A stretch of 34,760 bases of DNA, taken from NCBI GenBank assembly GCA_020852855.1, contig JADZAA010000032.1, forward strand, positions 1-34,760. The letters run 5' to 3'. The notes under the pieces were generated by a model, which saw only the letters and a program-made list of their open reading frames with translations, ran no database searches and had not been told where the DNA came from. The position numbers were made by a program, and so were the translations under genes. Positions 1-34,760 of this stretch are shown here, in pieces. Source of the stretch: Bacteroidota bacterium (GTDB taxonomy: Bacteria > Bacteroidota > Ignavibacteria > Kapaibacteriales > UBA961). Position 1 is the first letter of the stretch. Each line of letters starts with the position of its first letter.

Positions 1-296
1 GACCCAGACTTCAAGTGCAAAGCACGAGAATATGAACGGGAAAATACAATCGGTAATATCTAAAGCAAGAGGATTTTTAAATTTCGAGCGATTTAGAATT
101 AACGCCCTATTCTACTTCTGAAAACTTAACTTTGCTCCATTAAAATTTTAGTAATGCCTTAATAATTACATAATTGCCGTTAAATAATCGCACAAAACAG
201 TATTGTATCTGCTTAAAAAGATAATCAATTACAGAAAATTTGTGCAATTTATTGTTGAACTTTATGTAACATAGTGTTGTCAATAACAAAATGCTC
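1..296. other. AT-rich non-coding left flank
   Basis: This stretch lies downstream of the YCF48-repeat gene, whose TAA stop is at 297-299. It is AT-rich and I see no credible coding region, tRNA-like fold or strong hairpin followed by a T-run. A 10-nt string, TCAAGTGCAA near position 11, also occurs inside the IS30-like inverted repeats at 24.1 and 34.1 kb. The match is too short to call an element end here. Confidence 0.5.
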
Positions 297-2366
297 TTAT
301 CTGATTACCGTAAATAATCTCGAAACAACGTTTGATGCGAATGTAATGCGTATGATATATGCGCCCGGTGCAAGTCGGTTGACAGGTATTTCAATGGAAA
401 AACTATTCTTTTTATCGGTTAAAAAGGTCGCGCCATCAAAATTTTCCTTGAAAACGGAAGTACCGGTTAAATCTGAAATTTCAAGCGAAGCGGGAGAATC
501 GTCGCTGCTTAACGTAATGCTTTCGTGTGCGGGCGACGGATAAAGCAAAATGCCTCTGCCGGCTATTTCTTCGACGGCATTAGTAGGAACATTTACACGC
601 GCTTTCAGAACTGTGCCGCCGCTGCCTACTGCCCAGCCGGTCGAGTCGTTAATGAACAATGCTTTGTGAAGCGTACTCGACGTGCCGGTAAATTGGGATT
701 TCCATGTTTCGCCGCGGTCGGTAGTGCGAATGGCCGTGCCTTCGTCGCCTACAATCCAGCCAACAAGGCCGGAAGCAAAAGTTATAGAGCGAAGTGTAGC
801 GGATTCGCCCGTAATTTTTGCGTGCCACGACGCGCCGCCGTCGGTAGTGGAACGCAAAGTACCGTTTTCACCGCATATCCAGCCGTTTTGAGCGTTAGCG
901 AACCATACTCCGTATAGCGCGGTAGCCAAGCCGCTGACTTGCGGTTCCCATGTTTCACCGCCGTCGTTTGTGGAAAACACGGCTCCTGCGCTTCCTACAG
1001 CCCAGCCAAGATATTGATTTAGGAAGAATACATTGAAAATTGCCGTGTCGCCGCGTTGCAGTTTCAATTTCCAAGTTTCGCCGCCGTCGGTTGTGGCTGA
1101 TATTCCGTTTGTACCGGCAATGAACCCCATTATTGGTGACAGAAAACGCACCGCATAAAGCTGTCCGGTCGTTCCGGTGTTTTGAAGCGTAAAATTTTCT
1201 CCGCCGTCTGTTGTGCGCATTACAGTGCCGTTCGCGCCTGCAATCCAGCCGATTGCGGGCGAAATAAATGCCGCATCGCGCCAAGTAATCTGAAAAGGCG
1301 ATGAAATGCGTTGCCACTTTGCACCGCCGTTTTGAGTGCGCAATATAACGCCGGAATCGCCGACGGCCCAGCCGCGTTGAGCATCTGAAAATGAAATGCC
1401 GTACAGATTTGTTGTGGGGCCTCTTGTTAAATTGTTCCACGTTTCGCCGCCGTCGGTCGAGCGAAGCGTTGTGCCGCCCGCGCCTATGGCAAAACCTTCG
1501 TTTCGATTTGAAAATCGGATGCCGTGCAGGGATTGCGCAATACTTGCAGTACTTACCTTCCACGTTTCGCCGCCGTCGGTCGAGCGGAGAATTATACCGT
1601 TATCGCCGCAAGCCCAACCGAATGAAGCGTCAAGAAAGAAAATGTCGTTTAGCGTTTGAATTACACCGGATTTTTGCACTTTCCACGTATTGCCGCCATC
1701 AATTGTTGAAATAATGCCGCCGAGAGTTCCTGTCGCCCAGCCGCGTCCGTTCGGCAAGAACCAAATACCGTTCAGTCCGCTTTCGGTTTTTGTGAATTGC
1801 GGTTGCCAAGAGTGCCCGCTGTTATCCGTTGTAAGTATCAGCCCGTTGTTTCCGGCAACCCATCCTTTGGAACTGTCAGTGAAATGCACGGCGTTGAATA
1901 TTCCCGAAACACCGCTGATTATTGAAGACCAATTTTGGCCGCCGTCGGTAGTTTTCAGCAAAGCAGCTTTGTTACCGACAATAAAACCGGTTTTTTCATT
2001 TATGAAAGACACGGCGTTCAGCGTTTGCATTGTGGAATTCGGCTGTAATTTCCAGGTTTGCCCTGCATCGGAAGTATGCAGTATTGCACCGCTGCCGCCA
2101 ACCGCCCAACCTGATGCCGAACTTGGAAAGCAAACGGCGTTAAGTGTTTGAACAGTAGGGCTGTTGGCCGTTGTGAAGTTAATTCCGTTATTTGCCGTGG
2201 ATAGTATTGCGCCGCTTGTGCCGACGGCATAAAATTTTCCCGAAGGAGATATGTATGAGCCGCGAAGGTCATTGCCTATAGGTAACGGATTCTGCCAATC
2301 CCAGCCGTTTTGTCCGAACAGCATAGCGGGCAGGAACAGCACGGAAACTATGAAAATATAGCGCAT
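297..2366 (-). CDS. Secreted YCF48/BNR-repeat beta-propeller protein with T9SS sorting tail
   Basis: 689 aa from the chosen ATG. The ORF track extends 37 codons further upstream into pfk, but the ATG at 2366 is preceded by AGGAG at good spacing and starts a clear signal peptide (MRYIFIVSVLFLPAMLFGQ). The body is about 14 repeats of roughly 43 residues, each carrying a variant of GWAVGxxGxILRTxDGGxTW. These are the YCF48/photosystem II stability-like and BNR sialidase-like repeats that form beta-propeller blades; fourteen blades would suit two seven-bladed propellers (inference). The last ~80 residues (GILLYPSPAHESITL... ending RLFTVIR) look like a type A Por-secretion tail, implying export by SecYEG and then the type IX system to the cell surface. 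It lies 44 bp after pfk on the same strand, so it may be cotranscribed. The substrate or partner is unknown; despite the YCF48 name, no photosynthetic role is implied. Confidence 0.88.
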   Translation of the reverse strand: MRYIFIVSVLFLPAMLFGQNGWDWQNPLPIGNDLRGSYISPSGKFYAVGTSGAILSTANNGINFTTANSPTVQTLNAVCFPSSASGWAVGGSGAILHTSDAGQTWKLQPNSTMQTLNAVSFINEKTGFIVGNKAALLKTTDGGQNWSSIISGVSGIFNAVHFTDSSKGWVAGNNGLILTTDNSGHSWQPQFTKTESGLNGIWFLPNGRGWATGTLGGIISTIDGGNTWKVQKSGVIQTLNDIFFLDASFGWACGDNGIILRSTDGGETWKVSTASIAQSLHGIRFSNRNEGFAIGAGGTTLRSTDGGETWNNLTRGPTTNLYGISFSDAQRGWAVGDSGVILRTQNGGAKWQRISSPFQITWRDAAFISPAIGWIAGANGTVMRTTDGGENFTLQNTGTTGQLYAVRFLSPIMGFIAGTNGISATTDGGETWKLKLQRGDTAIFNVFFLNQYLGWAVGSAGAVFSTNDGGETWEPQVSGLATALYGVWFANAQNGWICGENGTLRSTTDGGASWHAKITGESATLRSITFASGLVGWIVGDEGTAIRTTDRGETWKSQFTGTSSTLHKALFINDSTGWAVGSGGTVLKARVNVPTNAVEEIAGRGILLYPSPAHESITLSSDDSPASLEISDLTGTSVFKENFDGATFLTDKKNSFSIEIPVNRLAPGAYIIRITFASNVVSRLFTVIR

Positions 2367-2410
2367 ACAAACTCCTGTGTAAGCTAAAAAAACAGTGGTG
2401 AAAGAGAAAA

Positions 2411-3517
2411 TTAGTCGCCGAACGAAATTCCTAAATCGCGTGCTGCCAGCACCGTATCGCTGTCTGTCGGCACGCATCTCATTCGCCCGGCCACTTCATT
2501 CAGCGGCACGTAACGAATATCGGGCGGGTCGAGAGCAACCATAATACCGGATTGTCCCTCGGCGAGTGCGCGAACAGCGGCGGCTCCAAATCTCAGGGCC
2601 AATAAGCGGTCCGATGTTGTGGGGGTGCCGCCTCGCTGTAGATGCCCCAACACTACGGTTCGAGTTTCTTTGCCGGTTAGTCGCTCAAGTTTATCTGCCA
2701 CGCGCGCGCCCGCGCCGCCTAAGCGCTCGGCGCGGCCAATCTCACGGCCTATTACCGAGTAGTCGCCGTCTTTGGGGCGCGCACCTTCGGCTACAACTAT
2801 AATGGAAAATTTTCTGCCCGAGCGTTCGCGCCAAATAACTTTTTCGGCGACCTTATTTATATCGTAAGGTATTTCGGGAATTAAAATTGCGTCGGCCGTT
2901 CCTGCAATGCCGCTGTTGAGCGCAATCCAACCGGCGTAGCGTCCCATAACTTCAACAACCATAACGCGGCGGTGCGATTCGGCTGTGGAATGCAGTCTGT
3001 CAATACATTCCGTCGCAAACGTTACGGCTGTGTCGAATCCGAATGTGATAACGGTTTTATCGAGGTCGTTATCAATGGTTTTGGGAACGCCCACAACTCG
3101 CAAGCCCTTTTCGGCCAGGCGATTGGCTATAGAAAGCGAGCCGTCGCCGCCCACGGCAACCAATGCTCCCACTCCCGCTTTTCGCAATGCCGCTATAATC
3201 TCGTCGGAGCGGTCAATTTCGACTATAGTGCCGTCCGGTTGAGTTACGGGAAATGCTAACGGATTGCCGTGATTTGTAGTGCCGAGTATTGTGCCGCCCA
3301 AATGCGTTATACCACGCACGGAAGCGCGTGTAAGCGGTATTATTCCGCCGTCGGGATATTCGCTTGCGTGTAGAATGCCGTCGTAGCCGTCGCGAATACC
3401 GACAACGTTCCAACCCCGGTTATGCGCCGCAAGCACTACTGCGCGAATGACGGCATTAAGTCCGGGAGCGTCGCCGCCGCCCGTGTTAATGGCTATTGTT
3501 TGGATTTCTGCCGCCAT
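2411..3517 (-). CDS. pfkA: 6-phosphofructokinase, group III (G104/K124) type
   Basis: 368 aa. Phosphorylates fructose 6-phosphate to fructose 1,6-bisphosphate in cytosolic glycolysis. The phosphate donor loop NTGGGDAPGLNAVIR is at residues 11-25, GGDGS at 123-127, the catalytic PKTIDND at 145-151, and MGRYAGWIAL in the sugar-phosphate site. The residue equivalent to E. coli position 104 is Gly (GGDGS), as in ATP-dependent enzymes, while the position equivalent to 124 is Lys (PKTIDND), as in PPi-dependent and group III enzymes. By family knowledge this mixed signature is usually ATP-using but shares ancestry with PPi-PFKs, so donor choice is not certain from sequence. The ATG start has AGGAG about 8 nt upstream. 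It follows aspA by about 98 bp on the same strand. Confidence 0.93.
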   Translation of the reverse strand: MAAEIQTIAINTGGGDAPGLNAVIRAVVLAAHNRGWNVVGIRDGYDGILHASEYPDGGIIPLTRASVRGITHLGGTILGTTNHGNPLAFPVTQPDGTIVEIDRSDEIIAALRKAGVGALVAVGGDGSLSIANRLAEKGLRVVGVPKTIDNDLDKTVITFGFDTAVTFATECIDRLHSTAESHRRVMVVEVMGRYAGWIALNSGIAGTADAILIPEIPYDINKVAEKVIWRERSGRKFSIIVVAEGARPKDGDYSVIGREIGRAERLGGAGARVADKLERLTGKETRTVVLGHLQRGGTPTTSDRLLALRFGAAAVRALAEGQSGIMVALDPPDIRYVPLNEVAGRMRCVPTDSDTVLAARDLGISFGD

Positions 3518-3615
3518 ATATATGCACTCCTGTTTCTATTAAAAAAGCGATTTTGTACGAAATTTATGCAAAATGAATATCGCCGCAGTTCCGATATTCT
3601 GCCAAAATTTACTTT

Positions 3616-5019
3616 TTATGTGTAAAATTTAGGATTCATCAGATTCTCAACGGAAAGCACGGCATCGAGTTTTTCTTTGTCCAACAAATTTCTGCGCAAC
3701 ACAATCGAATAAACAGAATCGCCGGTTTCCAATGCTTCTTTGGCAATGGCAGAGCAAATTTCATAACCCAGAATCGGATTGAGTGCCGTTACTATGCCAA
3801 TACTGTTCATCACGTAATTACGGCAAATGTCAGCATTTGCGGTAATTCCCGATATACATTTTTCGCGTAATGCTTTAAATCCGTTGCGCATCATCGAGAT
3901 AGAGTTGAACAGCGAATATGCGATAACCGGCTCCATAACGTTAAGTTGTAACTGCCCCGCTTCGGCGGCCATAGTTACCGTAACGTCCGCACCGATTACA
4001 TAATAAGCGATTTGATTTACTGCTTCCGGCATTACGGGATTTACTTTCCCCGGCATAATCGAGGAACCCGGCTGTAATTTAGGCAAATTAATCTCGTTCA
4101 GTCCTGCTCGCGGTCCAGATGATAATAAACGTAAGTCGTTGCAAATTTTGGATATTTTTACTGCAATGCGTTTTAATACGCCGGAAAGTTGCACATAAGC
4201 TCCGGTATCGCTTGTAGCTTCAACCAAATTTTCGGCCAATCGAACCGATATTCCGCTGATTTCCGCAAGAAAAACAGTAGCAAGTTCAGGATAACCCGCC
4301 GGTGCATTAATGGAAGTTCCTATGGCGGTCGCGCCTAAATTTATTTCAGTGATTAATGCTTGTGCTTCCGTAAGCCGCGCAATATCTTCGCGTATAGTTA
4401 CCGCGAATCCGGTAAATTCTGTTCCGAGCGTCATGGGAACTGCATCTTGCAATTGCGTTCGCCCCATTTTCAGGACATTTGTAAATTCATTGCCTTTTTC
4501 TGCAAAACTCTCGGCAAGCAGATTCATCTCGGCTAGCAACTCCGAAATATTCAGATACAAGGCAAGCCGAAATGCAGTAGGATAGGCATCGTTGGTCGAC
4601 TGCGAAAAATTAACGTGATTGTTCGGGTGAACAACATCGTAACGTCCTTTTTCTAAACCTAATATCTCCAAGGCTTTATTGGCTATTACTTCGTTGGCGT
4701 TCATGTTGGTGGAAGTGCCTGCACCGCCTTGAATAAGGTCAACGGGAAATTGGTCGATAAGTTCTCCGTCGGCAATAGCATCGCACGCTTTTCCTATAGC
4801 GTCGGCTATTTCTTCCGGCATAACGTGAAGAGCAGCATTTGCTTGCGCTGCCGCCTTTTTTACGTATGCGAATGCACGAATAAGAGCCGGTACGGTAGAA
4901 ATTGGAATATTCGTAATGTGGAAATTCTCGACAGCCCGCATTGTTTGTATGCCGTAGTACACATTGTCGGGAATTTTCATTTCACCGAGAAAATCATGCT
5001 CTATGCGAAAGTTGCTCAT
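3616..5019 (-). CDS. aspA: Aspartate ammonia-lyase
   Basis: 467 aa, the usual length for the family. Catalyses reversible deamination of L-aspartate to fumarate and ammonia in the cytosol. The N-terminus (MSNFRIEHDFLGEMKIPDNVYYGIQTMRAVENF) matches the aspartase pattern better than fumarase C. The fumarase/aspartase superfamily signature GSSIMPGKVNP is at residues 318-328 on the catalytic flexible loop. GGAGTSTNMNANEV (98-111) and HPNNHVNFSQSTNDAYPTA (131-149) are the other conserved substrate-binding blocks. The start is supported by a GAGG-containing stretch just upstream. It lies 35 bp downstream of gmk and in the same direction, consistent with a yicC-gmk-aspA unit. A class II fumarase is the main alternative, but the N-terminal block argues for aspartase. 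Confidence 0.93.
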   Translation of the reverse strand: MSNFRIEHDFLGEMKIPDNVYYGIQTMRAVENFHITNIPISTVPALIRAFAYVKKAAAQANAALHVMPEEIADAIGKACDAIADGELIDQFPVDLIQGGAGTSTNMNANEVIANKALEILGLEKGRYDVVHPNNHVNFSQSTNDAYPTAFRLALYLNISELLAEMNLLAESFAEKGNEFTNVLKMGRTQLQDAVPMTLGTEFTGFAVTIREDIARLTEAQALITEINLGATAIGTSINAPAGYPELATVFLAEISGISVRLAENLVEATSDTGAYVQLSGVLKRIAVKISKICNDLRLLSSGPRAGLNEINLPKLQPGSSIMPGKVNPVMPEAVNQIAYYVIGADVTVTMAAEAGQLQLNVMEPVIAYSLFNSISMMRNGFKALREKCISGITANADICRNYVMNSIGIVTALNPILGYEICSAIAKEALETGDSVYSIVLRRNLLDKEKLDAVLSVENLMNPKFYT

Positions 5020-5054
5020 TGCCGCCTCGTTAAAAAACGCTTTGAAAAATAAAA

Positions 5055-5612
5055 TTATTCGGCCGTAATCGCTTGCTCGGCTTCGGCTAATGTTTTATGT
5101 AAATCATCGTTGACAATTATAATGTCAAATTCGCCGATAAGTTGCATTTCCATTTCTGTTCGCGACAGACGAATTTGTATTTGCTCTTCGGATTCTGTGT
5201 TTCGCGCTTGCAATCGTCGCTTTAATGTTTCCGCGTCGGGTGGCGCAATAAACAATAACAGCGAGTCGTCGGGAAAGGCCCGGCGAATGGACAGCGCGCC
5301 TTTAACATCAACGTCGAACAGCATAGGCCGCCCCTCGCCGAGTGCACGTTGCGTTTCGGAGCGCAAAGTTCCGTATAAGTTTCCGAATATTTCTTCGTAT
5401 TCAAGCAAATCTCCGTCGGCAATTTTTTGCTCGAATTCTTGCTTCGTCAAAAAAAAATAATCTTTGCCGAACACTTCGCCGGCCCGTATAGGCCGCGTAG
5501 TTGCCGACACTGAGAAGCGCAATTCGGGAAACACAGCCAATAAATGACGTGCTACTGTGGTTTTGCCGCCGCCGCTCGGAGCAGAGAGAACAATCAGCTT
5601 TTTTAGAAGCAT
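5055..5612 (-). CDS. gmk: Guanylate kinase
   Basis: 185 aa. Phosphorylates GMP to GDP with ATP in purine nucleotide metabolism. The P-loop APSGGGKTT lies at residues 11-19, followed by the GMP-binding segment FSVSATTRPIRAGEVFGKDYFFL and the conserved LLEYEEIFGNLYGT block. ILFD-type strand MLFDVDVKGALSIR precedes the lid region rich in Arg and Glu. Length matches short bacterial Gmk. The start codon is only 4 nt after the yicC stop, the yicC-gmk pairing seen in many bacteria, so the two are very likely translated from one message. Confidence 0.95.
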   Translation of the reverse strand: MLLKKLIVLSAPSGGGKTTVARHLLAVFPELRFSVSATTRPIRAGEVFGKDYFFLTKQEFEQKIADGDLLEYEEIFGNLYGTLRSETQRALGEGRPMLFDVDVKGALSIRRAFPDDSLLLFIAPPDAETLKRRLQARNTESEEQIQIRLSRTEMEMQLIGEFDIIIVNDDLHKTLAEAEQAITAE

Positions 5613-5616
5613 GGAT

Positions 5617-6486
5617 TTATTCGATATTTTGCGTTTGCTCGCGTATGCGTTCCAATTCCTCTTTCACTTCTACTACGTGATGAGCAATTTCCGCATCATT
5701 TGCTTTCGAGCCGATAGTATTTATTTCACGATGCAGCTCCTGCAATAAAAAATTCATTTTTCGCCCGACTGGTTCCGGTGATTTAAGCAAGTCGTGATAA
5801 AATTTTATATGACTGCGAAGGCGCACACATTCCTCCGAAATGTCAAGCCTGTCGGCAAGCAGTACTATTTCCATTTGAAGACGTTGCTCGTCAATTTCGT
5901 CGCTTTCAAATAATTGCGCTATTCTTTGACGAATTTTTTCACGCTCTTCCGGTACTCTTCGCGCAGATTTTTCCTCGATTTTGGCAAGAATATCTTCTAT
6001 TCGCTTAATTCTGTTTTTGAGGTCTTTTGCTAATTCTTTTCCCTCGTTTTTACGGGCAGCGTCAAGATATTGCAATGATTCGGCTAGGGTTTTTTGTACT
6101 ATTGCCCAAGTTTGCTCCGTTTGCTCGTCGGCCGAACTTTCCCATAAATTTTGCGAAAAATGAAGTAAATCCGAAAGTCCGGGCTGCTCTTTTATTTTAA
6201 GTTTTTTCGACAGATTTTTTAACGCGGTAAAATGTTCTACGGCAATATCTTCGTTGAATTTAGGCGCAGAGTTTTTCGCACCTTCCACATTGATATTTAC
6301 CGAAATATTTCCCCTTGAAACCGCTTTGCGGATAATGTCGCGGGCATCGTTCTCTTTTGTAGCGAGCGAACGCGGCAGTCTTATGCTTGCGTCTAAGTAT
6401 TTTCCGTTAACGCTGCGTATTTCCACCGTAGCCGTTATGCCGTTTTCGGTTGTTTCCGATTTGGCGAAGCCGGTCATGCTGTTCAT
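5617..6486 (-). CDS. yicC: YicC-family endoribonuclease
   Basis: 289 aa. The N-terminus MNSMTGFAKSETTENGITATVEIRSVNGKYLDASIRLPRSL is the hallmark of the YicC N domain, and the C-terminal segment with NFLLQELHREINTIGSKANDAEIAHHVVEVKEELERIREQ is the DUF1732 domain. The middle (about residues 150-200) is charged and helical. YicC proteins are oligomeric RNases that act on RNA in the cytosol; the E. coli member has been implicated in sRNA turnover. It is the first gene of a probable yicC-gmk-aspA message. The start is the only Met-Asn-Ser-Met context matching the family. About 300 bp of AT-rich sequence lies upstream. Confidence 0.94.
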   Translation of the reverse strand: MNSMTGFAKSETTENGITATVEIRSVNGKYLDASIRLPRSLATKENDARDIIRKAVSRGNISVNINVEGAKNSAPKFNEDIAVEHFTALKNLSKKLKIKEQPGLSDLLHFSQNLWESSADEQTEQTWAIVQKTLAESLQYLDAARKNEGKELAKDLKNRIKRIEDILAKIEEKSARRVPEEREKIRQRIAQLFESDEIDEQRLQMEIVLLADRLDISEECVRLRSHIKFYHDLLKSPEPVGRKMNFLLQELHREINTIGSKANDAEIAHHVVEVKEELERIREQTQNIE

Positions 6487-6783
6487 ATTTTTTGATTTTA
6501 TTTGAAAAAAGAAAAACTGTTTATAACATAATGAAAATTACATTAAACTTATTTGTTCCCGATAATACTACTGTATTCTTATACCGAATATATCCGTGAT
6601 TATTTCAGTAAATAATAATTTTACTTGATATATTTACGGAGTAATATATCAAGTTTGAAAAGAAAAATTTACTTGCCGATTATGTTATATTTCGCGGCAA
6701 TTTTACGTAAAAGGGAATTTCGCAAATATTTTAATTGATTGTAAAAAAACGAATTTTATAAAATATTGTTTTTATCTTTCGTT
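6487..6783. other. AT-rich intergenic region between the aldo/keto reductase and yicC
   Basis: Strongly AT-rich, with no ORF matching the codon style of neighbours and no RNA gene that I recognise. It must hold the yicC promoter and the 3' end of the four-gene operon that finishes at 6784. The only marked structure is the 11-bp inverted repeat listed separately. AATATTTGC on the minus strand near 6720-6728 differs by one base from the local TAnnTTTG promoter element and is a weak candidate only. Confidence 0.5.
6623..6654. repeat. Perfect inverted repeat upstream of yicC
   Basis: ACTTGATATAT and ATATATCAAGT form a perfect 11-bp inverted repeat around a 10-nt centre; one further T-A pair extends it inward. 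There is no T-run directly after it on either strand, so it is not a standard intrinsic terminator. Its place about 130 bp before yicC would allow an operator for a dimeric regulator or an RNA hairpin in the leader. Function is not known. Confidence 0.55.
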
Positions 6784-8310
6784 TTATTGTTGATTAACGC
6801 CGAACTGCCGTGTGGCAGATGAAAAATAATTTGTCCAATGTTCACGGCCCAAAGGCTCGTGCCCCGCTGCAAGAGCTGTCAGCACATCGTCGACATATTC
6901 GGTTGTTCTTGCGCCGACGAGTGCGGAGGTTACGCCTTCGGTAGCCATAACCGATTGCAATGCAATTTGTGTAAAAGGTAATTCCGTATATTTTTCGCCG
7001 AAACTTTCGGCAGATGCCCGCCTTATTACGGCCGGAACAGAAATATCAACCGCATATCTCGAGCCTATTGTACCCCACATAAACCGCAAAGAGTCTGTAT
7101 AGCGCGGCAACCATTGTTGCAGGTCATAATTATCTATTTGTTGCAATATATTTAACGCTTCTATTGCGCGTGGCTCCAATTGCTCGGCTAATACCGGTTG
7201 CCAGCCGGAGAAAGACGAAATGGCATTAACAAGCCGCCGCGTTGCCTGCCCGGCCGAAAGCAGTATGCGAAATCGAATAGCAATATCCGGTAATAGTTGA
7301 AGTTGCGGAGAAATCGTATTGAAAAACTCTTGCTCGATATTTGCAACATTGTTAATCAAGGCATCAATTTCCACGCTTGACGGGCTATTTTGAGCGGTTG
7401 CCTGCGTAGTCAGCCGCACTATTGCAGAGTCGCCGGAAAGTGCGTTCAAAGGACGGTTTGCCAATACGGAAATGCCGGATTTCTGCGCGTATTCAAATAC
7501 AGAAAGCGAATCGTTTTCCTGATTTTTATTGTATGCTGCACCTGTTTCCAATAGATTGAAGGGCAATTGAACAAAGCGAAAATGATGGTCGTTTCCCGCT
7601 ACGTCTTTGGCTATATTCAAACATTCTTCCAACGAACAAAATTGCAGATGTGCCGACGGATAGCCGAAAGTATTGGAAGAAATTCCGTACCACGATATTT
7701 TTGCCGAAGCTACAGCTTTTTCGCAATATTCGAAAGCGCGCCGAATCCTCCGATAAAATTCTTCTCGCATATCTGTTGCCGATACGCCCGAAGCCTGCGC
7801 CCATACAAAATAGGATTCCGGGTTATGCAACAGAAATATATTGATATGCAGGAGATTAAGCCTGTCCAAGGATTGATTGAGTTGTTCGGCGAGAAAAAAC
7901 GGATGTATGCTGTGCCATGCATTGTCGTCCAATTTAACAATTCCCGGTATGCGCTTACATTCGTGTTCGCCGCGCTTGGCATCTTCGAGAATACCGCCTT
8001 CGATATAGCCGGCCTTGGTTATAAGAACTATTTCGTCTGCCGAGATTTTATTCTCGTTGGCAAGGTCTTCGAGTACGCTACCGATTAGTATTTCGCTGTC
8101 TCCGAATGCGTAACAGCTTGCCGTGTCTATTAGATTTATTCCCGACAAAACGGCTTTTCTCAAAGCTTGCTCGTGTACTTCAATGCCTATCGCTGTACGA
8201 TATGTGCCAAATCCTGCACGAGAAACAGTTTCGCCGGTCGGCAGTTTGCAATAATAATTTTGCGGGAATTGTTTTGCATATTCCGCTGTAGCTTGTTCTG
8301 CAGTTCGCAT
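6784..8310 (-). CDS. Aldo/keto reductase with a long internal insertion
   Basis: 508 aa from the first ATG (8310); the ORF track starts two codons earlier at a TTG. NAD(P)H-linked oxidoreductase of the AKR TIM-barrel family. The full catalytic tetrad is visible: Asp62 and Tyr67 in IDTASCYAFG, Lys99 in LITKAGY and His162 in FLLHNPE. WYGISSN and the late VTSALVGARTTEYVDDVL block, which binds the cofactor phosphate, are also present. Typical AKRs are about 280-340 aa. Here some 130 residues of mainly helical sequence (about 298-428) are inserted between the LANRPLNAL strand and the last cofactor-binding part. Substrate is unknown. It is the last gene of a tight unit: 20 bp separate it from the DUF1207-like gene upstream. 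Confidence 0.86.
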   Translation of the reverse strand: MRTAEQATAEYAKQFPQNYYCKLPTGETVSRAGFGTYRTAIGIEVHEQALRKAVLSGINLIDTASCYAFGDSEILIGSVLEDLANENKISADEIVLITKAGYIEGGILEDAKRGEHECKRIPGIVKLDDNAWHSIHPFFLAEQLNQSLDRLNLLHINIFLLHNPESYFVWAQASGVSATDMREEFYRRIRRAFEYCEKAVASAKISWYGISSNTFGYPSAHLQFCSLEECLNIAKDVAGNDHHFRFVQLPFNLLETGAAYNKNQENDSLSVFEYAQKSGISVLANRPLNALSGDSAIVRLTTQATAQNSPSSVEIDALINNVANIEQEFFNTISPQLQLLPDIAIRFRILLSAGQATRRLVNAISSFSGWQPVLAEQLEPRAIEALNILQQIDNYDLQQWLPRYTDSLRFMWGTIGSRYAVDISVPAVIRRASAESFGEKYTELPFTQIALQSVMATEGVTSALVGARTTEYVDDVLTALAAGHEPLGREHWTNYFSSATRQFGVNQQ

Positions 8311-8330
8311 TTCCAAATTTCTATTTTTTT

Positions 8331-9146
8331 CTAAAATTGCGTTTGAAAACCTAATGCGAGATATTCGTCCCGCTCCCGAAAAAACATTCCGTGTATGTTG
8401 CGTCCGCCAAAATAATAGAGATTGAGTGAAATTCCTCTGTCAGGCGAAGTTTTCAGCGCGATTCCGGCTTGCGCTGAATACATCGGCACGTAAGCCCCGT
8501 CTATACCGATTAGTTTGGCATCGCAACCGCCTTGAAATTCAAATAAACCGGATAGCGGACAATGCAAATCCGCACCGGCTTGCGGTATAAACGGTTCTGC
8601 CGAACGAGGTTGCCGCGAATAAACATAAGAAATTCCGCAGTATAATCGCGCACCGTTTTTTAGAGCCGCAAAAGTCAAATCGAAAAATTCTCGACTGTAT
8701 ACAAAAGGTTGCTTTTCGGTGAAATGTCCGGCCGAATCGGCCAAGCCATCAACCAAATGCGACGATATATGTGCTACGCGGAATCGTGTCGCCCCTGTCC
8801 AATCATTCCCGATTGGTGCAAGTGCCGAACTGTTTACGCCGAAATAATAATCGGAAGTTTCAACAGGAAATTTGAAATTTCCTTCGCTTCGCAATCGGGT
8901 ATAAGTAAAAAAATCGGCACCGGCCGAGCATTGCAAAGATTCGGCGGGCGAGAATCTGTACAAATCCGATGTATTTCCTATATCGAGCCGCAGTTTTTCC
9001 TTGCCGAATTGCGTCATTGCACCGACGCGCCCTTCGTAAGGATTCGCCGTAAGCGGTTTAAAAAGAATATCGCCGTAGCAATAAGCCACATTCGGAATAA
9101 ACGGTACAAAAAGAAAAAATATGTAAAAAATAGGAGCAAGTCTCAC
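8331..9146 (-). CDS. DUF1207-like exported protein
   Basis: 271 aa. It begins with a hydrophobic signal peptide (MRLAPIFYIFFLFVPFIPNVAYC). The rest alternates polar and hydrophobic residues with many aromatic ends (for example LYCGISYVYSRQ, LNLYYFGG) and finishes in a terminal Phe, as outer-membrane beta-barrels do. The segment WTGATRFRVAHISSHLVDG resembles the RxxHxSSHxxDE block that characterises DUF1207 proteins, and the gap to AKR is short. The start is GTG, in a 4-nt GTGA overlap with the upstream HisA-like gene, and GGAG sits 8 nt before it. DUF1207 has no agreed function. Placement in the outer membrane is inference; the family assignment is moderate. Confidence 0.72.
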   Translation of the reverse strand: MRLAPIFYIFFLFVPFIPNVAYCYGDILFKPLTANPYEGRVGAMTQFGKEKLRLDIGNTSDLYRFSPAESLQCSAGADFFTYTRLRSEGNFKFPVETSDYYFGVNSSALAPIGNDWTGATRFRVAHISSHLVDGLADSAGHFTEKQPFVYSREFFDLTFAALKNGARLYCGISYVYSRQPRSAEPFIPQAGADLHCPLSGLFEFQGGCDAKLIGIDGAYVPMYSAQAGIALKTSPDRGISLNLYYFGGRNIHGMFFRERDEYLALGFQTQF

Positions 9147-9913
9147 TGCGTATGCTCCAAAAGTTCCGGCTCGAGTTCGGCCTCAATTTGCCGCCAAATT
9201 TTCTGACAAGGAAAGCGGTTTTCGTAGAGTGCGCGTCCTACTATCACGGAATCTACGCCTTCGCGTTGCAATTCCTGCAATTTCCAAAGTTGCTCCGGTC
9301 CGGCCACTCCGCCGGCTGCGGTAACGCGCATTTTAGATGTACGGGCTATGTCGGTCAATATATTGTAGTCTGGTCCGCAAAGGGTTCCTTCCCATGAAAT
9401 ATCGGTATAAACTAATCTTTGAATACCGAGCGATTTGGCTGTAAGTGCAAATTCCACATCGCCGATATCGCATCGTAAATCGGGAAAAACAACGCGGCGA
9501 TTATAGGCACGTATGCCCAAAATTATGCGACTTGCCGTATATTCTTTGATGAGTTCGCGCACGCCTTCCGGATTGGTCAGAACAAGTTGGCTGATAATTA
9601 CACGATAAACGCCGGATTCCAGCCAACGACGGCACATATCGGTAGTCGGATAATACGACAGTAACTGCACGGGAATATCTACGGCGCGAATAAGATCCTT
9701 GATAGTTTCGGCATTATATCTGCTATGTCCTTCTTGCAATGCGTCGTGGTCGGTAATATGAATGGATTTTGCATTCTCGCGCCGCCATAGCCGGGCCAGA
9801 TCCGACGGGTTTACCGAAATCAATGTGTATAAAGTTTCGGTGCCGGGCTCGCCTATAATGCAACGCGCACAATGGCCGTGTTCGATATCTATTGCCGGAA
9901 TGATAAGCAACAT
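9143..9913 (-). CDS. HisA-like TIM-barrel protein lacking key catalytic motifs
   Basis: 256 aa, collinear over its length with HisA (phosphoribosylformimino-AICAR-phosphate isomerase). Retained features: IPAIDI with Asp9, YTDISWEGTLCGP with Thr170 and Asp171, AAGGV (199-203) and IVGRALYE (224-231). Lost features: the first phosphate-binding block, normally QVGGGIR, reads QLLSYYP (83-89), and the second catalytic Asp of the GLDARDG block is Arg135 in GIRAYNRRV. A working isomerase normally needs both acids, so ordinary histidine biosynthesis is unlikely. No other his gene is near. It sits 17 bp after a glycosyltransferase gene and overlaps the next gene by 4 nt. A recruited TIM barrel with a different ligand, or a non-catalytic paralogue, is the best reading (inference). 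Confidence 0.8.
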   Translation of the reverse strand: MLLIIPAIDIEHGHCARCIIGEPGTETLYTLISVNPSDLARLWRRENAKSIHITDHDALQEGHSRYNAETIKDLIRAVDIPVQLLSYYPTTDMCRRWLESGVYRVIISQLVLTNPEGVRELIKEYTASRIILGIRAYNRRVVFPDLRCDIGDVEFALTAKSLGIQRLVYTDISWEGTLCGPDYNILTDIARTSKMRVTAAGGVAGPEQLWKLQELQREGVDSVIVGRALYENRFPCQKIWRQIEAELEPELLEHTQ

Positions 9914-9930
9914 TGCGTTATTCCTTGAAA

Positions 9931-10923
9931 TTACTGTTTCGTAGACGAATATCCGCCGCTAATAGCGGAAGAAAACCGCTTCTCGAAGTATTCTGCTTCG
10001 GCAAGGTTCACCAAGCACGACATTTTGACCGTCGGTTGTGAAAGATGCTCGGTAGCCTCGGTAAAACGTCCGTTCAATCCGAGCAACAATCCTTTGACGT
10101 ACAGTCTGAAACCTTCCGTTGCGGCCGACGAGCAGCCGAACTCAAGCATTTTTGCCGCTTTATCGTTATCGCCGAGAGCAATGGCCGACTGTGCGGCCCT
10201 TATGCGGGAAATCTCGCGTTGTTCGTCGGAGAGCTCAACCGAATCGGCGATAGAACGCAGAATCTTGGCGGCACGCTCGTGGCGTTTGGCGGCGAACAAA
10301 GCCATTCCCAGATGATGCATCAGCCATACATCGTTCGGTTTTTCGCGCAATTCTTCTTCGAGCAGGCGAATATTCCGTGCCGTGCGCTCGTCGTTGTCGG
10401 GCGCGGCATAGCCGTAATGCCGTATAACAAGCGGCAAGTCTGCCACATCGAATCCTGCGGCGCGAATTGCAGGAGCGATTTGTTCGTGGATACGTCCTTC
10501 GTAGCGAATAGTGCCGCGATTACGGAACAGCCGCGTAAAACGATGCTCAGCACTTGTTCCATTCTGTAATTCGTTGATAATTCTTACTGTTGCCCCGCCT
10601 GTTTGCGCATCGGAAATTATATCGGAAATCGAAGCAATGTCTGCATCAGCAACTTCTTCGTCCGCATCTAATTGTAATATCCACTCTGTTCGTGCGGCAC
10701 TCAAAGCGTAATTTCGCGACTCGGAAAAATCATCGCACCACTTATGGAAATGCACTTCCGCACCCATTGCGGCAGCGATTTGCGGCGTAGCGTCAAGCGA
10801 GCCTGTGTCCACCACGACTATATGTCGCGCAAAGTTCCTAACAGAGTTGAGTGCGCATCCGATATTAGAAGCAGCGTTGCGGGCTATCATTGTTACGCCG
10901 ATGTCGAGTTGTGAAGCAGACAT
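9931..10923 (-). CDS. GT2 glycosyltransferase with helical-repeat C-terminus
   Basis: 330 aa from the ATG at 10923; the ORF track starts five codons earlier at a TTG. The N-terminal ~200 residues are a GT-A fold glycosyltransferase of family 2: IGVTMIARNAASNIGCALNSV, then HIVVVDTGSLDATPQIA, then the DxD-like LQLDADEEVAD that binds nucleotide-sugar and metal. The C-terminal ~130 residues (PNDVWLMHHLGMALFAAKRHERAAKIL...) read as TPR-like helical pairs. Such GT2-TPR proteins transfer sugars to proteins or envelope glycans in the cytoplasm; the acceptor here is unknown. It is the first gene of a four-gene unit and a TATATTTGC promoter-like motif lies about 70 bp upstream. No clear Shine-Dalgarno sequence is seen. 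Confidence 0.87.
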   Translation of the reverse strand: MSASQLDIGVTMIARNAASNIGCALNSVRNFARHIVVVDTGSLDATPQIAAAMGAEVHFHKWCDDFSESRNYALSAARTEWILQLDADEEVADADIASISDIISDAQTGGATVRIINELQNGTSAEHRFTRLFRNRGTIRYEGRIHEQIAPAIRAAGFDVADLPLVIRHYGYAAPDNDERTARNIRLLEEELREKPNDVWLMHHLGMALFAAKRHERAAKILRSIADSVELSDEQREISRIRAAQSAIALGDNDKAAKMLEFGCSSAATEGFRLYVKGLLLGLNGRFTEATEHLSQPTVKMSCLVNLAEAEYFEKRFSSAISGGYSSTKQ

Positions 10924-10991
10924 TGGGCGGCAAGGCAAATCTTACGCCCGAAAACTATGGTTTTCGGATAAATTTCATAAAAAATATGCGG

Positions 10992-10999
10992 CAAATATA
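10992..10999 (-). promoter_or_regulatory. Bacteroidota-type -7 element for the glycosyltransferase operon
   Basis: On the minus strand this reads TATATTTG, followed by C, matching TAnnTTTG, the -7 consensus known from Bacteroidota. It lies about 68 nt before the ATG at 10923 in the divergent region shared with the peptidase gene. The -33 element is not clear. Confidence 0.5.
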
Positions 11000-11146
11000 G
11001 CCAAAATGCGCCGATTAGCCGCCGTGATATATTAACTGTAATTCACCTGAAGGTAAGGCGAAAATCTATATTAAGGTCTTATCTTAGAACAATAGGTGTA
11101 AAAGCAATAGTCGGTAGTGATTTTATCCGATTTCTCGTTTTGTTCC

Positions 11147-11154
11147 TATTTTTG
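11147..11154 (+). promoter_or_regulatory. Bacteroidota-type -7 element for the M28 peptidase
   Basis: TATTTTTG followed by C fits TAnnTTTG exactly and lies 45 nt before the chosen ATG at 11200. It falls inside the N-terminal extension of the tracked ORF, which supports the shorter start. No convincing -33 TTTG is seen at the expected distance. Confidence 0.55.
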
Positions 11155-11199
11155 CGATTTACACGGCAGAATTATCGCACAAATATTTCTATTTTCTCT

Positions 11200-13026
11200 A
11201 TGAAACGCTTATTCATTACAGTTGTTTGCGCAAGCGCGGCGTTGATTACCTTTTCTGTATCATCTTCTCTTGCGGCAGATTCTCTTTCTGCTGCGGCGCA
11301 ACGCTTGCAAGCCTCTACGCGCTACCTTGCATCGGAAGAATTGGCCGGACGCAGCCCCGGCACCGACGGCAACGTCAAGGCGGCGCGTTATATTGCGGAC
11401 GCTTTTGCAAAATCCGGTCTTAAGCCGATAGGCGCGTCGTACTTTCAGGAATTTCCAATTGCCACCGCGATTTCAATGGGCGAGGGCAACGGTGTCGGAT
11501 TCGAGCTTGTAGTGGAGCAGCCCGGAGTGCCGCGCGACCAAATCAAGCCCGTAAAATTCCGATGGAAACCCGACGCGGATTATATTCCGCTTGCTTACAG
11601 CGACAACAGTACTGCAACCGGCAAACTTGTATTTGCAGGCTACGGTATTTCCGATGCCGAATATAAGTACGATGATTATTCGGGAGTTGACGTTAAAGGT
11701 AAAGTCGTTATTATTTTGCGCGGCACGCCCGACGGCGACCCGCAACACGGCAAATTCGGGCGGCAGGCACCTATGCGTTCAAAAATCACAAATGCTCGCG
11801 AAAAGGGTGCGGTAGCGGTTATTTTCATCAATGAGCCGGGCGATAAGGGCGATTCTTTGCTGGCATTAAAGCTTGAACCCGGTGGAAAATCGGGTGTAAT
11901 CGCAGTTCATGCCAAGCGCACACCACTTGCCAGAATTTTTCGCAAAAAGCCGCTGCGTACAATCGAGGAAGAAATAAAAAAGACCGGAATGCCGCAAAGT
12001 TTTGAATTTGCTGATGTTACGGCTTCCGTTACCGTAAATCTTACCGTTATGGAAAAGCCCACTGCAAACGTTATAGGCGTAGTGCCGGGCAACGAGCCGT
12101 CTTTGGCCGGTGAGTATATCGTTATAGGAGCACATTTTGACCATTTGGGTATGGGCGACGAGGGAACGTTATATTCCGGCAGCGAACCGAAAATTCATTA
12201 CGGTGCCGACGATAATGCTTCCGGTACAGCAGGAATGATGGAACTTGCGGCACGGTTCGCCGCCAATCCTGCGCCGCGCTCTATAATATTTATGGGCTAT
12301 ACGGCTGAGGAGCGCGGTCTGATAGGCTCTAAATATTATGTGGATAATCCGCTCGCACCTCTCGATAATACTGTTTGCATGGTAAATATGGATATGATAG
12401 GCCGGCTGAAAGACGATAAGCTGAATGTTCAGGGCGTTGGAACGGCCGCACGCTGGCAACCGCTTGTGGATTCACTTGGCACGGCTTTCGGCTTTGCGCT
12501 GACAACTTCGGCGGATGGCTACGGACCAAGCGACCACTCGTCATTCTTCTCGAAGAATAAACCCGTTCTGTTTTTCTTTACCGGACTGCACCCAGACTAT
12601 CATCGCCCGACCGACACATGGGATAAAATAAATTATGAAGGAGAAGCGAAAGTAGTGGATATGGTGGAGCAGACCATTCGCGTTATCGCCCGGGAAGCCA
12701 AGCCCGATTTTATTAAAACAACATCGCCGAAGCAATCGGGTTCGATGAGTTTCAGCGTGTCGCTCGGAGTTATTCCCGATTATTCCGACCATCCCAAAGG
12801 ATTGAAAATTACGGGAGTACGCGAAGGAGGCACGGCTGAAAAAGCAGGGCTGAAAGCCGATGATATTATCGTAAAACTCGGTGCTACAACCATAAAAAAC
12901 ATCTATGACTACACGGCCGCTCTCGGCGCGTTCAAAGCAGGAGATAAAACAACTGTTACCGTGTTGCGCGGCCCGCGTGAGGATAAAGAAGTTGTGTTGA
13001 ACGTAACTTTCGAGGCAAAAAAATAG
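11200..13026 (+). CDS. Exported M28-family zinc aminopeptidase with PA and PDZ domains
   Basis: 608 aa from the ATG at 11200. The tracked ORF begins 20 codons earlier, but a promoter-like motif lies inside that extension and the signal peptide (MKRLFITVVCASAALITFSVSSSLA) starts here. An M28 zinc peptidase is spread over the protein: HFDHLGMG (first Zn His), HYGADDNASGTAG (bridging Asp), TAEERGLIGS (catalytic Glu and Zn Glu), NMDMIGRL (Zn Asp) and LHPDYHRPTDTWDKI (last Zn His). All five zinc-ligand blocks are intact. A PA-type lid lies between about 130 and 270. A C-terminal PDZ domain (LKITGVREGGTAEKAGLKADDIIVKLG) covers the last ~90 residues and probably binds peptide ends. It acts in the periplasm or outside the cell on peptides. 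It is divergent from the glycosyltransferase operon. Confidence 0.92.
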   Translation: MKRLFITVVCASAALITFSVSSSLAADSLSAAAQRLQASTRYLASEELAGRSPGTDGNVKAARYIADAFAKSGLKPIGASYFQEFPIATAISMGEGNGVGFELVVEQPGVPRDQIKPVKFRWKPDADYIPLAYSDNSTATGKLVFAGYGISDAEYKYDDYSGVDVKGKVVIILRGTPDGDPQHGKFGRQAPMRSKITNAREKGAVAVIFINEPGDKGDSLLALKLEPGGKSGVIAVHAKRTPLARIFRKKPLRTIEEEIKKTGMPQSFEFADVTASVTVNLTVMEKPTANVIGVVPGNEPSLAGEYIVIGAHFDHLGMGDEGTLYSGSEPKIHYGADDNASGTAGMMELAARFAANPAPRSIIFMGYTAEERGLIGSKYYVDNPLAPLDNTVCMVNMDMIGRLKDDKLNVQGVGTAARWQPLVDSLGTAFGFALTTSADGYGPSDHSSFFSKNKPVLFFFTGLHPDYHRPTDTWDKINYEGEAKVVDMVEQTIRVIAREAKPDFIKTTSPKQSGSMSFSVSLGVIPDYSDHPKGLKITGVREGGTAEKAGLKADDIIVKLGATTIKNIYDYTAALGAFKAGDKTTVTVLRGPREDKEVVLNVTFEAKK

Positions 13027-13163
13027 GGGAGAAACCGTTTCCGGACATTAAATCCAAAAATCAAGGGTAATTGCTTCTGAAATATATGGGGCAGTATTGT
13101 AATTTTTGCTGTTCGCAAATGATTAGGCAGTAATTCTTTTGACGTGCAAGTGCTGTCCGAGTA

Positions 13164-13184
13164 TAAAAAAACTGTCGCGTCAGT
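13164..13184 (-). terminator. Weak candidate terminator of rsmE
   Basis: On the minus strand ACTG-acgcga-CAGT is followed by seven T residues. The stem is only 4 bp and overlaps the rsmE stop codon, so this is a weak call. Confidence 0.3.
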
Positions 13185-13875
13185 ATCGATTTATTACGGC
13201 TAAGGCCGCAATTGCGGCCGTTTCGGCACGCAAACGCCGAGGTGCAAGAGATAATCGTTGCAAATGTGCCGCTCCGGTGTTTATGATTGCAATTTCGTGG
13301 GCGGAAAATCCGCCTTCCGGCCCTACGATAATCACAGCCGAGTCTGCAACGGACGTGGGCGGTTTGCCGTCTGCGTCCGCCAAAATAAATGATTTGAAAT
13401 CGGTTGCGGAATGTGCGATAAATCCGCTTATGCCGACCGCTGCGTGCAATGCGGGCAAAACGGCGCGCCGACATTGCTTGACGGCTGCAAGTATCTTTGC
13501 ATTAAGCCGTTCCGTTGATGCGGTTTTGCGTTGCGAACGTTCGCAAATAAGCGGAAAAAAATCGGTTATGCCGAGTTCTACGGCTTTCTCTACGGCGAAT
13601 TCCATTCTATCGCGGCTGTCTAATATGCCGAGTGCCAAACCAAGCCGCCGGCCGGTTTCTCCGAAATCCGGCAATTCTTCGAGTACCGTGAATGAAGCCG
13701 AATTGCTTGCACTGCAATTCAAGGCGGCTATCGCACATAATCCGCAACCGTTTGTTAGCATGGCGCGTTCGCCCTTGCGCAATCGTAACGCTTTCGTGTG
13801 GCGAACCTCGTCGTAATCGGATATATTCACCGTTTTAATACCTGCGCGAAGTTCGGGCGCGTAAAGACACTCCAT
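13180..13875 (-). CDS. rsmE: 16S rRNA (uracil-1498-N3)-methyltransferase
   Basis: 231 aa, typical RsmE length. Methylates N3 of U1498 in 16S rRNA using SAM, in the assembled 30S subunit. An N-terminal PUA-like domain (HTKALRLRKGERAMLTNGCG) is followed by the SPOUT methyltransferase domain. The SPOUT knot region shows IIVGPEGGFSAHEIAIIN and the closing LRAETAAIAALAVI, both diagnostic for RsmE (LGxRILRxETA type). The gene converges on the peptidase gene with 153 bp between them and diverges from dapA. A TATTTTTGC element lies about 97 nt upstream of its ATG. No Shine-Dalgarno sequence is seen. Confidence 0.93.
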   Translation of the reverse strand: MECLYAPELRAGIKTVNISDYDEVRHTKALRLRKGERAMLTNGCGLCAIAALNCSASNSASFTVLEELPDFGETGRRLGLALGILDSRDRMEFAVEKAVELGITDFFPLICERSQRKTASTERLNAKILAAVKQCRRAVLPALHAAVGISGFIAHSATDFKSFILADADGKPPTSVADSAVIIVGPEGGFSAHEIAIINTGAAHLQRLSLAPRRLRAETAAIAALAVINRY

Positions 13876-13972
13876 AGAAGCTTTGAATTAATCGCAAAAA
13901 TCGTCTGTTTGACTGCAAAAACGCTTAATTGTACGATAATAGCAAGCGTTTAAGGCATCGTTCCGTTCATCG

Positions 13973-13980
13973 CAAAAATA
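13973..13980 (-). promoter_or_regulatory. Bacteroidota-type -7 element for rsmE
   Basis: Minus-strand TATTTTTG followed by CG, in the divergent rsmE-dapA region, 97 nt before the rsmE ATG. Confidence 0.5.
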
Positions 13981-14037
13981 AGGCGAATGTTTTCTATTGT
14001 GAAAATTTTTGCTGATTTGCATAGTGCAAATATCGCG

Positions 14038-14066
14038 TTTGCTTCTTTCTTATTTGCCTATTTTTG
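14038..14066 (+). promoter_or_regulatory. Bacteroidota-type promoter for dapA-arsC
   Basis: TTTG at 14038-14041 and TATTTTTG at 14059-14066 with 17 nt between them. The -7 element fits TAnnTTTG and the -33 element fits TTTG, although the spacing is a little shorter than the usual 19-21. The ATG of dapA follows 36 nt after the -7 element. Confidence 0.6.
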
Positions 14067-14102
14067 CAAGAGTATCTTTTACTTTCAATCCGTTTAATTC
14101 TT

Positions 14103-14996
14103 ATGAAAACACATTTCAAAGGCACATTTACCGCTCTTGTAACACCATTTGCAAGCGATGGTTCTATTGACGGGGCTGCACTTGCCGCATTGATGGATTT
14201 TCAAATTGCATCGGGTATAGAAGGCATCGTTATCGGCGGTTCCACGGGCGAAGCCGCCACTATGAGTTTAGAGGAAAAAATATCGGCTGCGCAAATCGCC
14301 GTAGAACGCTCGGCCGGACGCGTGAAAATTATCGTTGGAACGGGAACAAACGATACTCGCACTTCCGTAAAGCATACTCGTGCCGCAAAAACTGCCGGAG
14401 CCGATGGTGCATTGGTCGTAACGCCGTATTACAATAAGCCGACTGAAACAGGATTACGGGCGCATTTTCGCGCAATATCCGATGCTGCCGAAGATATGCC
14501 GATTATACTGTATAACGTGCCGTCGCGTACGGCGCAAAATGTAGGCGCAGCATTGCAAATTCTTGTGGCCGAAGACTGTCCGAATGTTGTAGCAACAAAG
14601 GAAGCCTCGGGGAATATGGAGCAGATAATGGAAATTATACGCGATGCACCGCCGCATTTCAGCGTATTGGCCGGCGATGATTCCGCAGCATTGCCTTTGA
14701 TAGCCTGCGGTGCCGTCGGCGTTGTTTCGGTAATTTCCAACTACGCGCCCAAAGTATTCGGTGATTGTGTTCGGGCGGCATTGGCTGCCGATTTTGCCGA
14801 GTCAAGGCGGTTGCATTATCGCTTGTTCCCGCTTATGAAAGCGAATTTTATTGAAACAAACCCGATTCCCGTCAAAACGGCTCTCTCGTTGATGGGATAT
14901 TGCGAAGAAAATTACCGGCTACCGCTCGCGCCTATGCAACCTGCCAATAAATCGTTCTTGGCAGAAGTTTTACGCAATTGCGGAATACTTAACTGA
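14103..14996 (+). CDS. dapA: 4-hydroxy-tetrahydrodipicolinate synthase
   Basis: 297 aa from the ATG at 14103; the tracked ORF starts 13 codons earlier at a TTG that overlaps the promoter element. Condenses pyruvate with aspartate semialdehyde in lysine and diaminopimelate synthesis, in the cytosol. It is a class I aldolase-type TIM barrel. GGSTGEAATMSLEEK carries the substrate-binding Thr pair, ILYNVPSRT holds the catalytic Tyr and the Arg of the active site, and VVATKEASG holds the Schiff-base Lys. VVSVISNYAPK follows near the end. Length is standard. arsC follows after 30 bp and probably shares the transcript. Confidence 0.95.
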   Translation: MKTHFKGTFTALVTPFASDGSIDGAALAALMDFQIASGIEGIVIGGSTGEAATMSLEEKISAAQIAVERSAGRVKIIVGTGTNDTRTSVKHTRAAKTAGADGALVVTPYYNKPTETGLRAHFRAISDAAEDMPIILYNVPSRTAQNVGAALQILVAEDCPNVVATKEASGNMEQIMEIIRDAPPHFSVLAGDDSAALPLIACGAVGVVSVISNYAPKVFGDCVRAALAADFAESRRLHYRLFPLMKANFIETNPIPVKTALSLMGYCEENYRLPLAPMQPANKSFLAEVLRNCGILN

Positions 14997-15026
14997 GTCG
15001 TATTACTGCAAATTCTTAAGCAAAAA

Positions 15027-15443
15027 ATGAATAAAAAACGGATATTGGCCGTATGTGTCGGTAATTCCTGCCGCAGCCAAATGATAGAGGGATATTTACG
15101 GATTTTTACTGAAGGCCGGGCGGAAATTTACAGTGCCGGAACGGAAGCGCATGGATTAAACGAATATGCCGTTCGTGCAATGGCCGAAGACGGAGCGGAT
15201 ATTTCACGGCAAACTTCAAATGTAATAGACGAATACGCCGATATGAAGTTCGATTTAATTATAGCGGTTTGCGAAAGTGCGCGGAAACGATGCAACGGAT
15301 TGCCAAATGCAGGCAATATGATTTATCGTGAATTTCCCGATCCGGCCGACGCATACGGCAACGAAGAATATATAATGAACGTGTATCGCGATTCGCGCAA
15401 TGACATACGTGAATTTTGCCGCACTTTGGCAGATGAGATATGA
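15027..15443 (+). CDS. arsC: Thioredoxin-coupled arsenate reductase (LMW-PTP fold)
   Basis: 138 aa. Reduces arsenate to arsenite with electrons from thioredoxin. The phosphatase-type loop is VCVGNSCRSQ with nucleophile Cys10 and Arg16 (CX5R). Cys82 and Cys89 in VCESARKRC give the three-cysteine relay at the same numbers as in Staphylococcus/Bacillus ArsC. SAGTEAHGLNEYAVRAM and DISRQTS are conserved in that subgroup. FPDPADAYGNEE matches the DPA motif near the catalytic Asp. A plain tyrosine phosphatase would lack the Cys82/Cys89 pair, so ArsC is preferred. There is no ArsR or arsenite pump beside it. It follows dapA by 30 bp and is closed by a strong terminator. Confidence 0.87.
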   Translation: MNKKRILAVCVGNSCRSQMIEGYLRIFTEGRAEIYSAGTEAHGLNEYAVRAMAEDGADISRQTSNVIDEYADMKFDLIIAVCESARKRCNGLPNAGNMIYREFPDPADAYGNEEYIMNVYRDSRNDIREFCRTLADEI

Positions 15444-15460
15444 ATTTATGGCAACAAATG

Positions 15461-15505
15461 GCAACGAGCAAAAAAGCCGGAAAAACCGGCTTTTTTGCTC
15501 GTTGC
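15461..15505. terminator. Bidirectional intrinsic terminator between arsC and the anti-sigma gene
   Basis: A perfect 20-bp stem (GCAACGAGCAAAAAAGCCGG and its complement) encloses a 5-nt A loop. The GC-rich top of the stem is followed by T6 on either strand because the lower stem is A6/T6. It therefore serves arsC on the plus strand and the sigma/anti-sigma operon on the minus strand, whose last stop is 7 bp away. Confidence 0.92.
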
Positions 15506-15511
15506 TCAATT

Positions 15512-16330
15512 CTACAATCCCGTTTTAGGAAGAGGCGGTTCGTTGGATAAGTTGCGTTTGGGCATTATCTTTTTCTGTTGCAGAATTATGCTTACTTCGC
15601 CGAATGTGTCCGATGCATCATGTACGCCTGCAAGTCGTAGTGATTCGGTGCCTTCGGGCAGAGAAAACTTGTAAAACTGCGGCAAATTACCGTTCGGCGC
15701 AATATTGATTTCGGATTTTTTGTTTGAGCCGGATATAGAGGCAATAAGTTGTCCGGTCGGCTCGAAAGAAACAAATACAGCTTGATTGTCCGTACGATTC
15801 CAATAGAGCCGGCCTTTTATTTCTCCGTTTGCGGCTACAGCTCCAAACGTTGCCGCATCATTTGATTTTAATGTGTTGAGCAATTCGTCGCCTGCTTGCC
15901 TTTTTTCGGTTTCTTTGTCTATCATAGCGGCGAGTTTGTCGTTTTCTTTCCGCAATGCATCATTGTTTGTGTGTTCGTCATTCCACTTATAGAATAAAGC
16001 GACGGCAGACAATACGGCGATAAAAGTTGCGGCTGCCAGCGTAAAAATTGCGAGAGATAAAGAACGGGAAGCGGTTTTTGCGGCCGATTGCGGTGTGTGG
16101 CCTTCCACTTTTGCTTTTATTTCCGACATAACCCGTGCGCGAACGGCAGGCGGCGGATTACGCGACTGTGCGGCGGCAAACTGCTCAAGTGCGGATTCTA
16201 TATTTTGCAGTTCTTGTCGGGCTTCCGTATTGTATTCAAGATTTAGAACTGTGTTGACGCGCTCGTCGGCCGGTAATGCGTCAAGCGCGTATAATTCGAG
16301 AGTTCCGGGCTGTAATATTGTATTGCTCAT
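15512..16330 (-). CDS. Membrane anti-sigma factor (RskA-like)
   Basis: 272 aa. The cytosolic N-terminus (TLELYALDALPADERVNTVLNLEYNTEARQELQNIESALEQFA) has the acidic, helical look of anti-sigma domains of the RskA/ChrR type. One transmembrane helix lies at about residues 92-114 (LAIFTLAAATFIAVLSAVALFY). A short coiled coil (NNDALRKENDKLAAMIDKETEKRQ) follows. The outside domain (FGAVAANGEIKGRLYWNRTDNQAVFVSF... TFGEVSIILQQK) matches the RskA C-terminal domain. It would hold the sigma factor inactive at the membrane until a signal releases it. Its ATG overlaps the sigma gene stop by 4 nt, giving translational coupling. Confidence 0.87.
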   Translation of the reverse strand: MSNTILQPGTLELYALDALPADERVNTVLNLEYNTEARQELQNIESALEQFAAAQSRNPPPAVRARVMSEIKAKVEGHTPQSAAKTASRSLSLAIFTLAAATFIAVLSAVALFYKWNDEHTNNDALRKENDKLAAMIDKETEKRQAGDELLNTLKSNDAATFGAVAANGEIKGRLYWNRTDNQAVFVSFEPTGQLIASISGSNKKSEINIAPNGNLPQFYKFSLPEGTESLRLAGVHDASDTFGEVSIILQQKKIMPKRNLSNEPPLPKTGL

Positions 16331-16899
16331 AATATATTGTTCTTTTCCTTTTCGCGGAAGAACATCCGCAATGATTTCAAAGCCGAATGAAGTCGCGTTT
16401 TGACCGTACCAAGCGGTATATTAATTTCTTCGGCTGCTTCTGTGTGCGTCAGGCCGCGATAGTATAGATGCTCGATTATTTCAATTTGGTCGGGCTTGAG
16501 GGCATTTACCAATTCACGCAAACCTATAACATTCGGATTAAATGAACAATTATGCTCGACATCTACCATATCTACGTCGAAAGTAACGGTTTGGTTCTGT
16601 GTAGGATTGCGATTCAGCGAGCGATAGTGGTCAATAGCCAAATTGCGCGCTATATTAAGCATCCACGTAAAAAGCCGCCCTTTGGATTCGTCGTATTGTG
16701 CGAAAGAACGCCAAATTTTAACGAATGATTCTTGCAATATATCTTCTGCCGCAGCATCGGACTGAATTATGCGGAATACAACGCCGTATATTGCAGCTGA
16801 ATATTGGTCGTAGAGTGTACCAAAAGCCTCATGTTCGCCTGTTCGCAACCAAGCCACGAGGTCTTTTTCGTCTATGTCGGGGAGTTTTTTTCGAGGCAT
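16327..16899 (-). CDS. ECF RNA polymerase sigma factor (SigK-like)
   Basis: 190 aa from the ATG at 16899. The tracked ORF extends 25 codons further into nadE, but this ATG has AGGAG at 8-nt spacing. Region 2 is EAFGTLYDQYSAAIYGVVFRIIQSDAAAEDILQESFVKIWRSF with the -10-binding RLFTWMLNIARNLAIDHYR. Region 4 is LKPDQIEIIEHLYYRGLTHTEAAEEINIPLGTVKTRLHSALKSLR, a clear helix-turn-helix. It redirects RNA polymerase to a stress or envelope regulon. The overlapping downstream anti-sigma gene controls it. It is 16 bp after nadE and in the same direction, which is an unusual place for a sigma gene. Confidence 0.93.
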   Translation of the reverse strand: MPRKKLPDIDEKDLVAWLRTGEHEAFGTLYDQYSAAIYGVVFRIIQSDAAAEDILQESFVKIWRSFAQYDESKGRLFTWMLNIARNLAIDHYRSLNRNPTQNQTVTFDVDMVDVEHNCSFNPNVIGLRELVNALKPDQIEIIEHLYYRGLTHTEAAEEINIPLGTVKTRLHSALKSLRMFFREKEKNNIL

Positions 16900-16915
16900 G
16901 GGCAACGCTCCTTTT

Positions 16916-18850
16916 TTAGGATATTTCATCGAGCCAAACAGCATATTCGGCATCGCTCGGCATACGCCAATCACCTCGCGGCGATAGCGAAACTCCGCCG
17001 ACTTTTACGCCGTCGGGCATACAAGACCGCTTAAATTGTTGTGTAAAGAATCTACGATAAAATATTTTCAGCCAATGAGATATTTCGCCGCGTTCGTATT
17101 TGCCGCGAAATGCTTCTTCTGCATAAATCATAATTTTTGCCGGCGGCATACCGAATCGAACGGCATAATACAGAAAAAAATCGTGAAGATGATACGGGCC
17201 TATTGCTTTTTCCGTGAATTGCTCTATATTTCCGTCGGCGGCCGGCGGCAATAGTTCGGGCGATACAGGTGTTGCGATAATATCGCGCAGTACAATCGGA
17301 ATCTCGCCGGAAAACTCTTTATCGGCTGCCCATTCCACCATATAACGCGCCAATGTTTTGGGTATGCCTGCATTTATGCCGTACATTGAAATATGATCGC
17401 CGTTATACGTGCACCAACCGAGAGCAATTTCCGAGAGGTCGCCTGTTCCTATTACAAGTCCGTTCGATTGGTGCGCCGCATCCATCAGTATTTGCGTTCG
17501 CTCGCGCGCTTGGGCATTCTCAAACAAAATGTCGTGAATATTTTCGTCATGTCCCAAATCTAGAAAATGTTGCCGCACTGCCGCCTCAATAGATATGACG
17601 CGCAAAGAGCAACCAAGTAATTCCGACAAACGCCCGGCATTGGAACGGGTGCGCTTTGTAGTTCCGAATCCGGGCATAACTACCGCTGTTACACCGTTGT
17701 GCGGCAGTCCGAGTTTATCGAAGGTGCGAATAGTTGCGAGCAATGCCAGCGTGGAATCAATACCGCCCGAAACGCCTATAATTGCGGAACGCAAGCCCGT
17801 ATGCCTCATTCGTTTGGCAAGAGCCGTAGTCTGCATGGCAAATACTTCTTGGCAACGCGTGTCGCGCTCATCGGGCGCGTCGGGAACGAAAGGTGCGTGA
17901 TGTACGGGGCGAAGCAAACGTTCGGCTTCGGTTTGTTTCTGCGATATTTTCACGATGCGGAATGCAGATTCCGGCCGTTTGCTTAATCCGAAAGAAGCGT
18001 TGCGTCGTCGTTCGGCGAGCAGTCGGCCTGCATCAATATCGGCAATTAGCAATTTTCCGCCGAAATCGAATCGCTCGGCTTCGGCAAGCAACATACCGTT
18101 TTCTGTAATAATCGAATGTCCGCCGAAAACCAAATCCGTAGTGGATTCACCCGGGCCGGCTGCGGCATACAGATATGCTGCAAGGCATCGTTCCGACTGC
18201 GAGCGAACTAATCGGCGACGATAGTCGGCCTTGCCGACTGTTTCATTGCTGGCCGAAATATTCGCCAATATAATTGCTCCTTCCGTTGCCTGATTGCATG
18301 ACGGCGGAACAACGCTCCATAAATCTTCGCAAATTTCCGTGCCTATGATAATGTAGGGCTGTTGCTCTACGCGGAATAAAATATCCGTTCCGAACGGCGT
18401 TGTACAACCGCAGATTTCGATATCTTTGTTTATTGCATCGCGTGCCGACGAGAACCAGCGCGCTTCTTGATATTCTGCGTAGTTCGGTATAAATGTCTTG
18501 GGAACAATTCCCGCAATTTGTCCCGACGATACTGTTGCGGCGCAATTAAACAAGCGTCCGCCGATTGCAATGGGCAGCCCGACTATTGCTGTACAGTCGA
18601 GCATTTCGGTTGCTGCGGCTATTCGCTCAAGCCCGCGCTCTGCTGCGCGCAACAAGGCGGTTTGATGGAATAAATCGCCGCATGTATAGCCCGTTATGCA
18701 AAGTTCCGGAAAAACGACGAAGCGACATTCGCGCTCGGCTGCGCGGCGCATCATAGCCAGAATTTCGTCGGTATTATATTCGACGTCCGCAACTCGCAAC
18801 GCAGGCGAAGCCGTGCCTACGCGAAACAGGTCGAAAAGGGAGAGATTCAT
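16916..18850 (-). CDS. nadE: Glutamine-dependent NAD+ synthetase
   Basis: 644 aa, the long two-domain form. The N-terminal nitrilase-fold amidase releases ammonia from glutamine; its triad is Glu49 ([11 protein letters not shown]), Lys118 (VPKTFIPNY) and Cys174 (GTEICEDLW). The C-terminal synthetase adenylates deamido-NAD+ and amidates it; its PP-loop is SGGIDS at 361-366. [38 protein letters not shown]-type sequence (here [17 protein letters not shown]...) is the conserved substrate region. Mycobacterial NadE has the same layout. No Shine-Dalgarno sequence is obvious. It lies 35 bp after the receiver-kinase gene and 16 bp before the sigma gene. Confidence 0.95.
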   Translation of the reverse strand: [644 protein letters not shown]

Positions 18851-18885
18851 AAACAGGTTGGAAATAGAAGCAATTTACGCCGAAA

Positions 18886-20079
18886 TTAAGATTGCTCGGG
18901 CTTAGGCAATTTTACGGTAAAAGTAGTGCCTTTGCCCTGCCCGTCGCTAATCACGCCGATAGTTCCGCCATTCAACTCGGTAGCCTTTTTTACAATGAAC
19001 AGTCCGAGTCCGGCACTTGATTCGTCGCCCGTAGGACGCGCCGAAAGGCGTTGAAATTCCTGAAAAGCGTTCTGTATGTCATTCTGCGTCATACCGAGCC
19101 CCGTATCCCGCACTTCTACCACGATATGCTTATCGTCCGTAAAAGCCGAGAAAAAGACCTCGCCGCCTGAAGGCGTATATTTTATGGCATTGCTTAACAG
19201 ATTATAGACAATTTGACGTATAAGCTGCGGGTCGGCATATATTGACGGCAGGCCGTCCGGTACGTCAATGTTCAGCGCGATGCGTTTTTTGTCGGCCGTC
19301 GGGCGCAACGTGGCGGCCAAATTGCGTAAATACGGCGAAAGCAACAGATAATCTCTCGGCGGATTAAACTCCGGTTGTGTGAGAGTAGCCACAGTCAGCA
19401 TATCCTCGACCAAGCTGCGCATAATAGATGTAGACTGCAATGCTATCTCTATAAGCTCTTGATAATCAGACGGATCTATGTTCTGCTGAATAAGTTCGGT
19501 CAGTATCAGGTCTATATTGCCTAACGGCGCTTTCAGATCGTGCACTGCCATGCGAACCATTTGCTCGCGCACTCGTTGCGCCTGCCGCAAGCGATTATAG
19601 GCGACGTTAAGCTCCGAGTTGTCCTGCGGCACTGCACTTTCGATTTGAGCATTGACTTCGCTTAATTGACGGGCAAGGTCGGCGTTCTGACGGCGCAAAT
19701 GCGTGGCTTCGCCAAGGCGCTCTACCGTCATGCGTAATTGCTGGAAGTCTACAGGCTTGGTGATATAATTGGAAATCTTGGCGCGGTTGATGCTCAGCAC
19801 TATGCTTGAAACGCTTCCATAGCCGGTCAGCAATATGCGCCCGCTGTCGGAGCTGAGAGCTATGCTGCGCTCCAAAAACTCTACGCCGGACATTCCCCCC
19901 ATTCTTTGGTCGCTTACAACCACGTCCGGTTTATACGATTGTAATATTTCCAAGGCCTCGTCGCCCGAAGATGCAACGCGAACCGTCATAAACGGTGCGA
20001 AATAATCGCTTAATGCCGAAAGTAATTCCGGCTCGTCGTCTACAAATAATACGGAAATTACTTGATTGTTCGATGACAC
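18886..20079 (-). CDS. Receiver-histidine kinase hybrid (REC-HisKA-HATPase)
   Basis: 397 aa, starting at GTG with AAGGAG 5 nt upstream. A receiver domain covers residues about 7-125 with acceptor Asp57 (VVVSDQRM) and conserved Lys108 (YITKPVD). A coiled linker (about 125-170) leads to HisKA with His180 (MAVHDLKAPLGNIDLILTEL). HATPase_c follows: N box NLLSNAIKYT, G1 DTGLGM, G2 SAGLGLFIVKKA. There is no membrane segment, so the protein is cytosolic. In this reversed order the receiver probably regulates the kinase in response to another phosphodonor. It lies 51 bp after the permease gene and 35 bp before nadE. The target regulator is not next to it. Confidence 0.92.
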   Translation of the reverse strand: MSSNNQVISVLFVDDEPELLSALSDYFAPFMTVRVASSGDEALEILQSYKPDVVVSDQRMGGMSGVEFLERSIALSSDSGRILLTGYGSVSSIVLSINRAKISNYITKPVDFQQLRMTVERLGEATHLRRQNADLARQLSEVNAQIESAVPQDNSELNVAYNRLRQAQRVREQMVRMAVHDLKAPLGNIDLILTELIQQNIDPSDYQELIEIALQSTSIMRSLVEDMLTVATLTQPEFNPPRDYLLLSPYLRNLAATLRPTADKKRIALNIDVPDGLPSIYADPQLIRQIVYNLLSNAIKYTPSGGEVFFSAFTDDKHIVVEVRDTGLGMTQNDIQNAFQEFQRLSARPTGDESSAGLGLFIVKKATELNGGTIGVISDGQGKGTTFTVKLPKPEQS

Positions 20080-20130
20080 GGCATCTCCTTGTAATTAGGG
20101 AAAAAGGCATTCAGAAACAGGGTGTTATAC

Positions 20131-21738
20131 TTATTCGGAGCGATGTTTTCGCGTAAAATATGCGTAAAAAGGCACGCCGAGTCCAACGAGTGCCAAGCCG
20201 AAAGCGGAGTTGATAATGGGCGCGTTTCCGCTTAGATAATTTGCAGTATCGTTATACAGCGTCATAATCACGAAAGCGGCTGCAAAAATAACAAAAATAG
20301 CGGGAACGGCAGGGTATCCCCACACACGATACGGCCGCGGAACATCGGGCATTTTCTTCCGCAGAATGAATACGCCAAGCGCACCAAGCATATAAAACAG
20401 CCAACTTACAAAAATCAATGTGTCCGTTAAAGTGTCGAAAGTACCGCTGAAAGTCAGAACGCAAGACCAAACGGCCTGTATCGCCAATGCGTTGGCGGGA
20501 GTGCGAAATTTGTTGTGCAGTTTGCCGGTCGACTTAAAAAACAATCCGTCGAGCGACATTGCGAAATAGATGCGTGCCGTTGCCAATATAGTTCCGTTCG
20601 ATGTTCCGAAAGTGGAAATCATAATGCAAAATGCTATAATTCCCGTGGCGAGTGCTGCGTATTGCGGGCTGATTTTGCCTAATATGGCGGCAATCACATC
20701 TACGGCAACCAAACCTGATTGAGCCATTACATTAACCGGCAAAATGTATAGATATGCCAGGTTGATTAACATATAAACTACTATGATTATGGCCATGCCC
20801 GCAAACAGCGAACGCGGTATGTTCCGTTGCGGTTCACGTGTTTCGCCCGCGATATACGTGATATTATTCCAGCCGTCGAATGCCCAGAACGCCCCCGACA
20901 GAGCCGCCACAACAGCACCGGCCAATGCCCAGCCCTGCGGCATAACCGAAGAAGTGCCGGCGGAAATATAATTTGCCGCCGAGCCGGCGCCGCTGAAAAA
21001 TGCCAAAGCGATTATGGCTGCCAAAGCCGCCACTTTCAACGATGTAAACAGCATCTGCACTGCGCCGCCGAAAACGGCACCGATATAATTCACGGCACTC
21101 AAAAGCAAAATTGCACCTGAGGTAAGCAGTTTTATCCCAATATCTTTGAGTGGAAATATATCGCCTATGAAAGGTAAATGTATGCTGAATTTCTCGGCAC
21201 TCGCCGACAGATGCGGCAGGTGCAAAAACGTATCGGCTGCTTCTGCAAATACATAAGTTATCGAGGCGATGGAAGCCGTCTGTACCACGGCGAACATAGA
21301 CCAGCCGTAAAGGTAAGAGAAAAACTTGCCGTACATTTCCCGAAAAAATACGTATTGCCCGCCCGTTTCCGAAATCATACCTGCAATTTCGGCATTGGTA
21401 AGTGCGCCGAACAGAGTAAGTATTCCCGCCACCAGCCATACGGCAAGTAATAATTCCGGCGAGCCGAGCTCTTGCGCCATAGCTGCGGGTTTCTTGAAAA
21501 TACCGGAACCGATAACTCCGCCGACTACAATGGAAACAGCGGTTGCCAATCCGAGTGTGGGCTTAAAATTCGGACGATATTCGCTTGCGCTATGCTTCTG
21601 CGATTGTTCTGCTCCTGTTTTCAAAGGTAAATCGAGGAAATGTTGCTGTTTTTTTTTGCAAACTACAACGCAAGCGGCAAATAACATAAGCGCGGCGCAT
21701 ATAGCAACCCAAAAACAACATAATGCAGAAAAAAGCAC
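20131..21738 (-). CDS. APC-superfamily amino acid permease
   Basis: 535 aa as tracked from a GTG. The core begins TLGLATAVSIVVGGVIGSGIFKKPAAMAQEL, where the GxIGSGIF break in helix 1 is the substrate-binding hallmark of APC/LAT-type transporters. About 12 membrane helices follow, including ISETGGQYVFFREMYG and the FWAFDGWNNITYIAGE block between helices 6 and 7 typical of the LAT subgroup. An added hydrophobic stretch (LFSALCCFWVAICAALMLFAACVVV) precedes the core; if it is translated the protein gains one helix. The start is uncertain: no Shine-Dalgarno sequence is seen, and an internal ATG lies at residue 18. Substrate is not deducible. It is divergent from the GAF-PAS kinase. Confidence 0.85.
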   Translation of the reverse strand: MLFSALCCFWVAICAALMLFAACVVVCKKKQQHFLDLPLKTGAEQSQKHSASEYRPNFKPTLGLATAVSIVVGGVIGSGIFKKPAAMAQELGSPELLLAVWLVAGILTLFGALTNAEIAGMISETGGQYVFFREMYGKFFSYLYGWSMFAVVQTASIASITYVFAEAADTFLHLPHLSASAEKFSIHLPFIGDIFPLKDIGIKLLTSGAILLLSAVNYIGAVFGGAVQMLFTSLKVAALAAIIALAFFSGAGSAANYISAGTSSVMPQGWALAGAVVAALSGAFWAFDGWNNITYIAGETREPQRNIPRSLFAGMAIIIVVYMLINLAYLYILPVNVMAQSGLVAVDVIAAILGKISPQYAALATGIIAFCIMISTFGTSNGTILATARIYFAMSLDGLFFKSTGKLHNKFRTPANALAIQAVWSCVLTFSGTFDTLTDTLIFVSWLFYMLGALGVFILRKKMPDVPRPYRVWGYPAVPAIFVIFAAAFVIMTLYNDTANYLSGNAPIINSAFGLALVGLGVPFYAYFTRKHRSE

Positions 21739-21839
21739 ATAACTTGAAAAAATGATTAAAGTTGCGTAATTTACGCCGTTTAGTTTACTTGACTTTACCG
21801 TGTAAATGTTTTTTTCGAGATATACAACCTCTTAAATAT

Positions 21840-24056
21840 ATGGACGAACCGCCGCTGATATATGCCGAAGAAACAGAGCCGGACTCTGCGAATTGTTGCC
21901 CGAAAGCCGGACTGCACCGCTACGGCGAATTAACAAATTCGCTTAATTATACATTGAATATGTACGTAGCCAATGAGTACAACCCGCAACAAGTTTGGAA
22001 CAATATATTGGCGATTTTACTGCGTATAACCGGCAGCGAGCGAGGCTTTGCGGGCAGAGTACACAATGCGCCCGACGGCACACGCAAATTGAAAGTATGC
22101 GCTTTATCGTATGCGGAACACATAGAGGAACCGAGTGATAAATCCGAAAATCGGCACTCGGATTTCGAACCATGTAATATCGAGGTTCTATTTGCTCCGG
22201 TAATAGAAAACGAGCAACCCGTTATTTCAAATAATCCGGCAGACGATCTTCAATGTTTCAACGGCCAAACCCACGAGAGTAATGTGCAGTCGCTGATGGG
22301 AGTGCCCATACATTACGGCAATCAACTTGTGGGCGTATATGGCGTGGCGAACAGCCCGGACGGTTACAGCAACGCAACCTTAGAGTTTTTACGGCCGCTG
22401 ACCACAACGGTTAGTTTTATTATCAGAAGTATGCTGGATGCCGAGCAACGCGATGAAATTAACGCAAAACTTCGGGAGAGCGAGAGAAAATTCCGTGCTA
22501 TGTTTAATGCGTTGCCTATCGGCATAGCTATATCCGACAAAAACGGAAATATCGTAGACTTGAATCCTGCCTGCGAAACGATTTTCGGGATGTCGAAAGA
22601 CGAAATATTAAGCGGCAGACTTTTTGACAGCAGAACCATAGTGCGGCCGGACGGTTCGCCAAGGCCGAAAAACGAAACCGCTTTGCAACGCGCTCTCGAC
22701 GAGCGTCGTATAGTTTCGAACGTGGAATCGGGTGTTGTGACAGGGCATGGCGATATCCGCTGGATGAATGTAAATGCCGCGCCTATGCCGGAAGCGGGCG
22801 ACGGAGTGATAGTATCGTATTCGGACATTACGTGCCGAAAAGCGGCCGAAGACGACCTGAAAGAGCATAGGAAGTTCTTAAATGCAGTCCTGAACGGGAT
22901 AGATGTGGCTGTGTTTGTGGTAGATGTTGAGCAGAACGGCGGGGTATTTCGCTTTAATTCTGCCAATACTGCGTACGAAAAATACAACGGATTCCGAAAC
23001 TCTTTGCTTGCAGGCAAAACAATAGATGAAACATCTAAGCATTTTACGCCGGAATCAACCGAAAATATAATCGAAGCTTGCCGCGAATGTTGCCGATTAG
23101 GTAAATATGTGGAATATGAGGAAATGTTGCCTTTCGGTGAAATAGAAACATGGTGGCTGACGCGCGCTACGCCGATAAAAGACGAGCAAGGCAAAGTTCA
23201 AAGAATTATCTTTGCTTCGTCGCAAATAACCGACCGTGTGATAAACGAACGCAATCTGCGCGAAATGAATGCGCGGCTTGAAGATATTAACTCCGAACTT
23301 GATAGTCGCGTGAAAGAGCGCATCGCCGACCTGCAACGTTCGCTGTCGGCAGAGCGCGAGCTGAATCTTCTGCGCGATACATTTACGGGGGTTGTGGCGC
23401 ATCAGTTTCGCACTCCGCTTACGGTTATTTTATCCAATGTCGAGGTACTTCATCTGTATAGTGATTCTATACGCGGCGAGAAACGCGAGCAACTGTTTCG
23501 CCGGCTGTTCGGAGCTATAAATGCCATACAGGACCTGCTCGAAGCCATTCGCAAAATCGAGGAAGTGGACGAAAAAATACATTCAATGAGGCTTTTGCCG
23601 ATAAGTTGCTCGTTTCTATTGCAAACCGTGATTGATAATTTTATGGAAACGTCGGGTGGAAGCCATAAAATTACGCTTGATATTTCCGAAAATCTTATCG
23701 TAACGGCCGACGAATTTATGCTGCGAAGCATATTGTTCGAGTTGCTTTCCAATGCCGCAAATTATTCGCCGAAAGGCTCGGAAATCATAGTTACCGCCAA
23801 ACTCGACCGCTTGAATTTGGTAATTAGCGTTGCCGATAAAGGTATAGGTGTAGAGCCCGAAGATATCAATCGAATCGTAGAGCCGTTCTATCGCACAAAA
23901 AGAAGCGAAAATATCTTCGGTGCGGGCCTGGGGCTTGCCATCGTGGAAAGGTACAGCGCGGCTATAAACGGTATGCTGACATGCAGCAGCGTGCCGGACG
24001 AAGGTTCTACATTTTCCGTTGTTCTTCCTATGCTCAAAATCCATGCCGGAGTCTGA
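21840..24056 (+). CDS. GAF-PAS-PAS sensor histidine kinase
   Basis: 738 aa from the ATG at 21840; the tracked ORF starts 26 codons earlier at a TTG with no supporting features. A GAF domain lies at about 50-200 (VWNNILAILLRITGSERGFAGRV ... VQSLMGVPIHYGNQLVGVYGVAN). PAS1 is at about 215-335 (FRAMFNALPIGIAISDKNGNIVDLNPACETIFG) and PAS2 at about 345-470. A coiled segment leads to HisKA with His521 in VVAHQFRTPLTVILSNVEVL. HATPase_c has ELLSNAANYS, DKGIGVEPEDI and GAGLGLAIVERY. There is no membrane helix, so it senses a cytosolic signal. No regulator adjoins directly, though a lone receiver gene lies 1.8 kb downstream after bshC. Confidence 0.92.
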   Translation: MDEPPLIYAEETEPDSANCCPKAGLHRYGELTNSLNYTLNMYVANEYNPQQVWNNILAILLRITGSERGFAGRVHNAPDGTRKLKVCALSYAEHIEEPSDKSENRHSDFEPCNIEVLFAPVIENEQPVISNNPADDLQCFNGQTHESNVQSLMGVPIHYGNQLVGVYGVANSPDGYSNATLEFLRPLTTTVSFIIRSMLDAEQRDEINAKLRESERKFRAMFNALPIGIAISDKNGNIVDLNPACETIFGMSKDEILSGRLFDSRTIVRPDGSPRPKNETALQRALDERRIVSNVESGVVTGHGDIRWMNVNAAPMPEAGDGVIVSYSDITCRKAAEDDLKEHRKFLNAVLNGIDVAVFVVDVEQNGGVFRFNSANTAYEKYNGFRNSLLAGKTIDETSKHFTPESTENIIEACRECCRLGKYVEYEEMLPFGEIETWWLTRATPIKDEQGKVQRIIFASSQITDRVINERNLREMNARLEDINSELDSRVKERIADLQRSLSAERELNLLRDTFTGVVAHQFRTPLTVILSNVEVLHLYSDSIRGEKREQLFRRLFGAINAIQDLLEAIRKIEEVDEKIHSMRLLPISCSFLLQTVIDNFMETSGGSHKITLDISENLIVTADEFMLRSILFELLSNAANYSPKGSEIIVTAKLDRLNLVISVADKGIGVEPEDINRIVEPFYRTKRSENIFGAGLGLAIVERYSAAINGMLTCSSVPDEGSTFSVVLPMLKIHAGV

Positions 24057-24141
24057 ATACGACAAAGCAGAACACACCGTGCCGCAACTTGTTTATTTTA
24101 ATTGGACTTAATGTGTATAGTCCGCTTCCGGCCTGTTGTAA

Positions 24142-24168
24142 CCGTTGCACTTGACTGTTGAATACAAG
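24142..24168. mobile_element. Solo IS30-type terminal inverted repeat
   Basis: CCGTTGCACTTGACTGTTGAATACAAG is the reverse complement of 34149-34175 at 26 of 27 positions. That second site is the left end of the IS30-like element there, so this copy is in the orientation of a right end. In one frame it reads VALDC then stop (GTT GCA CTT GAC TGT TGA), as expected where an IS30-family transposase ends within its inverted repeat. No transposase body remains on its left. This is a relic of an insertion and deletion upstream of bshC (inference). Confidence 0.72.
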
Positions 24169-24203
24169 TAAAGGCACAGATTCTAACTCTTAATCCGCAT
24201 TTC

Positions 24204-25817
24204 ATGCTTTCATCTGTTACTTTCGACCGAATCCCGGGTTACAGCCGGCTGTTCTGCGAATTTATGGCGGGGAATCGCTTGCTTGCCGAGCGTTTTCCGA
24301 CCGTTGATTCGGCCTTTCTTGCGGCTCGCTCGGCCGAATTTGCCAAACGGCGCGAATTGTCCGAGGCAATAGCCGAAACAATGCGCGGAATCTCTTTCTC
24401 CGCAGCGCAACGGCGCTCGCTCGACGCACTCGGCAATGAGAACTGTCTGGCAGTAGTAACAGGGCAGCAAGTCGGCTTTCTCGGCGGCGCAAATTACACC
24501 GCATTGAAATTGTATTCGGCTGTGGCGCGGGCGCAACAATACGCCGAAGAATATACCGATTTCGATTTTGTACCCGTGTTCTGGGTAGAAGATGACGACC
24601 ACGATGCAGCCGAAGCGGCCGAAACTGTCATATTGAACGCAAGCGGCGAACCGTTCCGTGTTTCATGTGCCTCGCCGGACGCGTCGCAAGGCTTGCCGGT
24701 AAGTGCTCGTGTATTCGGCGATAATATAGCGGACGTTTCGGAAAAAATCAAAGAAGTATTGCCCGGTTCGCAATATGCCGATGAGTTTAAGGAATTGCTC
24801 GGTAAAATATATGCACCCGGAAATGGTTGGGCGGCGGCTTTTGTGCGCATATTGCATGAATTGTTCGGCGAAACGGGAATTGTGTTCGTAGCTGCATCGG
24901 CGGTACGCAAGCGCGGACTTGCAGCCGATATTATTGGAAAAGAAATAGCAAATCCTAAAATAACGGCACAAATAATAGAACGCATATCGGCGCGGCTTGC
25001 AGAATCCGGATTTCACGCGCAAATATCCGGTGCCGAGATAAATTTGTTTTATATCGAAAATAACGGCAAGCGCTCGAAAATTCACACAGAAGGAAATGAA
25101 TATATTGCCGGTGAACGGCACCTGACGGCCGATGAATTACGCCGAGAAGCCGAAGAATATCCCGAACGCTTCTCGCCGAACGTAGTGTTGCGCCCATTGG
25201 TGCAAGATAATGCCATTCCTACCGTATGCTATGTGGCCGGCCCGGGCGAGGTCGCTTATTTATCGCAACTTCGAGAGGTATATGAATTTTTCGGTAAAAT
25301 AATGCCCGCTGTCGCGCCGCGCCATTTCGCTACTCTGATAACGCCTTCGGTGGCAAGATTTCTGCAAAAATCGGAGATAATGCCGGAGTTTTTTATGCGC
25401 ACATGGAACGAAATTGACCGCGATATTGCCGCAACGTTGCGCTCGGAAGAATTTGACTCGGCCATGGCCCGTACCGAGCAAGGCTTAACGGAAGCGTTCG
25501 GAATATTGACCGAAGCGGTTGCCGCGGCCGATATAACTTTGACCGGCTCGGCAAAAGCCGCTCTCAGCCAAACTCTGAAATCTGTAGAACATATACAAAA
25601 AAAGGCAGTTGCAGCCCTGAAACGAAAAAACGAAGCGTCGTATGCAAAATACAGAGCGGCGGCAAATCTGATATTTCCGTTGGGAATTTTGCAGGAGCGG
25701 GCAATAGCCGTAGCCGTATGGTACGCCGCAATCGGAAATGAAAATCTGAACCGTACTTTGAACACTATTGTTGCGCAACCGCCGAAGGCTCATTTTTTTG
25801 CCTCGCTATTTCAATGA
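24204..25817 (+). CDS. bshC: Bacillithiol biosynthesis cysteine-adding enzyme
   Basis: 537 aa, standard BshC length. Adds cysteine to glucosaminyl-malate in the last step of bacillithiol synthesis; in Chlorobi relatives the product is N-methylated. AVVTGQQVGFLGGANYTALKLYSAVARA is the family TGQQxGxxGGPxYTxxK block, followed by DFVPVFWVEDDDHDAAEA (the EDHD-type site). The C-terminal half contains VVLRPLVQDNAIPTVCYVAGPGEVAYLSQLREVYEFFG, also typical, and a helical region. Mechanistic proof for BshC is partly genetic, so the reaction is assigned by family. bshA and bshB are not in the window. The upstream gap holds the solo IS30 end about 35 bp before the ATG, so the promoter may be altered. Confidence 0.93.
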   Translation: MLSSVTFDRIPGYSRLFCEFMAGNRLLAERFPTVDSAFLAARSAEFAKRRELSEAIAETMRGISFSAAQRRSLDALGNENCLAVVTGQQVGFLGGANYTALKLYSAVARAQQYAEEYTDFDFVPVFWVEDDDHDAAEAAETVILNASGEPFRVSCASPDASQGLPVSARVFGDNIADVSEKIKEVLPGSQYADEFKELLGKIYAPGNGWAAAFVRILHELFGETGIVFVAASAVRKRGLAADIIGKEIANPKITAQIIERISARLAESGFHAQISGAEINLFYIENNGKRSKIHTEGNEYIAGERHLTADELRREAEEYPERFSPNVVLRPLVQDNAIPTVCYVAGPGEVAYLSQLREVYEFFGKIMPAVAPRHFATLITPSVARFLQKSEIMPEFFMRTWNEIDRDIAATLRSEEFDSAMARTEQGLTEAFGILTEAVAAADITLTGSAKAALSQTLKSVEHIQKKAVAALKRKNEASYAKYRAAANLIFPLGILQERAIAVAVWYAAIGNENLNRTLNTIVAQPPKAHFFASLFQ

Positions 25818-25824
25818 AAGACTG

Positions 25825-25832
25825 TATTTTTG
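25825..25832 (+). promoter_or_regulatory. Bacteroidota-type -7 element for the receiver gene
   Basis: TATTTTTG followed by C, 50 nt before the ATG at 25883. It begins 7 bp after the bshC stop, so the receiver gene probably has its own start point. Confidence 0.52.
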
Positions 25833-25882
25833 CACGATAAGATATAATAATGCATTTTCCTTTTTCATTACGGAGATAAATT

Positions 25883-26368
25883 ATGCATAAACCGTACGTT
25901 CTTGTGGTCGACGATAATAGAATAACAACCAAACTTTTGCGCCGTTATTTGGAAGCTAACGGATATGAGGCCGCCGAGGCTTACGACGGTATAGAATGTC
26001 TCGAAAAAACGGCGCAACGCGCGCCCGATGCCATTGTTCTCGACGTGATGATGCCGCGATTAGACGGCTATGAAACGGTAAAAAAATTGCGTGAGGACGG
26101 AGTGCTGAACAAAACGCCCGTAGTTATAGTTACCGCTCTGAACGATGTGGCTAATCAGCTTAAGGCGATAGAAGCCGGCGCGGACGATTTTCTGAGCAAG
26201 CCTATTGAAGAAAAATTACTTATTGCCAAAGTAAAACTGCTGACAACTGTAACCACAGAAAGGCGTAAAGCGGTAATACTGAAAGACTTGCTCGACAAAT
26301 CGCTTAAAGGTACGGTTTCCGGCTCGCTCGATGAGGTTATGGCTGCGGCAGAAATCAAAATTGCATAA
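25883..26368 (+). CDS. Stand-alone response regulator with short C-terminal tail
   Basis: 161 aa. A complete receiver domain fills residues 4-122: acidic pair Asp10-Asp11, acceptor Asp54 (IVLDVMMPRLDG), Thr84 (VVIVTALND) and Lys106 (FLSKPI). The remaining ~38 residues (TTERRKAVILKDLLDKSLKGTVSGSLDEVMAAAEIKIA) have no DNA-binding motif. The stretch LLDKSLKGTV resembles the linker that precedes HD-type output domains in larger regulators, so the gene may be a truncated descendant of one (inference). GGAG sits 7 nt before the ATG. Partners could be the two kinases in this window. A strong terminator follows. Confidence 0.9.
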   Translation: MHKPYVLVVDDNRITTKLLRRYLEANGYEAAEAYDGIECLEKTAQRAPDAIVLDVMMPRLDGYETVKKLREDGVLNKTPVVIVTALNDVANQLKAIEAGADDFLSKPIEEKLLIAKVKLLTTVTTERRKAVILKDLLDKSLKGTVSGSLDEVMAAAEIKIA

Positions 26369-26410
26369 ATCTTCGCAGTTCTTATTGCCTATTCAAACTT
26401 TTTTACGCAG

Positions 26411-26448
26411 CGCCGCCGTCAATACATTCGACGTGCGGCGTTTTTTTT
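26411..26448 (+). terminator. Intrinsic terminator after the receiver gene
   Basis: CGCCGCCGTC pairs with GACG-t-GCGGCG (10 bp with one bulged T) around a 9-nt loop and is followed directly by eight T residues. Confidence 0.85.
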
Positions 26449-26472
26449 ATCAAATCGGAAAACAGGCCTTTT

Positions 26473-27099
26473 ATGAAGCGGTTTCTATATTCTTTTGCGG
26501 TTTCGGTTGCTTGTTGCGCAGCGGCTCTTATGTTTCAAAGTTGCCCGGCGGTAACGAACGCGCTGGCAAATATGCAACGGCTGCAGTTCAAACTCGACGG
26601 CTTGTCGAATTTCCGGCTGGCCGGCGTTTCGTTCGCAGGAAAATCTTCAATAACGGATTTTTCGGCTTTCGATGCTTTGTCTCTTACACGCGCTTTCGGC
26701 ACCAATCAATTTCCGGCTGAATTTATACTGAATGTGGCGGCCGCTAATCCTAACGACGGTAAAGGCGGCGCAAGGCAATCCTCTGCTTTGCTGCAAGGAC
26801 TCGAGTGGCGATTACTGATTGACGATAAACAAACGGTAAGCGGCGATATAGATGCTCCGGTGGAAATACCCGGAACAGGACAAACAACAATTATTCCTGT
26901 CAGAATATCGCTTGACTTGTATAAATTCTTCGGCTCGAAAGGCTACGACAACGTAATAAATCTCGCGCTTGCTTTGGGCGGTGCAAAGGGAAGTACGTCG
27001 CGCTTGAAACTTGACGCACGCCCTACAATTTCTACTCCGATAGGGCCATTGACTTATCCGAACAGAATTACAATAATAGACAAACAATTTTCCAACTGA
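26473..27099 (+). CDS. LEA type 2-like lipoprotein
   Basis: 208 aa. It begins with a lipoprotein-style signal (MKRFLYSFAVSVACCAAALMFQSC), with Cys24 as the likely lipidated residue. The remainder is beta-rich: LQFKLDGLSNFRLAGVSFAGKSS, FILNVAAANPNDG and a repeated beta pattern ending LDARPTISTPIGPLTYPNRITI. The AxNPN element and strand pattern recall LEA14/WHy (LEA_2) domains found in small bacterial lipoproteins. This is a structural impression, not a family proof. It is anchored in the inner or outer membrane. It is 14 bp before the next gene and lies just after a terminator, so its own promoter should lie between 26449 and 26472 or transcription reads through. Confidence 0.68.
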   Translation: MKRFLYSFAVSVACCAAALMFQSCPAVTNALANMQRLQFKLDGLSNFRLAGVSFAGKSSITDFSAFDALSLTRAFGTNQFPAEFILNVAAANPNDGKGGARQSSALLQGLEWRLLIDDKQTVSGDIDAPVEIPGTGQTTIIPVRISLDLYKFFGSKGYDNVINLALALGGAKGSTSRLKLDARPTISTPIGPLTYPNRITIIDKQFSN

Positions 27100-27113
27100 C
27101 AATGGTTTGAATT

Positions 27114-27644
27114 ATGAAAATACTGCTGACTTTTGCAATAGCCGCTTTGTTGCTCGGCACAATGCCGGCAATGGCGCAAAACGCCGCCCCAAACGTAATT
27201 AAAGAAAATCTGAAAGTTGAATTTCCTACGCTCTGGAATGCCATAAAGAAAACGCTCGCCGATATAAAATGCGACGTGGAAGTCGAGAAAAACGACCAAG
27301 GTGAGGATAATTTGTTCAAAGGTAATATAAGAACAGGTTTTTTTATTATCATTACGGGAATTGACAGCACAAAAGATGTGATGGAAAGCTATAGCTGCGA
27401 AGACGACGCTTGCGAAAAATTCCCGTATATACGCGGCGGCGAATGGGTGTCGGGGAGAATCCAATATAAATTCGTTCTGAAAGAAAAGGAAGATAATACG
27501 GTGGATGTCAGGTTGGAAGGCGAACTTAGCGGCTTTGAACAATGGGTTACGCATAAAGTTCATTTCTGGCAAAGTAACGGAGTTCTCGAACATCGCCTAT
27601 TGGATAAGATTAAAGAAAATGCGGGAATTACGGCGGATAAATAA
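27114..27644 (+). CDS. Small exported protein of unknown function
   Basis: 176 aa. A signal peptide (MKILLTFAIAALLLGTMPAMAQ) is followed by a mature domain that starts FPTLWNAIKKTLADIKCDVEVEKND and continues with beta strands (FKGNIRTGFFIIITGID, GRIQYKFVLKE, VDVRLEGELSGF). The opening helix then beta layout is reminiscent of small periplasmic domains of the BamC or DUF4136 sort. I cannot name the family. There are two cysteines in SCEDDACEKF (CxxxxxC) that could form a disulfide. It is 14 bp after the lipoprotein gene, so the pair is likely one unit acting in the envelope. A strong terminator follows. Confidence 0.75.
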   Translation: MKILLTFAIAALLLGTMPAMAQNAAPNVIKENLKVEFPTLWNAIKKTLADIKCDVEVEKNDQGEDNLFKGNIRTGFFIIITGIDSTKDVMESYSCEDDACEKFPYIRGGEWVSGRIQYKFVLKEKEDNTVDVRLEGELSGFEQWVTHKVHFWQSNGVLEHRLLDKIKENAGITADK

Positions 27645-27673
27645 ATATAGGCAGAAAAAAATATTTTTATATG

Positions 27674-27700
27674 TCGCCCCAAACGGGGCGATTTTTTTTT
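27674..27700 (+). terminator. Intrinsic terminator after the small exported protein gene
   Basis: TCGCCCC and GGGGCGA form a 7-bp stem with a 4-nt loop (AAAC), followed by nine T residues. It closes the lipoprotein and small exported protein unit. Confidence 0.88.
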
Positions 27701-27709
27701 GCCGTTTTT

Positions 27710-27760
27710 CTACCTATATTTCATCTCTACCTATATCTCATCTCTACCCATATTTCATCC
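27710..27760. repeat. 17-bp tandem repeat, three copies
   Basis: CTACCTATATTTCATCT, CTACCTATATCTCATCT and CTACCCATATTTCATCC lie head to tail. They run straight into CTACGGGAT, which gives ATCCC-TAC-GGGAT across the boundary. The block is non-coding and lies between a terminator and the 35-bp direct repeats. Confidence 0.85.
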
Positions 27761-27780
27761 CTACGGGATTTTTTGGGGGA

Positions 27781-27865
27781 AACGAATTGTGCCGTAGGTA
27801 CAATATATCGGTAGGGAAGAGAAGCAAAAAAACGAATTGTGCCGTAGGTACAATATATCGGTAGG
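27781..27865. repeat. 35-bp direct repeats with 50-bp period
   Basis: AACGAATTGTGCCGTAGGTA... ending CGGTAGG occurs at 27781-27815 and 27831-27865, identical over 35 bp and separated by 15 bp. Each copy holds GTGCCGTAGGTAC, a near-palindrome. Only two copies are present and no cas gene is near, so this is not a CRISPR array. It looks like an interspersed intergenic repeat. Confidence 0.85.
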
Positions 27866-27873
27866 AGGTAACA

Positions 27874-27915
27874 ATTAAAAAAGCACGTTCCGTTATTACA
27901 ATGAAACGTGCTTTC
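27874..27915 (-). terminator. Intrinsic terminator of the tail-fibre-like gene
   Basis: On the minus strand AAAGCACGTT and AACGTGCTTT form a perfect 10-bp stem with a 15-nt loop; T-rich sequence (TTTTTTAATTG, including the stem's end) follows. It is 24 bp beyond the stop at 27939. Confidence 0.8.
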
Positions 27916-27938
27916 CTGTATAAAAATGCAACCTTTAG

Positions 27939-30900
27939 TTAAGGCCCAGGGCAAACTTTCATTATGAAGCCAACATAAATAAACTCCGGAATATTATCTT
28001 CGCTCGAAGTTCCTACGCTGGTCGCATCGTCGGTTGTGCCACTACCGGAGATATCGTTAAGATTTACGCTTACATCGGAACTATTGCCACTAAACGTATG
28101 AGTATGGCCGGGATCGGTAATATTAACATCAACACTTGTTGAATAATTAGAGGTTTCATCGCCACTAAGATCGCTACCGCTTTGAAGTGCTCCGCTTGCT
28201 GAAATACCTGTTGTTGCATTATCTATAGTTCCGCTGAACGATGCCGTACCCTCAATGGTACTACCTGTACCGCCACTAAAGCTGAAACTATGCGAATGGC
28301 CATCAACTGTATGCGAGTGAGTATTACTTCCACCGGGCGTTCCTACACTGGCCGGCGTTGTGGTGTCACGTGGGAATCGGTCATTTAGATCGGGAGTGCC
28401 ATTATTGCCGTCGCATAATGCCCAGCCGCTTGGCACATTGCCAATATCTCCCGTCCACATCACTATAGAGCCGCAAGGCAGGGCGGCGTTTATAGCGTCA
28501 TCAGTTTCCGTCTTTGTGTAATAATTATTGAGCGTAGTCGTTAGGCTACTGCTTGTAACGTAGTCTGCGAGCGTAGTTGAAAGGCTACTGTTTGTAACGT
28601 AGTCTGCGAGCGTAGTTGAAAGGCTGCTGATTGTAACGTAATCGTTAATATCAAACGAAGTATTGATAATAGGTTCGGAAGCCGTGCCCGTAATGCTAAT
28701 GCCTGTGCCGGCAGTTACACTTTGTACTCCGGGGCTCGGTGCATTAATCCATTCAAGGTCGGCAGTAGTTCTACCGCCGCTGCTTTGTACATTATTCGCG
28801 CTTAATATTTGCCCGCCGGTAGGTGCGGCTTTCGGTAAAGCATACATGAAATTACCCGTAAGTCCGGTAGCCGGTGCCACAAAACCTGCATAGTTGGTAG
28901 CCATCGGAAAATCATCGTCATCGTCATCATGATGTGAAGTATAAAAGCGTAATTCGCGAGGTTTACTGTCATTATTTGCCAGCCATAAGTCCACATTTCC
29001 AAGTACAGCGGTATTATCGGCAGTAATTGTCATTGATTCGTAGTTATGTCCGTCTGTAGACGCTCCGAGAAAGCCCATGGAACTGTTTCCGATTAGGGTG
29101 AGGTTACTTCCGCCGAGAATAGAGGAGTTCCGTCCATTATCTCCATCAACATCTCCGATTGTATTATCGCTTCCCCCCAAGATAGAAGCGGAATTGCCCC
29201 GAATTGTGTTATTAAGACCGCCTGCGATAGTAGCATACTGTTCATATATGCTATTCATAGAGCCGCCGCCTATGGTTGAGAAACGGGATATAACAGTATT
29301 GTCTTCACCACCGGCTATTACCGAATTAGCTGCAAAAACGTCGACGTCTACGTCTCCTATCGTATTGCCGCTTCCGCCGCCGATAAAGGAATATGGTACA
29401 TGGCTGCCTGCTATTGAGTTATCTTCTCCGCCCGCGATAGTGGAATTATAGCCGCCGCCCATTTCACCCGAAAAGGAGCTGTGAATAAAGTTACCCTGCC
29501 CACCGCCTATGGTGCTGCCGTTCACATAGGATCCGAGGATTGAATTACTTATACCGCCTGCTATTGTTGCGCCGTAGCCACTATTAAATTCATAGCCGTC
29601 GTTGCTAGTTATAGCATTACCGGTTCCGCCTCCTATAACCGAGTAATCTCCTCCGGCTACCCTAAATGCCTCTTCATCGTCTGTTGTACCAATTTGCCAA
29701 TCAATGGCATTATATCCTCGAGGGTCACCCAATTTAGAAGCTTGTAATGCACCGCCTTCGCTTGGAATAAGTGCTATGCTGTGATACATCCACTGGTCGT
29801 TAATGCAAGTATTTATGCTTATAGGTACTATGCCATTGGTTACATCTTCGAGAATGAGCGCGCCTTGTTGGATTTGCGTACCTGATGTATTGCCAAAACG
29901 TACAAAAGCATTTTGACATACGGGCGACGGAATTGTAGTTACGCCGTTTCCGCCTCCGCCTTCGCTCCATACAACGTCTGTACCGTTGAAAGTGATTACA
30001 TCTCCGGCAACCGCACCGGTAGTCCAGATTTTCTTTCCTGTAACATTACGGTCAAAAATTTTGGGTGTTGTAACTGCATTATCGGCTATGTCAATCGTTC
30101 TAATTGTTCCGTCAATTATATTGTCGGTGGATACGGAATTATCCGCAAGTTTAGGATTAGTAACCGCGTTATTGGCCAATTTGGGCGATGTAACGGCATT
30201 GTCGGCGAGTTTAGGACTTGTAACCGCACCGTCTAATAATTTAATGGAAGATACAGCGCCGTCAGCGAGTTTTGGTGTGGTAACGTTCAAATCGCGGATT
30301 TTTTCTGTCATTACGGCATTGGTTGCGATGATTTGCGTTTGAACCGCATTATCGGCCAAGTTGGCCGTCGTTATGGTTTTATCGGCAATTTTGGCAGTTG
30401 TAACGGCATCATTTGCAATGAGTTGTGTTGTAATGGCGTTATTGGCGATATTCGATGAAACAATAGTTCCATTTGCAATTTTAGCACCTGTAACGGCATC
30501 ATTGACAATTTTTAAGGTAGTAATTGCCGAGTTTGCGATTTTTGCTCCGGTAACAGCATTATCGGCGATTTTTGATGTAGTAACTTTACCGTTGCCGATT
30601 GTTGGGCTCGGGTATGTTCCCGATAAATCGCCTCCGGCCGAACCTGTGGGCGGTACAAGTATATCGTCGCCGTTTTTAAGTGAATTTTTATCGAATTCCA
30701 AGCGGAATATACCGCCGTCATTATTTACTTTGATACCGTTGGAGCCTACTATTGAGAGATCGCCGTCTTCTCCGTTAATCGAGGTTACTGCCCCCGTTGC
30801 AAAAGGTGCCAGCGAGCGTGCCTGCTCCGCTTGCATCGAGTACGGCACGGAAACGAGTGGAACGCGGCTGATTTCGGGCTTTCCGTCAATGCTTATACCT

Positions 30901-31205
30901 ATATAATAGGGCTGGTCAAACGACAGCGAAAGCGATGTTTTATTGCCGACTATGATATTAAACAAACCATCTTCTATGGTCGCGCTATGCTCTTCGCTCC
31001 AAATGGATTTGGCGGCGTTAGGCGCGTCGTAAAGCCTTACGGTAATTGTATGAACTCCGCTATACGGCTTGCCGCTTATTGCGTCGGTTAATGTTCCTTG
31101 ATAGGAAAATTGACGCGGAATTTGCCCCAATGAAGGAACAACGGCGATAGTCAGGGCGGCTAATGCAATAGCAGATCCTGCCAGAATAGAGGTAAAATAC
31201 TTCAT
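27939..31205 (-). CDS. Large exported repeat protein with phage tail-fibre architecture
   Basis: 1088 aa. A signal peptide (MKYFTSILAGSAIALAALTIAVVPSLGQ) is followed by a beta domain at about 30-130 (RQFSYQGTLTDAISGKPYSG...). Residues about 211-390 hold 18 decapeptide repeats of the type KIADNAVTTP. Residues about 519-710 hold about ten S-x-I-x-G-G-x-x-N-x-I units, which suggest a beta-roll or beta-helix head. Three 13-residue repeats (DYVTxSSLSTTLA, 856-894) and YYTKTETDDAI look like a trimeric stalk. GSIVMWTGDIGNVPSGWALCDGNNGTPDLNDRF (912-944) is a tail-collar-like domain. HxH motifs at 963-965, 970-972 and 1034-1036 recall metal-binding fibre tips such as T4 gp37. There is no T9SS tail. 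It is probably a surface adhesin (inference). Confidence 0.88.
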   Translation of the reverse strand: MKYFTSILAGSAIALAALTIAVVPSLGQIPRQFSYQGTLTDAISGKPYSGVHTITVRLYDAPNAAKSIWSEEHSATIEDGLFNIIVGNKTSLSLSFDQPYYIGISIDGKPEISRVPLVSVPYSMQAEQARSLAPFATGAVTSINGEDGDLSIVGSNGIKVNNDGGIFRLEFDKNSLKNGDDILVPPTGSAGGDLSGTYPSPTIGNGKVTTSKIADNAVTGAKIANSAITTLKIVNDAVTGAKIANGTIVSSNIANNAITTQLIANDAVTTAKIADKTITTANLADNAVQTQIIATNAVMTEKIRDLNVTTPKLADGAVSSIKLLDGAVTSPKLADNAVTSPKLANNAVTNPKLADNSVSTDNIIDGTIRTIDIADNAVTTPKIFDRNVTGKKIWTTGAVAGDVITFNGTDVVWSEGGGGNGVTTIPSPVCQNAFVRFGNTSGTQIQQGALILEDVTNGIVPISINTCINDQWMYHSIALIPSEGGALQASKLGDPRGYNAIDWQIGTTDDEEAFRVAGGDYSVIGGGTGNAITSNDGYEFNSGYGATIAGGISNSILGSYVNGSTIGGGQGNFIHSSFSGEMGGGYNSTIAGGEDNSIAGSHVPYSFIGGGSGNTIGDVDVDVFAANSVIAGGEDNTVISRFSTIGGGSMNSIYEQYATIAGGLNNTIRGNSASILGGSDNTIGDVDGDNGRNSSILGGSNLTLIGNSSMGFLGASTDGHNYESMTITADNTAVLGNVDLWLANNDSKPRELRFYTSHHDDDDDDFPMATNYAGFVAPATGLTGNFMYALPKAAPTGGQILSANNVQSSGGRTTADLEWINAPSPGVQSVTAGTGISITGTASEPIINTSFDINDYVTISSLSTTLADYVTNSSLSTTLADYVTSSSLTTTLNNYYTKTETDDAINAALPCGSIVMWTGDIGNVPSGWALCDGNNGTPDLNDRFPRDTTTPASVGTPGGSNTHSHTVDGHSHSFSFSGGTGSTIEGTASFSGTIDNATTGISASGALQSGSDLSGDETSNYSTSVDVNITDPGHTHTFSGNSSDVSVNLNDISGSGTTDDATSVGTSSEDNIPEFIYVGFIMKVCPGP
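30036..30575 (-). repeat. 30-bp coding repeat array (18 decapeptide units)
   Basis: This DNA encodes residues 211-390 of the tail-fibre-like protein. The period is exactly 30 bp with consensus protein KIADNAVTTP or KLADNAVTSP. Copies are diverged at the DNA level, with the most alike units toward the lower coordinates. Confidence 0.88.
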
Positions 31206-31385
31206 AGAAAGAACCCTTGATAATTGTTTTCAATCACAACAATAAAATAATAATTCTAAAATACAAAGAAACGGCAAAACAATGCTTTTATATTAAGAAA
31301 TATTTTTTCTTTGTTGCATTTTCGGTAATATATTGAAATTACAAACGATTAAAGCGTGTTTTAACACCTAAAGGCGATGTTTCTT
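31206..31385. other. Intergenic gap between the tail-fibre-like gene and the ferredoxin gene
   Basis: AT-rich, 180 bp, upstream of the large repeat-protein gene and downstream of the ferredoxin gene, both on the minus strand. It contains GTGTTTTAACAC, a small palindrome, near 31355. No TAnnTTTG element is seen for the large gene. A weak Shine-Dalgarno sequence (AAGGG) lies about 8 nt before its ATG. Confidence 0.45.
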
Positions 31386-31751
31386 TTATAATCTGTATTT
31401 TTCTGCGGGTTTGCCGCCTATTAAATGTTCCCGAATTATTATTTCCAATACTTCGGGTGTGCAACTGTGATACCAAATATTGTCGGGATGCACCACGGCA
31501 ACAGGCCCCGCATTGCATATTCGCAGGCAGTTGGCTTTTGTGCGATAAATACCTTCATTTTCAAGCCCGAGCTCTTTAAGGCGTTTTTTCAGATATTCCC
31601 ATGCCTCCAATCCCTTGTCCTTCGAGCAACATTTGGGCTTTGTTTGGTCGCAGCACAGAAAAATATGCCGTTTAATGCCGGCAATATGATGTTCCTCCGC
31701 TTTTGCACGGGCTTTTTCCAATGCACGGTTTTGTTTTTCTTCGTTTTGCAT
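31386..31751 (-). CDS. Thioredoxin-like [2Fe-2S] ferredoxin
   Basis: 121 aa. After a charged helical N-terminus ([22 protein letters not shown]) it shows the thioredoxin-fold ferredoxin pattern: [14 protein letters not shown] (Cys33/34 and Cys41/42), then [24 protein letters not shown] (Cys75 and Cys79), then the [17 protein letters not shown] end. Four of the six Cys would bind one [2Fe-2S] cluster, usually in the arrangement C-x8-12-C and C-x3-C. Likely a cytosolic electron carrier; the partner is unknown. It is 58 bp after the DUF1343 gene in the same direction, with simple repeats in the gap. Confidence 0.87.
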
Positions 31752-31754
31752 AAT

Positions 31755-31817
31755 GATTTGAGATTTACGATTTGAGATTTGAGATTTACGATTTCCTAAC
31801 CACTAACCACTAACCCC
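31755..31817. repeat. 19-bp direct repeat pair and TAACCAC heptamers
   Basis: GATTTGAGATTTACGATTT occurs exactly at 31755-31773 and 31776-31794. It is followed by TAACCAC, TAACCAC and TAACCCC at 31797-31817. The last heptamers overlap the TAG stop of the DUF1343 gene (31810-31812). These are non-coding simple repeats. Confidence 0.82.
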
Positions 31818-33066
31818 CATAAAGCAAATATTTTTCACGCAGCCGGCGGAACTCATCTTCGCCTTTCGTCGCAATTTTAAGTATATTTTCAAGTGTGTCG
31901 CCATTTGCCAGAGCATTGCATAAAGCTTTATTCGCCAAAACCTTGCGCAGCATTGAATCTTTTTTGTTCAGTTCGCGCATTATTCCGGGCAGCGTCGTTC
32001 GTAATTCCGCAAGCAATGCTATACCGGCAGAGAAATAACGTTTTTGTTCAGCATCGGGCAGGAGAATCAAGCCCGAACAAATTTGTCCGCCGAATGTACC
32101 CGTTTCCGTGCGAAATCGTGTACGGGCAATTTTGCAGGGCATAGATATTTGCTCGATTTTCGATATTATTTCTGCCGCGAGTGAATCCGGCCTTCCCAAA
32201 TATCTGAACGGGAGTGCCGAGCCAATTCCGATATTTACGCCGCCGGCTTCGCCGAGAATACCCGTTATTGCCATAGCGCGAATTGTTTCGGGCGACGGAA
32301 CATTGGGCGATGTCGGAAACCACGGCAGTCCGGTATTTTCCCAAGTCATGGAGCGTTTCCAACTGCTCATCGGAATTACCGTAAGTTTTGCTTTCCGCTT
32401 CGCGGGCAACCAATTTTCCTCGTTCATCATGCGTGCAAGTTCGCCTATTGTGCAGCCGTGCAAATACGGCACGGGCAATGCGGCCACAAACGAGAGTGCG
32501 TCGTCCTCGGCCGGTGCGCCGTCCACCAATATACCGCCCAGAGGGTTAGGGCGGTCAAGTACAATTATCGGTTTGCCGAACTCGGCGCAAGCGTCCATTA
32601 CATTGCGCAGCGAGCTTACGAAAGTATAAGAGCGTATACCGATGTCTTGAATATCGGCAACTACCGCATCGCAATCGGCCAGCATTTCGCGTGTAGGGCG
32701 GCGGAATTTTCCGTATAAAGAAAAAAAAGGTATGCTGTTAATGGTATCGTTGGCTACTGCCGAACCGGCCGGAACAGCTGCATCGAAGCCATGTTCGGGC
32801 GTTAAAACCGTAGTTAAACGGCAATAGGGAGTAGAGCGGAATACATCGAAAGCGGTGCGTAAATCAGATGTGCGTCCCGCCGAATTTGTCAGCAATGCTA
32901 TGCGTTTTCCGGCTGTTGCGCCAAAATTATCGGCAATTAAATTGTCTATTCCAAGCCGTAAGGACACTGTTTTGTCGGTATCAGGCGGTGTTTCGGGCGG
33001 CTTGACTACTGCGCAGGCGCAATAAATAAGCCCACAAATAAATATGGCAAGCCGAGTCTTTATCAT
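31810..33066 (-). CDS. DUF1343 / NamZ-type exo-N-acetylmuramidase
   Basis: 418 aa. The characteristic blocks are GKRIALLTNSAGRTSD, LTPEHGFDAAVPAG, DAVVADIQDIGIRSYTFVSSL, IVLDRPNPLGG and PWFPTSPNVPSPET. DUF1343 proteins include NamZ, which releases terminal N-acetylmuramic acid from peptidoglycan fragments. The N-terminus (MIKTRLAIFICGLIYCACAVVKPPETPP) is a signal, possibly lipoprotein-type with one of the two Cys lipidated; the lipobox is imperfect. It would act in the periplasm on cell-wall turnover products. The ATG overlaps the rnc stop by 4 nt (ATGA), so it is translationally coupled to rnc. Confidence 0.9.
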   Translation of the reverse strand: MIKTRLAIFICGLIYCACAVVKPPETPPDTDKTVSLRLGIDNLIADNFGATAGKRIALLTNSAGRTSDLRTAFDVFRSTPYCRLTTVLTPEHGFDAAVPAGSAVANDTINSIPFFSLYGKFRRPTREMLADCDAVVADIQDIGIRSYTFVSSLRNVMDACAEFGKPIIVLDRPNPLGGILVDGAPAEDDALSFVAALPVPYLHGCTIGELARMMNEENWLPAKRKAKLTVIPMSSWKRSMTWENTGLPWFPTSPNVPSPETIRAMAITGILGEAGGVNIGIGSALPFRYLGRPDSLAAEIISKIEQISMPCKIARTRFRTETGTFGGQICSGLILLPDAEQKRYFSAGIALLAELRTTLPGIMRELNKKDSMLRKVLANKALCNALANGDTLENILKIATKGEDEFRRLREKYLLYGG

Positions 33067-33857
33067 AGGTCAGAGAATTTTGTTTCGAGTGCTGACTGCG
33101 CGGCAAGCTGTTCGGCTTCTTTCTTGGTTTTGCTTGTTCCCACGCCGATTTCTTTGTCTTGCAGCATAACGGCTACGGTGAATACGCGCTCATGTGCAGG
33201 CCCAGATTCGGCGCGAACAACATAATACGGCGCTTCGTAGCCGAGCCCTTGTGCAATTTCGAGCAAACGTCCTTTGTAATTCGCATTATGCGGCGGAGCA
33301 ACATTAAGTATGGGAATCAGTATGCGCAGTATAAAGTTTTGGGCGAATTTAATACCCGAATCAATATAAACGGCGGCAATTACGGCTTCGAGTGTATCGG
33401 CAAGTATGGCCTCGTTGCCTTTCTGAATGGATTGTTTCGCACTTACGCTGACCAATAAAAATTCTTCGAGATGCAAAGAGCGGGCGCATAGCGCAAGCGA
33501 ACGTTTGTTTACCAACCATGAGCGCATTTTGGTCAGTTCTCCCTCTTGATTGTCACGGTAATGATAGAAAAGATATTCCGCCGCAACCATACCCAAAATC
33601 GCATCGCCGAGAAATTCCAATCTTTCATTGGATATTGTACCTTCCGGCAAAGACTGAAGTGCGGAGCGATGCACGAGTGCTTGCTCAAATATGGCAATAT
33701 TGCCTATTGAAATACCGAGACATTCTTCAAGAGCGTTTTTTTTCTTGTCGTTCAAGAAGCCTACACGCGGAAAATCGAATGTTTTGTTTTTCGATTTACG
33801 CCGCGCAACACGCAGAAAATTATCGTAAACTTGCTCAAGAATTTCTTTTACTTCCAC
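33063..33857 (-). CDS. rnc: Ribonuclease III
   Basis: 264 aa. Cleaves double-stranded RNA in rRNA and mRNA processing. The RNase III signature is NERLEFLGDAIL (77-88); the second catalytic block is ADTLEAVIAAVYIDSG with Asp154 and Glu157. A C-terminal dsRNA-binding domain begins near NYKGRLLEIAQGLGYEAPYYVVRAES and ends SKTKKEAEQLAAQSALETKF. The start is GTG at 33857; an overlapping ATG in another frame stops at once. An N-terminal extension of about 30 residues is longer than in E. coli. A TATTTTTGC element lies about 80 nt upstream. It is cotranscribed with the DUF1343 gene. Confidence 0.95.
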   Translation of the reverse strand: MEVKEILEQVYDNFLRVARRKSKNKTFDFPRVGFLNDKKKNALEECLGISIGNIAIFEQALVHRSALQSLPEGTISNERLEFLGDAILGMVAAEYLFYHYRDNQEGELTKMRSWLVNKRSLALCARSLHLEEFLLVSVSAKQSIQKGNEAILADTLEAVIAAVYIDSGIKFAQNFILRILIPILNVAPPHNANYKGRLLEIAQGLGYEAPYYVVRAESGPAHERVFTVAVMLQDKEIGVGTSKTKKEAEQLAAQSALETKFSDL

Positions 33858-34148
33858 ATTGTGTACCGCAGTTTAAGATGGGTTTTTCAACTAAAAAGAC
33901 GGGCGCAATACACACCCGAAAAGGAAAATAATCTGCAAAAATAGATAATTTTTTTATGGAAGCCGCCGATAGACGTTAAAAGATAAGGCTGATACATACT
34001 GTTCATAATTCAATCCGCCCGACAGCAATGCACAGCTGCCAAGTTCACTGCGGATACTTTTTTTCTGCCCGAATTAATAGAATGTGGTATTTTATCGAAT
34101 CATTAAAAATACTTTAACGTATTTTCCAATTCGGTTCTAAATTCGTTT
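33858..34148. other. Intergenic region between rnc and the IS30 relic
   Basis: AT-rich, about 290 bp. It carries the rnc promoter candidate, and AAAATAC-tttaac-GTATTTT at 34106-34125 is a short inverted repeat. I see no gene or RNA gene here. Confidence 0.45.
33936..33943 (-). promoter_or_regulatory. Bacteroidota-type -7 element for rnc
   Basis: Minus-strand TATTTTTG followed by C, matching TAnnTTTG, 78 nt before the rnc GTG start. Confidence 0.5.
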
Positions 34149-34760
34149 CTTGAATTCAACAGTCAAGTGCAACGGTCTAGATAAATAAAAAGTAGGGTTA
34201 GGTGTCATAGAGCAATAACCCAACCAAAGATTATCACAAACTGGAGCACATAATGTCACGGAGCTATAAGCACCTAACCCAAGAGCAAAGATACGAAATT
34301 CGAGCGATGTATTTGCAAGGCATATCATATCGTCAAATGAGTTCAATACTTGGATTATCGCCGTCAAGTATAAGCCGAGAGATACGCCGCAACAGTAGAT
34401 TTTGGGGCTATCGTCCGAAGCAGGCACAACGTCATATATGGATTGATAAATCAGTTGGCGGCATTTTATGGCAACATCTTCGTCACAGTCGCAAGAGGTA
34501 TCGTAAGCGTAGTAATGGTAAAGGACTTGCGTGGTCAAACAGTTAATCGTCGCAGTTAGGAAAGAATTTGCTTATCATCAAAACATAGCCGACGAGCTGG
34601 AAGCAGATGTGTATTTTGCACATCCATACAGTTGATGGGAGCGTGGAACGAATGAAAATACCAATGGTCTGATACGTCAGTATTTTCCGAAGGAGCAACA
34701 ATTAGACAACGTAAAACAGGAGGAAATAGATGAGGTAATGAGACGATTAAACAACAGACC
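34149..34760 (+). mobile_element. IS30-family element, left end and decayed body
   Basis: The left inverted repeat at 34149-34175 (CTTGAATTCAACAGTCAAGT...) resembles the IS30 end pattern ATTCAA-GTCAA-GCAAC. The transposase relic begins 78 bp further on, as expected. The element runs off the window, so its right end is unseen. The exact outer edge could lie one or two bases further left. Confidence 0.8.
34253..34760 (+). pseudogene. IS30-family transposase, core deleted and frameshifted
   Basis: The first ~90 codons encode MSRSYKHLTQEQRYEIRAMYLQGISYRQMSSILGLSPSSISREIRRNS, the IS30 N-terminal helix-turn-helix. The next part ends in HSRKRYRKRSNGKGL, after which one extra G (near 34529) shifts the frame; correcting it gives RGQTVNRRS. 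The sequence then jumps at about 34555-34560 to KEFAYHQNIADELEADVYFAHPYS-stop-WERGTNENTNGLIRQYFPKEQQLDNVKQEE in another frame, the transposase C-terminal part with an in-frame TGA (TAC AGT TGA TGG). The whole middle with the first two acidic residues of the DDE site is missing. It cannot make an active transposase. The 3' end lies outside the window. Confidence 0.88.

Follow-up and report, generated by a model that had tools for sequence, protein, structure and literature searches.

The window (the whole stretch of DNA analysed here, 34,760 nt in length) carries on its reverse strand a gene, here called X, whose intact open reading frame encodes a 256-amino acid protein of the HisA type. The features needed below are as follows:

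9931–10938, reverse strand: gene upstream of X, encoding a glycosyltransferase-2 (GT2) protein with TPR repeats (Pfam)
9143–9913, reverse strand: X, encoding an orphan HisA-derived (beta-alpha)8 protein of 256 amino acids (PF00977, 148.7 bits; AlphaFold2 model)
9770–9784, reverse strand: N-face motif RRENA, residues 44–48, with R44, E46 and N47 invariant (alignment)
9647–9679, reverse strand: DIPVQLLSYYP, residues 79–89, in which L85–P89 replace the GGGIR phosphate-binding loop (alignments)
9509–9511, reverse strand: codon for Arg135, which replaces catalytic Asp127 (alignments)
9182–9223, reverse strand: C-terminal signature, residues 231–244, ENRFPCQKIWRQIE, at the start of helix 8 (invariant residues)
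8331–9146, reverse strand: downstream gene, encoding a DUF1207 protein (Pfam, ORF reading)

An earlier note, made by eye from the sequence, had likened X to HisA along its length, and this is borne out: the Pfam match spans residues 4–234, nearly the whole protein, and HisA and PriA are its nearest solved relatives by sequence. The AlphaFold2 model (mean pLDDT 94.5, pTM 0.91, with 72 aligned relatives as input) has Mycobacterium tuberculosis PriA and other HisA-type enzymes as its nearest folds, at TM-scores of about 0.75–0.85. Pfam score and model agree on a HisA-related (beta-alpha)8 fold. Among NCBIfam models the HisA equivalog TIGR00007 is the top match, but at 148.9 bits X lies well below its cut-off of 228.95, and the scores against the HisF, AglZ and WbuZ models (32.7, 39.1 and 35.0 bits) are all below theirs (294.6, 310 and 299.7).

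Genes around X

Only 17 nt separate the GT2 gene from X, and the two are therefore possibly co-transcribed; among 90 neighbourhoods compared, the pair recurs in L072 and L073. On the other side, the GTG start of the DUF1207 gene and the TGA stop of X share 4 nt (GTGA), an arrangement suggestive of translational coupling. The top NCBIfam match of the GT2 product is the SunS peptide S-glycosyltransferase, but its 72.5 bits fall far short of the 350 required. Elsewhere in the window, positions 6784–8316 encode a 510-amino acid protein with an aldo/keto reductase domain at residues 46–291 and no Pfam match in the C-terminal remainder, whilst positions 27939–31205 encode an apparently secreted protein of 1088 amino acids that has numerous near-repeats (KIADNAVT-like, then GG-N-I-like) and an end rich in His, Ser and Gly; by its sequence it resembles a protein of the fibre or adhesin type.

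In other lineages X keeps different company. The ruvA gene directly precedes it in most Kapabacteria families, with 26 of the 29 measured gaps under 60 nt, and the family to which the window belongs (f1) is without this linkage. Kapabacterial loci L080–L119 often have nuoG-nuoH-nuoI after X, and some have ftsA-ftsZ. In two families of Ignavibacteria (f12 and f17), the gene for a cNMP-binding protein follows X by 4–29 nt and is itself followed by one for a universal stress protein (Usp). A tight set of X, a stand-alone cNMP-binding domain and a universal stress protein is seen at L183–L212 (for example L204, L186 and L190), in about 19 genomes, and is possibly a signalling unit. Neighbours were dropped as a guide to function: ruvA, cNMP-binding protein with Usp, purE/pfkB and GT2/DUF1207 disagree between lineages. 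No conserved metabolic neighbour was found across the compared neighbourhoods, and the gene context of X, compared across lineages, points to no partner.

An altered active site without a pathway

Aligned with Thermotoga maritima HisA, X has LSYYP at residues 85–89 in place of GGGIR, and Arg135 where HisA ends beta-5 with its catalytic Asp (Asp127 in the T. maritima numbering); Asp9, Thr170–Asp171, the GGV turn (GG201–202) and VGRALYE are kept. Both losses had been read correctly from the sequence beforehand, and both extend to the relatives. The GGG of the phosphate loop, near-universal in canonical HisA, is gone in all 36 Kapabacteria orthologues. Position 135 is Arg in 28 of these and Asp in none, the equivalent residue being Asp in 38 of 38 canonical HisA proteins and in 11 of 11 HisA proteins of the FPCQ type with an intact site. 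The loop-5 Trp of HisA is likewise lost in Kapabacteria X.

What X keeps is less firmly held by its relatives. The residues listed as retained are indeed present in X, where Asp9 and Thr170 stand for the first catalytic Asp (Asp8) and Thr164 of HisA, and Asp9 and Asp171 for the beta-1 and beta-6 catalytic Asp of PRA isomerases of the SubTrpF/PriA type; these are not, however, fixed in the 36 orthologues. The Asp9 column holds 22 D, 13 E and 1 K, that of Thr170 15 T and 10 S with the remainder other residues, and that of Asp171 25 D and 9 E. Nor do the orthologues share a QLLSYYP-like sequence, which the earlier note had named as support for a new role: only the start (DIP, then Q or E) is well kept. 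Among 31 core Kapabacteria, R17, D55, D57, R135, W174, E175, G176, G180, D182, GG201–202, G226 and R227 are each at least 90% conserved, R135 and W174 being new relative to HisA, and 15 catalytic-face positions are near-invariant.

The host genome, very probably that of a member of the Kapabacteria, comprises 2.8 Mb in 138 contigs and is 99.2% complete. Apart from X, a search of it with PF00977 returned only a 25-bit partial match in a 352-amino acid frame, and thus neither a second hisA nor hisF; family searches found no hisD, no TrpC (PF00218) and no TrpF (PF00697). That no his genes adjoin X, as previously remarked, is borne out by ORF and Pfam reading. X had been called a paralogue, and a second, intact hisA proposed as a check; the check came out negative, and in its own genome X is an orphan and not a paralogue.

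The same holds widely. Most of the genomes are metagenome assemblies, in which a single absence is weak evidence; the pattern, however, spans dozens of genomes, most of them more than 90% complete, with no hisD in 34 of the 36 aligned genomes of Kapabacteria or in 51 of the 61 genomes of the order. The ten with hisD are eight genomes of one family (f8), where HisA and HisF give strong matches and X was not found, and two (G022 and G042) that have X plus a separate canonical HisA beside HisF. Members of f8 also encode a third strong His_biosynth protein besides HisA and HisF (L068, at G055:C205:8784–9437, and like matches; about 220 bits over profile positions 10–222). Among Ignavibacteria, X is kept without hisD in eight genomes (G064, G069, G112, G183, G190, G216, G220 and G224), and many that have hisD carry X alongside a separate canonical HisA. 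Because defining features of HisA were tested and found to be lacking, X should not be filed as HisA, and the annotation 'HisA' in Kapabacteria and many Ignavibacteria is not evidence of histidine synthesis.

Origin of X and shift of constraint

A scan of one genome per bacterial or archaeal species gave 396 relatives of the X type, the best 80 of which belong, by their record titles, to Kapabacteria, Ignavibacteria and Rhodothermia-like lineages. A tree of 111 sequences places Kapabacteria X in a single clade (SH-aLRT 100) nested in a group of HisA proteins with the FPCQxxW signature at the start of helix 8. Six rows with long branches, three being diverged Kapabacteria X, are left out of this tree; with them the groups are mixed, and without them the Kapabacteria clade and the canonical group are clean. 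Frames of X are intact throughout the order, and close, unsaturated pairs give dN/dS values of 0.05–0.17, indicating strongly purifying selection. With both losses clade-wide, Arg in place of the catalytic Asp in 28 of the 36 orthologues and purifying selection this strong, X is a conserved family and not a decaying one, which supports the earlier suggestion of a new ligand or a non-catalytic role.

Eight Rhodothermia-like genomes and two families of Ignavibacteria (f14 and f15) encode members of the FPCQ group in which GGGIR, the Asp and the loop-5 Trp are all intact. In four genomes (G097, G148, G115 and G215), this protein is encoded between hisH and hisF with hisB nearby, and in the first two hisI follows hisF and is followed by purE or pfkB (the his genes were recognised by eye from sequence, purE and pfkB confirmed by Pfam on related loci). 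Other Ignavibacteria have lost these his genes, and there purE and/or pfkB lie directly after X. A simple reading would be that the his operon was deleted around one retained gene. FPCQxxW was considered as a mark of new function and rejected, since it is also present in those HisA proteins of this lineage that are encoded in his operons and have their site intact.

The strongest conservation in Kapabacteria X lies elsewhere in the barrel. F234, C236, Q237, W240, R241 and E244 of helix 8 are invariant in all 36 orthologues, and R104, R166 and D221 too are invariant even in the most diverged. To quantify this, the protein was divided by the secondary structure of the model into a catalytic face (strand ends and beta-alpha loops), an N-face (alpha-beta loops and strand starts) and, as separate classes, helix 8 and the remainder, and mean column entropy was expressed relative to the protein average. 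For the catalytic face and N-face, respectively, the values are 0.66 and 1.28 in canonical HisA, 0.70 and 1.04 in intact-site FPCQ HisA, 0.91 and 0.89 in Ignavibacteria X and 1.05 and 0.73 in Kapabacteria X (N-face permutation P 0.0002), on a split that is partly post hoc, having been set up after the list of invariant residues was seen, so that only the check with G212 and G182 below is independent. Constraint has thus moved from the catalytic face in canonical HisA to the N-terminal face and helix 8 in Kapabacteria X.

The independent check comes from two FPCQ proteins of other lineages, first taken for canonical HisA, that have degenerated separately. That of G182 has lost Asp127 and the beta-6 Thr-Asp, and in that of G212 GGGIR is missing along with other residues of the pocket, yet both keep R44, N47, P81, R166, D221, F234, C236, Q237 and W240. 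Both genomes (loci L223 and L230, respectively) carry hisD. The earlier note had missed that the opposite barrel face and helix 8 are the most conserved parts of X, and that X descends from an operon-borne hisA lineage.

Possible roles of X and related systems

HisA kinship, the absence of the pathway, retention, strong purifying selection and the shift of constraint are shown by the sequences themselves. Beyond this, we think the chances about even that X derives from HisA and is retained to bind a partner in some role other than histidine synthesis, with a pocket that is either re-tuned or a vestige. The ancestral lineage would have been a normal ProFAR isomerase encoded in his operons, with a clade-specific surface made up of the N-face and the FPCQxxW helix 8. 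Kapabacteria and many Ignavibacteria would then have lost the his genes around X and kept X alone, presumably for a second role that it already held or had gained. In Kapabacteria, the ProFAR site (GGGIR loop, Asp127 and loop-5 Trp) would have been dismantled while hardly anything changed in the N-face or helix 8. That surface, we infer, is an interface for a conserved partner, with X acting as a scaffold or regulatory subunit. The core Kapabacteria pocket has probably been re-tuned and not emptied, as Arg17, Arg135, Asp55/57, WEG174–176 and the C-terminal phosphate site are kept; a small anion, probably one with a single phosphate, would fit it as a ligand and may, as an effector, control the interaction.

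The chief rival, which we consider doubtful if well short of negligible, takes the pocket as the point of the protein. X would be a new enzyme or a ligand sensor for a small monophosphorylated compound, bound by the C-terminal phosphate site, Arg17, Arg135, Asp55/Asp57, the WEG loop and Asp/Glu9, and the N-face would be only structural; its residues could indeed form a charged plug in the barrel floor and not an interface. The pocket set conserved in the 31 core Kapabacteria, the 15 near-invariant catalytic-face positions and the complete, high-confidence barrel of the model all fit. As a whole, however, the catalytic face is not conserved beyond the average for the protein (ratio 1.02–1.05), there is no conserved metabolic neighbour in the loci compared, and five diverged Kapabacteria (G024, G031, G038, G043 and G057), like G212 and G182, have lost many pocket residues whilst keeping nearly all of the N-face and helix 8. 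Because these diverged and parallel cases lose the pocket and keep the surface, we prefer partner binding to new pocket chemistry, although both can hold together.

The remaining explanations fare far worse. Retention of a HisA-type protein after his loss has a precedent in SubTrpF of Actinomyces, a working PRA isomerase in which the Arg for the second phosphate and the loop-5 Trp are gone (eLife 2017, PMC5404923), the same regions being lost in X, and X might similarly be a TrpF-only relic in which PRA isomerisation has outlived ProFAR isomerisation. We rejected this very improbable reading on the missing trpC and trpF of the host: full-length TrpC matches in the order are confined to the f8 genomes, where X was not found, leaving no product-using enzyme where X occurs, and four X-bearing genomes (G021, G024, G029 and G036) have a PF00697 protein of their own. 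It is more improbable still that X functions as HisA despite its unusual residues, the his genes of its genome having escaped detection; TIGR00007 is its top model and Asp9 and Thr170 are in place, but the score is far under the cut-off, GGGIR and Asp127 are lost, most of the order lacks hisD, and G022 and G042, which have it, hold their separate HisA. The missing pathways exclude histidine and tryptophan roles for X. Just as hard to credit is the idea that X is a relic in decay, with selection weak or absent; loss of the his pathway and of catalytic residues would fit, but intact frames across the order, the low dN/dS and residues invariant in 36 genomes do not.

The partner-binding reading can be taken further, to an enzyme of central metabolism turned round, its catalytic face abandoned and the opposite face fixed to make a scaffold or regulator, with the surface for the second role already present in the catalytic ancestor. 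We put this forward tentatively, as rather less than an even bet. If true, a scaffold or regulator would be present in most families of an order, kept past loss of the histidine pathway. The proteins also make up a traceable series: first a HisA whose site is intact and whose gene lies in its operon, then the product of a lone gene that retains part of the site, and last a protein in which the HisA site is gone. With this series one can ask whether the second function preceded pathway loss. A search of open-licence full text found no publication on the X family.

How X stands to known systems can be set out as follows. It shares with HisA (TIGR00007/PF00977) its fold, length, near full-length alignment, Asp9, Thr170–Asp171 and C-terminal phosphate site, and nests in a lineage that is operon-borne in relatives; it differs in lacking the GGGIR loop, Asp127 and loop-5 Trp, in scoring under the family cut-off and in a host genome where no histidine pathway was found. 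AglZ/HisF2 and WbuZ, involved in surface-sugar modification, likewise belong to the His_biosynth-fold superfamily and act outside histidine biosynthesis, but X scores only 39 and 35 bits against cut-offs of 310 and 300. The PriA homologue AdeK, encoded in nucleoside-antibiotic clusters, is another HisA/PriA-type protein recruited outside histidine biosynthesis; it keeps detectable HisA activity (Microb Genom 2026, PMC13055916), whereas X has lost HisA residues and no biosynthetic cluster is seen around it. PriA, SubTrpF and SubHisA2 of the Actinomycetaceae, known from Actinomyces, are HisA-type isomerases retained and altered after loss of his and trp genes (PMC5404923). X, too, is a HisA-type protein retained and changed after his loss, but unlike SubTrpF it has Arg for the beta-5 Asp and no trp pathway, and its constraint has moved to the other face of the barrel.

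Follow-up and report, generated by a model that had tools for sequence, protein, structure and literature searches.

The window analyzed here, a stretch of 34,760 nucleotides of Bacteroidota DNA, carries on its minus strand a long gene (27939..31205) whose ATG-start frame is intact over 1088 amino acids, and pieces of its product are 35-62% identical in other genera. Its neighbors are housekeeping genes (PFK, fumarase, NAD synthase, BshC, NamZ and RNase III); no phage genes lie nearby, as an earlier note on this DNA had pointed out, and the gene does not sit among virion genes, as one for a phage tail fiber would. Two genes upstream, on the same strand, is the gene for the NamZ-type exo-beta-N-acetylmuramidase (31810-33066); the presence of a peptidoglycan-degrading enzyme gene near a fiber that we describe below as similar to the mosaic adhesive trimers (MATs) is suggestive, and may be due to chance. 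After the fiber stop codon, a terminator-like hairpin (AAAGCACGTT...AACGTGCTTTTTT; 27877..27914, minus strand), read by eye and with a loop that exceeds the limit of our scan, suggests that the transcript would end there, while a promoter scan gave no more matches than shuffled sequences. Just downstream of the fiber gene lie two exact 35-bp direct repeats (CTACCGATATATTGTACCTACGGCACAATTCGTTT; 27780-27814 and 27830-27864, minus strand), 50 bp apart and with no further copy in the genome, and a convergent gene (27114-27644, plus strand) for a small, exported-looking protein of 176 amino acids with no Pfam match.

The N-terminus of the fiber protein (residues 1-27; 31125..31205; this and all following segments are, like the gene, on the minus strand) resembles a signal peptide. 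It reads MKYFTSILAGSAIALAALTIAVVPSLG followed by QIPRQ, the hydrophobic leader ending in SLG, and contains no lipobox Cys; equivalent hydrophobic leaders precede the corresponding domain of its relatives. Export through Sec, already proposed in the earlier note, is strongly suggested by these features as read from the sequence.

The domain that follows the leader, which we call the base (residues 28-125; 30831..31124), was delimited by alignments and AlphaFold2, and its importance had been overlooked: it is a shared cellular N-terminal domain that places the protein in a large mosaic family. It is recognized by the motif QIPRxxSYQGxLTD...LYD...E...G.FN..LG...FD..Y..GI...E..R..L.SVPYS, and AlphaFold2 predicts with high confidence a beta domain over about 90 residues (block mean pLDDT 88-96 for positions 11-90 in the 144-residue fragment submitted). 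No Pfam family matches any of the 72 members, and because a Foldseek search of the PDB returned nothing at E<=0.001 (TM at best about 0.4-0.5), we give the fold no name. A likeness to tryptophan synthase, from the comparison of the N-domain profile with the PDB, was discarded as a chance match (E=0.24). The base profile is found in 85 of the 297 phylum genomes, covering 55 of 141 genera, as well as in records named Ignavibacteria, Kapaibacterium, Calditrichota, KSB1, Gemmatimonadota, Latescibacterota, Armatimonadetes, Rhodothermia, Neomarinimicrobiota and Eisenbacteria, and in some Betaproteobacteria. It has no significant match among 50,697 phage records, nor in plasmids or viral contigs. The host genome itself has two further copies, on contigs C85 and C111, giving three base-domain proteins, and in another genome one locus (L068, G042:C21) holds three tandem genes for base-domain fibers of about 1700 amino acids, each with up to 24 matches to the decapeptide pattern described below. 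The full-length protein finds matches in 48 of 61 relatives of the order, in part via its repeats, and this search brought up dozens of large proteins that contain the base region; a full-protein pattern scan of the genome contigs, with patterns that sat in variable parts, found no match, and it was the alignment of the base that succeeded. By these comparisons the base is a widespread, unnamed, cellular bacterial domain. With no Pfam model for the base, proteins of this kind probably take their current names from their phage-like tips.

Between base and tip lies a succession of fiber modules. A linker common to the relatives (residues 126-200; 30606..30830), with the tail-fiber-like motif TGAVTSINGEDGDLSIVGSNGI, leads into an array of decapeptides (residues 207-386; 30048..30587; consensus AVTTxKIADN). 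The 18 units claimed for this array are all clean, with a lag-10 identity of 0.446 against a mean of 0.096 and a maximum of 0.188 in 2000 shuffles, and the array matches the PHROG family phrog_892 (E=5.4e-40). Further along, the field of S-x-I-x-G-G-x-x-N units (residues 522-705; 29091..29642), also spotted previously, comprises 10-11 head repeats of the YadA/UspA1 type and aligns to the solved UspA1 head 3pr7 (E=4.4e-10). It is followed by a module, NTAVLGNVDLWLANNDSKPRELRFY...GFVAPATGL (residues 728-825; 28731..29024), that occurs in 17 of 101 relatives and is repeated in one of them, L065. The stalk repeats of the earlier reading, with a recurring D-Y-V-T-x-S-S-L, could likewise be placed, at about residues 855-905 (28491..28643; DYVTxSSLxTTLA / NNYYTKTETDDAI).

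The tip (residues 908-1088; 27942..28484), which has viral and cellular relatives, consists of a collar-like segment, an HxH region and a C-terminal strand. The collar-like domain proposed earlier is only weakly matched by PF07484 (residues 912-935, E=0.0034, below the Pfam cut-off), but residues 872-1084 match the PHROG tail-fiber family phrog_8469 (E=2.8e-7). Relatives of the tip occur in 427 viral contigs, it matches 82 annotated phage records, and its profile matches the solved phage fiber 9qgo (1.4e-23) as well as the phage fiber 9nxk and the trimeric 'C24 protein' 6ov6. Among cellular proteins, it is 57-62% identical to proteins of two other genera, and the complete tip, looked for in 119 genomes of the order, is confined to this genome and two other genera of the same family. 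The six histidines of the C-terminal 188 residues all lie within three HxH motifs, namely HSH at 963-965 (28311..28319), HSH at 970-972 (28290..28298) and HTH at 1034-1036 (28098..28106); three or more such motifs arose by chance in 3 of 20,000 shuffles, and each histidine is at least 90% conserved when the tip is aligned with 32 relatives from viruses. The likeness to the tip of T4 gp37 that had been drawn from these motifs stands for the motifs themselves, which are conserved as in a gp37-type tip. The overall sequence similarity to gp37 (2xgf), however, is weak (2.5e-5 overall), and its domain E-value of 0.031 comes with strong composition bias. In the single-chain model the HxH region has low confidence (block mean pLDDT 42-56), which fits an obligate trimer and in itself proves nothing.

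In T4 gp37, the HxH motifs coordinate iron (summarized in PMC11705849), and the whole protein is high in Gly, Ser, Thr and Asn and low in Lys/Arg. Both features would suit a structural or metal-binding polymer, periplasmic or released, rather than an adhesin. We regard such a polymer as improbable, given that a trimer with only two to three HxH rings would be a poor metal store, that phages use this tip family for receptor binding, and that sibling proteins end in C1q/TNF-like and S74 tips instead.

The comparison with relatives reveals how loosely these parts are joined. The earlier note had called for a search for the same architecture in relatives; what this search brought up are proteins that share the base and have swapped modules and tips. 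In 101 relatives, the base is present in 100, the decapeptides in 40, the G-G units in 23 and this tip in two. One relative from another genus (L065) has 58% identity to the fiber in the tip and 36% in the base, whereas two others (L088 and L097) have 47-48% identity in the base and lack this tip. Across 63 family C-termini we found S74 (18), C1q (6), Collar (4), YadA_head (3), TNF (1) and Gp10_C (1), all interchangeable ends of the same base; one S74-type sibling (L090) had no PDB match. The alignments show that tip and base evolve independently of each other. The modules are decoupled and varied ends occur on one base, a swapping of tips on a conserved base.

A tip with relatives in so many viral contigs could also have been left behind by a phage, either as the remnant of a cryptic prophage or as a tail-fiber gene that was captured recently and has no function for the cell. 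This is very improbable: the frame of 1088 amino acids is intact, the leader and base occur in no phage record, the flanking genes are the housekeeping genes listed above, and in L065, from another genus, this tip and this base are joined as well, among neighbors that are, by inspection, not of phage origin. A prophage remnant was rejected on this gene context.

The fiber modules and the tip are, moreover, common to phages, and the earlier note had offered as one option a fiber of a contractile device, with the advice to look for contractile genes elsewhere. One contractile system was indeed detected: the Kapabacteria-like genome, which also has a type IX secretion system (T9SS), encodes T6SS components on other contigs, with TssE/F/G on C127 (L241:7951-11337) and the sheath protein TssC on C85 (L242). 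That the protein serves as the receptor-binding fiber of a contractile device, be it a T6SS, an extracellular contractile injection system or a tailocin, is nonetheless extremely unlikely. Such devices assemble in the cytoplasm, out of which the Sec-type leader would carry the protein, and a Sec-exported fiber could therefore not be mounted on one. The fiber gene is unlinked to the T6SS genes, which all lie outside the window, and a candidate operon or contractile linkage was rejected; a family search of the genome found no phage/eCIS-type sheath (PF04984); the base is absent from phages, with homologs of the fiber in non-phage contexts. To our knowledge, no known T6SS carries tail fibers.

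How the fiber would cross the outer membrane is a separate matter; no crossing signal was found in the protein. The genome has a T9SS, with SprA and 99 matches to sorting domains (E<=0.001), and the window encodes a BNR/YCF48-type repeat protein with a T9SS sorting domain (297-2477, minus strand). The absence of a T9SS tail from the fiber, noted previously, was borne out by library scans, which found no sorting domain (TIGR04183/PF18962) in the protein, and its gene is not one of the 99. The fiber might still be T9SS cargo that takes a non-canonical way out, such as on a partner with a sorting tail, and this would be compatible with a MAT-like fiber. In line with it, SprA is present in all 11 non-betaproteobacterial base-domain genomes reached through other loci and, overall, in 18 of the 22 genomes checked, an association confounded by shared ancestry. 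However, the NCBIfam matches of the 63 family C-termini include no sorting domain either, and SprA also occurs in two genomes of the same order that have no match to the fiber (G020 and G028). The four genomes with no SprA, recorded as Burkholderiales, Betaproteobacteria, Acidovorax or Sulfuricella, carry the base domain, so the T9SS is no general requirement. We consider the T9SS-cargo reading unlikely. In a Kapabacteria base-domain protein of 1835 amino acids (L144:8818-14322), the last ~70 residues resemble a T9SS sorting tail by eye, a likeness that library scans did not support (best E=0.21).

Taken together, the gene would encode an exported protein with the build of a phage tail fiber, as first described: a leader, a cellular base, modules made of decapeptides, UspA1-type units and stalk repeats, and a collar/HxH tip shared with phages, all read from the protein sequence. 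The adhesin option of the earlier note is the best reading. We think it likely that this is a single-gene, Sec-exported, probably homotrimeric surface fiber of the mosaic adhesive trimer kind, and most probably one with which the bacterium grips surfaces or other cells and whose construction resembles that of the prey-recognition fibers of Bdellovibrio. Three chains would trimerize along the shaft, by homology with UspA1, MATs and phage fibers. By the MAT precedent, the base would stay at the cell surface with the tip facing outward. The conserved HxH motifs could form rings that coordinate a metal ion along the three-fold axis and keep the tip locked; the tip in turn may bind a glycan or a protein, be it on a particle, a surface or another cell.

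More tentatively, we could speculate that the base is a widespread module for display at the cell surface, served by an outer-membrane export or anchor partner of its own, on which phage-type tips are interchangeable across many phyla and of which the Bdellovibrio fibers represent one branch. If the base is homologous to that of the MATs, the prey-recognition fibers would be the best-studied branch of a much broader mosaic-fiber system, and both the partner of the base and the crossing of the outer membrane would become approachable through comparative genomics across many lineages.

Three known systems invite comparison. The trimeric autotransporter adhesins UspA1/YadA (T5c) have the S-x-I-x-G-G head repeats in common with the fiber. 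Unlike them, it has no YadA-anchor barrel, with no anchor family found in Pfam and family library scans, and ends in the collar/HxH tip instead. The tips of phage fibers (9qgo, 6ov6, 9nxk and T4 gp37 2xgf) have the same collar motif, GWALCDGxxGTPDL, and the HxH pairs and terminal PxYxxLAYIMK strand also recur in the fiber; here, however, the tip sits on a cellular protein that carries a Sec-type leader and a base of non-phage kind.

The closest fit in architecture is with the MAT proteins of Bdellovibrio bacteriovorus, named by Caulton et al. 2024 (PMC10769870). These consist of a signal peptide, a beta-rich N-domain of ~130 amino acids with no PDB homolog and with an unknown binding partner, a trimeric shaft and a variable tip, and their tagged C-termini are exposed on the cell surface (PMC10769870). 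The fiber shares with them the conserved beta-rich domain directly after a signal peptide (the latter read from sequence), similarly with no PDB homolog, and its family follows the same plan of trimer-type shaft and swappable tips (S74, TNF-like and others). Moreover, L132, a sibling that has this base too, matches the crystallized MAT proteins Bd2133 (8OND, E=1.5e-6), Bd2439 (8OL4) and Bd3182 (8OJN), PDB entries that cover the C-terminal parts only. A trimeric shaft is suggested by homology to UspA1 and, through this sibling, to the MAT shafts. There are differences: Bdellovibrio belongs to another phylum than the fiber host and has 21 MATs, compared with three base-domain proteins in the fiber genome, and the fiber has a collar/HxH tip, whereas the term 'collar' is never used in PMC10769870. 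Because a base carries interchangeable tips in both, and because L132 matches solved MAT fragments, the architecture of the fiber is that of a MAT, and we file it as MAT-like, a protein that by its architecture would work like a MAT, short of proven membership.
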